Below are positions 1 through 64,000 of a stretch of 64,000 nucleotides of DNA, piece by piece; position 1 is the stretch's first letter; every line of letters begins with the position of its first letter. The translations under genes were made by a program, and so were the position numbers. Source of the stretch: Streptococcus tangpeifui (lineage in GTDB: Bacteria > Bacillota > Bacilli > Lactobacillales > Streptococcaceae); the NCBI RefSeq assembly GCF_011038795.1, contig NZ_JAAKDU010000006.1, forward strand, positions 60,004 through 124,003, written 5' to 3'. The notes below the pieces were generated by a model. It saw nothing but the letters and a program-made list of their open reading frames with translations. It had not been told where the DNA came from and did not search any database.

Positions 1-1298
<1,298 letters not shown>

Positions 1299-1337
1299 TG
1301 GCTTCTGCTAGCTATTTGTCCGAAATCAGAAGATGAG

Positions 1338-1682
1338 ATGAGATTTATGTGGAATGTTATTTTGGAAATTTTATCTGTCATTGCTATCCTAGGTTTGATA
1401 TTTTACCTTATTTTGTGGGTAAGAAAAAGAATAACCACTCCGACCTATCAGGGGAAAAGTGGCAAACCAGCTAGCACTTATTTCATTAATTTTAAGGAAA
1501 ATGATAAGCCAGATATTCGCCAAAATTCCAAACTGATGGATATTTTATCCATAAAATATGAAACATCGGATGGTTTTGTAGTTGCCTCAACCATCAATGA
1601 TATCAAGTTGCGGCAGTTAATCATGCGGGAATATCAGCTCAAGCTTAAAAACGTTATTGTAACCTACCGTCAGCTTGTTTAG
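1338..1682 (+). CDS. Small membrane-anchored protein of unknown function
   Basis: I do not recognise this 114-residue protein. Residues 5-28 form one strong N-terminal membrane segment followed by a basic stop (RKR), so the remaining ~85 hydrophilic residues should face the cytoplasm. It starts 39 bp after the glucosidase gene and ends before a strong terminator, so it is probably the last gene of that transcript. ATG codons at 1338 and 1347 are both possible; neither has a strong ribosome-binding site, and a GATGAG purine stretch just upstream favours 1347 slightly. Base use looks like that of its neighbours. The frame is longer than expected by chance, with normal codon use, but function cannot be inferred. 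Confidence 0.55.
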   Translation: MRFMWNVILEILSVIAILGLIFYLILWVRKRITTPTYQGKSGKPASTYFINFKENDKPDIRQNSKLMDILSIKYETSDGFVVASTINDIKLRQLIMREYQLKLKNVIVTYRQLV

Positions 1683-1714
1683 GCTATTATTTTAGTTGGG
1701 TTTTATCGATAAAG

Positions 1715-1748
1715 AAAAGAAGTCAATCATGGAGGTTGACTTCTTTTT
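1715..1748 (+). terminator. Rho-independent terminator after the celA transcript
   Basis: Arms AAGAAGTCAA (1717-1726) and TTGACTTCTT (1736-1745) pair perfectly over 10 bp, extended by A-T pairs, with a 9-nt loop and a T run. It separates the glucosidase transcript from the PTS operon. Confidence 0.85.
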
Positions 1749-1821
1749 GCGGAAATTTTAGAGAATGCTGTTTTCATAATTTCCGCATTCATAGAGAAAT
1801 TTTCCGTTGAGATACGGAAAA
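1749..1821. promoter_or_regulatory. Two palindromes upstream of the cellobiose PTS promoter, candidate CelR operators
   Basis: GCGGAAATT (1749-1757) and AATTTCCGC (1778-1786) form a perfect 9-bp inverted repeat. TTTTCCG (1800-1806) and CGGAAAA (1815-1821) form a perfect 7-bp one. Both share the core CGGAAA and end 9 bp before the -35 region. PRD-type activators such as CelR bind upstream of the promoters they control, so these are reasonable activator sites. That assignment is inference. Confidence 0.5.
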
Positions 1822-1829
1822 AGTAGCCA

Positions 1830-1858
1830 TGCACATATTGAAAACGCTGTTATATAAT
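1830..1858 (+). promoter_or_regulatory. celB promoter with an embedded cre-like site
   Basis: A -10 box TATAAT lies at 1853-1858, 17 bp after a weak -35, TGCACA (1830-1835). A poor -35 fits a promoter needing an activator. Between them TTGAAAACGCTGTTA (1838-1852) matches the CcpA cre consensus at all but two positions, predicting glucose repression. The transcript would start about 30 nt before celB. Confidence 0.6.
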
Positions 1859-1894
1859 AAAGGTAGAAATAAACTAATAAAGGAGTTCTATATT

Positions 1895-2212
1895 ATGGCA
1901 AAACAAGCATTGATTATCTGCGCAGGTGGTATGTCCTCTTCGATGATTGCTAAAAAAACAATGACTATGCTGCAAGAGCAGGGAGAAGATATTGAAATGG
2001 ATGCGGTAGGCGTACCAGAAGGTCAAAAACGCATTGAAGCTGATGAGTATGACCTTTATCTGGTTAGTCCGCAGACAAAAATGAACTTCAAACAGCTGGC
2101 TGATGCTGCTGCTAAAAAGAATAAACCTATCGTTCAAATTCCGCCGCAAGCCTATATTCCTATTCCGATGGGAATTGAAAAGATGGCTGCCTTGGTCAAG
2201 GAAAATATCTAA
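1895..2212 (+). CDS. celB: PTS cellobiose-type EIIB component
   Basis: This 105-residue cytoplasmic protein of the lactose/cellobiose PTS family takes phosphate from EIIA and passes it to the incoming sugar bound by EIIC. The phosphorylated residue is Cys9 in LIICAGGMSSSM, a typical EIIB-cellobiose P-loop. I chose the ATG at 1895 because AGGAG (1881-1885) lies at the right distance; an ATG further upstream (1829) lies before the promoter -10 box and would add residues unrelated to the family. It is the first gene of the operon and is followed 23 bp later by celR. The length is normal for the family. Substrate is inferred from the adjacent glucosidase and operon layout. Confidence 0.93.
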   Translation: MAKQALIICAGGMSSSMIAKKTMTMLQEQGEDIEMDAVGVPEGQKRIEADEYDLYLVSPQTKMNFKQLADAAAKKNKPIVQIPPQAYIPIPMGIEKMAALVKENI

Positions 2213-2235
2213 ATCTGATGAGGGGAGAGCGTCTT

Positions 2236-4221
2236 ATGCTGAATAAACGTGAAAGACAGATTCTCCAAGTTCTTATTAAGAATAAGGATCATTACACGAC
2301 CAGCCAGGAGTTGGCCGATCAACTAGCCTGTTCAGATAGGACAGTTAGAACCTACTGCAAATCCTTAGTGGATAAATTATCACCCTATCCCAAATTAGAG
2401 TTGACCTCAAAGCAAGGACATGGTTACAAACTTATCATTTCCGATGATGATCAGTATTCTGCCTTCTTGGAAGAAAATCATCTGAATCTAGCTCAGCTCC
2501 CCTATAAGGAAATTTCTGATATTAACGATCGTTATAATTATTTGCTTAACAAGCTTCTCTTCGAGCAAAATGAGATTTATTTTGATGATTTAGCGGATGA
2601 ACTCTATGTCAGCCGTTCAACGCTGTCAAGTGACTTTAAAAAAATTCGAGAAAAGTTTATTCCCTACCATCTAGGAATTGAAAGTAAACCTAACAAGGGG
2701 GTTTATATTACCGGCAGCGAACGTGATAAGAGACGCTTTATTATGGATTACTTTATCAGTTCGGGTTTTGTCAATACCATGCATACCTATGTCGATAATG
2801 ATCTTTTCAGCCAAAAAATAAGCTTTGAAGAACTCACCATTATTGTCTTAGATGAGTGCCGAGAGGGAGAATTAAAGCTCTCCGATTATGTTATCCAAAA
2901 TTTAGTTATTCATATTGCTTTGGCGATTCGGCGGATTACGGAAGGATTCAAGATTAGTAAGCTCAGCGAGGCAGTTGACATAGCCGATTGGTATGAACGC
3001 AAGATTGCTCAGTGTATCCTTGACAGAATTAGTTCAGTGACAGGTATTGATTTTCCTAGTGAAGAAGTCGACTATATTACCTTGCATCTAGTGACTAAAA
3101 AACAAGCCACTGCTAATCACCTCGTGCAGGAGCAAGAAGATCGTCTCCGTCAGGAATTGCTGGCAGCCATTGAAACCTTAAATCCAGCAGTCAAGAATGA
3201 TTTTCAGCTGATTGAAGGTTTGTTATCCCACCTCTCAACCATGCTGATACGTTTGGAAAATGAGGTGATTTTAGATAATCCGCTGACGGATGAGATTGAG
3301 AAAAAATCTCCAGATATGTATCAACTGGCTGAAAAGACCCTGTCACTCATGCCGACCTTCAGCCAGTTTTCTGTGTCAAAAGATGAGCTGGCCTATATCG
3401 CTCTTCATTTTATGGCAGCTAAAGAGCGCTATAAGGAACATAAAAAATATAATATCCTCGTTATCTGTGCGACTGGTTATGGCAGTGCCCAAATGCTCAA
3501 AAGCCGTATTGAAAATGAATTGGGGAATATCGTTCGTGTCGTTGATGTGATCGGCTATTATGAAATCAGCGATGAAAAGCTAAAAGATATTGATTTTATC
3601 ATTTCATCTATTGATTTATCAACCTTGATTTTTAATATCCCCGTATTTACAGTATCGGTATTTTTAGATGATGAGGAAATTAATCATATCAGGCAAGAAA
3701 TAGCCAGTTTGTACACCAAAAGTCGCCTAGCCCACTATGCTAATAATGAGAGATTTTCACTAGGGCAGGTTTTTGATGAGTTTTTTACAAAAGAGACCTT
3801 CTTTATTTTTGACAAGGGTGATAAAGATGAGGTGCTTGCCCAGCTGATCCACAGTATGGCGGATTGTGAAGGAAAACATTTTGAAAGCCGTATGCAGGAG
3901 ATGATTAAGCAAAGGGAACTGATGAGTTCTGTCGTCTTCAGTGACAGCATTGCTGTTCCCCATCCGCTTAAGGCAGTGGGAACGAAACACCGAGTAGCCG
4001 TAGCAATCATCCATCAGGGCTTAAAATGGAGCGACGATTATCCAATGATTAAGTTGATTTTTCTAACGTCCATGTCAATTTATGAAAATGACGGTCTGCC
4101 CGTTATTGCCAGCAGTATCGTTGACTTAGTAGACAGGCCTGAATTACAGACTAAAATCCTAGCTTGCCAAACTTTTGAAGCGTTTAAAGAGCTGTTTTTA
4201 CAATTAGAAGAAAGGAAATAA
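2236..4221 (+). CDS. celR: PRD-containing transcriptional activator with EIIB- and EIIA-like domains (CelR/LicR type)
   Basis: This 661-residue regulator senses PTS phosphorylation and should activate the cel operon. In order: an N-terminal HTH_11 (about 5-60), an Mga-type HTH (about 99-140), PRD1 (His226 and His284), PRD2 (His332 and His391), an EIIB-like domain with Cys411 in VICATGYGS, and an EIIA-fructose-like domain with His576 in SIAVPHP. All expected phosphorylation residues are present, so the protein looks intact. I chose the ATG at 2236 because AGGGGAG (2220-2226) precedes it; the ATG at 2218 overlaps that site. Having celR inside the operon between EIIB and EIIA genes matches the S. 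mutans cel arrangement. It is more likely an activator than an antiterminator, since it has HTH domains rather than a CAT RNA-binding domain. Confidence 0.93.
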   Translation: MLNKRERQILQVLIKNKDHYTTSQELADQLACSDRTVRTYCKSLVDKLSPYPKLELTSKQGHGYKLIISDDDQYSAFLEENHLNLAQLPYKEISDINDRYNYLLNKLLFEQNEIYFDDLADELYVSRSTLSSDFKKIREKFIPYHLGIESKPNKGVYITGSERDKRRFIMDYFISSGFVNTMHTYVDNDLFSQKISFEELTIIVLDECREGELKLSDYVIQNLVIHIALAIRRITEGFKISKLSEAVDIADWYERKIAQCILDRISSVTGIDFPSEEVDYITLHLVTKKQATANHLVQEQEDRLRQELLAAIETLNPAVKNDFQLIEGLLSHLSTMLIRLENEVILDNPLTDEIEKKSPDMYQLAEKTLSLMPTFSQFSVSKDELAYIALHFMAAKERYKEHKKYNILVICATGYGSAQMLKSRIENELGNIVRVVDVIGYYEISDEKLKDIDFIISSIDLSTLIFNIPVFTVSVFLDDEEINHIRQEIASLYTKSRLAHYANNERFSLGQVFDEFFTKETFFIFDKGDKDEVLAQLIHSMADCEGKHFESRMQEMIKQRELMSSVVFSDSIAVPHPLKAVGTKHRVAVAIIHQGLKWSDDYPMIKLIFLTSMSIYENDGLPVIASSIVDLVDRPELQTKILACQTFEAFKELFLQLEERK

Positions 4222-4225
4222 CGAT

Positions 4226-4540
4226 ATGAATACAGAAGAGCTACAGGTTGCCGCATTTGAAATTATCCTCAATTCGGGAAATGCCCGTGCCATCGTTCAT
4301 GAAGCGTTCGACGCTATGCGACAGGGTGACTATGATTTGGCGGAAACAAAGCTCGACCAAGCTAATGAAGAATTTCTGAAGGCTCATCAGTCACAGACAG
4401 AGCTTTTACAAGAATATGCAGGCGGGACTGAAATCAAGGTAGAAATTATCATGGTCCATGCCCAAGATCACCTAATGACAACCATGACCCTACGGGAAGT
4501 GGCGCTTGAAATGCTTGAGTTGTATAAAAAAGTAAATTAG
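4226..4540 (+). CDS. celC: PTS lactose/cellobiose-family EIIA component
   Basis: This 104-residue cytoplasmic protein of the trimeric all-helical EIIA-lactose family carries phosphate from HPr to EIIB. The active His78 sits in IIMVHAQDHLM, with Asp81 as the expected metal ligand at the trimer axis. The length is normal. It starts 4 bp after celR, so the genes are cotranscribed and probably translationally coupled. The next gene begins 12 bp later. Confidence 0.93.
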   Translation: MNTEELQVAAFEIILNSGNARAIVHEAFDAMRQGDYDLAETKLDQANEEFLKAHQSQTELLQEYAGGTEIKVEIIMVHAQDHLMTTMTLREVALEMLELYKKVN

Positions 4541-4552
4541 AAAGGAGTCGGG

Positions 4553-5071
4553 ATGTCCCATCAATCAAATAGAGATTCAAAAAAAGTAGACAGTCAGGAA
4601 TTAAAACGGCAAATGACTCTGAAAAATAATTTGTTTTCACGCTACCTGTTGTTTAGGTACAGTCTGGCTTTATTTTTCTTTGTGAATCTTTATTGGATAC
4701 TTTCTCTGGTTTACAGACCAAGTGTCTATCTCATTTTGCCGGTGGTTTTGCTGTTTCTGTTCATTGCAGCCTGTGCTGAGCAGTTTAAACTTTACGGAGC
4801 TAAGGAGGTTCATCTTAAACAGACTGAGCGATCCTTAAAAACTCAAATCAGTGTAGAGCTGTTTTTGCTGGCTGTTTCTGTGATTCCCCAGCAGCTACCC
4901 ACAGCTGTTCCCTTCTTTTCAGATACTGTACCGGCTCACCTATTTTTTGCCCTAGTGCAATTTCTTGGTTTGCTTATCTGTTGGTATAATCTCAAACGTA
5001 TTAGACAAATCAAGAGCAATGAAGACAAATTTTACCATCGTTTTCATAATCATATTAAAAAATATATTTAA
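4553..5071 (+). CDS. Membrane protein of unknown function conserved in streptococcal cel operons
   Basis: This 172-residue protein has a basic, hydrophilic N terminus (about 30 residues), then two close membrane segments (roughly 34-54 and 56-74), a short hydrophilic loop, two more (roughly 97-115 and 125-145), and a basic C-terminal tail rich in His and Lys. I see no catalytic motif or PTS domain. AAAGGAG (4541-4547) precedes the ATG. It sits between the EIIA and EIIC genes, at the place where S. mutans has the unnamed gene SMU.1597c (from memory). The conserved position suggests a role with the transporter, such as stability or assembly, but that is a guess. It ends 14 bp before the EIIC start. 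Confidence 0.75.
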   Translation: MSHQSNRDSKKVDSQELKRQMTLKNNLFSRYLLFRYSLALFFFVNLYWILSLVYRPSVYLILPVVLLFLFIAACAEQFKLYGAKEVHLKQTERSLKTQISVELFLLAVSVIPQQLPTAVPFFSDTVPAHLFFALVQFLGLLICWYNLKRIRQIKSNEDKFYHRFHNHIKKYI

Positions 5072-5085
5072 TGGAGGAAAAAATT

Positions 5086-6438
5086 ATGGATGAACAAAAG
5101 GGACTATTTGGTTTCCTGAATAAGTATCTTATGGGACCGATGAGCGTTATTGCCCAATATAAGGTTGTCCGAGCTATTACGGCAGCGGGTGTTGCTTCTG
5201 TACCTTTTACAATCGTCGGATCAATGTTTTTAGTATTTAATGTTTTACCAGATTCATTTAGTTTTTGGCCGGTTGTAAGAGACATTTATGAAGCAACATT
5301 TTATAAGTTTTCAAGTCTTTATATGCTTGCTTATTATGTTACTATGGGCTCTTTGTCACTTTATTTTGTTTTAACCATGGGGTATGAGTTAACCAAAATA
5401 TATGCCGAAGAGGAAGAATTGAACTTGAATCCTTTGAATGGTGCAATGCTCTCGCTCTTTGCTTTTCTGATGACCGTTCCGCAAATTATTTTTAAAGGCG
5501 GTTCAATGTCAACAGTTCTTAATCTGAAAAAAGGTAAAGTAGTATCAGATGGTTGGGCAATTGCTGATGGAGCTATTACACGTTTTGGAACATCAGGGAT
5601 TTTTACAGCTATCATTATGGCTATTTTGGCTGTCATGCTTTATCGCATGTGTGTGAAACATAACTGGGTTATTAAAATGCCGGAAGCTGTACCGGAAGGG
5701 GTATCCCGTGGCTTTACAGCTTTGGTACCAGGATTCGTTATCGCATTTGTTGTCTTATTTATAAATGGTGTGTTTGTTGTATTAGGGACAGATATTTTCC
5801 AAGTTATTGCAGCACCATTTGGCTTTGTAAGAAGTTTAACAGATACTTGGATAGGTATCATGATTATTTACCTCTTAACACAAGCATTATGGAGCATTGG
5901 TATCCATGGAGCTAATACTATCTTTACGCCTTTTGTTAACCCAATTGCCCTTGCCAATATGGCAGCTAATGCTAAAGGAGCTCACTACATTGTTGCCGGT
6001 GAATGGTCTAATATGTTTGTTATCGCTGGTGGATCTGGTGCAACTCTAGGGTTATGTATTTGGTTAGCAACCCGTGCCAAATCAGAACAATTAAGTGCTA
6101 TTGGTAAAGCGTCAGTTGTTCCAGCAATTTTCAATATCAATGAGCCACTTATTTTCGGGATTCCAATTATCTATAATCCCTCTTTGATTATTCCGTTTAT
6201 TTTAGCACCTATGACCTCTGCTACTCTTTATTACTTTGCCATGAAATTGGATTTGATTAAAGCAGTATTTGCTCAAGTTGCTTGGCCAACTCCAGTGGGA
6301 ATTGGTGCCTTTACAGGTACAGGAGACTGGAGGGCGATTATTTTAGCCTTAGTTTGTGCCCTTGCTGCCTTTCTTGTTTATTATCCGTTTATTAGAAATT
6401 ATGATAGAAAATTGCTTAAAGAAGAGCAAGGTGCTTAA
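5086..6438 (+). CDS. celD: PTS cellobiose-type EIIC permease
   Basis: This 450-residue integral membrane permease of the lactose/cellobiose family binds and translocates the beta-glucoside during phosphorylation by EIIB. It has many hydrophobic segments. The stretch with LWSIGIHGANTIF and the later FNINEPLIFGIPIIYNP are family hallmarks; the NEP motif binds sugar. I chose the ATG at 5086, preceded by GGAGGAA (5073-5079); the ATG at 5071 overlaps that site and the stop of the previous gene. It is the last gene of the operon, closed by the terminator at 6452. Length is normal for the family (430-450). Confidence 0.95.
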   Translation: MDEQKGLFGFLNKYLMGPMSVIAQYKVVRAITAAGVASVPFTIVGSMFLVFNVLPDSFSFWPVVRDIYEATFYKFSSLYMLAYYVTMGSLSLYFVLTMGYELTKIYAEEEELNLNPLNGAMLSLFAFLMTVPQIIFKGGSMSTVLNLKKGKVVSDGWAIADGAITRFGTSGIFTAIIMAILAVMLYRMCVKHNWVIKMPEAVPEGVSRGFTALVPGFVIAFVVLFINGVFVVLGTDIFQVIAAPFGFVRSLTDTWIGIMIIYLLTQALWSIGIHGANTIFTPFVNPIALANMAANAKGAHYIVAGEWSNMFVIAGGSGATLGLCIWLATRAKSEQLSAIGKASVVPAIFNINEPLIFGIPIIYNPSLIIPFILAPMTSATLYYFAMKLDLIKAVFAQVAWPTPVGIGAFTGTGDWRAIILALVCALAAFLVYYPFIRNYDRKLLKEEQGA

Positions 6439-6451
6439 TTAGATCTCTTTT

Positions 6452-6481
6452 ATAAGCCTGCAAACTTGCGGGCTTTTTTTA
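6452..6481 (+). terminator. Terminator of the cel PTS operon
   Basis: AAGCCTGCAA and TTGCGGGCTT pair across a minimal loop with one G-T wobble, followed by a run of seven T. It lies 14 bp after the celD stop. Confidence 0.88.
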
Positions 6482-6550
6482 TAGCCAAAATTTGCATGGC
6501 TCCTAGTTTTGTTTTATGATAGGGACAAAAGAATAAAGTGAGGGAATCTT

Positions 6551-6895
6551 ATGTCTAGTTTTGATCAAGCTGTATCGCTTATGGAACCTATTTCTGCGGC
6601 AGAAGCCCGTAATCGTATTGCTGCTCAAGAGAAGTTTATCCTTTTTATTGGCCGTCCGACCTGCCCATTTTGTCGGCGTTTTGCGCCTAAGCTGGGTCAG
6701 GCAGTGCAAGAGACAGGCGCAGCTGTTGCTTATCTAAACAGCGAGGATATGTCACAAATTGAGGATATTCAAGCCCTTCGCAATCGCTACGGCGTAGCCA
6801 CAGTACCCGGACTTCTGGTCTCTCAAAATGGTTCTGTAAAAGTCGTTTGTGATTCATCGTTAACACCAGAAGATATTAAAGATTTTATGGGTTAA
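6551..6895 (+). CDS. Thioredoxin-fold protein, bacteriocin-transport-accessory (Bta/PedC) type
   Basis: This 114-residue thioredoxin-fold protein has no signal peptide, so it should be cytoplasmic. The redox motif is Cys38-Pro-Phe-Cys41 in RPTCPFCRRF, and the cis-Pro loop is ATVPG (Pro86). The family is annotated as 'bacteriocin transport accessory protein', but many members lie far from bacteriocin genes, as here, and a general disulfide or redox role is more likely. GTGAGGGA precedes the ATG at suitable spacing. It is monocistronic, converging on gshAB across a shared terminator. Next to a glutathione synthesis gene a thiol-redox function is attractive, but the convergent orientation means they are not co-regulated. 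Confidence 0.8.
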   Translation: MSSFDQAVSLMEPISAAEARNRIAAQEKFILFIGRPTCPFCRRFAPKLGQAVQETGAAVAYLNSEDMSQIEDIQALRNRYGVATVPGLLVSQNGSVKVVCDSSLTPEDIKDFMG

Positions 6896-6946
6896 AGCAA
6901 AGCTATAAAAGGGTGCCTACATTCCGTCCCTTTCTATAAGTATCAT

Positions 6947-6987
6947 AAAAATTCCTAACAGTTCATCAAACTGCTAGGAATTTTTTT
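6947..6987. terminator. Bidirectional terminator between the thioredoxin-like gene and gshAB
   Basis: Arms AATTCCTA and TAGGAATT plus CAGTT and AACTG form a long stem with one mismatch, flanked by A's on the left and T's on the right, so it can stop transcription from both convergent genes. A second imperfect stem (6902-6938, GGG pairing with CCC inside TATA-like ends) lies just before it. Confidence 0.82.
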
Positions 6988-7011
6988 GTTTATGATATTA
7001 GCGTCGCGGTC

Positions 7012-9267
7012 TTATAGTTCTGGAAAAAGTTTTTCAATAACTCGAGTTGAAACAATCTGTCCGGGCCCTTGAGCACAGTAGGTATGCATATACATGAGAG
7101 GGTTGAAGTTGAGCTCGATACAGGTAGCGTTGGCAGCCTCTTTGGAGTAGGGCTCTCGATAATCAGGGATGATGAGATCCACACCGCAGACCCAGGCGTC
7201 CATAGCTTCTGCCATTTGAGCAGCTAATTCTAGGTAACTGGGATGCATCTGCTCGGTCATGTCAATCGAATCTCCGCCAGTTGAAATGTTGGAATTCTCT
7301 CTCAGATTAATGCGGCTATCCTTGTCTGGGATACTGTCAAGCGTGTAACCTTGCTGTTCTAACATGAGCCGTTCAATCTCTCCCAGCTCAATTTTTTCTA
7401 AGGGTGAACGGTGGCCAGTGCCGCGCAGAGGATTGCTGTTTTTCTTGTCAACCAGCTCTTTGATGGTAGAGTGTCCATCGCCAATGATATTGGCTGGCTG
7501 CCGTAAAAGAACAGCCAATGTCTCCCCTTCTAAAACAAAGAAGCGATACTCAGTTCCAGCAACATAGTCCTCAACCAAAATGCTGTCGTCTTCCGCAAAA
7601 GCCAGCTTCACAGCCTTGGTATAATCATCTTGACTGACATTGTCTTTAAAAATAGAGATACCCAGCCCAAAATTTGTACTCTTAGGTTTGATGACGATCC
7701 CCTTCGTATGACTGAAACGGGCAAAATCATCAAGAGCCTCCTCTAAGCAATGGAATTCGGCCCCCTCTGGAACTGGAAAGCCAGCCTGTCGCAGAATTTT
7801 TTTAGTGACGGTTTTATTTTCCATGGCCAAGGGAACAATATAGCTATCCTTAGAGGTCATATTCCCATTTTTGACATATTCGGTATGATCGCCAAGGGTC
7901 AATTTGAGGAATTGATCACTTTCGTCCAAGATTTCCAGCTGAATCCCCTTTTGAATGACATCAAACATGATAAGCTGGGTCGATAGTTCCATCGTCCCAA
8001 AACCCTTGAGAGCATAAGGCGCCTGCCAAGCTAGATTGCTGAAAGTCTGTCCTTGTTTGCGGCCAAATTCTTCTAAAGAGGCCCCTTTGATTTCCTTAGC
8101 TAGTCTGCCACCGATGGTCAAACGAGGATCCGCCAATTGGGTTTCCAGCTGGTCAACCAGCTGGCTATAATAAGGAGGCAGGTTAAAGTGTCCAATAATG
8201 GCTCGCATGGCCTGCAGCAGGTCCTCGACAGGGGCCTGATTAGGCAGGGGCTCCAGAGGATTTGCCTTGGCAATGTGTTCATTCAGCTTTTCAGCAGCAG
8301 TCAGTTCCTTATCAACAGCTTCGGGACCATCCAACCAGAGCAGGGCTAGGACCAGAAGGTGAACGGTGTCCAATGTTTCTTGAGCAATTCCCTGCTGGTC
8401 AAAAGGATCAATGTCAAAGCAGCGAAATTCTAAATAAGTAATCCCTCGTTCCAAAAAGTCTCGGCTGCGTTTTGATCCGCGCAGGCGAACCGGCGAGTAA
8501 AATTCTTTTTCTGCAATCAGACGCCCATCAGCCACACAGGCCTCGATGTCTGCCACATACTGTTTTAGGCTGCTGTAGGAAATTTTGACAGATTCATGGT
8601 TAACATAACCCAGTGAACTGTTGCGAATAGAGCGAACAGGGCTATCCCAATCGTGGTCAAAGAAGCCTTTTTCCGCAATCGGACTTGCTCCATAAAGATA
8701 GGTCAGGAACCAGCGGTACTTGATAAAGTTTTGGGCCAGCTTGAGATAAAGATCATTTTTAAAGGCAACCAAATCCTGATAATTACTTTGCTGGAAAAGC
8801 TGGTTCAATAAATCCGTTCCCAGCCCAAAATTATAATGAATACCTGAGATAGTCTGCAATCTTTTACCGTAGACTTTAGCGAGATGCTCCCGATATTCCC
8901 GTTCAAAAGCATCCTCTAAGTGAGCAATAACGATCTCGTCTTCGCTAACCTGCGGTGGCATAGATAGAGGCCAGAGATAGTCTTCTTTAGCGATGGAACG
9001 GCCAGCGACATCTGTGATAGCCCGCAAAAAGCGGCGTGCTTCCTTGGTCGATTGGCTGATTGGTGTAATCAGTTCAATCTGAGGCTCGCTGTAGTCGGTC
9101 TGAATATAGGGATGAAAATTGCGTGAGCCCAGCCGATCAGGGTGGAATCTTTGGGACAGGCGGTTACTTTGGCGGTCAATCCTCAGACTTTCATGTTCCA
9201 GTCCAAAAGTCCCTTGGAGAATGGGAAGGCTGGTGGAGCTATTTTGTAGGATTTGGTCGACAGTCAT
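7012..9267 (-). CDS. gshAB: Bifunctional glutamate-cysteine ligase / glutathione synthetase
   Basis: This 751-residue fusion makes glutathione in two ATP-dependent steps: gamma-glutamylcysteine formation, then glycine addition. The first ~470 residues are a proteobacterial-type gamma-glutamylcysteine ligase (start GTFGLEHESLRI; ends with GTMELSTQ and GDHTEYVKNG). The rest is an ATP-grasp domain, with IVIKPKSTNFGLG as the ATP-binding strand and IELNFNPLMYMH near the C terminus. The length matches GshF/GshAB of streptococci (about 750). The start ATG (9265-9267) is preceded on the minus strand by GAGGAG. It is divergent from purA and monocistronic. Streptococci with this fusion resist oxidative stress better than those that only import glutathione. 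Confidence 0.96.
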   Translation of the reverse strand: MTVDQILQNSSTSLPILQGTFGLEHESLRIDRQSNRLSQRFHPDRLGSRNFHPYIQTDYSEPQIELITPISQSTKEARRFLRAITDVAGRSIAKEDYLWPLSMPPQVSEDEIVIAHLEDAFEREYREHLAKVYGKRLQTISGIHYNFGLGTDLLNQLFQQSNYQDLVAFKNDLYLKLAQNFIKYRWFLTYLYGASPIAEKGFFDHDWDSPVRSIRNSSLGYVNHESVKISYSSLKQYVADIEACVADGRLIAEKEFYSPVRLRGSKRSRDFLERGITYLEFRCFDIDPFDQQGIAQETLDTVHLLVLALLWLDGPEAVDKELTAAEKLNEHIAKANPLEPLPNQAPVEDLLQAMRAIIGHFNLPPYYSQLVDQLETQLADPRLTIGGRLAKEIKGASLEEFGRKQGQTFSNLAWQAPYALKGFGTMELSTQLIMFDVIQKGIQLEILDESDQFLKLTLGDHTEYVKNGNMTSKDSYIVPLAMENKTVTKKILRQAGFPVPEGAEFHCLEEALDDFARFSHTKGIVIKPKSTNFGLGISIFKDNVSQDDYTKAVKLAFAEDDSILVEDYVAGTEYRFFVLEGETLAVLLRQPANIIGDGHSTIKELVDKKNSNPLRGTGHRSPLEKIELGEIERLMLEQQGYTLDSIPDKDSRINLRENSNISTGGDSIDMTEQMHPSYLELAAQMAEAMDAWVCGVDLIIPDYREPYSKEAANATCIELNFNPLMYMHTYCAQGPGQIVSTRVIEKLFPEL

Positions 9268-9504
9268 AAAATCTCCTCTTCTAGCAGTTCTTATATCCTA
9301 TTAAATGAAATAATCAGTCTACCCCCACTATACAACGAAATACCTTGGCATTCAAACGTTGGCTATAGATTAGTCATAGTTTTTTCTTATGGCAGGAGAA
9401 ATGGTTTCATCAGGAAGAAAAAACTAGAAAGTTCGGCTTTTGCTTACAAAATGATATTATAAAAAGTTTTTCCTTCACTTTTAGCCAATTTCATTGACCA
9501 AATC

Positions 9505-9533
9505 TTGAAAAAAAGTCAGAAATTTCCTATAAT
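9505..9533 (+). promoter_or_regulatory. purA promoter
   Basis: TTGAAA (9505-9510), a 17-bp spacer and TATAAT (9528-9533) form a near-consensus sigma-A promoter. It predicts a start at about 9540 and an 85-nt leader. The 230 bp between here and gshAB holds no ORF I would accept. Confidence 0.8.
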
Positions 9534-9539
9534 AAGATG

Positions 9540-10917
<1,378 letters not shown>

Positions 10918-11059
10918 TTAAGGGACAAAGCTGTTAAGTGACTTGAAGAAAATAGGAGGTTTGTACTTTTTTCAAATCCTTGTGGCGCGTTCAGTTATAT
11001 AAAATATAAAGTAATGAGTTGTTTAAGAAAACTATTGCGCATTTATTGGCATAGACAAG

Positions 11060-11097
11060 AAAAACCTCGACTAGTTTAAACACTAGTCGAGGTTTTT
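11060..11097. terminator. Bidirectional terminator between purA and the GntR gene
   Basis: Perfect 16-bp arms (AAAAACCTCGACTAGT at 11060-11075 and its complement at 11082-11097) with a 6-nt loop. The A tract and T tract on the two flanks allow termination of both convergent transcripts. Confidence 0.9.
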
Positions 11098-11113
11098 ATC
11101 AGTCTTACCACAC

Positions 11114-11827
11114 TTACCGCTTAGCCATGGTGACAAAGGTAAATTTATCAGGGCGGTAACTAATGGTACCGTATTGAAAGAGCTGGCCGTTTGAGAGATA
11201 GGTCAGGCTGGTGACAACCGCTACCATATTGAAGTCGCCAAGATCCATATTATCCTTTTCTTCCTGAGTAGCGTAGCGGAAGGAAATTTCTCGACGAGAA
11301 TGGGTGATTTTTAATCCCAGCTGATTTTCTAAATACTGATAGATGGACGTTTCGGCGATCTCTTTATTAAGATAGGGAACTACCCGACGGTCGAAGTAGG
11401 AGAGTTCAAACTCCAACCTTTCATCATCAATCAGACGGCTGCGGCTAACACGGTAAAAATCAACACTGTCATCAACCTTGAAGATATCCATCAGCTCTTG
11501 CTCTCCTTGAACAATGTAGAGATTGTCTAGCTGAGTTTTGATATCCAGATGTTCATCGCGGTTGAGTTCATCAGAGGTTTTGATTTCAGAGAGATAGTTA
11601 TTTTTAGTGCGGCCGTGCTCCATGACGATAGAATTGCGGCCTCGCATCTTTTGGATGTAGCCATCCAATTCCAAGAGCGATAAAGCCTTACGAATGGTGT
11701 CCTTGGAGTAGCCATAAATGGCCATCAATTCATTTTCGGTTGGCAATTCTTGATTGGGCTGGAGCTTGCCTTCTTCAATTTGTTTTTTTATATCTTCATA
11801 GACCTGCTTGTACTTGCTCATCATCAT
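11114..11827 (-). CDS. GntR-family regulator with UTRA domain, TreR-like, probably of the adjacent mal genes
   Basis: This 237-residue repressor has an N-terminal GntR winged helix (ELPTENELMAIYGYSKDTIRKAL, about 25-48, then GYIQKMRGRNS) and a C-terminal UTRA ligand-binding domain (about 90-235) ending DKFTFVTMAKR, much as in trehalose repressors (TreR). Ligands of this family are usually phosphorylated sugars. Three ATGs run in a row at the start; AAGGAT lies just upstream, so the exact start is uncertain by 1-2 codons. It is divergent from malQ-glgP and no trehalose genes are visible, so it likely controls the maltodextrin genes rather than trehalose use. In other streptococci malQ-glgP are controlled by LacI-type MalR, so this would be a different local regulator. 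Regulatory target is inference. Confidence 0.82.
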   Translation of the reverse strand: MMMSKYKQVYEDIKKQIEEGKLQPNQELPTENELMAIYGYSKDTIRKALSLLELDGYIQKMRGRNSIVMEHGRTKNNYLSEIKTSDELNRDEHLDIKTQLDNLYIVQGEQELMDIFKVDDSVDFYRVSRSRLIDDERLEFELSYFDRRVVPYLNKEIAETSIYQYLENQLGLKITHSRREISFRYATQEEKDNMDLGDFNMVAVVTSLTYLSNGQLFQYGTISYRPDKFTFVTMAKR

Positions 11828-11913
11828 TATATCCTTCAGTTTTATACGATTATTCTACCATAAATTATCGTTAAAAACCAGTTTAATACGTATCAAAGAA
11901 AGAGTAGAAAAAA
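11828..11913. promoter_or_regulatory. Divergent intergenic region with palindromes centred on ACG/CGT
   Basis: ATACGTAT (within 11886-11893) is a perfect 8-bp palindrome, and GTTTTATACG (about 11840-11849) is a related inverted motif. With TTACGTAA in the malQ promoter (11917-11924) they are candidate operators of the GntR regulator. No close match to the B. subtilis TreR box is seen. Confidence 0.35.
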
Positions 11914-11961
11914 GAATTACGTAAAACTATTGACAAAAGAAATCGCTTCCACTATAATGAA
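11914..11961 (+). promoter_or_regulatory. malQ-glgP promoter with cre-like site
   Basis: TTGACA (11930-11935), 17 bp, TATAAT (11953-11958). AAGAAATCGCTTCCA inside the spacer matches the CcpA cre consensus with two mismatches, so CcpA would block RNA polymerase directly. The block from 11914 is nearly identical to the promoter at 15908-15956. Confidence 0.78.
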
Positions 11962-12037
11962 GACTGTAAAATGAAACTTTAAGACCGTTCCGGCGAGCCT
12001 AAACAAAGCTCTAGTCTGGTAATTATGGAGGATATTT

Positions 12038-13531
12038 ATGAGAAAACGAAAAAGCGGTGTCTTGATGCACATAACGTCACTGGCAGGAGACAGGGGGATC
12101 GGTAGCTTTGGGCAGGCAGCTTATGATTTTGTCGATTTTCTAGTGGAGACCAAGCAAACCTATTGGCAAATTCTGCCACTGACCACGACCAGCTATGGAG
12201 ATTCCCCCTACCAATCCTTTTCAGCTATTGCTGGTAATACCAATCTGATTGACTTAGATATTTTGCTTGATCAAGGTTGGCTAGAAGAGGAAGATTTAGC
12301 AGGCCTTGATTTTGGAGACAATCCTAATAAGGTTGATTATGGCCTGCTTTTTGAGGTTCGACGTCCTCTTTTGGAAAAGGCCGTAAAAGCCTTTTTAGTG
12401 GATAAAAATGCCCAAGAGGCTCTGGCTAAATTTGAAAAGGATAATCAATCTTGGTTAGCTGACTATGCGGAATTTATGGCCATCAAGGAGCATTTTGGAC
12501 TTAAGGCCCTGCAAGAATGGGATGATAAAAAAGCTATCCAGCGTGATCAAGCAACCCTAGTCAAGCTGCGTAAAAACTTGGCAGATACCATTGCCTATCA
12601 CAAAGTGACTCAGTATTTCTTCTTTGAACAGTGGCAGGCGCTTAAGGTCTACGCCAATAGAGCAGGGATTGAAATTATCGGTGATATGCCAATTTATGTT
12701 TCGGCTGATAGTGTGGAAATGTGGACCCAGCCTCAACTCTTCAAGGCTGATGATAATCGTAAACCACTCTATGTAGCGGGCGTACCTGCCGATGAATTCA
12801 GCGATGAAGGTCAATATTGGGGCAATCCTATTTATGATTGGGAAGCCCATAAGAAGACTGGCTATGCTTGGTGGATTTACCGCATGGAAGAAACCCTCAA
12901 GCTCTATGATGTTATTCGGATTGACCACTTCAAAGGTTTTTCTGATTTCTGGCAGGTTGATGCCAGTCATGATACGGCTAAGTACGGGACCTGGCAGTCT
13001 GGCCCTGGTTATGAGCTCTTTGCAGCAATCAAGGAAGCGCTTGGCGACTTACCTATTATCGCTGAAAACTTAGGTTATATTGATGAAAAAGCTGAGAAAC
13101 TTTTAGCAGACACAGCCTTCCCAGGCATGAAGATCTTGGAGTTTGGCTTACAAGGGCCGGATGAAAGCAATGTCGATTTGCCACACTTCTACACGAGTCA
13201 CTCAGTAGCTTACACAGGCACCCATGATAATGAAGTAGTGCGCGGGTGGTATCAGGGCTTAAGCGAAGAAGCAAGAGCCTATACTGACCGTTACACCCAT
13301 CGGGCACCGGGAGAGCCCGTGACACAAGCACTGCTACGAACCCTCTACGCATCGGTTAGCGATATTGCCATCGCCGCCATGCAGGATGTTCTTGATTTGC
13401 CGGCCTCCAGTCGGATGAATACGCCAAATACCGTCGGTACCAACTGGCAATGGCGGATGACAGCCGACCAATTAACGGATGATAAGAAAGAATTTTTAAA
13501 GACTATTACAGAAACCTATCACAGAGGATAA
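12038..13531 (+). CDS. malQ: 4-alpha-glucanotransferase (amylomaltase, GH77)
   Basis: This cytoplasmic enzyme moves glucosyl units between maltodextrins, releasing glucose and making longer chains for GlgP. The 497-residue protein has the GH77 catalytic triad: nucleophile Asp296 in IRIDHFKGF, acid/base Glu343 in IAENLGYI and Asp397 in GTHDNE. The substrate loop [17 protein letters not shown] is also present. GGAGG precedes the ATG at 12038. The glgP gene begins 4 bp after its stop, so the two are one operon. Upstream about 80 nt of leader follow the cre-bearing promoter. Confidence 0.96.
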
Positions 13532-13535
13532 GAAA

Positions 13536-15797
13536 ATGAGTATTACACAGTATATAGAAGAAAAACAAGGGACTAAGCTAGCAGATTTGGATAACAAGGC
13601 CATCTATTTAGCTCTGATGGACTATGTTAAAGAGAAGGCTAGTCAGCTTCCTAAAAATAGAGGTAAACGCAAGGTCTACTACATTTCAGCTGAGTTTCTA
13701 ATCGGGAAGCTCTTATCCAATAACCTTATTAATTTAGGAATTTATCAAGAAACCAAAGAAGCCCTAGCAACAGTTGGGAAATCCATTACCCAGATTGAAG
13801 ATGAAGAACTAGAACCATCCCTTGGAAATGGCGGACTGGGGCGTCTAGCCTCTTGTTTCATTGATTCTATGTCAAGTCTTGGTATCAATGGTGAAGGTGT
13901 TGGACTTAACTACCATTGTGGCCTTTTTAGACAGGTCTTCCACGATAATCAGCAAGAAGCTGAACCCAACTACTGGATTGAAGATGACTCTTGGTTGGTA
14001 CCGACAGATATCAGTTATAACGTGCCTTTTAAAGAATTTACTCTCAAGTCCCGCCTGAATCGTATCGATGTGCTGGGTTACCACAAGGATACTAAAAACT
14101 ACCTCAATCTCTTTGATATCGATGGTTTGGACTACGACCTAATTGAGGATGGCATTACTTTTGACAAGGCACAAATCCAAAAGAACCTAACCCTCTTTCT
14201 CTATCCGGATGATTCAGATAAGAACGGTGAGCTTCTGCGGATTTATCAACAGTATTTTATGGTCTCAAATGCGGCCCAGCTTCTGATTGATGAAGCCTTG
14301 GAACGTGGTTCTAATCTCTATGACTTGGCGGATTATGCCTATGTCCAAATCAATGATACTCACCCATCCATGGTTATTCCAGAACTCATTCGACTCTTGA
14401 CAGAGAAACATGGGATTGATTTCGATGCAGCAGTGGCTATCGTCTCTCAAATGGTCGGTTACACCAACCACACTATTTTGGCGGAAGCCTTGGAAAAATG
14501 GCCTCTGGATTATCTCAATGAGGTAGTACCACATTTAGTGACTATTATTGAAAAACTGGATGCCTTGATTCGAGACAAGTACAGCAATCCAGCCGTGCAC
14601 ATTATCGATAAAGACCAACGTATCCACATGGCCAACATGGATATCCATTACTCGACCAGTGTCAATGGGGTTGCTGCTCTTCATACGGAAATCCTGAAGA
14701 CTAGTGAACTTAAAGATTTCTATCAACTTTACCCTGAGAAATTTAATAACAAAACTAACGGTATTACTTTCCGCCGCTGGTTGGAATTTGCCAATCAAGA
14801 TTTGGCGGCCTATCTCAAAGACCTGATTGGTGATAGCTATCTGACCGATGCTATGAAATTGGAGAAACTCTTGGCTTTTGCTGATGATGAGAGAGTTCAA
14901 AATCATCTGGCTGAAATCAAATTCAATAACAAGCTAGCCCTTAAGCGTTACCTCAAGGATAATAAGGGTATTGATTTGGATGAGCATTCTATCATTGACA
15001 CTCAAATAAAACGTTTCCACGAGTATAAGCGGCAACAGATGAATGCCCTCTATGTTATCCATAAATACTTGGAAATCAAGCGAGGCCATCTGCCTGAGAA
15101 GAAAATTACCGTCATCTTCGGTGGTAAAGCAGCGCCGGCCTACACCATTGCTCAGGACGTCATCCACCTTATTCTCAGTCTGTCAGAGTTGATTAACAAT
15201 GACCCTGAAGTTAGCCCTTACCTTAATGTACATCTGGTGGAAAATTACAATGTTACTGTAGCTGAGCATCTGATTCCAGCAACCGATATCTCAGAACAAA
15301 TTTCTTTGGCCTCTAAAGAAGCTTCAGGTACAGGAAACATGAAGTTTATGCTCAATGGTGCCCTGACCTTAGGGACCATGGACGGAGCCAATGTCGAAAT
15401 CGCCGAGCTGGCTGGGAAGGATAATATTTATAGCTTTGGTAAGGATTCTGATACCATCATTGACCTTTACGCTAAGTCTGGTTATGTTTCTAAAGATTAT
15501 TATGACAAGGATGCTGAAATTAAAGAAGCTGTAGACTTTATAGTTAGTCCTGAACTTAAGACGGTCGGTAATGAAGAACGGCTCAACCGCCTTCATCATG
15601 AATTGATTTCTAAGGACTGGTTTATGACCTTGATAGATTTAAAAGACTACATTGCAACGAAAGAAAGAATGGTGGCAGACTATCAAGATCAAGCAGCTTG
15701 GAATTGTAAGGTTATCCATAACATCGCCAAGGCTGGTTTCTTCTCTTCTGATCGGACCATTGCTCAGTACAATGAAGATATTTGGCATAGCTATTAA
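13536..15797 (+). CDS. glgP: Glycogen/maltodextrin phosphorylase (GT35)
   Basis: This PLP enzyme releases glucose-1-phosphate from the ends of maltodextrins with inorganic phosphate. It is 753 residues, the length of bacterial maltodextrin phosphorylases. The PLP lysine is Lys603 in [15 protein letters not shown], and [13 protein letters not shown] and RIHEYKRQ-like [14 protein letters not shown] are family signatures. It follows malQ by 4 bp and ends before a terminator. With the EIICBA and amylomaltase it supplies glucose-1-phosphate and glucose to glycolysis. It may also be called malP; no glycogen synthesis genes (glgBCDA) are nearby, which favours the catabolic role. Confidence 0.96.
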
Positions 15798-15825
15798 CCC
15801 TTGACCTTACAAGGAGAAAATAAAT

Positions 15826-15855
15826 TGGCTGGAAGCTAAGGCTTCTGGCTTTTTA
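15826..15855 (+). terminator. Terminator of malQ-glgP
   Basis: GGCTGGAAGC and GCTTCTGGCT pair over about 10 bp with G-T wobbles around a TAAG loop, followed by TTTTT. Confidence 0.75.
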
Positions 15856-15907
15856 AATACCATACAGTGAGACTTTTATTTCGGAATTGAATTGAAAAAA
15901 ATAAAAA

Positions 15908-15956
15908 GAATTCCGTAAAACATATTGACAAAAGAAAGCGCTTACGGTATAATGAA
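15908..15956 (+). promoter_or_regulatory. Promoter of the phosphatase-fold gene with a strong cre site
   Basis: TTGACA (15925-15930), 17 bp, TATAAT (15948-15953). The spacer holds AAAGCGCTT (15935-15943), a perfect core cre palindrome. The whole block is a near-copy of the malQ promoter, including the upstream GAATTCCGTAAAAC versus GAATTACGTAAAAC. Confidence 0.85.
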
Positions 15957-16015
15957 AAAGTCTTAAGGAGATTAAGGGAATTATTTACTAATTCCCTTAT
16001 GAAAGGAGTGTGGAG

Positions 16016-16807
16016 ATGAATCTATTAAGCTTGAATGTTCATGCTTGGTTAGAAGAAAATCAAGATGAAAAGCTTGAACATTTAGCGGAAACGATTGCTG
16101 AGAAAAATTACGATGTCATCGCTCTGCAGGAAGTCAATCAGACGATCTCAGCACCAAAAGTTAGCGGAGAGCTGGGAAAGGATAATTACGGCTTGATTCT
16201 GCTTGATTTGCTTAGGCAGAAGGGATTGACGGCTTATTCTTACCATTGGTCAATGTCTCATATTGGTTATGATATCTACGATGAAGGAATTGCCATTCTG
16301 ACCAAATACAAGGTTTTAGAAGCTGAGGGCTTTTACACTTCAAAAAGTCAGGATATTCATACCATTGATTCGCGGAAAATTATTCGGCTCAAGCTGGAAG
16401 TTAATAATAGGTTGTTGGAAGTTTATTCCTGCCACATGAATCTACCGACTAGTCAAAGAGAAAGTCAGATTGATAATTTGCAAAGATTAGTTAACCATTC
16501 TCATTTCTCTGGGCTTAAAATTTTTATAGGAGATTTTAATACCGATGCCCTTGGCAATCCAGAAGACTACCAAACCATCCTTGATCAGGGGCTGCTGGAT
16601 ACTTACCAGCTGGCTAAGAAAAAGGATTCTGGCGTGACAGTTTCCCAATCCATTGATGGTTGGAAAGGCCAAAAGCAGGATAAGCGTCTGGATTATATCT
16701 TCGTCAATCAAGAAATTTCAGTCCAATGCAGTCGGGTCATCTTCAATGGCCAGAACAAGCCAGTCGTTTCCGACCACTTCGGATTAGAAGTGACTTTGAA
16801 GATTTAA
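16016..16807 (+). CDS. Endonuclease/exonuclease/phosphatase-fold protein linked to maltose genes
   Basis: This 263-residue cytoplasmic hydrolase has the exonuclease III/DNase I-like fold: N-terminal LLSLNVHAW (metal-binding Asn), ALQEVNQ (metal-binding Glu), YSCHMNLP, FIGDFNTDA (Asp/Asn pair) and the C-terminal SDHFGLEVTL with the catalytic His. All key residues are present. The real substrate is unknown; the fold includes phosphodiesterases and sugar or lipid phosphatases, and there is no sign of DNA-specific loops. I chose the ATG at 16016, preceded by AAAGGAG (16002-16008), over the GTG at 16010. It lies between glgP and the maltose PTS gene and shares the same type of promoter as malQ, which suggests a role in maltose metabolism rather than repair. 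Confidence 0.85.
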   Translation: MNLLSLNVHAWLEENQDEKLEHLAETIAEKNYDVIALQEVNQTISAPKVSGELGKDNYGLILLDLLRQKGLTAYSYHWSMSHIGYDIYDEGIAILTKYKVLEAEGFYTSKSQDIHTIDSRKIIRLKLEVNNRLLEVYSCHMNLPTSQRESQIDNLQRLVNHSHFSGLKIFIGDFNTDALGNPEDYQTILDQGLLDTYQLAKKKDSGVTVSQSIDGWKGQKQDKRLDYIFVNQEISVQCSRVIFNGQNKPVVSDHFGLEVTLKI

Positions 16808-16923
16808 GGGACAAGAATTCGACCGAACAATTTATGAAAGACCTTGGTTAGCAAATTCTAGTTTGCTCGCTGGGCTTCTAATTTTCCATCATCTTAATAG
16901 TTTAATGTCACTAAACTCGAACT

Positions 16924-17031
16924 AAATTTCTTAGAAAAAAGATAAACTATCTTGTATCTCGCTGAGACTGCACTAGTTTCCCATTTTCTAAGAAATTTTC
17001 GCAAGACGAAATGGTTCTTGGTAATATATAT
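16924..17031 (+). promoter_or_regulatory. Leader or operator region of the maltose PTS gene with a 15-bp inverted repeat
   Basis: AAATTTCTTAGAAAA (16924-16938) and TTTTCTAAGAAATTT (16984-16998) are perfect inverted copies 45 bp apart. The right arm runs into a small hairpin, TTTCG-CAAGA-CGAAA (16997-17011), that would compete with the long stem. A TAATAT -10-like box lies at about 17022-17027. No T run follows, so it is not a plain terminator of the preceding gene. Possible roles are a two-state leader RNA or a looped repressor site. Confidence 0.5.
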
Positions 17032-17051
17032 ACACAAAGGAGTAGCTTTAC

Positions 17052-19226
17052 ATGAAAAATCTTAAAAGCTTAGCTAGTTTCGAATTTTGGCAAAAATTCG
17101 GGAAATGTTTAATGGTTGTTATCGCTGTCATGCCTGCTGCAGGTTTGATGATTTCTCTCGGTAACTCTCTTGCTTTGATTGCCCCCAATAATACAACTTG
17201 GACACAAATCACCAATCTGATTTCTCAAATCGGTTGGGGTTTCCTTAACAATTTGCATCTGCTCTTTGCTTTAGCTATTGGTGGCAGCTGGGCTAAGGAA
17301 AAAGCTGGCGGTGCCTTTGCTGCAGGTATTTCCTTTATCCTGATTAACTTAATTACTGGTAACTTCTATGGAGTAACCACTGACATGTTGGCCGATGATA
17401 AAGCGGTTGTTCACAATATTTTTGGCGGCACCATGCGAGTTGCTGACTACTTTATCAATGTCCTTAACCAGCCAGCCCTCAACATGGGAGTCTTTGTTGG
17501 TATCATCGCTGGTTTTGTTGGTGCGACCGCCTACAACAAGTACTACAACTTCCGTAAGCTTCCGGATGTTTTGACCTTCTTCAATGGGAAACGTTTCGTA
17601 CCATTTGTGGTTATCCTGCGTTCTGCTATTGTTGGTCTTGTCATGGCTATCTTCTGGCCATTGGTCCAAACAGCGATCAACAACTTTGGCCAATGGTTGG
17701 CTAACTCACAAGATACTGCTCCATTTTTGGCGCCATTCCTTTATGGAACTCTAGAACGTCTGCTTCTGCCATTTGGTCTGCACCACATGCTGACTATTCC
17801 TATGAATTATACTCAGCTTGGCGGGACCTATCACTCAATCACTACGGGCAAAGATGTCCTTGGACAAGACCCGCTGTGGTTGGCTTGGGTAACTGACTTG
17901 ATTCATCTTAAAGGTTCTCACCCTGGACAGTACCAACATTTGTTGACTCATGTCACACCTGCTCGTTTCAAAGTGGGTCAAATGATTGGTGCATCCGGTA
18001 TTCTGATGGGAATGACTGTTGCTATGTACCGTAATGTTGATCCTGATAAAAAGAAAAAATACAAATCAATGTTCATCTCAGCAGCAGCGGCAACCTTCCT
18101 GACAGGGGTTACAGAGCCTCTTGAATACATGTTCATGTTTGCTGCAATGCCACTCTACCTTGTCTATGCCTTTATCCAAGGCTGTGCCTTTGCTATGGCT
18201 GACCTTGTTCATTTGCGCCTCCATTCTTTTGGTAATATCGAACTCTTAACCCGTACCCCAATGGCTATTAAGGCTGGTCTGGGTGTAGATGTCATCAATT
18301 TCATTTGGGTATCTGTCCTCTTTGGCCTGATAACTTACTTTATCGGTAACTTCATGATTCAAAAGATGAATCTTGCAACTGCTGGACGTAACGGCAATTA
18401 CGACAGCGAAGAAGTTGATGAAGCCATCCATGCCAACAACGGCGATGCTAATACTTCTGTTGATTCCCAAATCGTTCAAATTATCAATCTACTTGGTGGT
18501 CGAGACAATATTGACGATGTTGATGCTTGTATGACACGCTTACGTGTAACGGTTAAAGATCCAGAACAGGTTGGCGACGAAAATGACTGGAAGAAAGCTG
18601 GTGCCCTCGGTCTAGTTGTCAAAGGGCATGGTGTTCAAGCCGTTTATGGGCCTAAGGCTGATGGTCTTAAATCTGACATCCAAGATTTGCTTGATTCCGG
18701 TGCTCGTATCCCAGTGGTTGACTTCTCTAAGAAAGAAGACGTTGCTGCCCCTGAAAATACCTTCAAGGGCGTGACAGAAAATGTACTCTCTGTTGCTGAA
18801 GGGGAGATCATCCCAATCGACCAAGTTAAAGACCCAGTCTTCTCTGGTAAGATGATGGGGGATGGCTTCGCAGTTCAACCAACAGATGGCAATATTTACT
18901 CACCAGTAGCTGGTGTGGTTACGAGTGTTTTCCCTACGAAACACGCTTATGGCCTCCTGACTGATGAAGGCCTAGAAGTTCTGGTTCACATTGGTATTGA
19001 TACCGTTAGCCTTAATGGAATTCCATTTTCGCCTAAGGTGACAGATGGTCAACGTGTAGAAGCTGGCGATCTTTTAGCAGTAGTTGATTTAGAGGCTCTA
19101 GAAGCCGCGGGTAAAGAAAAATCTGTCATTGTTGTCTTCACGAATGCGGCAGAAGTTAAATCCGTTACCCTAGAAAACTTAGGCAAACAACCAGCTAAGA
19201 CTTTAGCCGCTAAGGTTGAAATCTAA
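17052..19226 (+). CDS. malT: PTS EIICBA of the glucose/maltose family (MalT/PtsG-like)
   Basis: This 724-residue transporter imports and phosphorylates its sugar. The order is EIIC (about 1-440, ten or so membrane segments, with TEPLEYMFMF as the conserved sugar-binding motif), EIIB (about 475-560, phospho-Cys493 in DVDACMTRLRV) and EIIA (about 590-724, phospho-His646 in VLVHIGIDTV). All phosphorylation residues are present. AAAGGAG (17036-17042) precedes the ATG. The S. mutans relative first called PtsG was shown to carry maltose and renamed MalT; the location next to malQ-glgP supports maltose here too. Glucose or trehalose cannot be excluded from sequence. It is monocistronic, ending before the terminator at 19282. 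Confidence 0.9.
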   Translation: MKNLKSLASFEFWQKFGKCLMVVIAVMPAAGLMISLGNSLALIAPNNTTWTQITNLISQIGWGFLNNLHLLFALAIGGSWAKEKAGGAFAAGISFILINLITGNFYGVTTDMLADDKAVVHNIFGGTMRVADYFINVLNQPALNMGVFVGIIAGFVGATAYNKYYNFRKLPDVLTFFNGKRFVPFVVILRSAIVGLVMAIFWPLVQTAINNFGQWLANSQDTAPFLAPFLYGTLERLLLPFGLHHMLTIPMNYTQLGGTYHSITTGKDVLGQDPLWLAWVTDLIHLKGSHPGQYQHLLTHVTPARFKVGQMIGASGILMGMTVAMYRNVDPDKKKKYKSMFISAAAATFLTGVTEPLEYMFMFAAMPLYLVYAFIQGCAFAMADLVHLRLHSFGNIELLTRTPMAIKAGLGVDVINFIWVSVLFGLITYFIGNFMIQKMNLATAGRNGNYDSEEVDEAIHANNGDANTSVDSQIVQIINLLGGRDNIDDVDACMTRLRVTVKDPEQVGDENDWKKAGALGLVVKGHGVQAVYGPKADGLKSDIQDLLDSGARIPVVDFSKKEDVAAPENTFKGVTENVLSVAEGEIIPIDQVKDPVFSGKMMGDGFAVQPTDGNIYSPVAGVVTSVFPTKHAYGLLTDEGLEVLVHIGIDTVSLNGIPFSPKVTDGQRVEAGDLLAVVDLEALEAAGKEKSVIVVFTNAAEVKSVTLENLGKQPAKTLAAKVEI

Positions 19227-19281
19227 GAGAAAGTCTCAGTCTATCAAGAAAAAAGCTTGTTAGCCTCAGGAAAGAATGTTT

Positions 19282-19310
19282 AAGAAGTCGGACTGGCCGA
19301 CTTCTTTTTT
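19282..19310 (+). terminator. Terminator of the maltose PTS gene
   Basis: AGAAGTCGG (19283-19291) and CCGACTTCT (19297-19305) pair perfectly with a 5-nt loop and a run of T. Confidence 0.88.
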
Positions 19311-19324
19311 AGATGCAAATCTGA

Positions 19325-20545
<1,221 letters not shown>

Positions 20546-20554
20546 ACAAAACAA

Positions 20555-20578
20555 TCACTCCTCATAAGGGGAGTTTTT
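20555..20578 (+). terminator. Terminator of tgt
   Basis: ACTCC and GGAGT pair around a short loop (TCATAAGG), followed by TTTTT. Confidence 0.72.
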
Positions 20579-20614
20579 AATCGCCCTATTTGTTAACCTC
20601 TATAAAAAAATAAG

Positions 20615-20643
20615 TTGACGAGCAAAAACTAAGATGGTAGTAT
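20615..20643 (+). promoter_or_regulatory. Promoter of the CHY zinc-finger gene
   Basis: TTGACG (20615-20620), 17 bp, TAGTAT (20638-20643). Confidence 0.65.
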
Positions 20644-20666
20644 AAGATTATACTTAGGAGAAAAAA

Positions 20667-20969
20667 ATGCTAGAAATTTTAGGCTTAGATTTAGATAAAG
20701 CAGGTCGTTGTCAACACTACTACGGTCCCAATGATGTTCTTGCTTTGAAGTGCCGGGACTGCCAGAAATTTTATGCCTGTTACCAATGCCATGATGCTCT
20801 TTGCGACCATCCCTTTAAAGCTATGGATAAACGGGAAGTAAAATTGGTCCTTTGTGGCAATTGCCGGAGTCTCTTGAATTGGCAGGATTACCAGACGGGA
20901 GCTTGTCCTTCTTGTCACCACGTTTTCAATCCCAAATGTTCTTACCATCACGATATTTATTTTGAATAG
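20667..20969 (+). CDS. CHY zinc-finger domain protein
   Basis: This 100-residue cytoplasmic protein is almost wholly a CHY-type zinc finger. It opens with CQHYYGPNDVLALKC, then CRDC, CYQCHDALCDHPF, CGNC, CPSCHHVFNPKCSYHH: a dense set of Cys and His pairs able to bind three zinc ions. In eukaryotes this domain occurs in ubiquitin ligases such as PIRH2, but short bacterial stand-alone versions have no established function. TTAGGAG lies at good spacing before the ATG. It has its own promoter and no visible operon partner. The family call is firm; the role is unknown. Confidence 0.88.
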   Translation: MLEILGLDLDKAGRCQHYYGPNDVLALKCRDCQKFYACYQCHDALCDHPFKAMDKREVKLVLCGNCRSLLNWQDYQTGACPSCHHVFNPKCSYHHDIYFE

Positions 20970-21091
20970 AATTGAACCCGCCTACACTTCTGCGAAAAAA
21001 GACCCACCTGTCTTGAATTTATAGGATTCATTGTCCGGTTTGCTTTTCTTCGGAGTGCTTGACAGTTTAGTATCTTATGAAAGGAAGTCTT

Positions 21092-21631
21092 ATGAAGACT
21101 AAAGATTTGGCTGCGATTGCCATGATGACAACGCTTCTAGTCGTTCTCAGTTATATTCCAGGAATTCCTTTGGGCTTTATTCCTGTTCCTATTGTTTTAC
21201 AGAATCTAGGAGTCATGCTGGCTGGCTGCTTGTTAGGCGGTAAAAAAGGAAGCTTATCGGTTTGCTTACTCTTTTTAGTCGGCTTGGCTATTCCGGCTTT
21301 TTCTGGCTTTACTACAACTATTCAGGTTCTCATTGGCCCAACCGCTGGCTATGTTTGGACTTGGCTATTGGTTCCTCTCTTGCTCGACTGGGGGCTGTCT
21401 CATCTGCGAAAAATTACGGCTTTGACCAGTTTTATTGTCATCTGGTTGACTGGTGTTTTTTTCGTTGACTTACTGGGTGGTCTCTATTTGGCGGTCTATA
21501 CAGGGATGTCGATCTTTACAGCGGTCGTTTCCAGTAGTCTCGCTTTTATTCCTGGGGATAGTCTTAAAGTTTTAGTAGCGACCCTTGTTTTTCTGCGTTT
21601 TCATAAAATTTCAGCAAGTCATAAGTCTTAG
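21092..21631 (+). CDS. bioY: Biotin transporter substrate-binding subunit
   Basis: This 179-residue membrane protein is the S component of an ECF biotin importer. It has about six hydrophobic segments; the N-terminal KTKDLAAIAMMTTL, the PIPIV-like FIPVPIVLQNLGVMLAGCLLG and TAGYVWTWLL regions match the BioY family. I chose the ATG at 21092 with AAGGAAG upstream; the ATG at 21077 overlaps that site. It needs the shared EcfAA'T module encoded elsewhere. Biotin is required by AccB, whose gene lies 38 kb downstream, so this may be the cell's biotin source. No BirA-type operator is evident in the 120-bp leader. Confidence 0.93.
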   Translation: MKTKDLAAIAMMTTLLVVLSYIPGIPLGFIPVPIVLQNLGVMLAGCLLGGKKGSLSVCLLFLVGLAIPAFSGFTTTIQVLIGPTAGYVWTWLLVPLLLDWGLSHLRKITALTSFIVIWLTGVFFVDLLGGLYLAVYTGMSIFTAVVSSSLAFIPGDSLKVLVATLVFLRFHKISASHKS

Positions 21632-21645
21632 AAAAATTTTTATCT

Positions 21646-21677
21646 GTCGCCGTCCTTTGAGGTCAGGCGACTTTTTT
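21646..21677 (+). terminator. Terminator of bioY
   Basis: GTCGCC (21646-21651) and GGCGAC (21666-21671) with an inner CCT/AGG stem, then TTTTTT. Confidence 0.82.
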
Positions 21678-21680
21678 ACA

Positions 21681-21709
21681 TTGACAACCCCCATCAAGCG
21701 TAATAGAAT
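21681..21709 (+). promoter_or_regulatory. Promoter of the DUF975 gene
   Basis: TTGACA (21681-21686), 17 bp, TAGAAT (21704-21709). It gives a leader of about 80 nt. Confidence 0.75.
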
Positions 21710-21793
21710 AGTAGTATTAAACTGTATAAATGACAAAAGGGTTTAAAAGATCAACCTATCTGCCCTTTGAAATTGATAGTGAAGGAGTTTACT

Positions 21794-23050
21794 GTGAAAA
21801 CAAGGAAAGATTTAAAAGAGCAAGCAAAAACAGCCCTTCGAGGGAATTGGCCCTGGGCAGTTGGGGTCCTTTGGGTTCCAACTATCATTCTGGGACTCAT
21901 CTCCACCTTCTTGCTGGGAGTGCTGGCTCTGGTTTGGAGAGCAGCTTCATCAGATTTTACTGCCACATCTAATGTTGTCCTGATTTTTATCGTAATGGCT
22001 TTCTTGCTGCTGGTGCTCTTTACCTTCTTTGCCTCTGTTGGTATAGGTGCCGGAGCCAGTTATGCCTACTTGGATTTGATTCGTGGTCGTAAGCAATCCT
22101 TTAGAGAAGCGGCAACTTATGCTTTCAAGGAGCAGCGCTTCGATAGTATTTTTGGGGTCGTTTTGATGACTGCCATTTATACTTTACTTTGGATGGTGCT
22201 TTTGATTATCCCTGGCTATATGAAAGCCGTGTCCTATTCCCAAGGACTTTTCATCCTCAAGGATGATATGGAAGCAGGTAAGGGAATTACCACAACCTCT
22301 GCTATTACCAAAAGTAAAGTGATAATGGAAGGACACAAGAGAGATTACTTCATGCTCATCTTGAGTTTTTCGAGGTGGTTCTTGGTGCCGGCAATCTTTG
22401 TTGCTTTGTCAGTTTTCCTTTTCGCCAATCAGCAAGTGGTTTGGGGGGCTTTCTTTTTCCTTTGCTATTTCCTTACTCTGGCTGTTTGGATTCCCTATGT
22501 GGCAACAACTCAAGCAGCTTTCTATGAAGATTTGATCCATCAGGAACAGCCCAAGGAAATTGTCCAGCTTGAAGAAAAACTAGCCAATGCTAAGTTAGAG
22601 GCTGATAAAGCTATGTCGGATTATAATGACCGTATCGCCGACCGTAAGGCTGATAAGAAAAAGGCTCACGACAAAAAGATGGCCAAAAAGTTGAAGGCTA
22701 AGAAGGAACGTGAAGAACAGCGTCGTGAAAGAGTTGCTAAGAAACGTCGAGAGCGTGAAGAAAAAGAAGCGAAAAATCCTAAAAAGAAAGCGTCTAAAAA
22801 ATCCAAAGTGGCCGATAAGCAGCCTGTTGAGTCCAAAAAAACAGAAAAACTGTCTAAAAAAGTAGAGGATGCTAAGCCAGAAACTCAAGAAGAATCTAAT
22901 AAGAAAATCATTAAGGCTGAAAAAGAAGTAACAGAGCAAACAAATCAATCGTCCAAGAAGTCAGGACCTAAGTCAGATAAGGTTCATCACTCAACGTCTA
23001 AAAAGCCTAAGACCAAAGCCAAAAAGAAAAAAGGTAAGAAACGTAAGTAA
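21794..23050 (+). CDS. DUF975 family membrane protein with a long Lys/Glu-rich tail
   Basis: This 418-residue protein has two parts. Residues 1-245 are a DUF975-type membrane domain: N-terminal RKDLKEQAKTALRGNWPWA, then about five or six hydrophobic segments. Residues ~250-418 are extremely rich in Lys, Glu, Arg and Ser and low in hydrophobics, with runs such as KKAHDKKMAKKLKAKKERE. The tail should be coiled-coil or disordered and highly basic. I chose the GTG at 21794, with GAAGGAG (21781-21787) at ideal spacing; the ATG at 21767 lies too far upstream and lacks one. Many streptococcal DUF975 proteins are about 250 residues, so the tail is an addition. A cytoplasmic location for the tail, with nucleic-acid, ribosome or phospholipid contacts, is plausible but unproven. 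Confidence 0.82.
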   Translation: MKTRKDLKEQAKTALRGNWPWAVGVLWVPTIILGLISTFLLGVLALVWRAASSDFTATSNVVLIFIVMAFLLLVLFTFFASVGIGAGASYAYLDLIRGRKQSFREAATYAFKEQRFDSIFGVVLMTAIYTLLWMVLLIIPGYMKAVSYSQGLFILKDDMEAGKGITTTSAITKSKVIMEGHKRDYFMLILSFSRWFLVPAIFVALSVFLFANQQVVWGAFFFLCYFLTLAVWIPYVATTQAAFYEDLIHQEQPKEIVQLEEKLANAKLEADKAMSDYNDRIADRKADKKKAHDKKMAKKLKAKKEREEQRRERVAKKRREREEKEAKNPKKKASKKSKVADKQPVESKKTEKLSKKVEDAKPETQEESNKKIIKAEKEVTEQTNQSSKKSGPKSDKVHHSTSKKPKTKAKKKKGKKRK

Positions 23051-23159
23051 TTGTCTAAACTTTTTGTATTTGTGAAAAAGTAAGGTAATCAAGCCGTCTA
23101 AAACTAAGTACTTAAGGAGTGGGATAGGCAGCTGCAGTCAAACTACCCTATTTAAAACA
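23051..23159 (+). repeat. Partial repeat fragment after the DUF975 gene
   Basis: The stretch 23114-23158 (AAGGAGTGGGATAGG, then GCAGTCAAACTACCCTATTT) resembles the end of the second module of the repeat family described at 23160, as if one older copy had been overwritten by a newer one. No gene is visible here. Confidence 0.4.
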
Positions 23160-23760
23160 GAGTGGGACTCAATCAGTAAACCGTGATTTATCACGGTTTT
23201 GATTTTCCTCGCTCTCCCGTTTTAAGGCTCAGGCCTCTGCCACTTTCTTATTTTTAGGTGGCAGGCTTTGGCAGTCTATCCCCAGATTGCCAAAGTCCAC
23301 TGGAGCATTTTGACACTTGCTTTGCAAGCTTTATTTCCCGATTAAAAAGCTCTACCAGAGCGTTTTAACCCACCTTCGCACAGCTCAAACATATTAAGAT
23401 TAGTAGTGATAAACTCCCCCGACGGGAGACAGTCCTCACTACTTTTTCTTTATGATAAAGTAGAGGAGTCTTGTTAAGTCGTAAGACCTTTTGAGGTTGG
23501 AAATAAGATGAACAAGCTTCATCAGATTAGTAACCTCCAACAGTTTGGAAAACTGTTGGAGCTATCACTTACGTGGTAATTAAACAGTCCTGTAGACTGT
23601 TTAAGGGGTGCCTGAAAATGAGACTGCGCCCTAGCCCCAAGATAAGGATCGCCAATCAGCAGTGGTTCATTGGTGCTAAAGCACCTAATGAACTGTGCAG
23701 GAGTAAGACTTGTTGGCATAGCCAACAAGTCTTACTCCCAGCCACTGCGTCAATCTAGTT
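23160..23760 (+). repeat. Multi-hairpin intergenic repeat, copy A (two modules)
   Basis: Module 1 (23160-23388) begins GAGTGGGACTCAATC, forms the hairpin AAACCGTGAT/ATCACGGTTT, and is about 80% identical by eye to 45951-46178. Module 2 (23579-23760) holds three hairpins in a row: TTAAACAGTC with GACTGTTTAA; TTCATTGGTGC with GCACCTAATGAA; and a perfect 16-bp stem AGTAAGACTTGTTGGC with its complement (23702-23736). It recurs at 30.7, 41.0, 46.4 and 48.6 kb. Short minus-strand ORFs within it are not conserved as protein in other copies, so I treat it as non-coding. Confidence 0.8.
23402..23561 (+). other. Hairpin-rich insert between the two modules of copy A
   Basis: AGTAGTGA (23402-23409) and TCACTACT (23436-23443) enclose an inner CTCCC/GGGAG stem and are followed by TTTTT, a good terminator shape. 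CTCCAACAGTTT (23535-23546) and AAACTGTTGGAG (23550-23561) then form a perfect 12-bp hairpin with a 3-nt loop. Copy D has unrelated sequence at this place. Confidence 0.5.
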
Positions 23761-23782
23761 AAATCTATAATCATGTTAACGA

Positions 23783-23808
23783 GACAGGACCTTGTCCAGT
23801 CTTTTTTT
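23783..23808 (+). terminator. Terminal hairpin of repeat copy A
   Basis: GAC-A-GGAC, loop CTT, GTCC-A-GTC, followed by seven T. It is terminator-like and stands just upstream of the polC promoter. Confidence 0.7.
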
Positions 23809-23845
23809 GATTTGGTCTTGGCTAAGGGAACTTATGGTTTAAATA

Positions 23846-23854
23846 TGCTATAAT
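23846..23854 (+). promoter_or_regulatory. Extended -10 promoter of polC
   Basis: TGCTATAAT (23846-23854) is an extended -10 element with no clear -35. The ~105-nt leader contains a GGCTAGG/CCTAGG pairing (about 23875-23905). Confidence 0.6.
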
Positions 23855-23965
23855 ATAAGGGCTAAATTGGCCAAGGCTAGGTTGAAAGTTGATCCAAGGG
23901 CCTAGGTCAAATGCTACAAGTATCGTCAGGAAACTCGTCATTTTAGGAAAAAACGGGAGTCAGTC

Positions 23966-26900
23966 ATGTCAGAGCTATTTAAAAAATTGATGGAACAGAT
24001 TGAAATGCCGCTTGAGATGAGACAGTCTCAGGCCTTTTTGTCTGCTGATATCAAGGAAGTCAAGGTACATGCCCTTAGTCGTCAATGGGATTTTCATTTT
24101 AGTTTTGAGCAAATTTTACCGATTGCGCTCTATCAAGAGCTGGCTTATCGTCTTGTTTCGACCTTTAAGGCAGCAGATATTAAAGCTACCTTTACCATTG
24201 AGGCAGAAAATAGAGATTTTTCTGATTCTGATTTATTACAGGCCTACTATACAGAGAGTTTTAATCACCCCCTCTGCTCCAGTGCCAGCTTTCGCTCGAG
24301 CTTTTCAAATCTGACAGTCACCTATGATCCAACCAAGGAACAGATTCTTATCCATGCTCCAGGCTTTTTGAATAATGACCATTTTAAACAAAACCATTTG
24401 CCCAAGCTGGAACAGCAGTTTGCCCAATTTGGTTTTGGTCAGGTCTCTTTTGCCATTGAGGTTGATGAGGATAAGACGCAAGAGCTTACCCAAGCCTTTG
24501 AGTCCAGTCGACATAAGAAGATTGAGCAGGCTCAGGAAGAAAATGCCCAAGCGGTTGCTTCTTTGGAAGCTTCTATGCCAGCTCAGGAAGAGTCAGCGCC
24601 GGCTCCTCAATTTGATTACAAGGAAAGAGCAGCCAAACGTCAAGCTAGTTTTGATAAGGCGGAAATCACGCCTATGGTTGAGATTGAGACTGAGGAAAAC
24701 CGCATTGTCTTTGAGGGAATGGTTTTTGATGTGGAACGCCGGACGACGCGGACCGGCCGGCACATCATCAGCTTTAAGATGACCGACTACACTTCTTCCT
24801 TTGCTATGCAGAAGTGGGCTAAAGACGATAATGACCTCAAAAAGTACGACATCATTGCCAAAGGAGCCTGGCTCCGAGTTCGAGGAAATATTGAAAATAA
24901 CCAATGGACCAAGACTTTGACCATGAATGTGCAGGATGTGAAGGAAATTGTCCACAAGGAACGCAAAGATCTTATGCCTGAAGGACAGAAGCGGGTTGAG
25001 TTTCACGCTCATACTAATATGTCTACCATGGATGGTCTGCCTACGGTTGAACACTTGATTGACAAGGCGGCTAGTTGGGGCCATACAGCCGTTGCTATTA
25101 CCGATCATGGCAATGTGCAGAGCTTCCCTCATGGCTATCATCGAGCCAAAAAGGCTGGTATCAAGGCCATCTTTGGTTTAGAGGCTAATATCGTTGAAGA
25201 CCGGGTGCCAATCACCTATAATGAAGTGCCTATGGACTTACATGAAGCGACTTATGTTGTCTTTGACGTAGAAACCACGGGGTTATCTGCTGTTAACAAT
25301 TCCTTGATTCAAATTGCGGCTTCCAAGATGCACAAGGGCAATATCATTGATCAGTTCGATGAATTTATCAATCCTGGACATCCTTTGAGTCAATTTACGA
25401 CAGATTTGACAGGGATTACGGATAACCACCTTAAAGATGCCAAGCCCCTCTTGCAAGTTTTGCAAGAATTTCAGGAATTTTGTAAAGACACTGTCTTGGT
25501 AGCCCACAATGCCACCTTTGATGTAGGCTTTATGAATGCTAATTATGAGCGTCATGATCTGCCTACCATTACTCAGCCCGTTATTGATACTCTAGAGTTT
25601 GCCCGCAATCTCTATCCTGAATATAAGCGCCATGGTCTAGGGCCTCTCACTAAGCGTTTCCAAGTTGCCCTGGATCACCACCACATGGCCAACTACGATG
25701 CGGAAGCGACTGGACGTCTGCTCTTTATCTTCATCAAGGAAGCGCGTGAAAATCGTGGTATCAGTAATTTAGCTGATCTTAATACGAAATTAGTATCGGA
25801 AGATTCCTACAAAAAAGCCCGTGTCAAACATGCCACTATTTACGTGCAAAATCAGATTGGTCTTAAGAATATTTTCAAGCTGGTCAGTCTGTCTAATGTT
25901 AAATACTTTGAAGGTGTAGCTCGGATTCCCAGAACAGTGCTGGATCAGTATCGAGAAGGCTTGCTTTTGGGGTCGGCCTGCTCAGAAGGGGAGGTCTTCG
26001 ACGCTGTTCTTTCCCATGGGGTCGATAAGGCTCTCGAAGTGGCCAAGTATTATGATTTTATCGAGGTCATGCCACCAGCCATCTATCGCCCTCTGGTTGC
26101 CCGTGAGCTTATTAAAGATGAAGAGGGAATTCAGCAGGTTATCCGTGACTTGATTGAGGTTGGTCGCAAACTCAATAAGCCAGTTCTGGCAACAGGTGAT
26201 GTCCACTATCTTGAGCCGGAAGACCAGCTCTACCGAGAAATCATCGTCCGCAGTTTGGGTCCGGGGGCTATGATTAATCGTCCAATCGGCCGAGGTGAAG
26301 ATGCCCAACCCGCCCCCCTGCCGGATGCCCATTTCCGAACTACCAATGAAATGTTGGATGATTTCTCCTTTTTGGGTGAAGACTTAGCCTACGAAATCGT
26401 TGTAACCAATACACAAGAATTTGCGGAACGGTTTGAAGAAGTGGAAGTCGTCAAGAATGATCTCTATACGCCTTACATTGATAAAGCCGAAGAGACTGTT
26501 GCGGAAAAAACTTATGCCAGAGCCTTCGAAATTTATGGCAATCCTCTGCCGGATATTATTGATCGCCGTATTGAAAAGGAATTAACTTCTATTTTGGGAA
26601 ATGGTTTTGCCGTGATTTATTTGGCTTCCCAAATGTTGGTTGATCGCTCCAATAAGCGTGGCTATCTAGTCGGTTCACGGGGGTCTGTTGGATCTAGTTT
26701 TGTGGCGACCATGATTGGGATTACCGAGGTCAACCCTATGCCGCCTCATTACATCTGCCCAGACTGTCAGTATTCAGAATTCATCACCGATGGTTCGGTT
26801 GGATCAGGTTTTGACTTGCCGGACAAAGATTGTCCAAACTGCGGTCACAAGCTAACTAAGGATGGTCACGATATTCCCTTTGAAACCTTCCTAGGATTCG

Positions 26901-28372
26901 ATGGAGATAAGGTTCCCGATATCGACCTTAATTTCTCTGGGGACGACCAGCCATCTGCACATTTGGATGTCCGTGATATCTTTGGTGAAGAATACGCCTT
27001 TCGGGCTGGGACCGTTGGCACAGTCGCCGAAAAGACAGCCTACGGCTTTGTCAAAGGCTATGAGCGCGATTACAATAAATTCTACCGTGATGCTGAAGTG
27101 GACCGTTTAGCCATGGGATCAGCCGGCGTTAAGCGGACAACGGGTCAGCACCCTGGCGGTATCGTTGTTATTCCAAATTATATGGATGTCTATGATTTTA
27201 CGCCGGTCCAATACCCTGCTGATGATACCTCAGCAGAATGGCAAACAACCCACTTTAATTTCCACGATATTGATGAAAATGTCCTCAAACTCGATATTCT
27301 GGGCCATGATGATCCAACCATGATTCGTAAGCTTCAGGACCTGTCTGGAATTGATCCTACAGATATTCCGGCCGATGACCCAGATGTCATGAAACTCTTC
27401 TCAGGTACGGAAGTCCTTGGTGTTACAGAAGAACAAATTGGTACCCCGACAGGTATGCTGGGAATTCCAGAATTTGGTACTAACTTTGTTCGGGGGATGG
27501 TTGATGAAACTCATCCGACAACCTTTGCTGAATTGCTCCAGCTCTCTGGACTCTCTCACGGTACGGATGTTTGGCTGGGCAATGCCCAAGATTTGATTAA
27601 AGAAGGCATTGCTACTCTTTCAACAGTTATCGGCTGTCGGGATGATATCATGGTTTATCTCATGCATGCAGGCCTTGAGCCTAAAATGGCTTTTACGATT
27701 ATGGAACGGGTTCGTAAAGGACTTTGGCTTAAAATTTCTGAGGAAGAGCGCAATACCTATATTCAAGCGATGCGGGATAATAATGTGCCAGACTGGTACA
27801 TCGAATCTTGCGGTAAGATCAAGTACATGTTCCCTAAGGCCCATGCAGCGGCCTATGTTATGATGGCCCTACGGGTAGCCTACTTCAAAGTGCACTATCC
27901 TATCTATTACTACTGTGCTTACTTCTCTATTCGGGCTAGAGCCTTTGAACTCAAGACCATGAGTGCCGGACTGAGTGCCGTTAAGGCCCGCATGGAAGAT
28001 ATTGCAAATAAACGCAGGAATAACGAAGCTTCTAACGTTGAAATTGACCTTTATACCACCTTGGAAATTGTCAATGAAATGTTGGAGCGAGGCTATAAAT
28101 TCGGTCAGTTAGATCTTTATAACAGTGAAGCAACTGAATTCAAGATTGAAGATGATACCTTAATTCCGCCATTTGTCGCTATGGATGGTCTTGGTGAAAA
28201 TGTTGCTAAACAAATTGTTGCTAGCCGTCAAGAAGGAGAGTTCCTATCTAAAACCGAGCTGCGTAAGCGCGGTGGTGTTTCAGCAACCCTAGTCGAAAAA
28301 ATGGACGAAATGGGTATTTTAGGCGATATGCCAGAAGATAATCAGCTATCTTTATTTGATGATTTCTTTTGA
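23966..28372 (+). CDS. polC: DNA polymerase III alpha subunit, Gram-positive type
   Basis: This is the replicative polymerase with built-in proofreading. It is 1468 residues, the normal length. In order: N-terminal domain, OB fold (about 235-330), PHP domain beginning [13 protein letters not shown] (about 345), a DnaQ-type 3'-5' exonuclease inserted at about 425-590 ([37 protein letters not shown]), the rest of PHP, a zinc motif (CPDC...CPNCGH), and the polymerase core ([26 protein letters not shown]). The C terminus, QLSLFDDFF, contains a beta-clamp binding motif. GGGAG precedes the ATG. The gene is monocistronic. It is intact with all catalytic acids visible. Confidence 0.98.
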
Positions 28373-28579
28373 TTATTTACAGCGATTGCTTCAGTGGGGT
28401 GCAACTCCTTCGCTAATAGCCAATGCAACACTGTTCGGTTGTCTTTCATCCCATCAGCTGTTAAACAACTTATAAAATTTAGGGAAACCATCTAGCATAA
28501 AAATCTACATAAGTATGACAGCTAATGTTAACTCGCGAAAGGAAGACAGTACGAAGGTCGAACAAGAAGGGAGATTTCA

Positions 28580-28741
28580 ATGCAATTAGATATCAAATGG
28601 GATGACAAATCAAAAAACGAACATTTTGATTACCATTTAGAAATTTCTGGTAAGCAGGTTTTTGGGGTAACCATGGTCATCTGTGGGACAGTTATTCTAG
28701 GAAAATGTTTGAAAACTATATACAGCAATAAACACCACTAA
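28580..28741 (+). CDS. 53-residue small protein with one membrane segment
   Basis: This short frame was found by eye: AAGAAGGGAG (28564-28573) precedes an ATG at 28580 and the frame runs to TAA at 28739. The product has a charged N terminus (MQLDIKWDDKSKNEHFDYHL), a hydrophobic segment at about 28-42 (VFGVTMVICGTVILGKC) and a basic tail ending YSNKHH. A strong terminator follows 85 bp downstream. A good ribosome-binding site, a membrane segment and its own terminator make a real small gene likely. I do not recognise the family; type I toxin, immunity peptide or small membrane regulator are possibilities with no decisive evidence. Confidence 0.6.
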   Translation: MQLDIKWDDKSKNEHFDYHLEISGKQVFGVTMVICGTVILGKCLKTIYSNKHH

Positions 28742-28825
28742 ACATTTAGCATAAAGTGGTCAGGACAGACAATTTTTCTTTTGAAATTTATTTGTCATTA
28801 CATCAAGCTTCTTGATATAAAAAGT

Positions 28826-28880
28826 AAAACCGAACACATTAGAATTTTCACCTTTAAAAATCTAATCGTGTTCGGTTTTT
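28826..28880 (+). terminator. Terminator after the 53-residue gene
   Basis: AAAACCGAACAC (28826-28837) and GTGTTCGGTTTT (28868-28879) pair perfectly, continued by ATTAGA/TCTAAT with one bulge, and end in a T run. Its symmetry would also allow termination on the minus strand. Confidence 0.88.
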
Positions 28881-29509
28881 AATATTACTGTCGGATTATG
28901 GTACGTCATACCCTTTGAAAGTCAAAACGATAGGCCGTTGCTTCAGACGATACTAAGTAACAGGTTAGTAAGGAAACAAGGTAAGTTAGTAGGGGATTTG
29001 CTTTCGTTAAGGTTCCACAGAACCTGACGTGATAAGCCTGATAGCAGCGGATTTAACCAAGGCCCCGCCTTGTCTATTTTGTGATTTTCAGAAAGTATAA
29101 ACTGATGAAGCACATGATATTGTCTGTGAGAACGCTGCTCAAAGATGTCTATTCCAGCCTCGAAAGCCTCAAGAAGTCAACTCGCTTGCTTGACGTACTT
29201 TTTAGTGCTACAATGAATGAAATTGGATGTCATTTTAGGAAAGAATTACTAATTAGTGCAAAACGTTTGACAGGAAAATTCTTTCGCTCTACAATAATCA
29301 CACCCTGCTTAATAGCTGGCGCATTTGAGTCAAATTTGCGCATGTGAGCAGAGAAGAACGTAGAAAGGAAGCCTTCCCTAACAGACCCTCTATAACCTGA
29401 ATCTAGATTTTTCATAATTCCGAGAAGTCTAGATTCTAAAGCTTAGTGGCTAAATGCCTCTTCTGCTTAGGTTGTTCTGTCTCGTTTTGTTGGTTTTAGG
29501 AGAACGTCC
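28881..29509. other. Unassigned 630-bp stretch between the small gene and the MarR gene
   Basis: I see no convincing gene here. An 88-codon plus-strand frame (29081-29347) and an overlapping 61-codon minus-strand frame lack ribosome-binding sites and family resemblance. GAATCTAGA (29399-29407) and TCTAGATTC (29428-29436) form a perfect 9-bp inverted repeat with a 20-nt loop, about 75 bp before marR. The stretch may contain the marR promoter and decayed DNA. A 1.1-kb gap after polC is large for this genome. Confidence 0.4.
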
Positions 29510-29947
29510 ATGACAAAATTTAAGAATTCTGCTGTCAAGAGTATGGTTGTAATGCGTAAGGCATTTCGAACTATTGATACCAGAGTTTCCGCAACTTTCC
29601 GTGATTTTGATTTAACACCTGCTCAATTTAGTGTCTTAGATGTCCTTTATGCTAAGGGTCCTCTGCGTATTGGTGATTTGATTTCTAGTATCTTATCAAC
29701 GTCAGGCAATATGACCATTGTCATTAAAAATATGGAAAAAAATGGCTGGGTCCAACGTCGGGTCAGCAGAAAGGACCATCGCGCCTATATTATCTCGATT
29801 ACAGATAAAGGGCGACGCATTATAGAAAAAGCCCTACCGGCTCATATTGAGGCCGTTGAAGAAACCTTTAGCGTTTTGACTGAAGATGAGCAAAACCAAT
29901 TAATTGAACTTTTGAAGAAATTCAAAACTCTTAATGATAAGGACTGA
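29510..29947 (+). CDS. MarR-family transcriptional regulator
   Basis: This 145-residue winged-helix repressor belongs to the MarR/OhrR class. The DNA-binding helices lie at about 40-95: LTPAQFSVLDVLYAKGPLRIGDLISSI, then the wing VQRRVSRKDHRAYIISITDKGR. There is no conserved N-terminal Cys of the OhrR type, so direct peroxide sensing by that route is unlikely. GGTTTTAGGAGAACG supplies the ribosome-binding site. The flavin reductase gene starts 118 bp downstream, and a perfect 24-bp palindrome lies between them, so this protein probably represses that gene in response to a phenolic or quinone-like ligand. The pairing is common in streptococci. Confidence 0.9.
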   Translation: MTKFKNSAVKSMVVMRKAFRTIDTRVSATFRDFDLTPAQFSVLDVLYAKGPLRIGDLISSILSTSGNMTIVIKNMEKNGWVQRRVSRKDHRAYIISITDKGRRIIEKALPAHIEAVEETFSVLTEDEQNQLIELLKKFKTLNDKD

Positions 29948-29979
29948 GCAAATTACTGTGCAGTCTTTTAATTTAATGC

Positions 29980-30003
29980 TATTATTACTACATAGTAATA
30001 ATA
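29980..30003. promoter_or_regulatory. Perfect 24-bp palindrome, MarR operator candidate
   Basis: TATTATTACTA (29980-29990) and TAGTAATAATA (29993-30003) are exact inverted copies around a CA centre. Size and symmetry fit a MarR dimer, and it lies 61 bp before the reductase ATG, over the expected promoter. Confidence 0.8.
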
Positions 30004-30064
30004 TGCAGGGCAGTTTTATGTCAAGCATTACTAAAAAATCTATTTCAAAAGGAAAACCAAAAAA

Positions 30065-30613
30065 ATGAAAAATATTCTTTTTATCGTTGGCTCTCTTCGT
30101 GAAGGGTCCTTCAACTATCAAATGGCTGAACAAGCTGAACAAGTTTTAGCAGAAAAAGCTAAGGTGTCTTATCTTGACTGGTCGCAAGTGCCAATGTTTA
30201 ATCAGGATCTTGAAACACCAGTCTTGCCGGCTGTTCAAGCTGTTCGCGATGCCGTTGAAGCAGCAGATGCTATCTGGATCTTCTCACCAGTTTACAACTT
30301 CTCAATCCCAGGTTCTATTAAGAACCTTTTGGACTGGTTGTCACGTGCTAAAGATCTTTCAGATACAACAGGTGCCTCAGTTCTTCAGGATAAAGTTACA
30401 ACAGTTTCTCTCGTAGCTAACGGTGGTACTGACCAGACAGCAGAAATTTACCGCAACCTTTTGCCATTCATCCGTACTAATTTCGTTGACGAAGTGACGA
30501 CTTCTCGTGTTAATGATTCGGCTTGGGCGGATGGTCAATTTGTTGCTGAGCAAGAAACTCTGGCACAGCTGAACAAACAGGCTGATGCTCTTCTAGCAGC
30601 CTTGGCTGGCTGA
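30065..30613 (+). CDS. NAD(P)H-dependent FMN reductase (quinone/azo reductase type)
   Basis: This 182-residue flavodoxin-like cytoplasmic oxidoreductase starts [22 protein letters not shown], the FMN phosphate loop of the NADPH-dependent FMN reductase family, and has [22 protein letters not shown], the conserved flavin-contact motif. AAAAGGAAAA lies upstream of the ATG. The normal family length is 175-190. It likely reduces quinones, azo dyes or free FMN with two electrons, protecting against redox-active compounds, and is probably controlled by the MarR protein upstream. The substrate is not predictable from sequence. Confidence 0.88.
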
Positions 30614-30635
30614 TACTAAAGCAATAGAAAAGAGT

Positions 30636-30852
30636 GTGGGACAGAAGTCGATTTTTTATATAAATTGACTTCGTCGTCCCACCTCCGTACAGTTGATTAA
30701 GAAGACCGCTAACAATTGCGGAGTAGTTAAACAGTCCAGTGGACTGTTTAAGGGGGTGCCTGAAATGCCAAGGTAAGGACTCCCAATTACTGCGTCAAAC
30801 TGTTATTACTGAAAAAATAGAAGGCTGGAATACTTTTTTCCAGCCTCTTTTT
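30636..30852 (+). repeat. Multi-hairpin intergenic repeat, copy B (shortened)
   Basis: It begins GAGTGTGGGACAGAAGTCG and forms an AAGTCGATTT/AAATTGACTT stem. It keeps module 2 from 30727 (TTAAACAGTCCAGTGGACTG) to ACTGCGTCAAACTG, but lacks the TTCATT and AGTAAGACTT hairpins. It ends with AGGCTGGAA (30822-30830) and TTCCAGCCT (30838-30846) followed by TTTTT, which serves as a terminator for the reductase gene. Confidence 0.75.
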
Positions 30853-30890
30853 GAAAACTGAAAACATCTTCCAGCAAGCAGAATTAGAAA

Positions 30891-31121
30891 GATTTTAAGA
30901 TTTTTGAAACCATCAAACGGGTACTGTACGTCCTCTACTTTATTGATTTACATAAGAAAGGTAAACAAGATAGCTACTAGATTATTGAAAATACAGAGGC
31001 TGTAGCTTATTCATCACAGTTACAAAACCAATCACAAATCTCCTGTCTTCGTAAATACTCTGAACTTCTGGAGCAGGAAACAAGAAAGGGTGATGAAAAG
31101 TTGGAGAAAACCAAAAAGTAG
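30891..31121 (+). pseudogene. Remnant of an unrecognised gene with an in-frame stop
   Basis: The frame reads DFKIFETIKRVLYVLYFIDL then HKKGKQDSY, TAG, and continues ENTEAVAYSSQLQNQ, ending KGDEKLEKTKK before a second TAG. There is no start codon or ribosome-binding site. The continued protein-like composition across one stop suggests the 3' end of a decayed gene. I cannot name the family. The region to 31300 shows nothing else. Confidence 0.35.
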
Positions 31122-31304
31122 AGAGGCGAAGCCCCCACCCTCCAATCATTTTGGTCAGCTATCACAACTTAAAAGCCTTTTAAGAAGGCATTGCAGGAAA
31201 TATCTTTTTCAACCATAGGAGCAAATCACAGGTAAAAAAGATGGGGTAAAGGCAAAGGGCATGCCAAGTTTAATGCTGCCTGACTAGCCGAGGTCGTTGT
31301 AGGG

Positions 31305-31605
31305 CTAGCCATCCTCATCACAAAGCCACCGATAGATAAATTTAACAGCTAATAACACCGCGATACCAAAGACGTAAAGACCATATATGTCCCATCTAAT
31401 CTTTTTACAGTTTCTAGATCCTTGTAATAATTAGAGAAACAGCCAAACTAAGGCGGCAAAGACGACTGAACTCAAATTAGCGACTAAAGCTGGTTCAATT
31501 TGTAACAAGTGCTCATGAGTCATAAATAGAATTTGAACCAAGTAGTCAAGAACGAGAAAGGCAGGGACTAAGACAAGCTATTTTATCTTATTTCTAGAGA
31601 GAGTT
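31305..31605 (-). pseudogene. Decayed small membrane-protein gene downstream of the efflux pump
   Basis: On the minus strand one frame reads SKTLSRNKIK, stop, LVLVPAFLVLDYLVQILFM, then AALVWLFL, stop, LLQGSRNCKKIRWDIYGLYV and FGIAVLLAVKFIYRW, ending DEDG. It has three hydrophobic segments, two internal stops and no ATG near the start. It looks like a ~95-residue three-helix membrane protein inactivated by point mutations. It directly follows the MFS gene on the same strand, so it may once have been its operon partner. Confidence 0.45.
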
Positions 31606-31612
31606 TTTGATC

Positions 31613-33013
31613 TTATTTTTTATCAGCCACCCCTTTGAGATAGTCTTTTCTCCTAGGGAAGAGGAGGGTCAAAGCCAGCATCAGAATCATGAAAGGAATC
31701 CAAATCTTGTAGATGGAGATATAGGCATCTGCCATAGTGCTTGGTGTATAGAGCTTTAGGGCCTTAAGATTATTGGTCGCCATAGAAATGAAGACAGAAA
31801 CGGCTAGAACAGAGCCGATTTGACGGACAACTCCAAGAACACTTTGGGAGGAAGTTAAGAGCTCCCCTTGCAGACTGGAGGCCGCCAAGACATTGACAGG
31901 ACCAGCAATAGTCCCAAAGCCGATACCGAGAATAATAGTAGCAGCAGTCATTTCCCAAGTCTTGGCAGGGTTAACGGTGACTAGTAAGCCATAGGAAAGG
32001 AGGATGCTCCCCAAACCGATTAGGACCAAAATCCGTGGGCCTAGCCTATTGATGAGCAGGCTTCCTAGGCCACCAAAGATGAAGACAATGATGGACATAG
32101 GTAAGAGAATGAGAGCTGCACCAAGCTCCGCCTTACTTTGCACGTTGGTGAAGTAGGTTGGGAGAATAACGAGCACACCGACATAGAAGAATTGCACGAC
32201 CGTAGCCATGAAGGTAGAGGCAGAGAATTCTCGAAATCTAAATAGATTAAGGTTGATCATAGGATGCTCAATCCACTTTTCAAGGAAAATAAAGATGATA
32301 AGAGCTATGAGGAAGACAAGAAAACATACCAAACTTTTAACATCCCAAAATCCCCAGTCACGAATTTTAATAATACCAAGGGAAGCAGCAAAGAGACTCA
32401 TCATAGAAAGGAGACTACCTATCCAGTCAATCTTGGTTAAAATTCGTTCGTCATTGCGAAAATGATAAGTAAAGCAAATAAGCAAAAAAGCGAATAGAAC
32501 AAAGGGGAGATTGATAAAGAAAATCCAATGCCAAGACAGACTATCTGTTAAGAATCCACCGAGAGTAGGACCGATAGCGGCAGCTCCTCCTTGGGTCAGG
32601 CCTAAGGCAGCAACGACCTTAACCCGATCCTCAATGGGCCAAGTGGAAATACCTAAGGTATTTCCAACGGGCAAGAGAATGGCAGCTCCAAAACTGGCAA
32701 TGAGACGGCCGACCAGCAGCCAATTAAATCCTGCTGAAAAACCAGATATTAAACTGCCGCAGCCAAAGAGGCAGAGACCAAGTGCAAAGAAATGTCCCTT
32801 GCCGTAAATATCGGCGAGCTTACTTAGGGGGATAGTAAAACTGGCAAAAATAATAGTGTAAATATTGATAGCCCAAGACAGTCTGTCCAAGCCGATGTTA
32901 AAACTTTTCTGAATAGCTGGAATAGTGATATTCATGATGGTGGTATCTAGCATCACCAGAAAAACTCCCAGACACATGGCCAGTGTCAGTAAAATCTTTT
33001 TCAATTTAGTCAT
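31613..33013 (-). CDS. MFS multidrug efflux transporter, DHA2 (EmrB/QacA) type
   Basis: This 466-residue proton-driven exporter has about 14 hydrophobic segments. Motif D1 is visible as LDTTIMNITIPAIQKSF near the N terminus, motif A as SKLADIYGKGHFF, and motif C as LGLTQGGAAAIGPTLGGFL with the antiporter GPxxGG pattern. The start has GGAGG upstream on the minus strand. A divergent TetR gene lies 168 bp away with shared operator copies between, the usual layout for a drug-inducible pump. Substrates are unknown. A decayed membrane gene lies just downstream. Confidence 0.92.
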   Translation of the reverse strand: MTKLKKILLTLAMCLGVFLVMLDTTIMNITIPAIQKSFNIGLDRLSWAINIYTIIFASFTIPLSKLADIYGKGHFFALGLCLFGCGSLISGFSAGFNWLLVGRLIASFGAAILLPVGNTLGISTWPIEDRVKVVAALGLTQGGAAAIGPTLGGFLTDSLSWHWIFFINLPFVLFAFLLICFTYHFRNDERILTKIDWIGSLLSMMSLFAASLGIIKIRDWGFWDVKSLVCFLVFLIALIIFIFLEKWIEHPMINLNLFRFREFSASTFMATVVQFFYVGVLVILPTYFTNVQSKAELGAALILLPMSIIVFIFGGLGSLLINRLGPRILVLIGLGSILLSYGLLVTVNPAKTWEMTAATIILGIGFGTIAGPVNVLAASSLQGELLTSSQSVLGVVRQIGSVLAVSVFISMATNNLKALKLYTPSTMADAYISIYKIWIPFMILMLALTLLFPRRKDYLKGVADKK

Positions 33014-33035
33014 AATGACCTCCTTTTATAAAACG

Positions 33036-33152
33036 TGAGTAAAAGCTCATATTTAAAATGTATTATAATCTTACACGGCAGTCTTGTCAAGATAAAAATG
33101 AGTAAATAATCATATTTTTAAATATTTGAGGGGTTCCATTATATGCTATAAT
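33036..33152. promoter_or_regulatory. Divergent promoters and paired TetR operators
   Basis: TGAGTAAAAGCTCATATTT (33036-33054) and TGAGTAAATAATCATATTT (33099-33117) are direct copies, each with dyad symmetry TGA..TCA. The minus-strand pump promoter is TTGACA (complement of 33085-33090), 17 bp, TATAAT (complement of 33062-33067), so the first copy covers its start site and the second lies upstream. For tetR an extended -10, TGCTATAAT, ends at 33152. Confidence 0.78.
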
Positions 33153-33181
33153 AGGAGTAGCTTTGATAAAGAGGAAATCAC

Positions 33182-33826
33182 ATGATAGAAAAAAAGGTTC
33201 GCTCTCCTCGGCAGGAGAGAAGCATTGAAAAACGAGAAAAAATTTTAAGGATAGCTAAGGAGCTGTTTTCAGAAAAAGTCTATTTTAATGTGACAACCAA
33301 CGAAATTGCCAAGACGGCTGGTCTGTCTGTTGGGACTCTCTATTCCTATTTTGCCAGCAAGGACGATATTTTAATCACCCTCTTGGAACGCTACAATCAC
33401 GCCTTTATCGATAAGATTTTTACGGAACTCAGCACCAAGGAGTCTTTAGACCTGTTTGCTCAGGCTCCTAAAAAATGGCTGCATTCTCTGGTAGAGCAAT
33501 TGCTGCGGGTAGAGGATACAAAATTTCATGCCCAGATCGAAATGCTGGCTTATGCGGTTCCTCAAGCCAAATCTCTTCTTGAAGAGCACAATGAGAAAAT
33601 AAAAACTCTGACTTATCAATGTTTCTTGGATTACCAAAACAAGCAATCAGATATTAGTCTCAAAACTTTGTCGCTCGTGGTCTTTGATTTTATATCCGCC
33701 TTGGTGGATGAACTGCTCTACCATGATCATAGCCCAAAGGAATTTGAACAGATAAAAAAGACTGGTATTGACAGCCTTTACCTGATTATAAATACTTATT
33801 TGAATGAAAACCAAAACAAGCCCTGA
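33182..33826 (+). CDS. TetR-family regulator of the divergent efflux pump
   Basis: This 214-residue repressor has an N-terminal TetR HTH (about 12-60): IEKREKILRIAKELFSEKVY then TNEIAKTAGLSVGTLYSYFASKDDI. The C-terminal helical domain is variable and binds an unknown ligand. AAAGAGGAAAT precedes the ATG. Divergent orientation to the MFS pump and two operator copies between them imply repression of the pump, and probably of itself. The stop overlaps the start of the terminator shared with def. Confidence 0.9.
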   Translation: MIEKKVRSPRQERSIEKREKILRIAKELFSEKVYFNVTTNEIAKTAGLSVGTLYSYFASKDDILITLLERYNHAFIDKIFTELSTKESLDLFAQAPKKWLHSLVEQLLRVEDTKFHAQIEMLAYAVPQAKSLLEEHNEKIKTLTYQCFLDYQNKQSDISLKTLSLVVFDFISALVDELLYHDHSPKEFEQIKKTGIDSLYLIINTYLNENQNKP

Positions 33827-33855
33827 CTTTATTAGCCAGAGCTTGTTCGTTTTTT
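33813..33855. terminator. Terminator between tetR and def
   Basis: AACAAGC (33815-33821) and GCTTGTT (33841-33847) with a 19-nt loop, T run on the plus strand and four A's on the left side. The left arm overlaps the end of the tetR coding sequence. Confidence 0.65.
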
Positions 33856-34468
33856 ATTGAATAATCAACATACCTTCCTTGATTTCGAAGGGATTGCTTT
33901 CATTGATGCGATCATAAAACATGATACCGTTGGTGTGGTCAATTTCGTGCTGAACTACCATGGAGTTGTAGCCCCGAAGTTTGACCTTTTGTTTATTACT
34001 GTTTTTATCCACATATTCAATGGTTACCCGTGAATGACGAACAACGTAACCAGGGACTTCACGGTCGACAGAGAGACAGCCTTCACCGTCGGCTAAGGCT
34101 GCATCCTGTACAGAGTGAGACACGATACGAGGATTGTACATAATTTCCTGCAGGCTGTAGGGCTGAGCGGGTGGATTGCCTTCTTCGTCTTCTGGATTGG
34201 GGACTAGGACGGCAATAATTCGTTTAGAAATATCTAGCTGAGGAGCTGCGAGGCCGACTCCTCCCCGAAGGCCCATTTTTTCAGCCATGACCGGATCTTG
34301 TGAATTTTTGAGAAACTGCATCATTTTTTCGCCTAAAATAATATCTTCATCAGAGAGTGGTAATTCCACATCCTTGGCAACCGCCCGCAAGGTTGGATTC
34401 CCTTCACGGATAATATCGGACATATCAATCAGATGACTGGCTTTAATGATTTTTTCTTGTGGTGACAT
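33854..34468 (-). CDS. def: Peptide deformylase
   Basis: This metalloenzyme removes the formyl group from nascent proteins. All three motifs are intact: GVGLAAPQ (71-77), EGCLS with metal ligand Cys131, and QHEIDH with His174, Glu175 and His178. At 204 residues with an insertion before motif 2 ([13 protein letters not shown]) it is a type 2, Gram-positive deformylase. AGAGGT precedes the start on the minus strand. It is monocistronic. The target of actinonin-class inhibitors. Confidence 0.96.
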
Positions 34469-34546
34469 GATTAAACCTCTTTAGATGTAAAATTTATACT
34501 TGAGTTCAGTATAGCACGAAAAAAAGGAGAAAGAAAGATTGGGACA

Positions 34547-35200
34547 CTAATCGCGAATACTAGCTATTTCTAATTGTGAACGATCGATAATTTTATAGGT
34601 TTTAAAAGCAATCTTTTCTATAATGCCTCGATCCTGCAACTGCCTGATCACTCGTCCAAGGTGCCGATAGGAAGTCCCGAAGACATCGGCTAAGACACTA
34701 GGGTGTAACTGGAAGATGTTGTTGTCCTCCTGAGCCAGAATATAAGTAGCCAAGCGCTCCTTGACGGAATAGGAAATATTGGTTGAAGAGATGATGTTTT
34801 GCTGCTCCAATTTTTGGGCAAGCTGGCGGCCAATCTGATAGAGAAAGAGGGGATCTCGGTAGAGCTGATCGCGATTGGTCAGGGGCAGCTGGATGACTAA
34901 GCTGGGTTTCAGGGCGATAACAGATGAGACACTGACCTCGCTAGTCATCAGCTCAATATCACCGATGAGGGTTGGTTGTTCCTGAGTTTCTAAAATATGT
35001 TCCTTGCCATTAAAAAGCCGACGAACAATCTTAATATGGCCTTCGATAAAATAGAAGAGATGCTGTAAATTTTGCCCCTGTTGGCAGATAGCCTGTCCCT
35101 TATCGTAAAGCACAAGCTGGAGTTGATTAATATAATGCTGAGGGAAAATACGATCTAGCTGGTATTTGTTTAGATAGTACTCTAAGGACTTTTTTGCCAT
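34547..35200 (-). CDS. Crp/Fnr-family regulator (YeiL-like)
   Basis: This 217-residue protein has a cyclic-nucleotide-binding-type beta barrel (about 20-130; GQAICQQGQNLQHLFYFIEGHIKI) and a C-terminal winged helix (about 150-205; HPSVLADVFGTSYRHLGRVIRQL). It lacks the Cys cluster of an Fnr iron-sulfur centre, so oxygen sensing of that kind is unlikely. AAAAAGAGG lies upstream on the minus strand. It is divergent from an MFS gene with a small palindrome between, so it probably controls that transporter. Ligand unknown. Confidence 0.85.
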   Translation of the reverse strand: MAKKSLEYYLNKYQLDRIFPQHYINQLQLVLYDKGQAICQQGQNLQHLFYFIEGHIKIVRRLFNGKEHILETQEQPTLIGDIELMTSEVSVSSVIALKPSLVIQLPLTNRDQLYRDPLFLYQIGRQLAQKLEQQNIISSTNISYSVKERLATYILAQEDNNIFQLHPSVLADVFGTSYRHLGRVIRQLQDRGIIEKIAFKTYKIIDRSQLEIASIRD

Positions 35201-35213
35201 AGCGACCTCTTTT

Positions 35214-35229
35214 TAGGACCTATGTCCTA
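35214..35229. promoter_or_regulatory. Palindrome between the Crp-type gene and the MFS gene
   Basis: TAGGAC (35214-35219) and GTCCTA (35224-35229) form a perfect 6-bp dyad with a CTAT centre. It overlaps the -35 area of a plus-strand promoter whose -10 is TATACT (35251-35256). Candidate operator for the Crp-type regulator. Confidence 0.55.
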
Positions 35230-35289
35230 TTTTTCTTTTCTAATTTTCATTATACTGGTATCATTACTGTTTTTCAAGAAGGAATTATT

Positions 35290-36468
35290 ATGAAAATAAC
35301 GATGGAGAAAATCAGCCTCTTGGCCTTATCCCTGATGCTGGTTTCAACCTATGCGATCTCGCCTGCTTTACCAGAAATGATTCATTATTACAACCAGAGG
35401 GGGATTAGTTCTGACCGAGTGGAACTGCTTGTTTCCCTGCCTTCCTTTGCTATTATTGCGGTTTTATTAATAACGCCTGGGATTAGTCGTTTTTTTTCTG
35501 AACGCTTGATTATCGTTAGTGGTCTTTGTCTGCTGTCGCTAGGGGGCTTTTTTCCTCTAATGAATCAAACTTATAACCTAGTTTTTCTTTCGCGTCTGGT
35601 TTTGGGACTAGGGATTGGTCTCATCAATGCTCGTGCTATCAGTATTATCAGTCAACGCTTTACAGGACGAGACCGCATCAAAATGCTGGGACTTCGTGGA
35701 TCGGCAGAAGTTCTAGGCTCAGCTCTTTTGACCTTTATAGCAGGTCAATTACTGAATTTTACGTGGTCAGTAACTTTTGCAATTTATGCCCTAGGTTTCC
35801 TTATTTTAGGGCTTTATTTAGCATTTGTTCCTCAATCTCCCGAGTCATCGCCTGTCCAGCAAGAGCCTATTAAAAAACAGATAAAAACTGATCATTTAAT
35901 TCCTCGTCAACTGCTGTATATTTTATCCCTTGCCCTCTATGCAGGTTTTGTCATCCTTATTAATTCGGCTAATACCCTGCGAATTCCTCTTGTTGTGACC
36001 CAATACGGACTGGGCAGTGCTCAGCAGGCCAGCCTGATTCTCAGTTTGATGATGTTGATGGGGATTGTAGCAGGAACTTTCTTTAGCAGCCTAGTGGAGC
36101 TTTTGGGCCGCTCTCTAATGAGTTTAGTTGTCTTCATTTTGGGTTTAGGACTCTTTGTTATGTGGCTGGCTCCTGATATCATTATATTGGGCTTAGGAGC
36201 TCTTCTGACAGGCTTTGTCTATAGCTTAGGTGTCACCTATGTCTTCAATCTCATTTCTGAAACCATCCCCAAGCGTCACCTCCACACAGCTACCACCTTG
36301 GTTCTTCTGGGCTGTAATCTGGGCGGAGCTTGTGCCTCGCTGGTTCTGCGCTTTTTTGGCTTCTTTGCCAGCGGATCGGGAGCCACTTTTGCTATTTTTG
36401 GGGGTCTGAGTATAGGACTGGGTTTAGTTCTTATGTTAAAAAATCTTTTGCTTAAGGGAAATAAATGA
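35290..36468 (+). CDS. MFS transporter, 12-segment type
   Basis: This 392-residue transporter has about twelve hydrophobic segments in two halves split by a charged loop (QSPESSPVQQEPIKKQIKTD, about 190-210). The N-terminal LVSTYAISPALPEMIHYY and the FLSRLVLGLGIGLINARAI motif fit drug/metabolite exporters of the CynX/DHA1-like groups. GAAGGAA precedes the ATG. Divergence from a Crp-type regulator suggests specific control. The substrate is unknown. Confidence 0.88.
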   Translation: MKITMEKISLLALSLMLVSTYAISPALPEMIHYYNQRGISSDRVELLVSLPSFAIIAVLLITPGISRFFSERLIIVSGLCLLSLGGFFPLMNQTYNLVFLSRLVLGLGIGLINARAISIISQRFTGRDRIKMLGLRGSAEVLGSALLTFIAGQLLNFTWSVTFAIYALGFLILGLYLAFVPQSPESSPVQQEPIKKQIKTDHLIPRQLLYILSLALYAGFVILINSANTLRIPLVVTQYGLGSAQQASLILSLMMLMGIVAGTFFSSLVELLGRSLMSLVVFILGLGLFVMWLAPDIIILGLGALLTGFVYSLGVTYVFNLISETIPKRHLHTATTLVLLGCNLGGACASLVLRFFGFFASGSGATFAIFGGLSIGLGLVLMLKNLLLKGNK

Positions 36469-36539
36469 GGAAAACAGAATCAAAAAAATTAGAAGAGACA
36501 GGAAAAGCTGACTGTTCTAGCTAAGCACGATGAGAAATT

Positions 36540-37336
36540 ATGACTAAAGAAAATCATACAGAAGGACCTATCGAGAAAAATCGAACAATGGCTATCCTAG
36601 GTTGGTCGTTTTAGGAGGATGTCTAGTTTGCTTGATCTTTTTGGGAGTTTTAACACTTGCTCTCTGTATAGGCAGTCGCATCGGTCTAGCTCTGCTAAGG
36701 ACTCTTACTTTTGGACTGAGCCAAAATCTCATGATATTAAGAACTATATGGATGCTGATTATCAGTTCGACTGGACATTAAAGGAAGTTAAGCAATTAAA
36801 AATCAATAAAACCATTCTCAATAAAGTGCTAAAGAAACATGGGAAAGCGTCCCAAGCCAGTAGTTACGATGAAGGATAATAGTAAAATATATTTGGATTA
36901 CAATAGTAACGACAATGATTGGCAGCTTGCTGTCCATTTAACCTTTGAGAAAAATGGATTTGGCAAGTACCAATTGACAGATGTCGATGGAGGCCTAGTA
37001 GCTGATGATGTTGAAACTGTCAAACAAGAAAACCCCACAATCGGCTGGTCACGAGAACAATTTAACCAGCTGATTGAAGGTGACTATGAAAACCAAGCCA
37101 AGGGTGGGACAAGTTGGAAGACCATTCAAAAAGATCATCCTTACTCAGCCCATTATCTATTTGAATACGATGACACCTCCCCAGATGCAAAAAGAGGATC
37201 CCTAAGCTAAAAGCTAGAGGTCAGGTATGGTGATGATATTGATCCCAATGGTATCGTTCTGGAATTTTTGTCCCCAGATAGTGGAAAAAATTTTTACTTG
37301 AATGAGAAATCTGGGCCAGACTCTTTTTCAGATTAA
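36540..37336 (+). pseudogene. Broken gene for a single-pass membrane protein
   Basis: The gene starts MTKENHTEGPIEKNRTMAIL and breaks near 36600. The next frame gives the membrane segment LVVLGGCLVCLIFLGVLTL. A further shift near 36690 leads to KDSYFWTEPKSHDIKNYMDA, and another near 36870 to SKIYLDYNSNDNDWQLAVHL. That frame stops at 37208-37210 but continues as KLEVRYGDDIDPNG to a final TAA at 37334. At least three frameshifts and one nonsense change are needed, so it is not functional. Intact, it would be about 260 residues with a short cytoplasmic N terminus, one membrane helix and an outside domain. I do not recognise the family. Confidence 0.75.
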
Positions 37337-37378
37337 CTTGTTAAGGGATGAAATTTATCTTGTCCAAATTAAAATACT

Positions 37379-37475
37379 TTGACAGACCTAACCCAATTTG
37401 CTAGAATGTAAGAGTCGCAAAGACAAACTAACTTCTTCTTGGTAGTAGGATTTGCCAAAGCCTACCACTCGGATG
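37379..37475 (+). promoter_or_regulatory. rpsO promoter and leader hairpin
   Basis: TTGACA (37379-37384), 17 bp, TAGAAT (37402-37407). The ~85-nt leader has a TGGTAG/CTACCA hairpin (37440-37467) just before the ribosome-binding site AAAGGAG, a placement suited to S15 autoregulation, as known for rpsO in other bacteria. The regulatory role is inferred. Confidence 0.6.
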
Positions 37476-37497
37476 GAGCAATAAAAGGAGAAAAAAT

Positions 37498-37767
37498 ATG
37501 GCAATTTCAAAAGAGAAAAAAAATGAAATCATTGCTCAATATGCTCGTCACGAAGGCGACACTGGTTCCGTTGAAGTGCAAGTTGCAATCCTAACTTGGG
37601 AAATCAACCACCTTAATGAACATATTCAGCAACACAAAAAAGACCACGCAACTTACCGTGGTTTGATGAAAAAAATCGGTCACCGTCGTAACCTTTTAGC
37701 TTACCTTCGCCGTACCGATGTTAATCGCTATCGCGACCTCATTCAATCACTCGGACTTCGTCGGTAA
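37498..37767 (+). CDS. rpsO: 30S ribosomal protein S15
   Basis: This 89-residue protein binds 16S rRNA in the central domain and helps form bridge B4. Family motifs: [42 protein letters not shown] and the C-terminal [13 protein letters not shown]. The length is standard. AAAAGGAG precedes the ATG. It stands alone rather than next to pnp as in enterobacteria; pnp lies 4 kb downstream. Confidence 0.98.
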
Positions 37768-38088
37768 TAAAATGATGCTGAGGGCGATTAAAAGGTGTAG
37801 GATTTTAGGAGCCTGTTAAGGAATTTTGATTTCTTAAGACAGATTCCTAAAACCTGTTAGCCCGAGCTTGAATAACTAAGCTTAGTTTTACAACTGAGCT
37901 TATTTTTATTGTCTATCAGTCTCAAAGAAAAATAGGGAAGCAGGCAGTGAAGCAAGAAACTTCAAGCCTGCTTTTTTCTTTTTTACAGAGTTGTAGGCTC
38001 TGCAAGTCACTTTTTTAGACTTACTAACCGTTTGGTTTGATAGTTTTTTCATAGAAAGGAAAGCAGTTTATTGTATAAATTAAAAAAA
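37768..38088 (+). other. rpsO-adhE intergenic region, no gene
   Basis: No gene is visible. A stem around 37806-37862 (AGGAGCCTGTTAAGGAATT with a later AATTCCTAAAACCTGTTA-like partner) is imperfect; the clear terminator follows at 37938. Confidence 0.4.
37938..37977 (+). terminator. Terminator after rpsO
   Basis: AAGCAGGC pairs with GCCTGCTT and an inner TGAAG with CTTCA, followed by a T run. Confidence 0.85.
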
Positions 38089-38162
38089 TCGTGAAAAAAT
38101 TCACAAAAGTACTTGACATTATTTTGTAAAAGATTACAATATTAATGTGAAGAAAATCACAA
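38089..38162. promoter_or_regulatory. adhE promoter flanked by Rex-like operators
   Basis: TTGACA (38113-38118), 16 bp, TACAAT (38135-38140). TCGTGAAAAAATTCACAA (38089-38106) and ATGTGAAGAAAATCACAA (38145-38162) each match the Rex consensus TTGTGA-6-TCACAA with one mismatch. A weaker dyad, TTGTAA and TTACAA (38124-38139), covers the spacer and -10. This predicts derepression when NADH/NAD is high. The leader is about 95 nt. Confidence 0.8.
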
Positions 38163-38243
38163 ACTAATTTTTTAAAAATTCTTATGTGTGATTATCTTCT
38201 TAGTCAAACATTCGTTAATGGATTATCGTTGGAGGATAAATTT

Positions 38244-40913
38244 ATGGCAAAAGCAACTAAAACTGCAGAACTCAGTGCTGAAGAATTGGCGCAACAGTAT
38301 ACAGGGGAACTTGTAGACAAAGCCGTAGAAGCTGAACGTGTTTATGCAACTTACTCTCAAGAGCAAGTTGATAAAATTGTTGCAGCTATGGCGCTTGCCG
38401 GTTCAGAAGCCGCTCTTGAACTGGCGAAAGAAGCACATGAGGAAACAGGTCGCGGTGTTATCGAGGATAAAGATACTAAAAATCACTTTGCGACAGAATA
38501 TGTTTATGAACGTATTAAAAATGAAAAAACGGTTGGCATTATTGGTGAAGATAAAGTAGCTGGCAGTATCCAAATTGCAGCCCCTCTTGGTGTTTTAGCT
38601 GGTATTGTACCAACAACTAACCCAACATCAACAACCATGTTCAAAATTTTGGTTGCTTTAAAGACACGCAATGCGATCGTCTTTGCCTTCCACCCATCAG
38701 CTCAAAAATGTTCAGCGCACGCCGCACAGATTCTCTACGATGCTGCGGTCAAAGCCGGTGCTCCTGAAAATATTGTTCAATGGATTGACACACCATCAAT
38801 CGCTAATACCAATGCCTTGATCTCAAATAAGAAAATTGCCTCCATCTTAGCAACCGGCGGCCCCGGCATGGTTAATGCAGCTCTTAAATCTGGTAACCCA
38901 TCAATGGGGGTTGGTGCTGGTAATGGTGCTGTTTATGTAGATGCAACGGCCCACCTTGATCGTGCAGTCGAAGATCTTCTTTTGTCAAAACGTTTTGATA
39001 ACGGCATGATTTGTGCAACAGAAAACTCAGCAGTAGTTGAAGCTCCAATTTACAAAGAATGGCTGGCTAAAATGCAGGAAAAAGGTGCTTACTTGGTACC
39101 TAAGAAAGACTATAAAAAACTTGAAGATTTCGTCTTCAATGACAATCACGGTGTTAACGGACCCGTTGCTGGTATGTCAGCTGCCTGGATTTGTGAACAC
39201 GCTGGTGTGAAATTACCAGAAGGTAAAGATGTGCTCTTGTTTGAATTGGACAAGAAAAACATTGGTGAAAAATTATCTTCAGAGAAGCTTTCTCCAATCC
39301 TTTCAGTTTATAAAGCGAAAGATCGCCAAGACGGTATCGAGATCGTGGCTGCTTTGCTTGATTATCAAGGTGCTGGTCACAACTGTGCTATCCAAATCGG
39401 TTCTCAAGCTGACCCATTCGTTACGGAATATGGTGATGCCCTTAATTCATCTCGTGTCTTGGTTAACCAGCCAGACTCAGTCGGTGGTATTGGTGATGTC
39501 TATACAGATGCACTGCAAGCCAGCTTAACTCTTGGAACAGGATCATGGGGGAAAAATTCATTGTCACACAATCTATCTACTGGCGACCTCTTGAACGTAA
39601 AAACTGTTGCGAAACGCCGTAACCGTCCTCAATGGATTCGTTTGCCAGAAAAAACTTACTACGAAAAGAATGCTATTTCTTATTTGCAAGATGCCTATGA
39701 ACCAATGACACGCGCCCTCATCGTTGCCGACCCGGGGATGGTTCAATTTGGTTTTGTTGATACGGTTTATGCGCAATTAGCACTTCGTGATGAAAAAGTG
39801 GTGACCTCACTTTATGGCACCATCAAGCCAGACCCAACTCTTGGTCAAACAATTGAAATCGCCAAACAAATGCGTGACTTCAAGCCTGATACCGTTATTG
39901 CTATCGGTGGTGGTTCTGCGATTGATGCCTCTAAGATTGCTCGTTTGATTTACGAAGTATCTCTTGATCGTGAAGAAGGATGGCTTGATGCTTATGAAAA
40001 TGTGAGTGAATTCTTCCTTGAATTGCAACAAAAATTCATCGATATCCGCAAACGTATTGTGAAGTTCAAACATCAAACAGAGACTCGTCTCTTCTGTATT
40101 CCAACAACATCAGGTACAGGTGCAGAGGTAACGCCGTTTGCTGTTATCACAGATGATTTCACACACGTGAAATACCCACTTGCCGACTATGAATTAACAC
40201 CTCAAGTCGCTATCGTTGATCCAGAGTTTGTTATGACTGTACCAAAACGTACAGCTGCTTGGTCAGGTCTTGACGCTTTATCACATGCCCTTGAATCTTA
40301 CGTATCTGTTATGGCGTCTGACTTTACACGTCCATGGTCACTTGAAGCTATCAAGTTAATCATCGAAAACTTGGAAGATGCTTATAACTATGATCCTAAG
40401 AATCCAACACTTCGCGGTGAACAAGCCAAAGAAAACATGCATTATGCTTCAACGCTTGCTGGTATGGCTTTCGGTAATGCCTTCCTTGGTATTAACCACT
40501 CACTGGCACACAAGACTGGTGGCGAATTCGGCCTTCCGCACGGCCTTGCTATCGCAATTGCCATGCAGCATGTTATTCGCTACAATGGCGTAGCAGGAAA
40601 TGTCAAACGTTCAGTTTACCCACGTTATGAAGAATACCGTGCACAGCGTGATTATGCAGATATTGCTCGAGCCCTTGGACTTGAAGGTAAAGACGATGCT
40701 GAATTGGTTGAAGCACTCTGCGCACGCATTGACAAGTTGATGCATGCAGTAGGTGTTGAACCAAAACTTTCAGCTAACGGGGTTACCAAGGAAGCCTTTG
40801 ACGCAGCTGTGGATCGTCTGGCTAGTTTGGCTTATGATGACCAATGTACACCAGCTAACCCACGTCAGCCATACATTGAAGATATGAAACAACTTTTGAT
40901 TGATCAATTCTAA
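38244..40913 (+). CDS. adhE: Bifunctional acetaldehyde-CoA / alcohol dehydrogenase
   Basis: This enzyme turns acetyl-CoA into ethanol in two NADH-using steps, regenerating NAD in fermentation. It is 889 residues and forms filaments (spirosomes) in relatives. Residues 1-440 are the aldehyde dehydrogenase half, with catalytic Cys257 in GMICATENS. Residues ~460-889 are the iron-dependent alcohol dehydrogenase half, with iron ligands in DALSHALESYVS and FLGINHSLAHKTGGEFGLPHG. I chose the ATG at 38244, preceded by TGGAGGA (38230-38236); the longer frame from 38184 starts within the leader. Expression should follow the Rex-like sites upstream. Fatty acid synthesis genes 14 kb downstream compete for the same acetyl-CoA. 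Confidence 0.97.
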   Translation: MAKATKTAELSAEELAQQYTGELVDKAVEAERVYATYSQEQVDKIVAAMALAGSEAALELAKEAHEETGRGVIEDKDTKNHFATEYVYERIKNEKTVGIIGEDKVAGSIQIAAPLGVLAGIVPTTNPTSTTMFKILVALKTRNAIVFAFHPSAQKCSAHAAQILYDAAVKAGAPENIVQWIDTPSIANTNALISNKKIASILATGGPGMVNAALKSGNPSMGVGAGNGAVYVDATAHLDRAVEDLLLSKRFDNGMICATENSAVVEAPIYKEWLAKMQEKGAYLVPKKDYKKLEDFVFNDNHGVNGPVAGMSAAWICEHAGVKLPEGKDVLLFELDKKNIGEKLSSEKLSPILSVYKAKDRQDGIEIVAALLDYQGAGHNCAIQIGSQADPFVTEYGDALNSSRVLVNQPDSVGGIGDVYTDALQASLTLGTGSWGKNSLSHNLSTGDLLNVKTVAKRRNRPQWIRLPEKTYYEKNAISYLQDAYEPMTRALIVADPGMVQFGFVDTVYAQLALRDEKVVTSLYGTIKPDPTLGQTIEIAKQMRDFKPDTVIAIGGGSAIDASKIARLIYEVSLDREEGWLDAYENVSEFFLELQQKFIDIRKRIVKFKHQTETRLFCIPTTSGTGAEVTPFAVITDDFTHVKYPLADYELTPQVAIVDPEFVMTVPKRTAAWSGLDALSHALESYVSVMASDFTRPWSLEAIKLIIENLEDAYNYDPKNPTLRGEQAKENMHYASTLAGMAFGNAFLGINHSLAHKTGGEFGLPHGLAIAIAMQHVIRYNGVAGNVKRSVYPRYEEYRAQRDYADIARALGLEGKDDAELVEALCARIDKLMHAVGVEPKLSANGVTKEAFDAAVDRLASLAYDDQCTPANPRQPYIEDMKQLLIDQF

Positions 40914-40934
40914 GGTACAATCGGATAAACTAGA

Positions 40935-40965
40935 AGAAGGCTGGACAAGAATTCGTCCAGTCTTC
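40935..40965. terminator. adhE-proximal hairpin, terminal hairpin of inverted repeat copy C
   Basis: GAAGGCTGGAC and GTCCAGTCTTC pair over 11 positions (one G-T) with an 8-nt loop, followed by CCTATTTT. It probably stops adhE transcription. Confidence 0.7.
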
Positions 40966-41206
40966 CTATTTTGGAACAAACTCTTGGCGCAGCAGTTGAG
41001 AGTAAGACTTCTTCGTAACCAACAAATCTTACCCTTGCATAGTTCATAGGTGCTTTAGCCTCTATGAACTGCTGCTGGCAGTTTTTCCTTTTGCCGCAAG
41101 GCCAAAGTGGAAAACCTAGCCAATTGTGCAGAGGATAGTGGGATAACAAAATCAAAATCGTGATTTTATCACAATTTACTGATTTTTGTCCCACTCTCCT
41201 CTTTTT
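40935..41206 (-). repeat. Multi-hairpin intergenic repeat, copy C (inverted)
   Basis: Read on the minus strand it begins GAGAGTGGGACAAAAATCAG, forms a TGTGATAAAATCACG hairpin and shares with copy E the block from GCACAATTGG through CCACTTTGGCCTTG to GCAAGGGTAAG. It then keeps AGTAAGACTT-type pairing (GGTAAGATTT with GAAGTCTTACT) and ends in the GGCTGGAC hairpin next to adhE. This is the only copy in reverse orientation. Confidence 0.72.
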
Positions 41207-41232
41207 TTGCTGACTTGGCTTTTTAACCTTTA

Positions 41233-41241
41233 TGCTATAAT
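41233..41241 (+). promoter_or_regulatory. Extended -10 promoter set 6 bp before an ATG
   Basis: TGCTATAAT (41233-41241) ends six bases before the ATG at 41248, where transcription should begin. The mRNA would have almost no leader. Confidence 0.65.
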
Positions 41242-41247
41242 AGAGCC

Positions 41248-41580
41248 ATGTTAGTTCAGCTTCTCTTTATTTTTATTCTAGCCATGCCAGCCTTAGGTCT
41301 GGTTTTTCTCGGGCTAGCCCTGTCCTCAGGCTACCGCAAATTGGTCTGGATCAGTTTCTTAGGTATTCTTGTTTTTGGTCTGTCTTTTTACAGTCTTCAT
41401 CTAAAAAATGATGTCTTTTTTTATAGCTTCTTTATCCTAGGCCCCTTTTTGTTTGGCTTAGGACTGCCACTAAATTTAACCAAGCCCAAGCGGATTCAAG
41501 CCGGATTTTCTGGCTTCGGAATTATTGTCGTGTTTTTCTTAGCCTTGTTAATCATAGCTCAGATGCTTAATCGCTTCTAA
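41248..41580 (+). CDS. Small four-helix membrane protein of unknown function
   Basis: This 110-residue protein is nearly all hydrophobic, with about four membrane segments (roughly 3-25, 30-48, 57-77 and 86-107) and few charges outside the KRIQ loop. No motif is recognised. There is no ribosome-binding site, because the promoter abuts the ATG, which would make it a leaderless mRNA. The frame is not explained by a gene on the other strand. It is a lone gene between repeat copy C and the pnp leader. Confidence 0.65.
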   Translation: MLVQLLFIFILAMPALGLVFLGLALSSGYRKLVWISFLGILVFGLSFYSLHLKNDVFFYSFFILGPFLFGLGLPLNLTKPKRIQAGFSGFGIIVVFFLALLIIAQMLNRF

Positions 41581-41808
41581 TGCTTTTTGAAAAACTAAAT
41601 GATATGTCATTGCCTTAGGCCTTGCTTCGTTTCAGTGTTATCAATTGTCGTTTGTCTTATTCCAACCTTAAATCCACTAGATAATTTAAGCTGCCTGTGC
41701 TTGATGCCTAGTCTGATTTTATATAAACATAGACTTCAAAGGACAATTTTGAGGCTTTTTCTTAGCTTTAATCCTGTTCCTAATCTTATCATTAGCCTCC
41801 TTTTGTGG
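41581..41808. other. Gap before the pnp promoter, no gene
   Basis: A 70-codon plus-strand frame (41599-41811) lacks a ribosome-binding site and family resemblance. No clear terminator follows the small membrane gene, and I see no other structure here. Confidence 0.4.
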
Positions 41809-41910
41809 TAGAATATAAGCGATACCATGATTTTATACAAAATTAAGTCAAGAGGCCTTGCAGTAAATCTTTAAGCTCATCTTTATTTAATTTTGTAAAA
41901 AACAGGTATC
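41809..41910 (+). promoter_or_regulatory. pnp promoter and long 5'-terminal stem-loop
   Basis: An extended -10, TGGTAGAAT (41806-41814), predicts a start at about 41821. There GATACC (41821-41826) pairs with GGTATC (41905-41910) and TACAAAATTAA (41836-41846) with TTAATTTTGTA (41887-41897), with A-T pairs between. The transcript's 5' end is thus buried in a ~25-bp stem, the layout of the RNase III-cut, self-regulating pnp leader of E. coli. Confidence 0.7.
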
Positions 41911-41999
41911 AATTTTAACTAGAACATTCAAGGATTAGCGAGGGCCAGGCTTTAGCCTATGAAAAAGTTCTTGCTGATTCATGGGTATGAGGTAGATTC

Positions 42000-44276
42000 A
42001 TGGCAAAACAAACCTTTCAAATGACTTTTGCAGGGAAACCCCTAGTGGTTGAAATCGGTCAAGTAGCCAAACAGGCTAACGGTGCTGCTGTTGTGCGTTA
42101 TGGAGATTCAACAGTCCTATCCGCTGCAACCATGTCCAAAAAAATGGCTACAACTGACTTTTTTCCTTTGCAGGTTAATTACGAGGAAAAGATGTATGCG
42201 GCTGGCAAATTTCCTGGTGGATTTATGAAACGGGAAGGTCGTCCTTCGACCGATGCCACTTTAACGGCTCGTCTGATTGATCGTCCTATTAGGCCCATGT
42301 TTGCCGAAGGTTTTCGCAATGAAGTACAGGTCATCAATACGGTTTTATCCTACGATCCTGATGCTTCTGCTCCAATGGCAGCGATGTTTGGAAGTTCTCT
42401 CGCTCTCTGTATTTCTGATATTCCCTTTAATGGACCGATTGCAGGCGTTCAGGTTGCCTACCTAAATGGTGATTTTATCATTAATCCTACAGCTGAACAA
42501 AAGGAGGCCTCCAGTCTGGAGTTGACGGTGGCGGGAACTAAGACAGCTATCAATATGGTTGAGTCGGGTGCTCAGGAATTATCCGAAGATATTATGCTAG
42601 CAGCTTTACTCAAAGGACATGAAGCCATTCGGGAACTGATTGCCTTCCAAGAAGAAATTGTCGCTGCAATTGGTAAGGAAAAAGCAGAGGTTGAGCTCTT
42701 GCAGGTTGCCCCTGAGCTTCAGGCTGAAATTATTTCAGCTTATAACAGTGATCTGCAAAAAGCTGTTCAAGTTGAAGAAAAACTGGCGCGTGAAGAAGCA
42801 ACGCAGGCGGTCAAAGACCAAGTTTTGGCAATCTATGAAGAACGCTATGCTGAAGACGAAGAACTCGAGCGCATCTTGCGTGATGTTGCTGAAATCTTAG
42901 AAGAAATGGAGCATGCTGAGGTTCGTCGCCTGATTACCGAGGAGAAGGTTCGTCCAGATGGCCGCAAGGTCGATGAAATTCGTCCTTTAGAGGCTGAAGT
43001 CGATTTCTTACCCCAAGTGCACGGCTCAGGGCTCTTTACCCGAGGCCAAACTCAGGCTCTGTCGGTTTTGACTCTGGCACCTATGAGTGATAGCAAGATT
43101 GTCGATGGCTTGGATCCAGAGTACCGCAAGCGCTTTATGCACCACTATAATTTTCCTCAGTATTCTGTCGGAGAAACAGGTCGCTATGGAGCGCCTGGCC
43201 GCCGAGAAATCGGTCATGGTGCTCTGGGGGAGCGGGCTTTGGCTCAGGTTTTACCGCGTTTTGAAGACTTCCCCTACGCTATCCGTCTGGTGGCAGAAGT
43301 ACTGGAATCCAATGGCTCTTCATCCCAAGCTTCCATCTGTGCTGGCACTCTAGCCTTAATGGCAGGGGGAGTTCCCATCAAGGCTCCGGTAGCAGGTATC
43401 GCCATGGGACTGATTTCTGATGGCAACAACTACACCATTCTAACAGACATTCAAGGTCTTGAAGATCACTTTGGTGATATGGATTTCAAGGTGGCCGGAA
43501 CCCGTCAAGGGATTACAGCCTTGCAGATGGATATTAAGATTTCAGGGATTACTCCAGAAATTCTTAAGGAGGCTTTAGCTCAAGCCAAAAAGGCCCGTTT
43601 TGAAATTCTCGATCTGATTGAACAAACGATTCCAGCTCCGCGGCCTGACTTGGCTCCAACCGCGCCTAAGATTGACACTATTAAGATTGATGTCGATAAA
43701 ATCAAGGTGGTCATCGGCAGAGGCGGTGAAACTATAGATAAAATTATCGAAGAAACAGGGGTTAAGATTGACATCGACGAAGAAGGAAATGTGCAAATCT
43801 ACTCTCCTGACCAAGCAGCCATTGCTCAAGCCAAGGAAATCATTGCCAATCTAGTGCGTGAAGCCAAGGTTGGTGAGATTTACCATGCCGAAGTTGTCCG
43901 TATCGAAAGCTTTGGTGCCTTTGTCAATCTCTTTGATAAGACTGATGCCTTAGTCCATATTTCAGAATTAGCTTGGGAACGAACTAATAAAGTTGAAGAT
44001 ATCGTTAAAGTGGGTGATAAAGTCGATGTTAAGGTGATTAAAATAGATGATAAAGGTCGGGTCAATGCTTCCATCAAGGCTCTCTTGCCAAAACCTGAAG
44101 GAAACGAGGGACAAGAGACTAAAAAGCATCATTATAAGAAACGGAACCATCAGTCAGCAGGACAGCATCCAATGATTGAAAAAGATGAACACCATCACCG
44201 CAAAGGTCACCACCCCCATCAATCTAAGAATCAAGAAGAACAAGTAGTAGAATCAGAAGAAGGTCATCATGAATAA
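42000..44276 (+). CDS. pnp: Polyribonucleotide nucleotidyltransferase (PNPase)
   Basis: This 3'-5' exoribonuclease degrades RNA with phosphate and can add tails in reverse. It is 758 residues. In order: RNase PH domain 1 (about 10-140; [21 protein letters not shown]), a helical linker, RNase PH domain 2 (about 310-530; [19 protein letters not shown] and the catalytic [11 protein letters not shown]), KH (about 555-615; [18 protein letters not shown]) and S1 (about 620-690; [19 protein letters not shown]). The last ~55 residues are unusually His-rich (12 His). The ATG at 42000 has GAGG upstream. A SseB-family gene overlaps its end by 8 bp and cysE follows, as in other streptococci. It is probably self-regulated through its leader. 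Confidence 0.97.
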
Positions 44277-45018
44277 ATTTAACTCAGAACTCGATTTTGC
44301 CTTACGTAATTTTATTGCTAATCCAGAGAACTTTTTAGACGGGTTGACCCTAGTTAACTGTCTTCATTCTATTCCAGTGATAGCAGCTGCCCAACCCTAT
44401 GCTGTTGCTATGCAAGGTCAAAAAGTTATTCCTGTTTTCAGTAATAAAAGTGATTTGGATACTTTCAAAAAAGAACACCCTAGTGCTAAAACGCAAGACT
44501 GGGTAGAACGGCCTAGTATTGAAGTTTTAGAAGAGGCGGTAACTAACCGCTTGCATGGTTTGGTCTTTAATATTAAAAAAGCTGGCGACTTTGCCAACTC
44601 CACTATTTTCAAGAGCAGTGAATTGATTCAACTCATCAATACTTACACCAAGCTTTTGAATGATGTTTTAGGGGAAGAAAATCAAGGTCGAGATAGCTTG
44701 CAACGTCAATACTTTGTCCCTGTCATTATCTTGGCTAGCGAAGATGGCAGCTATCAACGCAGTTACCCGGCTTTGACAATTGAAAATGAAACTTACATCC
44801 CATCCTTTTCTAACATTCCTAGCTTTGCTAAATGGTATAATGACGGGGATTTAGGCTATCCTTTCCGTCTAGCCAAGGGAACAGTCATGACTTGGACTGT
44901 GGATCAGATTGCCCATCCAGCTCAAGGAGAGAGCGGTGTTGGCGATACCAAGGGTGTGGTACTTGATCCCCTCAACGAAAATCAAACCTTGGTGGATTGG
45001 GCTAGTATCGAAAATTAA
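44269..45018 (+). CDS. SseB-family protein of unknown function
   Basis: This 249-residue cytoplasmic protein resembles the SseB family: an N-terminal half with [20 protein letters not shown] (strand-turn motif of SseB) and a C-terminal half with [15 protein letters not shown]. Despite the family name, streptococcal members have no link to type III secretion and their role is unknown. It overlaps the 3' end of pnp by 8 bp (ATG within CATCATGAATAA), so translation is coupled. cysE begins 12 bp after its stop. Confidence 0.78.
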
Positions 45019-45029
45019 GTGAGGTGCCT

Positions 45030-45614
45030 ATGGGTTGGTGGAAAGAATCAATAGATATTGTTAAGCAACAGGATCCAGCGGCCCGGACTTCCCTAGAGGT
45101 GATTTTAACCTATCCGGGAATCAAAGCCCTCGCTGCTCATCGGATTTCTCACTTTCTCTGGCGACACCACCTGCGACTGCTGGCTCGAATGCACAGTCAA
45201 TTTTGGCGCTTTTGGACAAATATTGAGATCCATCCAGGAGCTCAGATAGCCAGCGGGGTCTTTATTGACCATGGAGCGGGATTGGTTATCGGAGAGACAG
45301 CTATTGTTGAAAAGGGAGCTATGCTCTATCATGGTGTTACCCTAGGTGGAACCGGTAAGGATGTTGGCAAACGACACCCCACTATCCGCCAAGGAGCCCT
45401 AATCTCGGCTCATTCTCAACTGATTGGTCCTATTGAGGTCGGTCCCAATGCTAAAGTAGGTGCAGGAGCTGTTGTCCTATCGGATGTCCCAGCAGATGTC
45501 ACCGTAGTCGGAGTCCCAGCTAAGGTTGTTCGAGTCCATGGGCGAAAAGATGAGGTGGCCATCAAAACTTTGCAAGAAGCTCGTGAAGCTAGCTATCATT
45601 CATCCCACCTGTAG
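45030..45614 (+). CDS. cysE: Serine O-acetyltransferase
   Basis: This enzyme acetylates serine with acetyl-CoA, the first step of cysteine synthesis. The 194-residue protein has an N-terminal helical domain (DPAARTSLEVILTYPGIKALAAHRISHFLW) and a C-terminal left-handed beta-helix of hexapeptide repeats (IHPGAQIASGVFIDHGAGLVI; GVTLGGTGKDVGKRHP with the catalytic His-Asp region). GTGAGG precedes the ATG at 45030; the GTG at 45024 is within that site. It lies in the pnp-SseB-cysE-cysS group, so cysteine synthesis and cysteinyl-tRNA charging are encoded side by side. Confidence 0.95.
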   Translation: MGWWKESIDIVKQQDPAARTSLEVILTYPGIKALAAHRISHFLWRHHLRLLARMHSQFWRFWTNIEIHPGAQIASGVFIDHGAGLVIGETAIVEKGAMLYHGVTLGGTGKDVGKRHPTIRQGALISAHSQLIGPIEVGPNAKVGAGAVVLSDVPADVTVVGVPAKVVRVHGRKDEVAIKTLQEAREASYHSSHL

Positions 45615-45680
45615 GCTAGTAACTAGCGATTACCCAGATGTGAGAATCTCGTCAGTTCGGACACCGTAAAAGAGGGAATA

Positions 45681-45857
45681 ATGAACTTTATTAAGAAAAA
45701 TTGGTTAAATTTACTGGTCATTATTTTGGCCTTTCTCAATGTTGGTCAGCAATGGCTCAATGGCAGTCGTAGCTATGCTTATATCTGGCTGGCTATCGGT
45801 ATCTTTTGGGTTATCCTGACCTTTATCATCAAAGATGATGGGCCAAAGAAGAAATAG
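45681..45857 (+). CDS. 58-residue two-helix membrane protein between cysE and cysS
   Basis: This small gene was read directly from the sequence: AGAGGGAA lies before the ATG at 45681, and the frame runs to TAG at 45855. The product is MNFIKKNWLNLLVIILAFLN, followed by GQQWLNGSRSY, a second hydrophobic segment (YIWLAIGIFWVILTFII) and the tail KDDGPKKK, so it has two membrane helices with charged ends inside. A small gene holds the same place in related streptococci (from memory, SMU.157c). Function unknown. Confidence 0.75.
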   Translation: MNFIKKNWLNLLVIILAFLNVGQQWLNGSRSYAYIWLAIGIFWVILTFIIKDDGPKKK

Positions 45858-45950
45858 GCTAAGCCTAAGTTTTGTGCTTTACTCTTGTTAGGTAAATACT
45901 TGTCTAGTTCTTGATGACAGTGGACTTTGAGAAATCTGAGAATATTATGA

Positions 45951-46585
45951 GAGGGGACTCAATCGATAAATCGTCATGAAAGGCGATTTCGATTTTCCTC
46001 GCTCTCCTATTTTAAGGCTCAGGTCTCTGCTGCTTTCTTATTTTTAGGTGGTGGGCTTTGGCAGTCTATCCCCAGACTGCCAAAGCCCACTGGAGCATTT
46101 TGACACTTGCTTTGCAAGCTTTATTTCCCGATTAAAAAGCTCTACCAGAGCTTTCTAACCCACCTCCGCACAGTTTAATCAAGACATAAAGCTGCTAAGC
46201 CTGCAAAGGAATTTAGGAAAATCGACGCAGGTGTAAAACACCTGAGAGATTTTATACTGTCAGAGCCATATTTGTAAAGTACTAAAGCACCAACAACTAT
46301 GTCTCTAATTCCACAGCACTGTAGGCGTGCTCGATTATTAGCTATCTCTTGTATGGCACTTAAACAGTTCAGTGGACGGTTTAAGAGGGACGCCTGAAAA
46401 TGGGACTGCGCCCCAAGATAAGGACTTCCAATCATCAGTGGTTCAGTGGTATTAAAGTACCTAATGAACTGTGCAAGAGTAAGACTTCTCGGCATAACTA
46501 ACAAGTCTTACTCCTAACCACTGCGTCAAACTACTCTATCTAAACTAGTTAATAGGAGGCAGGACTTTTGTCCCACCCTCTGACT
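45951..46585 (+). repeat. Multi-hairpin intergenic repeat, copy D (two modules)
   Basis: Module 1 (45951-46178) matches copy A closely from GGGACTCAATC through CCTCGCTCTCC, GGCAGTCTATCCCCAGA and TTTGACACTTGCTTTGCAAG to CCGCACAGTTTAAT. Module 2 (46358-46545) keeps TTAAACAGTTC, CCAAGATAAGGA, CCTAATGAACTGTGCAAG, the AGTAAGACTT/AAGTCTTACT stem (46477-46512) and CACTGCGTCAAACTA. The terminal hairpin GGCAGGAC, TTTT, GTCCCACC lies at about 46558-46579. The 180 bp between modules is unrelated to copy A. The cysS start follows at once. Confidence 0.8.
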
Positions 46586-46605
46586 ATTTCATGAGGAAAA
46601 ACATT

Positions 46606-47949
46606 ATGATAAAAATCTATGATACCATGACGCGAAGTTTGCGCGACTTTGTCCCCCTACATAAGGGTCAAGTCAATATGTATGTCTGCGGACCAACAGT
46701 TTACAATTATATTCATATTGGTAATGCTAGATCCAGTGTAGCCTTCGATACTATTCGTCGCTATTTTGAATACGCTGGGTATCAAGTTAACTATATTTCC
46801 AATTTCACTGATGTTGACGACAAAATCATCAAGGCAGCCAAGGAAGCTGACATGCTCCCAAAGGACTTGGCTGATAAGTTCATCGCAGCCTTCATGGCCG
46901 ATACCAAAGCGCTAGGGATCAAACCAGCTACGCAGAATCCTAGGGTTATGGACTTTATGGATCACATTATTGATTTCGTCCAAGTCTTGATGGATAAAGG
47001 TTTTGCCTATGAAGTTGAGGGAGATGTTTATTTTCGTGTGCAAAAATCGCAAAATTATGCAGCTTTGGCCAATAAAACTCTAGCTGATCTGGAAGTTGGA
47101 GCCAGTGGCCGCACTGATAGTGAGACTGAGCTCAAGGAAGACCCCCTCGATTTTGCTCTGTGGAAATCAGCTAAACCGGATGAAATTTCTTGGGACAGCC
47201 CATGGGGAGCCGGTCGACCAGGCTGGCATATCGAGTGCTCGGTGATGTCGACTACTATTTTAGGAGACACTATTGATATTCATGGTGGCGGAGCAGATCT
47301 TGAGTTTCCTCACCATACCAATGAAATTGCCCAGTCTGAAGCCAAGACGGGGAAAACCTTTGCTAACTATTGGATGCACAATGGTTTTGTTAATGTTGAC
47401 AATGAAAAAATGTCCAAGTCCCTGGGTAATTTCGTAACTGTCCATGACCTTCTCAAAACAGTTGATGGTCAAGTGCTTCGTTTCTTCTTAGCAACCCAGC
47501 ACTACCGCAAACCTATCAACTTCACCGAAAAGGCCCTCCACGATGCCAAGACCAATCTCAAGTACCTCAAGAATACCTATACGCTTCCGCTGAGTGATCA
47601 GGTTGATCAAGCCGGCTTGGACAAGTTTCTAGCAGATTTCAAGACTGCCATGGATGATGATTTCAATGCCGCTAATGGCATTACGGTTATCTTTGAATTG
47701 GCCAAATGGATCAATTCAGGTCATTATAACCAAACTATAAAGGAATCGTTTGCTAAGATGCTGGAGGTTTTTGGCATCATCTTCCAAGAAGAGCGTTTAG
47801 ACAACGAAATTGAGGACTTAATTGAAAAACGCCAAGCCGCCCGGGCACAAAAAGATTTTGCGACAGCTGATAAGATTCGTGATGACCTAGCAGCTCAAGG
47901 GATTAAACTGTTGGATACCAAAGATGGCGTGAGGTGGACCCGTGACTAA
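46606..47949 (+). CDS. cysS: Cysteinyl-tRNA synthetase
   Basis: This class I synthetase charges tRNA-Cys. It is 447 residues. The HIGH motif appears as YIHIGNARS and KMSKS as EKMSKSLGNF; zinc/cysteine ligands include MYVCGPTVYN and HIECSVMS, with HGGGADLEFPHHTNEIAQSEA. I chose the ATG at 46606, preceded by TGAGGAAAA; the ATG at 46591 overlaps that site. The mrnC gene overlaps its end by 8 bp. No T-box is visible in the leader, which is filled by the repeat. Confidence 0.97.
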   Translation: MIKIYDTMTRSLRDFVPLHKGQVNMYVCGPTVYNYIHIGNARSSVAFDTIRRYFEYAGYQVNYISNFTDVDDKIIKAAKEADMLPKDLADKFIAAFMADTKALGIKPATQNPRVMDFMDHIIDFVQVLMDKGFAYEVEGDVYFRVQKSQNYAALANKTLADLEVGASGRTDSETELKEDPLDFALWKSAKPDEISWDSPWGAGRPGWHIECSVMSTTILGDTIDIHGGGADLEFPHHTNEIAQSEAKTGKTFANYWMHNGFVNVDNEKMSKSLGNFVTVHDLLKTVDGQVLRFFLATQHYRKPINFTEKALHDAKTNLKYLKNTYTLPLSDQVDQAGLDKFLADFKTAMDDDFNAANGITVIFELAKWINSGHYNQTIKESFAKMLEVFGIIFQEERLDNEIEDLIEKRQAARAQKDFATADKIRDDLAAQGIKLLDTKDGVRWTRD

Positions 47950-48349
47950 AGTCAATGTCAATCTCATAAACGGTATCGCCCTAGCTTTTGAGGGAGATGC
48001 TGTTTACTCCCTCTATATTCGCCGTCACCTGATTTTTCAAGGACAGACTAAACCTAACCTGCTTCATCGTCTAGCTACTCACTATGTATCAGCCAAGGCT
48101 CAAGCTATGCTGATTGAGGCCATGCTGAACCGCAATCTTTTAACGGAAGAAGAAGTGGTTATTTATAAGCGGGGCCGTAATGCACACAGCCATACTAAGG
48201 CTAAAAACACCGATATTATCACCTACAAGATGTCAACCGGTTTTGAAGCCATCATGGGGTATCTCCACATGACTGAACAAATCACCCGACTGGAGGAACT
48301 GATTGACTGGTGTATCAGTTATGTCGAAGAAAATAGGGGGAAAAAATAA
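47942..48349 (+). CDS. mrnC: Mini-ribonuclease III
   Basis: This 135-residue double-strand RNA endonuclease has the RNase III catalytic domain but no dsRNA-binding domain, and matures 23S rRNA in B. subtilis. The signature LINGIALAFEGDAVYSLYIRRHLI contains the catalytic acidic residues, and RNAHSHTKAKNTDIITYKMSTGFEA the second acidic cluster. It starts with GTG at 47942, inside the end of cysS (8-bp overlap), so it is translationally coupled. The cysS-mrnC pairing is conserved across Firmicutes. Confidence 0.95.
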   Translation: MTKVNVNLINGIALAFEGDAVYSLYIRRHLIFQGQTKPNLLHRLATHYVSAKAQAMLIEAMLNRNLLTEEEVVIYKRGRNAHSHTKAKNTDIITYKMSTGFEAIMGYLHMTEQITRLEELIDWCISYVEENRGKK

Positions 48350-48352
48350 AAG

Positions 48353-48401
48353 AGCTAGACTCAATTGTTAGGACAAAGCTAACAATTGAGTCTAGCTTTT
48401 T
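48353..48401 (+). terminator. Strong terminator after mrnC
   Basis: AGCTAGACTCAATTGTTAG (48353-48371) and its exact 19-nt complement (48379-48397), 7-nt loop, T run. It closes the pnp/cysS gene string. Confidence 0.92.
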
Positions 48402-48474
48402 AGTTGCAGGGTTCAAAAAAATCGTGACTATGATATGAACGACTGTCCTTTTCCTTAAGACTCACTTTTTAAAA

Positions 48475-48735
48475 CAGCACAGCGTTTGAAAGTGATTTAT
48501 CACACGAAAAAAGTTTCCTCCTAAACTTCCTTTCCCGCACAGTTGGATTGGATTTCCGCTTTGGTCTTGTGACAAAGAAAAGCTAGCCAGCAGTGGTTTA
48601 TTGGTGCTAAGCACCTAATGAACTGTGCAAGGGTAAGGCTTCTTGGTATAGCAACAAGTCTTACCCACCTGTGTCCGTCTGATAAATCTAGAGTCATAAC
48701 AAAAGAGGCAAGACTTTTATCTCGACCTCTTGTTG
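48475..48735 (+). repeat. Multi-hairpin intergenic repeat, copy E
   Basis: It has a GTGATTTATCACAC segment, then GCACAGTTGGATTGG, TTTCCGCTTTGGTCTTG, CAGCAGTGGTTTATTGGTGC and CACCTAATGAACTGTGCAAG, and a stem GGTAAGGCTT/AAGTCTTACC (48628-48665). Compared with copies A and D, AGTAAGACTT changes to GGTAAGGCTT while the partner changes at its end to ACC, keeping pairing (one G-T). The terminal hairpin AAGAGGCAAGA/TCTCGACCTCTT (48701-48732) also reads as a dacA terminator on the minus strand. Confidence 0.75.
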
Positions 48736-48744
48736 CATCTTACT

Positions 48745-49980
48745 TTATAGCTTTTCGTTGACGTAGCGGACGAAGTGGTTCCACCATACCTTGAGGAAGA
48801 AACTCTTTTTGACAGGTTTCTGAGCTACTAAGGTTACTTGCGGTGGACCATCTAGATAACCTGTACCGATTAAATCGGGATCATCGTAGGTCAGAGTACC
48901 AACCTTGGTACCTTTTTTGATTGCTGCTGTGACCGGCTTAGTCTTAGCTTTAGCACTTGGTTTATTGTCGGAGCCAATCTTAGTGACTACACGGAAATCG
49001 TCTTTGGAAACTGCAGAGACGTTTTTTGATTTACCATCCAAGACTTGAGCCTTACTGGCTTTGTAGGCCTCTCCTTCGACTGTTAGGTTAGTCAGTTGGA
49101 AATTATAAGCTACGTAGTTGAGTAATTTATTTGTAGCATCAAATCGAGCATATTCATTGGTGTCAGCATGATCCGCATGGAGAATAACCGAGATAATTCG
49201 CATACCATTTTCAGTCGACGTTGCGACGAACGACTGACCAGCTAGTTCAGTCGTTCCTGTTTTCAGACCATCGACGCCTTCACGAGCATAAGGCATTCCA
49301 TCTAACATAAAGTTAAAAGTAGTCATGGTTGTACCATGAAAGTCTGCCTTGGTTTTCTTACTAATATTCAGAACATCGGGATAATCTTTAATCAGGTGCT
49401 GGGCAATAATAGCAACATCGCGAGCGCTCATGAGGTTTTCGTCATCAGACTTAGAATCAGGATAAATATGGTCGCCAAGATAGCTATTGTTGAGGCCAGA
49501 GGCATTGACCAGTTTGGCATCCTCAATTCCCCACTCCTTAAGTTGGGTCTGCATCATATCGACGAAGGTCGGTTCGTCCCCCCCAATTTTCTCAGCCAAG
49601 GCAATAGCAGCACTGTTGGCACTGGCAATCATAGCAGCCTTGACCAATTCTTTAACTGTGTATTCGCGGTCATCCATAGGGACATTGCTGGCTTCAGAAT
49701 TGGTCGTTAGTCCATAGGCATAATCGGAAATTTTAACTTTAGTACTCCAAGAGAGTTTGCCATCATCAATAGCCTTGTAGACCATATAAACGGTTAAAAT
49801 TTTGGTAATTGAAGCAATGCCGTCTGGACTGGTAGCATCCTTTTCATAGAGTACTTTCCCAGTTGAAGATTCAACGGCAATAGCATGCTCAGCGGGGGCC
49901 TCGAAGTCATCAGCCTGGACTAGATTGCCAGCAAGGATTAGAGCAAGAGCCATTAAGAGGCTAATAAAAAATTTCTTCAT
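48745..49980 (-). CDS. dacA: D-alanyl-D-alanine carboxypeptidase (PBP3, DacA)
   Basis: This low-molecular-weight penicillin-binding protein trims the terminal D-Ala from peptidoglycan stem peptides outside the membrane. It is 411 residues. A signal peptide covers about 1-24 (cleavage near VQADDFE). The active-site motifs are Ser57-x-x-Lys60 in IASITKIL, SAN in IASANSAAIAL and KTG in GLKTGTTE. A C-terminal beta domain is followed by an amphipathic anchor, FFLKVWWNHFVRYVNEKL. I chose the ATG at 49980, 6 nt after AAGGA; the upstream ATG overlaps that site. Loss of this enzyme alters cell shape in pneumococci. It is monocistronic. Confidence 0.95.
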   Translation of the reverse strand: MKKFFISLLMALALILAGNLVQADDFEAPAEHAIAVESSTGKVLYEKDATSPDGIASITKILTVYMVYKAIDDGKLSWSTKVKISDYAYGLTTNSEASNVPMDDREYTVKELVKAAMIASANSAAIALAEKIGGDEPTFVDMMQTQLKEWGIEDAKLVNASGLNNSYLGDHIYPDSKSDDENLMSARDVAIIAQHLIKDYPDVLNISKKTKADFHGTTMTTFNFMLDGMPYAREGVDGLKTGTTELAGQSFVATSTENGMRIISVILHADHADTNEYARFDATNKLLNYVAYNFQLTNLTVEGEAYKASKAQVLDGKSKNVSAVSKDDFRVVTKIGSDNKPSAKAKTKPVTAAIKKGTKVGTLTYDDPDLIGTGYLDGPPQVTLVAQKPVKKSFFLKVWWNHFVRYVNEKL

Positions 49981-50098
49981 AATCATTCCTTTTTAAAGTA
50001 GACTGGGACAGAAAAAAGAACGTCAATCAAAAATAAGAGGTCTTCACCTTCCCATCCTTTTATGAGTCAAGATATATTTTCCGTAAACAATCTCCCTA

Positions 50099-50107
50099 AT
50101 TATATCA
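50099..50107 (-). promoter_or_regulatory. dacA promoter
   Basis: On the minus strand TGATATAAT (complement of 50099-50107) is an extended -10 with TATAAT at 50099-50104. No strong -35 is seen. The leader would be about 110 nt. Confidence 0.5.
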
Positions 50108-50171
50108 TAAAAGCTAAGGTTACGAGATGACAATCTGATTAAGGCTAAGAATGCTTTTAATTGAGCAAGGC

Positions 50172-50197
50172 AAAATAAAAGCCCTCGAACTGAGAGC
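50172..50197 (-). terminator. Terminator of the aspartate kinase gene
   Basis: On the minus strand GCTCTC and GAGGGC pair (one G-T) around AGTTC, followed by TTTTATTTT. Confidence 0.7.
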
Positions 50198-50206
50198 ATT
50201 TGAAAA

Positions 50207-51565
50207 TTATTTATCCTGACCAAAGAAAGCCTTATAAATCGCCCGAACTGCTGTTTTTTCATGGCTGGACTTGATAACCAGCATGACGGAAACTTCACTG
50301 GAGCCTTGGGAAATCATTTCGATATTAATGCCTTTATCAGACATAGCTTTAGTTGCAGTTGACATAACCCCAACTTGATTTTTCATGTTTTCTCCAACAA
50401 TCATAATGATGGAAAGATCCCTTTCAAATTCGACCTCATCGACACCCAAGTTACGGGTTAGTTGCGTCAGAATCTCTCTTTCTTTGATAGGGGTCAGTTC
50501 TCTTTCCCGTAGAATGATGGACATATCGTCAATTCCGGTTGGAATGTGTTCCCAACGGATGTTGAGGTCTTCCAAAACTTGCAAAACCTTGCGGCCAAAA
50601 CCGACTTCTCTGTTCATCAGGTATTTGGAAATATTGATGCTGACGAATTTATCATCGCCTGAAATCCCTACAACAGGTAGTTCTTGTTTGCTATGTTCTA
50701 GGACAATGCGGGTTCCTGGATGGCTAGGATTATTGGTATTCTTAATAACCAGCGGAATCCGTCCTCGATAGGCAGGGATCAAGGCTTCATCGTGCAAGAC
50801 AGAAAAACCAGCATAGGCCAGCTCCCGCATTTCCCTGTAGGTCAATTCCTCGATGGAGTGAGGCTTATGGACAACACCTGGATGAGCTGCAAAGATACCG
50901 TCAACATCAGTGAAATTTTCGTAGAGATCAGCCTTGACACCGGCAGCAACAATAGAACCAGAGATATCAGACCCCCCGCGGGAGAAGGTACAAATTTGCT
51001 TGTCAACAGTCACACCGAAGAAGCCAGGGATAACTAGTACCTCATCGCTATCTCGCAATTCTTCCAGTTTATCGTAACTTGAAGGAAGAATTTGGGCGTT
51101 GCCGGGTTCACTGGAAACAATAATACCGGCCTTACCAGGGTGCAGGTAACGGGCAGGCAGACCATTCTTACGGAAGTAAGCCGCCACTAACTTAGCATTG
51201 TTATCTTCTCCGGCTGCTAGGAAGGTATCGTAGAGAAAATCGTTTCCTTCAATAGGCAGGGTGGCTAATTCTGTAATTGAGGCGGTAATCCTATCAAGGA
51301 TACTGTGAGATAGGCCTAGTTCATCAATGATACCTTTGTAGCGTTTGATAATCCAATCTTGATCTGCTGAGACATCATCTTCGTTGGTATACGAACGATA
51401 ATATTTAATGAGAGCATCGGTAACCTTAGTATCCTCAGGGGTACGTTTTCCTGGTGCTGAAACAACTACGAAGCGTCGTTCAGAGTCCGAGCGGACAATA
51501 TTGAGAACCTTTTTTAACTGTTCTGCAGAAGCCAGCGAACTTCCACCAAATTTAATGACTTTCAT
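50207..51565 (-). CDS. lysC: Aspartate kinase
   Basis: This enzyme phosphorylates aspartate, the first step to lysine, threonine, methionine and diaminopimelate. The 452-residue protein has the amino acid kinase domain (MKVIKFGGSSLA; FSRGGSDISGSIVAAG) and two C-terminal ACT domains for feedback control (VSINISKYLMNREVGFG; IMIVGENMKNQVGVM; INIEMISQGSSEVSVML). The minus-strand ribosome-binding site is weak (CGGAAT before TATT and ATG). It is monocistronic and stands before the fab cluster as in S. mutans. Also called thrA in some streptococcal genomes; which amino acid inhibits it cannot be told from sequence. Confidence 0.94.
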   Translation of the reverse strand: MKVIKFGGSSLASAEQLKKVLNIVRSDSERRFVVVSAPGKRTPEDTKVTDALIKYYRSYTNEDDVSADQDWIIKRYKGIIDELGLSHSILDRITASITELATLPIEGNDFLYDTFLAAGEDNNAKLVAAYFRKNGLPARYLHPGKAGIIVSSEPGNAQILPSSYDKLEELRDSDEVLVIPGFFGVTVDKQICTFSRGGSDISGSIVAAGVKADLYENFTDVDGIFAAHPGVVHKPHSIEELTYREMRELAYAGFSVLHDEALIPAYRGRIPLVIKNTNNPSHPGTRIVLEHSKQELPVVGISGDDKFVSINISKYLMNREVGFGRKVLQVLEDLNIRWEHIPTGIDDMSIILRERELTPIKEREILTQLTRNLGVDEVEFERDLSIIMIVGENMKNQVGVMSTATKAMSDKGINIEMISQGSSEVSVMLVIKSSHEKTAVRAIYKAFFGQDK

Positions 51566-51722
51566 AATAATTCCGTCTATCTTTCCTTGTGAGATTGCCT
51601 AAAATTATAGCAAAATTCAGACATCTTTTCAAATTCAGTTTTAATCCCCATCAGTCTGCCTGGTGCCTGATTGAACTTTGTCCAGACAGACTCTTTATGG
51701 TAAAATGAGGCTGAGGTTTTTC

Positions 51723-52379
51723 ATGAAGCAAGCAATTATTTTTGATATGGACGGTGTTCTCTTTGATACTGAAGAATTCTATTACAGCCGTCGTCAAACT
51801 TTTTTAGCAGGTCTGGGAATCTCGATTGACCATCTGCCCCTTAGCTTTTTTGTCGGTGGCAGTATGAAGCAGGTCTGGCAAAAAATTTTAGGTCAAGATT
51901 ATGAGAACTGGGATATCAACCAGCTACAGGCAAATTATACAGCCTATAAGACCGCCCATCCTCTCCCCTACCAAGAAGTTATTTTTTCAGACGTTCGCTC
52001 AAGTTTGGAACGTTTAAAAAGGGCTGAGATTAAAATTGGTTTGGCCTCTAGTTCAACTAAGTCAGATATCTTGAAAGCTCTGGGGGATACGGATTTGACT
52101 GCTTATTTTGATGTCATTTTATCGGGGGAAGAATTTCCAGAGAGCAAACCGAATCCTGCTATCTACAATACTGCAGCAGATCTCCTAGGCCTTGCTAAGA
52201 CAGACTTACTGATTATTGAAGATAGTGAAAAAGGTATTGCTGCTGGGGTTGCAGCTGGTATTGAAGTTTGGGCTCTCGAGGACAAGCGTTTTGGTCTTGA
52301 TCAGAGTCAGGCAGACCGTCTGATAAGCAGCCTAGATCAGGCTATGGAGCTCCTCCGGATACCTGTGTTAGAAGGATAA
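51723..52379 (+). CDS. HAD-superfamily phosphatase, beta-phosphoglucomutase-like
   Basis: This 218-residue cytoplasmic HAD hydrolase has motif I IFDMDGVLFDTE (nucleophile and acid Asp), motif II GLASSSTK, motif III Lys in EFPESKPNPAIY and motif IV IIEDSEKGIAAGVAAG. The helical cap between motifs I and II is of the beta-phosphoglucomutase type. The second Asp of DMD favours phosphatase or mutase activity. I chose the ATG at 51723, preceded by GAGG; the frame from 51678 lacks a site. It sits between the aspartate kinase gene and fabM, as in relatives. Substrate unknown. Confidence 0.86.
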   Translation: MKQAIIFDMDGVLFDTEEFYYSRRQTFLAGLGISIDHLPLSFFVGGSMKQVWQKILGQDYENWDINQLQANYTAYKTAHPLPYQEVIFSDVRSSLERLKRAEIKIGLASSSTKSDILKALGDTDLTAYFDVILSGEEFPESKPNPAIYNTAADLLGLAKTDLLIIEDSEKGIAAGVAAGIEVWALEDKRFGLDQSQADRLISSLDQAMELLRIPVLEG

Positions 52380-52393
52380 AATAAAGATAAGTG

Positions 52394-52424
52394 AGAGGCT
52401 GAGCCTAGCATTCGGCCTCTTTTG
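52394..52424 (+). terminator. Terminator of the HAD gene
   Basis: AGAGGCTGA (52394-52402) and TCGGCCTCT (52412-52420) pair with one G-T, then TTTTG. Confidence 0.75.
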
Positions 52425-52459
52425 TTACAAATATAACAAAGGCAAAAGACAGTAATTCC

Positions 52460-52531
52460 TTGTCAAACTCGTATTTTCAGATATAATAAATTGGAATACG
52501 ACAAAACCTTTATTTTTGTTTGAGCATTAAA
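52460..52531 (+). promoter_or_regulatory. fabM promoter with flanking dyad and a FabT-like site
   Basis: TTGTCA (52460-52465), 16 bp, TATAAT (52482-52487). TCGTATT (52469-52475) and AATACGA (52495-52501) form a perfect dyad around the -10. TTTGAGCATTAAA (52519-52531) is a FabT-box-like site with one mismatch to TTTGA-3-TCAAA, in the leader 18 bp before the ATG. Confidence 0.6.
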
Positions 52532-52548
52532 ATAATTGGAGGTATCTT

Positions 52549-53340
52549 ATGAATTTTTCAACCATTCTTTATGGTGTCGAAGATGGTGTCGCCACCCTAA
52601 CTCTCAATCGTCCTGAGGTTTCTAACGGGTTCAATATTCCTATCTGTGAAGAAATCATCGAGGCCATTAGTCAGGCTGAAAAAGATGAAACTGTGCAAAT
52701 TTTACTTATCAATGCTAATGGAAAGGTCTTTTCAGTCGGTGGAGATTTAGATCAGATGCAAAAGGCTGTTGATGCTGACGATGTTCAATCACTCGTAAGG
52801 ATCGCAGAATTGGTAAACACTATTTCTTTCATGATTAAGCGTCTGCCAAAACCTGTTATTATGAGTGTTGATGGACCAGTTGCAGGGGCAGCTTTTAACA
52901 TGGTGTTGGCGGCAGATTTTACCATTGCCTCCGAAAAAGCTAAATTTATCCAAGCCTTTGTTGGTGTCGGTCTAGCACCCGATGCTGGGGGCCTCTTCCT
53001 CCTAACACGTTCAATTGGTATCAATCGTGCTACGCAAATTACCATGACGGGTGAGGCTGTTAATGCTGAAAAAGCTTTAGACTGGGGTTTTATCTACCGT
53101 CTAGCGGATTCTGAAAAATTGGAACGTGACACGGACCGGTTGATTAAGCGACTGAAACGCAGTTCACCAAACTCCTTTAAAGCGATTAAAGAAATGGTTT
53201 GGAAGAGTGAATTTGCCGGTTGGGAAGAATATGCTGACCTTGAATTGGCACTGCAGAAATCTTTGGCCTTTACTGAAGATTTTAAAGAAGGGGTTAATGC
53301 CTTCAGTGCTAAACGTAGGCCGAAATTCATTGGGAAATAG
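52549..53340 (+). CDS. fabM: trans-2, cis-3-decenoyl-ACP isomerase
   Basis: This crotonase-fold enzyme converts trans-2-decenoyl-ACP to the cis-3 form, the branch point to unsaturated fatty acids in streptococci, which lack FabA and FabB. It is 263 residues. The oxyanion-hole motifs are [10 protein letters not shown] and [33 protein letters not shown] continues the family pattern. ATTGGAGG precedes the ATG. Position directly before fabT-fabH separates it from ordinary enoyl-CoA hydratases, which it is often annotated as. A possible FabT site in its leader would link unsaturation to the general lipid control. Confidence 0.93.
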
Positions 53341-53666
53341 ATGGTAGATGGCCTTAATCAACAAAGGATTTTGGGAAAATTAGCTGAAGTATTAAATACC
53401 CTGAGAGTGCTTTTTTAAATTCAAGAGTTGTATGAGCCCCAGTTTCAAGGGACTAGATTTTGGGAGAAAAATTCCAGTTCTTTTCTCGTCTTAACCTTAT
53501 CTTTACATTAAAGTGCTAAATAGTCTTAAATTTACTTTTAATTAGTAATATTGCGACTGAGCCAGTTTTGTCAAGGATAAGTTCCAGTCAGTTAATTAAT
53601 TGGTAAAATAGGACCTGAAAATAAGCTGAAATCCTGCTAAATCGTTAAGAAAATATTTCATTTTTC
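53341..53666 (+). other. fabM-fabT intergenic region, no gene
   Basis: I see no gene here. A 24-codon frame follows the fabM stop directly but has no ribosome-binding site. A weak hairpin with a T run (about 53387-53418, GTATTAAATAC then CTTTTTT) may end part of the fabM transcripts. Confidence 0.4.
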
Positions 53667-53707
53667 TTGCAAAGAGATTTCGCATCTGATATACTTTGAA
53701 TATCAAA
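53667..53707 (+). promoter_or_regulatory. fabT promoter with FabT box
   Basis: TTGCAA (53667-53672), 17 bp, TATACT (53690-53695). TTTGAATATCAAA (53695-53707) is a perfect TTTGA-3-TCAAA palindrome at the start site, fitting autorepression of the fabT-fabH-acpP unit. Confidence 0.8.
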
Positions 53708-53739
53708 TTATTTGAGAATCGAGGTATAAGAGATATAAA

Positions 53740-54174
53740 TTGGATTATAAACTAGTAAATGAATATCTAACCAAAGTTTTCAACAATGTCTTAGTCATTG
53801 AGGAAATGAGTTTAAAAAACAGCCGCTTTAATGACGTCTCCATGAAGGAAATGCATACTGTTGATATTATTGGTCATATTCCGGATGCTACCCCAAGCGA
53901 TATTGCTCGTGAGCTGATGGTGACCTTGGGAACGGTGACAACCAGCTTGAATAAGTTGGAAAAAAAAGGTTATGTTGAACGCCATCGCTCAAAGGTTGAC
54001 CGTCGTGTTGTTCACCTCAACTTGACCAAAAAGGGTCGCTTGATTTATCGTCTTCATAACCGTTTCCACAAGAACATGGTGACACAAATTACAGAAGGAA
54101 TGGATGAGATAGAGATTAAAACCTTAGAACGTGGGTTGCATAAGCTCTATCAATTCCTTGAGGAGTTGAAATAA
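53740..54174 (+). CDS. fabT: MarR-family repressor of fatty acid synthesis
   Basis: This 144-residue winged-helix repressor controls the fab genes, with long-chain acyl-ACP as corepressor in pneumococcus. The HTH lies at about 50-95: [27 protein letters not shown], wing [20 protein letters not shown]. It starts with TTG at 53740 ([16 protein letters not shown]), the only start that keeps the family N terminus. The ribosome-binding site is weak (AGAG about 8 nt upstream; GAGG further away), so expression may be low. Its stop overlaps the fabH ATG (TAATG). A perfect FabT box lies in its promoter. Confidence 0.94.
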
Positions 54175-55148
54175 TGGCTTTTGCAAAAATTAGTCAAACA
54201 GCCTACTATGTACCTGAGCAGATTGTTACTAATGATGATCTGTCCAAAATTATGGATACCAGTGATGAGTGGATTTCCAGTCGAACTGGTATCAAAGAGA
54301 GACGTATCAGCCGCAATCAAGAAACAAGTGAATTGGCTACTGAGGTGGCCAAGCAACTGTTGGCAAAATCAGGCAGTCAGCCTGAGGAACTTGACTTTAT
54401 TATCGTAGCTACTATCTCACCCGATTCTATGATGCCAACGACTGCAGCACGTGTACAAGCTAATATTGGTGCAATCAATGCCTTTGCCTATGACTTGACT
54501 GCTGCTTGCAGCGGCTTTATTTTCTCACTATCTACAGCGGAGAAACTGATTAAGTCCGGGGCTTATCGAAAAGGAATGGTTATTGGAGCCGAAGTTTTAT
54601 CAAAAACTCTGGATTGGTCAGACCGCCGTACGGCAGTTCTCTTCGGAGATGGTGCTGGTGGTGTCCTTCTCGAAACAAGTGAGGAAGAGCATTTTCTTGC
54701 TGAGTCCCTTAACACAGATGGCAGTAGGAGCGATAGTTTATGCTCAGGAAAGTCAGGACTTAACTCGCCTTATTCGGAGTCTAGTGAAAATGCTCCATTC
54801 ATGACTATGGATGGTCGAGCTATCTTTGATTTTGCTATCCGAGATGTAGCTTCTAGCATTAAAGATCTTTTAAAAAGTTCGGAAATTTCTAGTGATGACT
54901 TAGACTATGCTCTGCTTCACCAAGCTAATATCCGGATTTTAGACAAGATGGCTAAAAAAATTGGTATTGAGCGGGACAAATTTCTGGCGAATATGATGTC
55001 TTACGGTAACACCAGCGCTGCTAGCGTGCCAATTTTGCTGGCAGAGTCGGTTGAAAATGGTATAATTAAACTTGACGGTAGCCAAACAGTGCTCCTATCG
55101 GGATTTGGTGGGGGATTGACATGGGGCAGTCTAATTGTTAAAATTTAG
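54174..55148 (+). CDS. fabH: 3-oxoacyl-ACP synthase III (KAS III)
   Basis: This enzyme starts each chain by condensing acetyl-CoA with malonyl-ACP. It is 324 residues. The catalytic triad is Cys112 in [11 protein letters not shown], His in [10 protein letters not shown] and Asn in [22 protein letters not shown] and the C-terminal GFGGGLTWG are family motifs. Its ATG shares one base with the fabT stop, so translation is coupled. acpP follows 65 bp later with its own ribosome-binding site. Confidence 0.96.
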
Positions 55149-55213
55149 TATAGATAACTGTGACAAACAGTATTTATAAATATTATTTTTTATTTTAAAG
55201 GAGAAATTTTAAA

Positions 55214-55438
55214 ATGGCAGTATTTGATAAAGTACAAGAAATCATCGTTGAAGAACTTGGTAAAGAAGCAGAAGAGGTTCAAATGACAACAACCTTTGAC
55301 GAACTTGATGCTGACTCACTTGATGTCTTCCAAGTTATCTCAGAAATCGAAGATGCCTTTGACATCCAAATCGAAACTGAAGATGGTTTGAATACTGTTG
55401 GTGACTTGGTTGCCTACGTAGAAGAAAAAACTAAATAA
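55214..55438 (+). CDS. acpP: Acyl carrier protein
   Basis: This 74-residue acidic four-helix protein carries growing acyl chains on a phosphopantetheine at Ser35 in [21 protein letters not shown] precedes the ATG. It sits between fabH and fabK, the streptococcal order. Codon use is strongly biased to preferred codons, consistent with high expression. A weak terminator follows, so its message may be more abundant than that of the downstream genes. Confidence 0.96.
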
Positions 55439-55451
55439 GTTCTTTAAGGGA

Positions 55452-55480
55452 CTGGGAGCTTTTCCCAGCCTTTGAATTTT
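55452..55480 (+). terminator. Weak terminator or attenuator after acpP
   Basis: CTGGGA (55452-55457) and TCCCAG (55463-55468) form a hairpin followed by a poor T tract (CCTTTGAATTTT), so readthrough to fabK is likely. Confidence 0.6.
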
Positions 55481-55591
55481 AGGGCTTTAGTCACGAAGAT
55501 GTGGCCTTGAATCGTCTTGGTTCTTCTGAATAATTCGCAAGGCTGCAAGGTGGAAGAGGAAACTCATCCGCCTTCTTCTTTAGACCGATAC

Positions 55592-55620
55592 TTTGATACT
55601 CAAACTTTGACGTTCAAAGT
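55592..55620 (+). promoter_or_regulatory. Two tandem FabT boxes before fabK
   Basis: TTTGATACTCAAA (55592-55604) and ACTTTGACGTTCAAAGT (55604-55620) are perfect palindromes of the TTTGA-3-TCAAA type that share one base. The second is extended to 7-bp arms. They mark an internal FabT-controlled promoter for fabK-accA; no clear -35/-10 pair is visible. Confidence 0.82.
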
Positions 55621-55661
55621 TGTTGGAGTGTTATCAACTTATTAAGAAGGTAAGTAATTAT

Positions 55662-56630
55662 ATGAAAACTCGGATTACAGAATTATTAAATATTAAATAC
55701 CCTATTTTCCAAGGGGGTATGGCATGGGTAGCAGACGGCGATTTAGCAGGAGCTGTTTCCAATGCTGGAGGACTTGGAATTATTGGTGGCGGTAACGCCC
55801 CAAAAGAAGTTGTCAAAGCTAATATTGATAAGGTAAAATCTATTACTGATAGACCTTTCGGTGTCAACATCATGCTTTTGTCTCCTTTTGCTGATGATAT
55901 TGTTGACCTTGTTATTGAAGAAGGGGTTAAGGTGGTAACAACAGGTGCAGGCAATCCAGGAAAATATATGGAACGTTTGCACGATGCTGGTATTACAGTA
56001 ATTCCTGTAGTTCCGAGTGTCGCCCTTGCTAAACGTATGGAAAAACTAGGCGCTGATGCGGTTATTGCAGAAGGCATGGAAGCAGGCGGCCATATTGGTA
56101 AATTGACAACCATGACTCTGGTTCGCCAAGTGGTTGATGCCATTGATATCCCTGTTGTCGGTGCTGGGGGTGTAGCTGATGGTTATGGTGCGGCAGCGGT
56201 CTTTATGTTGGGTGCTGAAGCTATTCAGGTCGGAACTCGTTTTGTTGTTTCTAAAGAATCTAACGCCCATCAAAATTTCAAGAATAAATTGCTCAAGGCT
56301 AAGGACATCGACACAGTCGTTTCTGCCAATGTTGTTGGTCACCCAGTTCGGGCTATCAAAAATAAATTATCTTCATCTTATGCTCAAGCGGAAAAAGATT
56401 TCTTAGCTGGTAAGATTACTGCCCAAGAGATTGAAGAACTCGGTGCAGGTGCCCTTCGCAATGCTGTTGTTGATGGCGATGTGAAAAACGGTTCAGTCAT
56501 GGCAGGTCAAATTGCAGGTCTAGTGCGTAAGGAAGAAACCTGTGAAGAAATTTTGAAGGACCTCTACTATGGAGCTGCTAAGGTTATCAAGGAACAGGCA
56601 GCACGCTGGGCAGATGTATCGGAAGACTAA
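55662..56630 (+). CDS. fabK: Enoyl-ACP reductase II
   Basis: This FMN-dependent reductase completes each elongation cycle and replaces triclosan-sensitive FabI in streptococci. It is 322 residues with a TIM-barrel fold of the nitronate monooxygenase type: PIFQGGMAWVADGDLAGAVS, GVNIMLLSPFADDIVD, TTGAGNPGKYM, EGMEAGGHIG and VQVGTRFV-like IQVGTRFVVSKES. I chose the ATG at 55662 with AGAAGGTAAG upstream; the frame from 55620 begins within the FabT box. It heads a run of nine closely spaced genes to accA. Confidence 0.95.
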   Translation: MKTRITELLNIKYPIFQGGMAWVADGDLAGAVSNAGGLGIIGGGNAPKEVVKANIDKVKSITDRPFGVNIMLLSPFADDIVDLVIEEGVKVVTTGAGNPGKYMERLHDAGITVIPVVPSVALAKRMEKLGADAVIAEGMEAGGHIGKLTTMTLVRQVVDAIDIPVVGAGGVADGYGAAAVFMLGAEAIQVGTRFVVSKESNAHQNFKNKLLKAKDIDTVVSANVVGHPVRAIKNKLSSSYAQAEKDFLAGKITAQEIEELGAGALRNAVVDGDVKNGSVMAGQIAGLVRKEETCEEILKDLYYGAAKVIKEQAARWADVSED

Positions 56631-56703
56631 TCAAGCGAAGACCTCAGGTGGCTGATTGAGCTTAGCTTAGCAGCCATCTCTAGCCAAACTTGGAGGAAAG
56701 ACT

Positions 56704-57624
56704 GTGACGAAAACAGCATTCTTATTTGCCGGTCAAGGAGCGCAGAAGCTCGGCATGGCCAGAGATTTGTATGATACTTATCCGGTTATTAAAGAGACTT
56801 TTGACACTGCTAGTCAAATTTTAGGTTATGATGTGCGCGATTTGATTGATCGCGATGAAGAAAAACTGAATCAGACACGCTATACGCAGCCAGCTATCTT
56901 AACAACATCGGTTGCAATTTACCACCTCTTGAAGGAAAAAGGTTATGAACCCGATGTAGTTGCAGGGCTTTCTCTAGGGGAGTATTCAGCCTTAGTAGCT
57001 GCAGGTGCTTTATCATTTGAAGAAGCTGTAGCTCTTGTGGCGAAGCGTGGTGAATTTATGGAAACAGCCGCACCAGCAGGCACTGGGAAAATGATCGCTG
57101 TCATGAATACACCTGTAGAGGTTATCGAGGAAGCTTGTCAACAGGCTTCTGACAAGGGGTATGTCAGACCTGCTAATTATAATACACCGTCACAAATTGT
57201 TATTGGCGGTGATGCTGCAGCAGTCGATGCTGCAGTTGAAAATTTGAAAAAGGCAGGGGCTAAGCGTTTGATTCCGCTCAAGGTCTCAGGCCCCTTCCAC
57301 ACGGCCCTTTTAGAGCCTGCTAGTCGTCAGTTAGCTGAGGAGTTAAAAAAAGTAACCTTTTCTGATTTTAAACTTCCCTTAGTTGGTAACACCGAAGCCA
57401 AGGTTATGGATCAATCAGAGATTAAGTCTCTATTGGCACGCCAAGTCATGGAACCAGTTCGTTTCTACGATTCAATTGCGACCATGCAAGCGCTAGGCGT
57501 GACCTCTTATATTGAGGTTGGTCCTGGCAAGGTACTCTCGGGTTTTATGAAGAAAATTGATAAAACTGCAAACCTATCCCATGTTGAAGATTTGACTAGC
57601 CTTCAGGCCTTGCTAGAAAAATAG
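56704..57624 (+). CDS. fabD: Malonyl-CoA:ACP transacylase
   Basis: This enzyme loads malonyl groups onto ACP. It is 306 residues. The nucleophile is Ser90 in AGLSLGEYSAL, the catalytic His is in SGPFHTALL, and the N-terminal FAGQGAQKLGM is the conserved oxyanion loop. It starts with GTG at 56704, preceded by TTGGAGGAAAG. It lies 73 bp after fabK and 9 bp before fabG. Confidence 0.96.
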   Translation: MTKTAFLFAGQGAQKLGMARDLYDTYPVIKETFDTASQILGYDVRDLIDRDEEKLNQTRYTQPAILTTSVAIYHLLKEKGYEPDVVAGLSLGEYSALVAAGALSFEEAVALVAKRGEFMETAAPAGTGKMIAVMNTPVEVIEEACQQASDKGYVRPANYNTPSQIVIGGDAAAVDAAVENLKKAGAKRLIPLKVSGPFHTALLEPASRQLAEELKKVTFSDFKLPLVGNTEAKVMDQSEIKSLLARQVMEPVRFYDSIATMQALGVTSYIEVGPGKVLSGFMKKIDKTANLSHVEDLTSLQALLEK

Positions 57625-57633
57625 GAGATTCTT

Positions 57634-58371
57634 ATGGAATTAAGGAATAAAAATGTATTTATTACGGGTTCAACCCGTGGTATCGGTTTAGCTATCGCTC
57701 ATAAGTTCGCTAAACAAGGTGCAAATATTATTCTTAATGGCCGTTCAGCAATTTCGGATGAGCTCTTAGCTCAATTTGCTGGCTATGGCGTTAAGGTTGT
57801 AGCCATTTCAGGAGATGTCTCTGATTCAGCAGATGCTAAACGCATGATTGATGAAGCCATTGCTAGCCTAGGTTCAGTTGATGTCTTGGTAAACAATGCC
57901 GGTATCACCAATGATAAACTGATGCTCAAGATGACCGAAGAAGACTTTGAGAAGGTACTCAAGATTAATTTGACTGGGACCTTCAATATGATTCAGGCGG
58001 TTTTGAAACCGATGAGCAAAGCCCGTCAAGGAGCAATTATCAATATGTCATCTGTTGTCGGTCTCATGGGGAATGTCGGTCAGGCTAACTATGCTGCTTC
58101 TAAAGCAGGTTTGCTTGGCTTAACTAAGTCGGTTGCCCGCGAAGTGGCTGGCCGTAATGTACGGGTTAATGCTATTGCTCCGGGATTTATCGAATCAGAC
58201 ATGACGGATGCTATTCCTGAGAAGGCCAAGGAATCTATGTTGGGTCAAATTCCCATGAAGAGAATTGGCCAAGCTGAAGAAGTTGCTGATGTGGCAATAT
58301 TCTTGGCAGGTCAAGAATATATTACAGGTCAAGTTATCGCTATTGATGGTGGTATGACCATGCAAGGCTAG
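57634..58371 (+). CDS. fabG: 3-oxoacyl-ACP reductase
   Basis: This NADPH-dependent short-chain dehydrogenase reduces 3-oxoacyl-ACP. It is 245 residues. The cofactor motif is TGSTRGIGLAI (11-21), NNAG is at 87-90, and the catalytic residues are Ser140, Tyr153 and Lys157 (ANYAASKAG). TAGGAG precedes the ATG. It follows fabD by 9 bp and precedes fabF by 57 bp. Confidence 0.96.
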   Translation: MELRNKNVFITGSTRGIGLAIAHKFAKQGANIILNGRSAISDELLAQFAGYGVKVVAISGDVSDSADAKRMIDEAIASLGSVDVLVNNAGITNDKLMLKMTEEDFEKVLKINLTGTFNMIQAVLKPMSKARQGAIINMSSVVGLMGNVGQANYAASKAGLLGLTKSVAREVAGRNVRVNAIAPGFIESDMTDAIPEKAKESMLGQIPMKRIGQAEEVADVAIFLAGQEYITGQVIAIDGGMTMQG

Positions 58372-58428
58372 TCGCATGACTAGATAGCCTGTCTATTATT
58401 ATAAAAATCAAGAAATTGAGGAAGAATT

Positions 58429-59661
58429 ATGACTTTTAATCGTGTTGTTGTAACAGGTTACGGTGTCACATCACCAATCGGACACACCCCAGAAGAATTC
58501 TGGAATAGTTTGGAAAATGGAAAAATCGGTATCAAACCTATTACGAAGTTTGATACATCAGAAATTCCTGTTCATAATGCTGGTGAGATTCAAGATTTCC
58601 CATTTGATAAATACTTTGTCAAAAAAGATAAAAACCGTATGGATATGTATTCGCTTTATGCGATCTATGCAACTATGGAAGCACTTGAGAATGCTAAGCT
58701 AGATATGGATCAAGTTGATCGTGACCGGACAGGGGTTATTGTTTCCTCTGGTATCGGTGGCCTGCAAGAATTGCAAGACCAAATCATCAGGATGCACGAA
58801 CGTGGTATGAAGCGGATTCAACCAATGTTTATCCCTAAGGCTCTTTCAAATATGGCTGCAGGGAACATTTCACTTAAGCTTGGTGCTCGCGGTGTAAGCA
58901 AGTCTGTTACTACTGCTTGTGCTTCTGCTAACGATGCTATCGGTGAAGCCTTCCGTGAAATTAAATACGGTATGCACGATGTCATGTTTGCTGGAGGTGC
59001 CGAAGCTTCTATTACTAAGATTGGTATCGGTGGTTTCAATGCTCTGACTGCTCTTTCTACAACAGAAGATCCAGCTCGTTCAGCGATTCCATTCGATAAA
59101 GATCGCAATGGCTTTGTCATGGGTGAAGGTGCTGGTGTCTTAGTCCTTGAAAGCTTGGAGCACGCTCAAAAACGTGGTGCCACTATCTTGGCAGAAATTA
59201 TCGGTTACGGTGCTAACAATGATGCTTATCACATGACAACACCAACTCCAGATGGATCTGGAGCGGCTAAAGCTATGCGTCTAGCCATCAATGAAGCTGG
59301 AATTACGCCTGAACAAGTTGGCTATGTCAACGCCCACGGAACCTCAACTCAGGCCAATGAAAAAGGTGAAAGTGCAGCTATTGTCGCTGTTCTCGGTAAG
59401 AATGTCCCAGTATCTTCTACCAAATCCTTCACTGGTCATTTGCTCGGTGCAGCTGGCGGTGTTGAAGCAATCGCGACAATCGAAGCCATTCGTCATGGCT
59501 TCCTGCCAATGACAGCTGGTACTAAGGAACTGTCAGATGACATTGAGGCGGATGTCATCTATGGTGAAGGCCGCAAAGCTGATGTTGAGTATGCTATCTC
59601 AAATACCTTTGGATTCGGTGGTCATAACGCTGTTCTCGCATTCAAACGCTGGGAGGACTAA
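58429..59661 (+). CDS. fabF: 3-oxoacyl-ACP synthase II (KAS II)
   Basis: This condensing enzyme elongates acyl-ACP with malonyl-ACP, for both saturated and unsaturated chains since no FabB is present. It is 410 residues. The nucleophile is Cys164 in VTTACASANDAIG; the two His are in NAHGTSTQAN and FTGHLLGAAGG. GAGGAAGAATT precedes the ATG. accB begins 6 bp after its stop. Confidence 0.97.
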   Translation: MTFNRVVVTGYGVTSPIGHTPEEFWNSLENGKIGIKPITKFDTSEIPVHNAGEIQDFPFDKYFVKKDKNRMDMYSLYAIYATMEALENAKLDMDQVDRDRTGVIVSSGIGGLQELQDQIIRMHERGMKRIQPMFIPKALSNMAAGNISLKLGARGVSKSVTTACASANDAIGEAFREIKYGMHDVMFAGGAEASITKIGIGGFNALTALSTTEDPARSAIPFDKDRNGFVMGEGAGVLVLESLEHAQKRGATILAEIIGYGANNDAYHMTTPTPDGSGAAKAMRLAINEAGITPEQVGYVNAHGTSTQANEKGESAAIVAVLGKNVPVSSTKSFTGHLLGAAGGVEAIATIEAIRHGFLPMTAGTKELSDDIEADVIYGEGRKADVEYAISNTFGFGGHNAVLAFKRWED

Positions 59662-59667
59662 TTCAAG

Positions 59668-60129
59668 ATGAATATTTCAGAAATCAAGGATTTGATGAGT
59701 CAATTTGACCAATCAAGTTTACGTGAATTTGCCTACAGTAATAATGGGGAATCTCTGGTCCTGAGTAAAAACGATACTCAGTCTATTAATCCATCCGTAC
59801 AGCCTGCTGTTGCTCCGGCAACATCGGTTAACCCAACCCCAGCTGAGTCTGTAGCTGAGTCAGTACCAGCGCCTGCTGCCGGTTCTGCTGCAGAAGGTGA
59901 CTTAGTTGAAAGTCCTTTGGTTGGCGTGGCTTACCTTGCTCCAGCTCCTGATAAACCAGCCTTTGTTTCAGTTGGTGATAGCGTTAAAAAGGGTCAAACT
60001 CTTTTGATTATCGAAGCTATGAAGGTTATGAATGAAGTCCCAGCACCTAAGGACGGTGTGGTAACTGAAATTCTTGTCGCCAACGAAGAAGTGGTTGAAT
60101 TTGGAAAGGGCTTGGTACGCATCAAATGA
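59668..60129 (+). CDS. accB: Acetyl-CoA carboxylase biotin carboxyl carrier protein
   Basis: This 153-residue protein carries biotin between AccC and AccAD. It has an N-terminal helix region (about 1-35), a Pro/Ala/Val-rich flexible linker (about 42-75) and a biotinyl domain with the modified Lys119 in EAMKVMNEV. The start follows the fabF stop by 6 bp; the AAGATG context provides a poor ribosome-binding site, with GGGAGG at the end of fabF acting instead. Its stop overlaps the fabZ start (ATGA). Confidence 0.95.
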
Positions 60130-60548
60130 TGGACATTAATAAAATCAAAGAAGCTCTACCGCATCGCTACCCGATGCTTTTGGTTGATCGAGTGTTGGAG
60201 ATGTCTGAGGAAGAAATTGTGGCCATAAAAAATGTCACTAGCAATGAACCATTCTTTGAAGGACATTTTCCGGAATACCCTGTTATGCCAGGTGTCCTGA
60301 TTATGGAGGCTCTTGCTCAAACCGCTGGTGTTTTGGAGCTTTCTAAGGAAGGTAACCATGGAAAACTAGTCTTTTACGCTGGTATGGACAAGGTTAAATT
60401 CAAAAAACAAGTAGTACCAGGAGATCAATTAGTGATGACAGCTAAGTTTATCAAACGCCGTGGTTCTATCGCTGTTGTTGAAGCCAAGGCAGAAGTCGAT
60501 GGTAAACTAGCAGCTAGCGGTACTCTGACTTTTGCTCTAGGCAAATAA
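60126..60548 (+). CDS. fabZ: 3-hydroxyacyl-ACP dehydratase
   Basis: This hotdog-fold dehydratase makes trans-2-enoyl-ACP. It is 140 residues. The catalytic His47 is in [12 protein letters not shown] and Glu61 in [20 protein letters not shown] is the N-terminal signature. The ATG at 60126 overlaps the accB stop; the ATG at 60129 is an alternative. Its product feeds either FabK or, at C10, FabM. A 200-bp gap follows, the largest within this gene run apart from the acpP-fabK gap. Confidence 0.96.
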
Positions 60549-60750
60549 TCATAGTGAGTTGGCTTTTCTAGCTGACTCTTTACTAAGCATGAAAAACTCA
60601 AGTAAATAAAAGAAAGATTAGCGAAAAAATTTTTCAACTTAACAAATAGAGACTGGCTGGATAAAGGATTCCAAAGATAGGGAGCCCTAGCCAGCTAGTT
60701 TCTTTTTCAATACGAACACTTAAGTTTTGCATCTTACTGAAAGGCAGAAT
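60549..60750 (+). promoter_or_regulatory. fabZ-accC gap with a terminator-like or attenuator hairpin
   Basis: CTGGCTGG (60653-60660) and CCAGCTAG (60691-60698) pair with one mismatch, with an inner GGG/CCC stem, followed by TTTCTTTTTC. It could partly stop transcription before accCDA. No FabT box is visible here. Confidence 0.5.
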
Positions 60751-62118
60751 ATGTTTAAGAAAATTTTGATTGCCAATCGTGGCGAAATCGCAGTGAGAAT
60801 CATTCGAGCGGCACGTGAATTGGGCGTAGAAACTGTTGCTATCTATTCAGAAGCTGACAAAGAGTCCCTCCACGTCCTCCTAGCTGATGAGGCTATCTGT
60901 GTTGGGCCAGCTCGTTCAACGGATTCTTATCTTAATATGAATGCTGTCTTATCAGCAGCTATTGTTACAGGGGCGGAGGCCATCCATCCTGGTTTTGGCT
61001 TCTTGAGTGAAAACTCTAAGTTTGCCACTATGTGTGAAGAAATGAATATTAAATTTATCGGCCCTTCTGGAACTATCATGGATAAAATGGGAGATAAAAT
61101 CAATGCCCGCTCTGAGATGATTAAGGCTCAGGTCCCTGTTATTCCTGGCTCGGACGGTGAGGTTATGACCGCTGAGGATGCCTTGAAGATTGCTGATAAG
61201 ATAGGCTATCCCGTTATGCTCAAGGCTTCTGCTGGCGGTGGCGGTAAGGGAATTCGAAAGGTAGAAAAACCTGAAGATTTAGTCTCAGCTTTTGAATCAG
61301 CCTCTCAAGAAGCTTTAGCAGCCTTTGGTAATGGAGCCATGTATATCGAGAAGGTTATCTACCCTGCCCGCCATATTGAGGTGCAAATTTTGGGAGATAG
61401 TCATGGTAATGTTATCCATCTAGGAGAACGCGATTGCTCCCTCCAGCGTAATAACCAGAAGGTTTTAGAAGAAAGTCCTTCTATCGCCATTGGTACCAGC
61501 CTACGGTCGAAAATGGGGGACGCTGCTGTTCGAGCTGCTAAAGCAGTCGGTTATGAAAATGCTGGAACCATTGAATTCTTGCTGGACGAGGATTCTGGCA
61601 ATTTCTACTTTATGGAAATGAATACCCGAATTCAAGTTGAGCACCCCGTTACCGAATTTGTTACTAATGTTGATTTAGTTAAGGAACAAATCAAGGTGGC
61701 TAATGGGCAAGAGCTGTCTTATGATCAAGAGGATATCAAAATCATCGGTCATGCTATCGAATGTCGGATTAATGCCGAAAATCCTAAGTTCAACTTTGCT
61801 CCAAGTCCTGGTAAGATTACAGACCTCTACCTGCCAGCTGGTGGTGTCGGTATGCGGGTAGATTCAGCTGTCTATCCCGGCTACACAATCCCGCCTTATT
61901 ATGATAGTATGATTGCTAAAATCATCGTTCATGGAGAAAATCGTTTCGATGCTCTGATGAAGATGCAGCGGGCCCTCTATGAATTGGAAATTGATGGAGT
62001 TTTAACTAACGCCGACTTCCAATTAGATTTAATTTCAGATCAAAATGTCATTGCTGGGGATTATGATACCTCATTCTTGATGGAGAAATTTTTGCCAGCT
62101 TATAATCAAGAGGATTAG
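60751..62118 (+). CDS. accC: Biotin carboxylase subunit of acetyl-CoA carboxylase
   Basis: This ATP-grasp enzyme carboxylates AccB-bound biotin with bicarbonate. It is 455 residues. Motifs: N-terminal [19 protein letters not shown], the glycine-rich ATP loop [28 protein letters not shown] with the catalytic residues, and the [11 protein letters not shown] region. I chose the ATG at 60751 with AAAGGCAG upstream; the in-frame TTG at 60727 adds 8 unrelated residues. accD starts 8 bp after its stop. Confidence 0.97.
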
Positions 62119-62126
62119 GAGGTTCT

Positions 62127-62990
62127 ATGGCTTTATTTAAAAGAAAAGATAAGTATATCCGAATCAATCCTAATCGGTCTTTGAGAACGCCTGAGAAAGC
62201 AAAACCAGAAGTTCCGGATGAACTTTTTGCTAAGTGCCCTGGCTGTAAACATGTGATTTACCAAAAGGATCTGGGAATTGAAAAGATGTGTCCAGCCTGT
62301 GGCTATAACTTTCGAATTTCGGCCTCAGAGCGCTTGGCCTTGACTGTTGACTCCGATAGCTTCGAAGAAATGTTCACGGGTCTTGAAAGCAAAGATCCTC
62401 TCAACTTTCCAAACTACAAGGATAAATTGGCTGCTGCCAAGGAAAAGACGGGCCTTGACGAAGCTGTTATGACTGGAACGGCTAAGATTGATGGCCAAGA
62501 CTTGGCTTTAGCTATTATGGATTCAAATTTCATCATGGCTTCTATGGGAACTGTTGTTGGGGAAAAAATCACCCGCCTCTTTGAATATGCAACAGAAAAT
62601 CAGCTTCCAGTTGTTATTTTCACTGCATCAGGTGGTGCTCGGATGCAAGAGGGTATCATGAGCCTCATGCAGATGGCTAAAATTTCGGCTGCTGTCAAAC
62701 GCCATTCCAATGCGGGTCTCTTCTATCTAACCGTGCTGACGGATCCAACGACCGGTGGAGTCACAGCTTCCTTTGCTATGGAAGGAGATATTATTATCGC
62801 TGAACCTCAGGCTCTTGTCGGTTTTGCTGGCCGTCGCGTGATTGAAACCACGGTTCGTCAAACCCTGCCAGAGGGCTTCCAGAAGTCTGAATTCCTTTTG
62901 GAGCATGGTTTTATTGATGCTATTGTCAAGCGGACAGAAATGAAGGAAACCATTGCTAAATTATTAGCCTTTCATGGAGGTGCCAAATGA
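62127..62990 (+). CDS. accD: Acetyl-CoA carboxylase carboxyltransferase beta subunit
   Basis: With AccA this subunit moves the carboxyl group from biotin to acetyl-CoA to give malonyl-CoA. It is 287 residues. An N-terminal four-Cys zinc ribbon (CPGC, then CPACG; about 33-55) precedes a crotonase-type domain with [21 protein letters not shown] and [24 protein letters not shown] precedes the ATG. Its end overlaps accA by 4 bp (ATGA). Confidence 0.96.
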
Positions 62991-63757
62991 GTGATGTTGC
63001 CCGTATTTTAAAAGAAGCCCGTGATCAAAGTCGGATGACGACACTGGATTATGCCAAGGAAGTTTTTGATGACTTCTTTGAACTTCACGGAGATCGGCAT
63101 TTTGCTGATGATGGCGCCGTGGTTGGTGGACTTGCCTATTTAGCCGATCAACCTGTAACAGTCGTAGGTATTCAAAAGGGGAAAAATCTCCAAGATAACC
63201 TCAACCGTAACTTTGGCCAACCCAATCCTGATGGTTATCGTAAAGCCCTTCGCTTAATGAAACAGGCTGAAAAATTTGGCCGTCCTGTTGTGACTTTTAT
63301 CAATACAGCAGGTGCCTATCCAGGCATCGGCGCAGAAGAGCGCGGACAAGGAGAGGCTATTGCCAAGAATCTGATGGAAATGAGTGATCTCAAGGTTCCG
63401 ATTATTGCTATTATCATTGGTGAAGGAGGATCAGGTGGAGCCTTAGCGTTAGCTGTCGCTGACAAGGTTTGGATGCTGGAACACACAATCTATGCTATCC
63501 TCAGCCCGGAAGGCTTCGCTTCTATCCTTTGGAAAGATGGCTCCAGAGCCACTGAAGCAGCTGAATTGATGAAGTTAACAGCTGGAGAACTTTACAATAT
63601 GCAAGTCATTGACAAGGTTATTCCAGAGCATGGATACTTCACCAGTGAAATTGTTGAAAATATCAAAACTAGTTTGGTTGAAGAGTTGGATCGTCTCAGT
63701 CAACTTCCCCTAGAACAGTTGTTGGAAGAACGCTACCAACGTTTTAGAAAATTCTAA
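62987..63757 (+). CDS. accA: Acetyl-CoA carboxylase carboxyltransferase alpha subunit
   Basis: This is the partner of AccD in malonyl-CoA formation. It is 256 residues, the short Gram-positive form lacking part of the E. coli N terminus. Motifs: [41 protein letters not shown] and [17 protein letters not shown], forming the oxyanion and biotin-binding loops. Its ATG overlaps the accD stop (ATGA) and GGAGGTG lies upstream inside accD. It is the last gene of the fatty acid cluster. Confidence 0.96.
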
Positions 63758-64000
63758 TCACAAGAAAAGCTGAAAAGTCTGGGCAAGACATCCATGATGG
63801 CTCCGCCCTCACCCACAGAATAATGAAAACGGACACACAGCCCTCACTAGGTGTATAATCTTAGTGAGGGCTTTGTGGTTGACGAGTTAATGATTCTAGT
63901 AATCGAGGGCAAAACTGATCCACTCTACTGACGAGCACCCCAAAATATGCGATAAGCATGAGTATAAAAATACGACTAAAATTCGGTAGATAAGCTCTCT
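63758..64000. other. Region after accA with a perfect hairpin, no gene
   Basis: AGCCCTCACTA (63839-63849) and TAGTGAGGGCT (63862-63872) are exact inverted copies with a 12-nt loop, flanked by ACAC and TTGTGG that extend the pairing. Only three T follow, so it is a strong stem but a poor intrinsic terminator. TATAAT occurs in the loop. No gene is visible to the window end. Confidence 0.5.

Follow-up and report, generated by a model that had tools for sequence, protein, structure and literature searches.

The window, a stretch of 64,000 nucleotides of Streptococcus tangpeifui DNA, contains five hairpin-rich blocks (A to E) that lie between genes, which raises the question of what kind of repeat they represent and how such a repeat comes to occupy its sites. 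We regard A to E as copies of a BOX-type repeat built of nested hairpins, whose family probably spreads by replacing resident hairpins, often predicted terminators.

Five related copies and their modules

In pairwise blastn, the five blocks are related to each other far beyond chance: A and D are 88% identical over 233 nt (2e-83) and 82% over 200 nt (2e-52), A and E 82% over 118 nt (6e-26), C and E 79% over 131 nt (5e-23), and A and B 84% over 58 nt (7e-13). An earlier sequence-only reading, which had described five related intergenic blocks, had placed all of them close to the limits in Table 1, which were refined from module profile matches and by reading of the sequence. Its picture of a modular, multi-hairpin, intergenic and multi-copy element with variable orientation and content is upheld by the module annotation; the view of copy B as the odd one out has to be given up, since B, though coreless, contains the family's middle module and its 3' end, and the stretch 23387-23494 within A is of foreign origin. 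The ORF downstream of A is presumably polC-like, and that just downstream of D is one that we take to be cysS-like. A bidirectional terminator-like hairpin with a 20-pair stem (48352-48398), located after an ORF that ends at 48349, adjoins copy E.

Table 1. Parts of the five window copies, followed by the sites at which filled and element-free alleles were compared
Feature	Position	Strand	Remarks
Copy A, composite element	23160..23802	+	Upstream of 1468-aa ORF at 23966
A, long 5' module (T5long)	23159..23382	+	Terminal GAGTGGGAC hairpin, more hairpins, then CCACCTTCGCACAG
A, 5' non-coding end of IS110-family IS (first 107 nt)	23387..23494	+	Apparently in loop of boxB-like hairpin (CTCAAA..GACCTTTTGAG)
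A, boxB-like module	23480..23545	+	TTTTGAGGTTGGAAATAAGATGAAC..
A, middle two-hairpin module (Hmid)	23576..23657	+	TTAAACAGTCC..AGACTGTTTAA
A, core module	23659..23752	+	Read as inverted mini-element nested in hairpin 2
A, 3' terminal hairpin, then T-tract	23783..23802	+	From sequence
Copy B, compact, without core	30632..30847	+	Sequence and module profiles
B, short 5' module	30632..30723	+	
B, middle module	30723..30787	+	
B, 3' hairpin module	30789..30846	+	
Copy C	40936..41198	-	Sequence and module profiles
C, 5' hairpin	41139..41198	-	
C, linker	41064..41122	-	
C, core	40985..41075	-	
C, 3' hairpin module	40938..40992	-	
Copy D	45949..46581	+	Directly upstream of 452-aa ORF
D, long 5' module	45949..46172	+	
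D, unique insert		+	Between long 5' and middle modules
D, middle module	46358..46433	+	
D, core	46436..46527	+	
D, 3' hairpin	about 46555..46581	+	
Copy E, 5' end decayed	about 48476..48729	+	Sequence and module profiles
E, decayed 5' part		+	
E, linker	48547..48601	+	
E, core	48590..48667	+	
E, 3' hairpin	48700..48729	+	
Site 1	S. dysgalactiae phage Javan122		Versus Javan618 (98.5% identical), phi-SsuFJNP8 and phiD12 record; hairpin GGTGACAGAAGTACTGCCACCT
Site 2	G022 L364:3152-3321		TTCTATATTTATTATATAGAA in G014; one arm base changed in G132 and G142
Site 3	G022 L364:10892-11176		Versus G132 (AGGTTGG..CCAACC); weaker hairpins in G142 and G016
Site 4	G022 L362:920-1089		Versus G014, GAGACTGGAAACTCCAGTCTC; flanks 97.5% and 100%
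Site 5	G014 L545 and G132 L547		Versus G158, G016 and G022; AAGTAACT..AGTTACTT
Site 6	G022 L559:6005-6290		Versus G132 and G142 (GAGCGG..CCGCTC) and G146 (variant)
Weaker site	L362:18209		Versus G146; left flank match just 23 nt
Weaker site	L552/L553		Versus G087; flanks partly unaligned

The elements follow a fixed order of hairpin 1 (GAGAGTGGGAC...GTCCCACC), hairpin 2 (CCGCACAGTTGATTAGG...CCAATCAACCACTGCG) and hairpin 3 (...CCAGCCTC). In its long form, hairpin 2 has the feet CCGCACAGTTGA and CAACCACTGCG and may carry boxB-like, middle, linker and core modules inside. The outer ends, GAGAGTGGGAC../..CCAGCCTC, are imperfect inverted repeats that agree at about 9 of 13 nt by reading. Relatives, the S. 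suis genome G022 and the phages phiD12 and Javan122 have a compact form of approx. 170 nt, a plan that the window forms extend by extra modules.

The strong secondary structure expected of a miniature inverted-repeat element (MITE) is evident in the folding of copies A (641 nt; z of -6.9 against 20 shuffles) and B (217 nt; z of -7.2 against 200 shuffles) and in the pair counts of the core. For the core, 43 near-full-length sequences from the 65 clusters that have one were aligned. RNAalifold yields only 6 pairs from this alignment because the arms are misaligned, and in the named core structure 89.4% of cells are paired, compared with 31.6-43.0% when it is slid and 88.8% in column shuffles. 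Covariation supports the core structure weakly (0.124 vs 0.111; 6/500). The simplest units (e.g., C17:12216-12293) are terminator-like palindromes, and copies are predicted from structure and position to act as terminators.

None of the window matches an Rfam family at the gathering score, and the five copies have no blastn match in the 80 loci listed from a wider contig scan that yielded few streptococci. Degraded coding insertion sequences, an origin that would have counted against the earlier reading, were set aside as a source of the blocks: the only IS-derived part is the 107-nt piece of A, and the other clusters are intergenic. ORFs of at least 80 aa lie over C (40910-41194, minus strand) and D (46175-46504, minus strand), and none lies over A, B, or E.

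Copies across the genome

The expectation that five copies in the window meant many in the genome is borne out by own-genome BLASTN and iterated module profiles, which identify at least 84 repeat clusters in the 2.25-Mb genome, amounting to 29,344 bases (1.3%). The profiles were run on stretches fetched around BLAST matches (287,344 bases), and the count of clusters is a lower bound. Four own-genome BLAST searches, with at most 40 candidates scored in each, gave at least 83, at least 55, at least 77, and at least 40 pieces; 165 of these 255 were entered, short inverted self-matches and already covered pieces being omitted, and they formed 90 clusters. With constant offsets of 16272 and 64967, matches on contig C4 recur at the start of C11 and the end of C21, respectively. 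C4 is apparently a contig overlapping these two, so that its matches count twice, and it was left out of the 84. Among the 84 clusters, the core occurs in 65, the long 5' module in 59, the middle module in 46, the linker in 37, the T3 3' module in 36, the boxB-like module in 33, and the short 5' module in 26.

With respect to genes, as predicted by a simple ORF caller, 59 clusters lie between tandem genes (31 in the direction of the genes and 28 against it), 17 between convergent and 3 between divergent genes, 4 at contig edges, and 1 within a called ORF. The excess of convergent over divergent positions is significant (p = 0.0026), and the available text of Croucher et al. 2011 (PMC3049150) describes BOX, RUP, and SPRITE as likewise enriched between convergent genes. 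Target-site duplications are not obvious at the element ends in this genome. An IS200/IS605-like mode of insertion was set aside, as no conserved 5' neighbour is seen by eye across the 47 listed 5' ends.

Window sites in the closest relatives

By the CysS-like protein, the closest of 147 genomes of the genus (own included) are G120 (94%) and G059 (93%), and the window region is collinear in both. At none of the five sites is the window copy present as such in either genome. The copies are therefore lineage-specific rather than fixed at orthologous sites in all relatives, an outcome that would have spoken against the earlier proposal of a mobile element. Terminator-like hairpins are seen by eye at sites A, B, and E in both relatives and at C and D in G059; at site B, AAACTCCTCAGGCTCAGAATAAGCTTGAGGAGTTTT stands in the place of the copy in both. 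In G120, site C has a family member of its own in the opposite orientation; near site A, 34 nt of this genome match one of the hairpins of the long 5' module. As the relatives are approx. 80% identical in DNA, the junctions at the window sites are inexact. Where the window has D, G120 (L422/L423) appears by eye to have an extra gene or open stretch of approx. 200 codons.

Relationship to BOX-type repeats

S. suis has two BOX-type families according to the available text of Croucher et al. (PMC3049150), one bounded by boxA and boxC (about 50 nt each) and one by boxE and boxF (115 and 133 nt), both with boxB. Judged from their sequence, the repeats described here are homologues of these BOX-type elements of S. 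suis and most likely represent the E/F family of Croucher et al. 2011, enlarged by extra modules; this assignment follows from exclusion of the A-C type and from the size of the 5' module, and the size of the 3' module fits it less well. In particular, the mean boxE length of 115 nt reported there (PMC3049150) compares with 107-122 nt for full-length 5' matches in S. suis G022, whereas boxF of 133 nt compares with a plain 3' part of approx. 65-70 nt (by reading), or about 150 nt with the core. BoxB is placed there between the outer modules (PMC3049150), as is a boxB-like module, FH, in 33 of the 84 clusters, and the match of FH to the pBM407 element is equalled by 2 of 1000 shuffles. Compared with the S. 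suis E/F elements, the window species adds the long 5' module, Hmid, core, and linker, forms clusters of up to approx. 700 nt, and has nested elements. The accessible part of the paper (PMC3049150) reports no target structure for the E/F family, whose elements are recognised here from the published description.

The sequence-only reading had separated the blocks from pneumococcal BOX. This stands insofar as they are not A-B-C elements, but they are still BOX-type repeats, with boxB-like modules and homology to elements of S. suis. A boxB-like hairpin with GAGGTTG is shared with pneumococcal BOX (A-B-C) and with the S. suis BOX A-C type (RepSU1), whereas the outer modules boxA and boxC of pneumococcal BOX differ from the outer ends here, by reading against the BOX stretch in L358. 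The boxB-like module has a 10-nt identity to boxB of a presumed BOX stretch in an S. pseudopneumoniae satellite phage (7 of 1000 shuffles as good), a stretch that was located with a BOX query. Repetitive hairpin-forming elements reportedly occur in sponge mitochondria too; these are likewise mobile, but mitochondrial. SPRITE elements of S. pneumoniae are terminator-like and enriched between convergent genes according to the available text (PMC3049150), and the simplest units here are terminator-like as well.

Distribution across streptococci and phages

The genome G022 matches the chromosomal flank in the prophage record of S. suis ZJ20091101 at 946 of 946 bases and was therefore taken as S. 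suis. An E-F element used as the query finds 72 matching pieces in G022, and all ten chosen genomes match it, with 3 to 94 pieces each; copies also occur in two named records of S. suis, phiD12 and pBM407. With copy A as the query and at most 9 candidates scored per genome, at least 14 of 59 genomes match (own included), in most of them only through the IS110 piece, and the core matches outside the own genome, among those listed, come from G021 and G026. Six of eight chosen genomes match: G021 with 64 pieces, G059 with 37, G065 with 33, G026 with 15, G161 with 6, and G120 with one weak piece, whereas in G074 and G033 this search found no match. In G021, identity reaches 93% for the core but just 73% for the CysS-like protein, and we infer that copies pass between species, e.g., on phages. 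In the close relative G059, two cores stand against 27 listed matches (96-100%, 22-25 nt) to a single piece of the boxB-like module; a boxB-bearing repeat may have expanded separately there.

Filled and element-free alleles

How such elements enter a site can be read from genomes that differ in their presence. Eight E/F-type sites from the S. suis clade and one S. dysgalactiae phage, rather than from the window species, were compared (Table 1), and in all eight the element stands in place of a hairpin of 21-34 nt; six of the comparisons are clean and two weaker. None of the six clean pairs has a target-site duplication, and in each the resident hairpin is lost. The 21-nt limits at sites 2 and 4 come from flank alignment alone, and the other limits were trimmed by reading. 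For site 1, three element-free phage records were examined among 58 listed. At site 2, the flanks are exact in G014, G132, and G142, and G146, G087, and G139 have the hairpin with a different right neighbour. Site 4 is comparable in one other genome only, so that its hairpin could be a collapsed element.

The resident hairpins at sites 1 to 6 have folding energies of -7.9, -5.0, -7.1, -13.1, -11.5, and -10.5 kcal/mol, and those at the weaker sites -2.4 and -8.0 kcal/mol. Depending on the hairpin, 0 to 44 of 2000 letter shuffles fold as well, and among random 22-nt stretches of the same loci, 202 of 4000 reach -5 and 34 of 4000 reach -7 kcal/mol. Some genomes have imperfect versions of the hairpins at sites 2, 3, and 6.

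As a control, a BOX A-C type element of 161 nt (L362:13092-13252) was treated with the same script, and its flanks overlap by 2 nt in the empty genomes G139 and G146, with nothing lost. The method thus detects duplications where they are present, and the A-C type, with its 2-nt duplication in these genomes, differs in this respect from the E/F-type family. The outer ends of this element are TATAGTCGAATGAATTAG../..GTTAATTCAAATGACTATA.

At the weaker site L362:18209, the outer junctions are the same in G022, G132, and G016, but the versions are 170, 402, and 348 nt long, which points to growth or shrinkage in place via changes inside the hairpins. Loci outside the count of eight are L409-L412 at site 4 (with a differing right flank), L414, L415, and L417 (with a differing left flank), L413 (without a flank), L371 (with a single flank), L549 (edge), and the two elements of L363, L551:8005, L552:1819, and L558 (no comparable allele). 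Matches to boxB only (L399, L403, and L404) were excluded because boxB also belongs to the A-C type; the L403/L404 array has a different 107-nt allele in G132.

Mode of spread

A literature search that covered few subscription papers found no report of hairpin replacement by BOX-type repeats; the available text of Croucher et al. (PMC3049150) cites a proposed IS link for BOX and gives no comparable empty site for SPRITE. From the hairpin that stands in the place of the element at all eight sites, we infer that the family probably spreads by swapping in for existing hairpins. Most economically, the swap would be directed by the hairpin and take place in the course of replication or repair: a stem-loop exposed as a single strand would be cut at its foot or skipped there, and a repair or replication activity of the host, or else a putative trans-acting enzyme, would copy the element, a closed multi-hairpin, into the gap. 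As the element ends in terminator-like hairpins of its own, the gene would remain terminated and the cost of insertion would be low. Replacement of this kind would explain the position at gene ends, the low cost to the host, the modular growth, and the lack of clean duplications; if it is true, genes could exchange their terminators for mobile ones in the course of terminator evolution. The repeat is of a known kind, BOX-type, and new in its size, modules, and nesting, with a proposed mode of spread that would be new as well.

The main rival is homologous or micro-homologous recombination between imported or ectopic DNA bearing an element and a similar terminator, by means of the common A-tract, G-rich and C-rich arms, and T-tract; no hairpin-directed step would be needed, and loss of the hairpin would be a by-product. 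Streptococci are often naturally competent, and, by reading, the element ends share 2-8 nt with the arms of the hairpins of sites 1, 3, and 4, so that ordinary recombination between terminators could explain these three sites. It could not cover site 2, where TTCTATATTTATTATATAGAA, with limits set by flank alignment alone, has no evident likeness to GGGAGTGGG../..CAGCCTC, and as a general account we consider it unlikely.

The sequence-only reading had proposed an element of MITE type, a view that is supported in part. The imperfect terminal inverted repeats agree with it, as do the presence of elements within elements at one point and the 2-nt duplication made by the BOX A-C type element in the same genomes. 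A classical MITE, however, would be bounded by terminal inverted repeats, and an IS transposase would move it in trans and duplicate the target site, a mode that has been proposed for BOX and RUP of pneumococci, whereas all six clean pairs show loss of a hairpin in place of a duplication, and the copies are not AT-rich (43.9% GC vs 41.8% in the fetched stretches); such an origin is doubtful indeed. Finally, vertically inherited functional 3'-UTR structures, i.e., complex terminators that decay or grow in place without moving, would suit the position at gene 3' ends and the terminator-like ends, but they are highly improbable in view of the absence of the same copies at five of five sites in both closest relatives, the occurrence of similar elements at numerous loci and in distant species, and the existence of both filled and empty alleles among genomes with flanks of 90-98% identity.

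Nested elements and an IS110-family guest

The repeat also has a nested architecture. In G021, CCAATCA and ACCACTGCG border the core; the two are directly joined in S. suis G022 and in core-less copies of the window genome. The reverse complement of the core consensus resembles the joint of hairpins 1 and 2 of the E-F element with a score of 35, reached by 0 of 1000 shuffles (best 28), vs 13 for the forward strand; against window copy B it scores 18, which is not significant (124 of 1000 shuffles as good). Given this likeness on the opposite strand, the best reading of the core is that of an inverted mini-element within the outer hairpin. Moreover, by a rule-based count, 11 of the 84 clusters have a second element in the apex of the core, in place of its usual apical hairpin GGTGCTTTAGCACC and with the junction TTCATTA[element]AATGAACC or one very similar. 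As one junction is common to all 11, they may descend from a single ancestral event.

The repeats also serve an IS110-family element as a landing site. Positions 23387-23494 match the start of such an element, mostly at 81-89% identity, and the CDS behind this start carries the annotation of an IS110 transposase in S. salivarius and of a mobile element protein in phages of S. suis. Besides copy A, the own genome has the IS110 piece at C10:18400 and at C10:3838. Related IS copies were followed at 19 loci of the S. suis clade (L375-L393: 17 in G014, 1 in G016, and 1 in G132), a subset of the pieces listed; 12 of these lie in the hairpin 1 loop of an E/F element, as GGGAGTGGGAAAGAACTCGACTGGT[IS]AGAGTTCG and variants, and 7 do not, with L391 judged from one side only. 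L392 and L393 have common flanks, which leaves 11 of 18 independent sites. In G022, the IS adjoins an element and is not inside it. REP/BIME palindromic repeats are a target of the IS110-family IS621 according to the available text of PMC11208160, and here it is the loop of hairpin 1 that the IS enters. According to the same text, bridge RNA is mostly encoded in the left end of IS110-group elements (PMC11208160), and by analogy 23387-23494 may include a partial bridge-RNA region.

It is possible, and we put it forward tentatively, that the family is a structure-targeting mobile repeat that precisely exchanges stem-loops, chiefly terminators, for a larger multi-hairpin with a terminator of its own. 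The result would be recursive elements of Russian-doll type, which in their turn would host bridge-RNA-guided IS110 elements. Such a repeat would insert into its own hairpins repeatedly because it contains stem-loops itself.

A further hairpin-in-hairpin arrangement occurs in the own genome (L264-L267), where a mini-repeat of approx. 60 nt (ACAGCCATGATGGCT..GAAGATTACGTATAA) follows GAGAGTGGGACA within several 5' hairpins.
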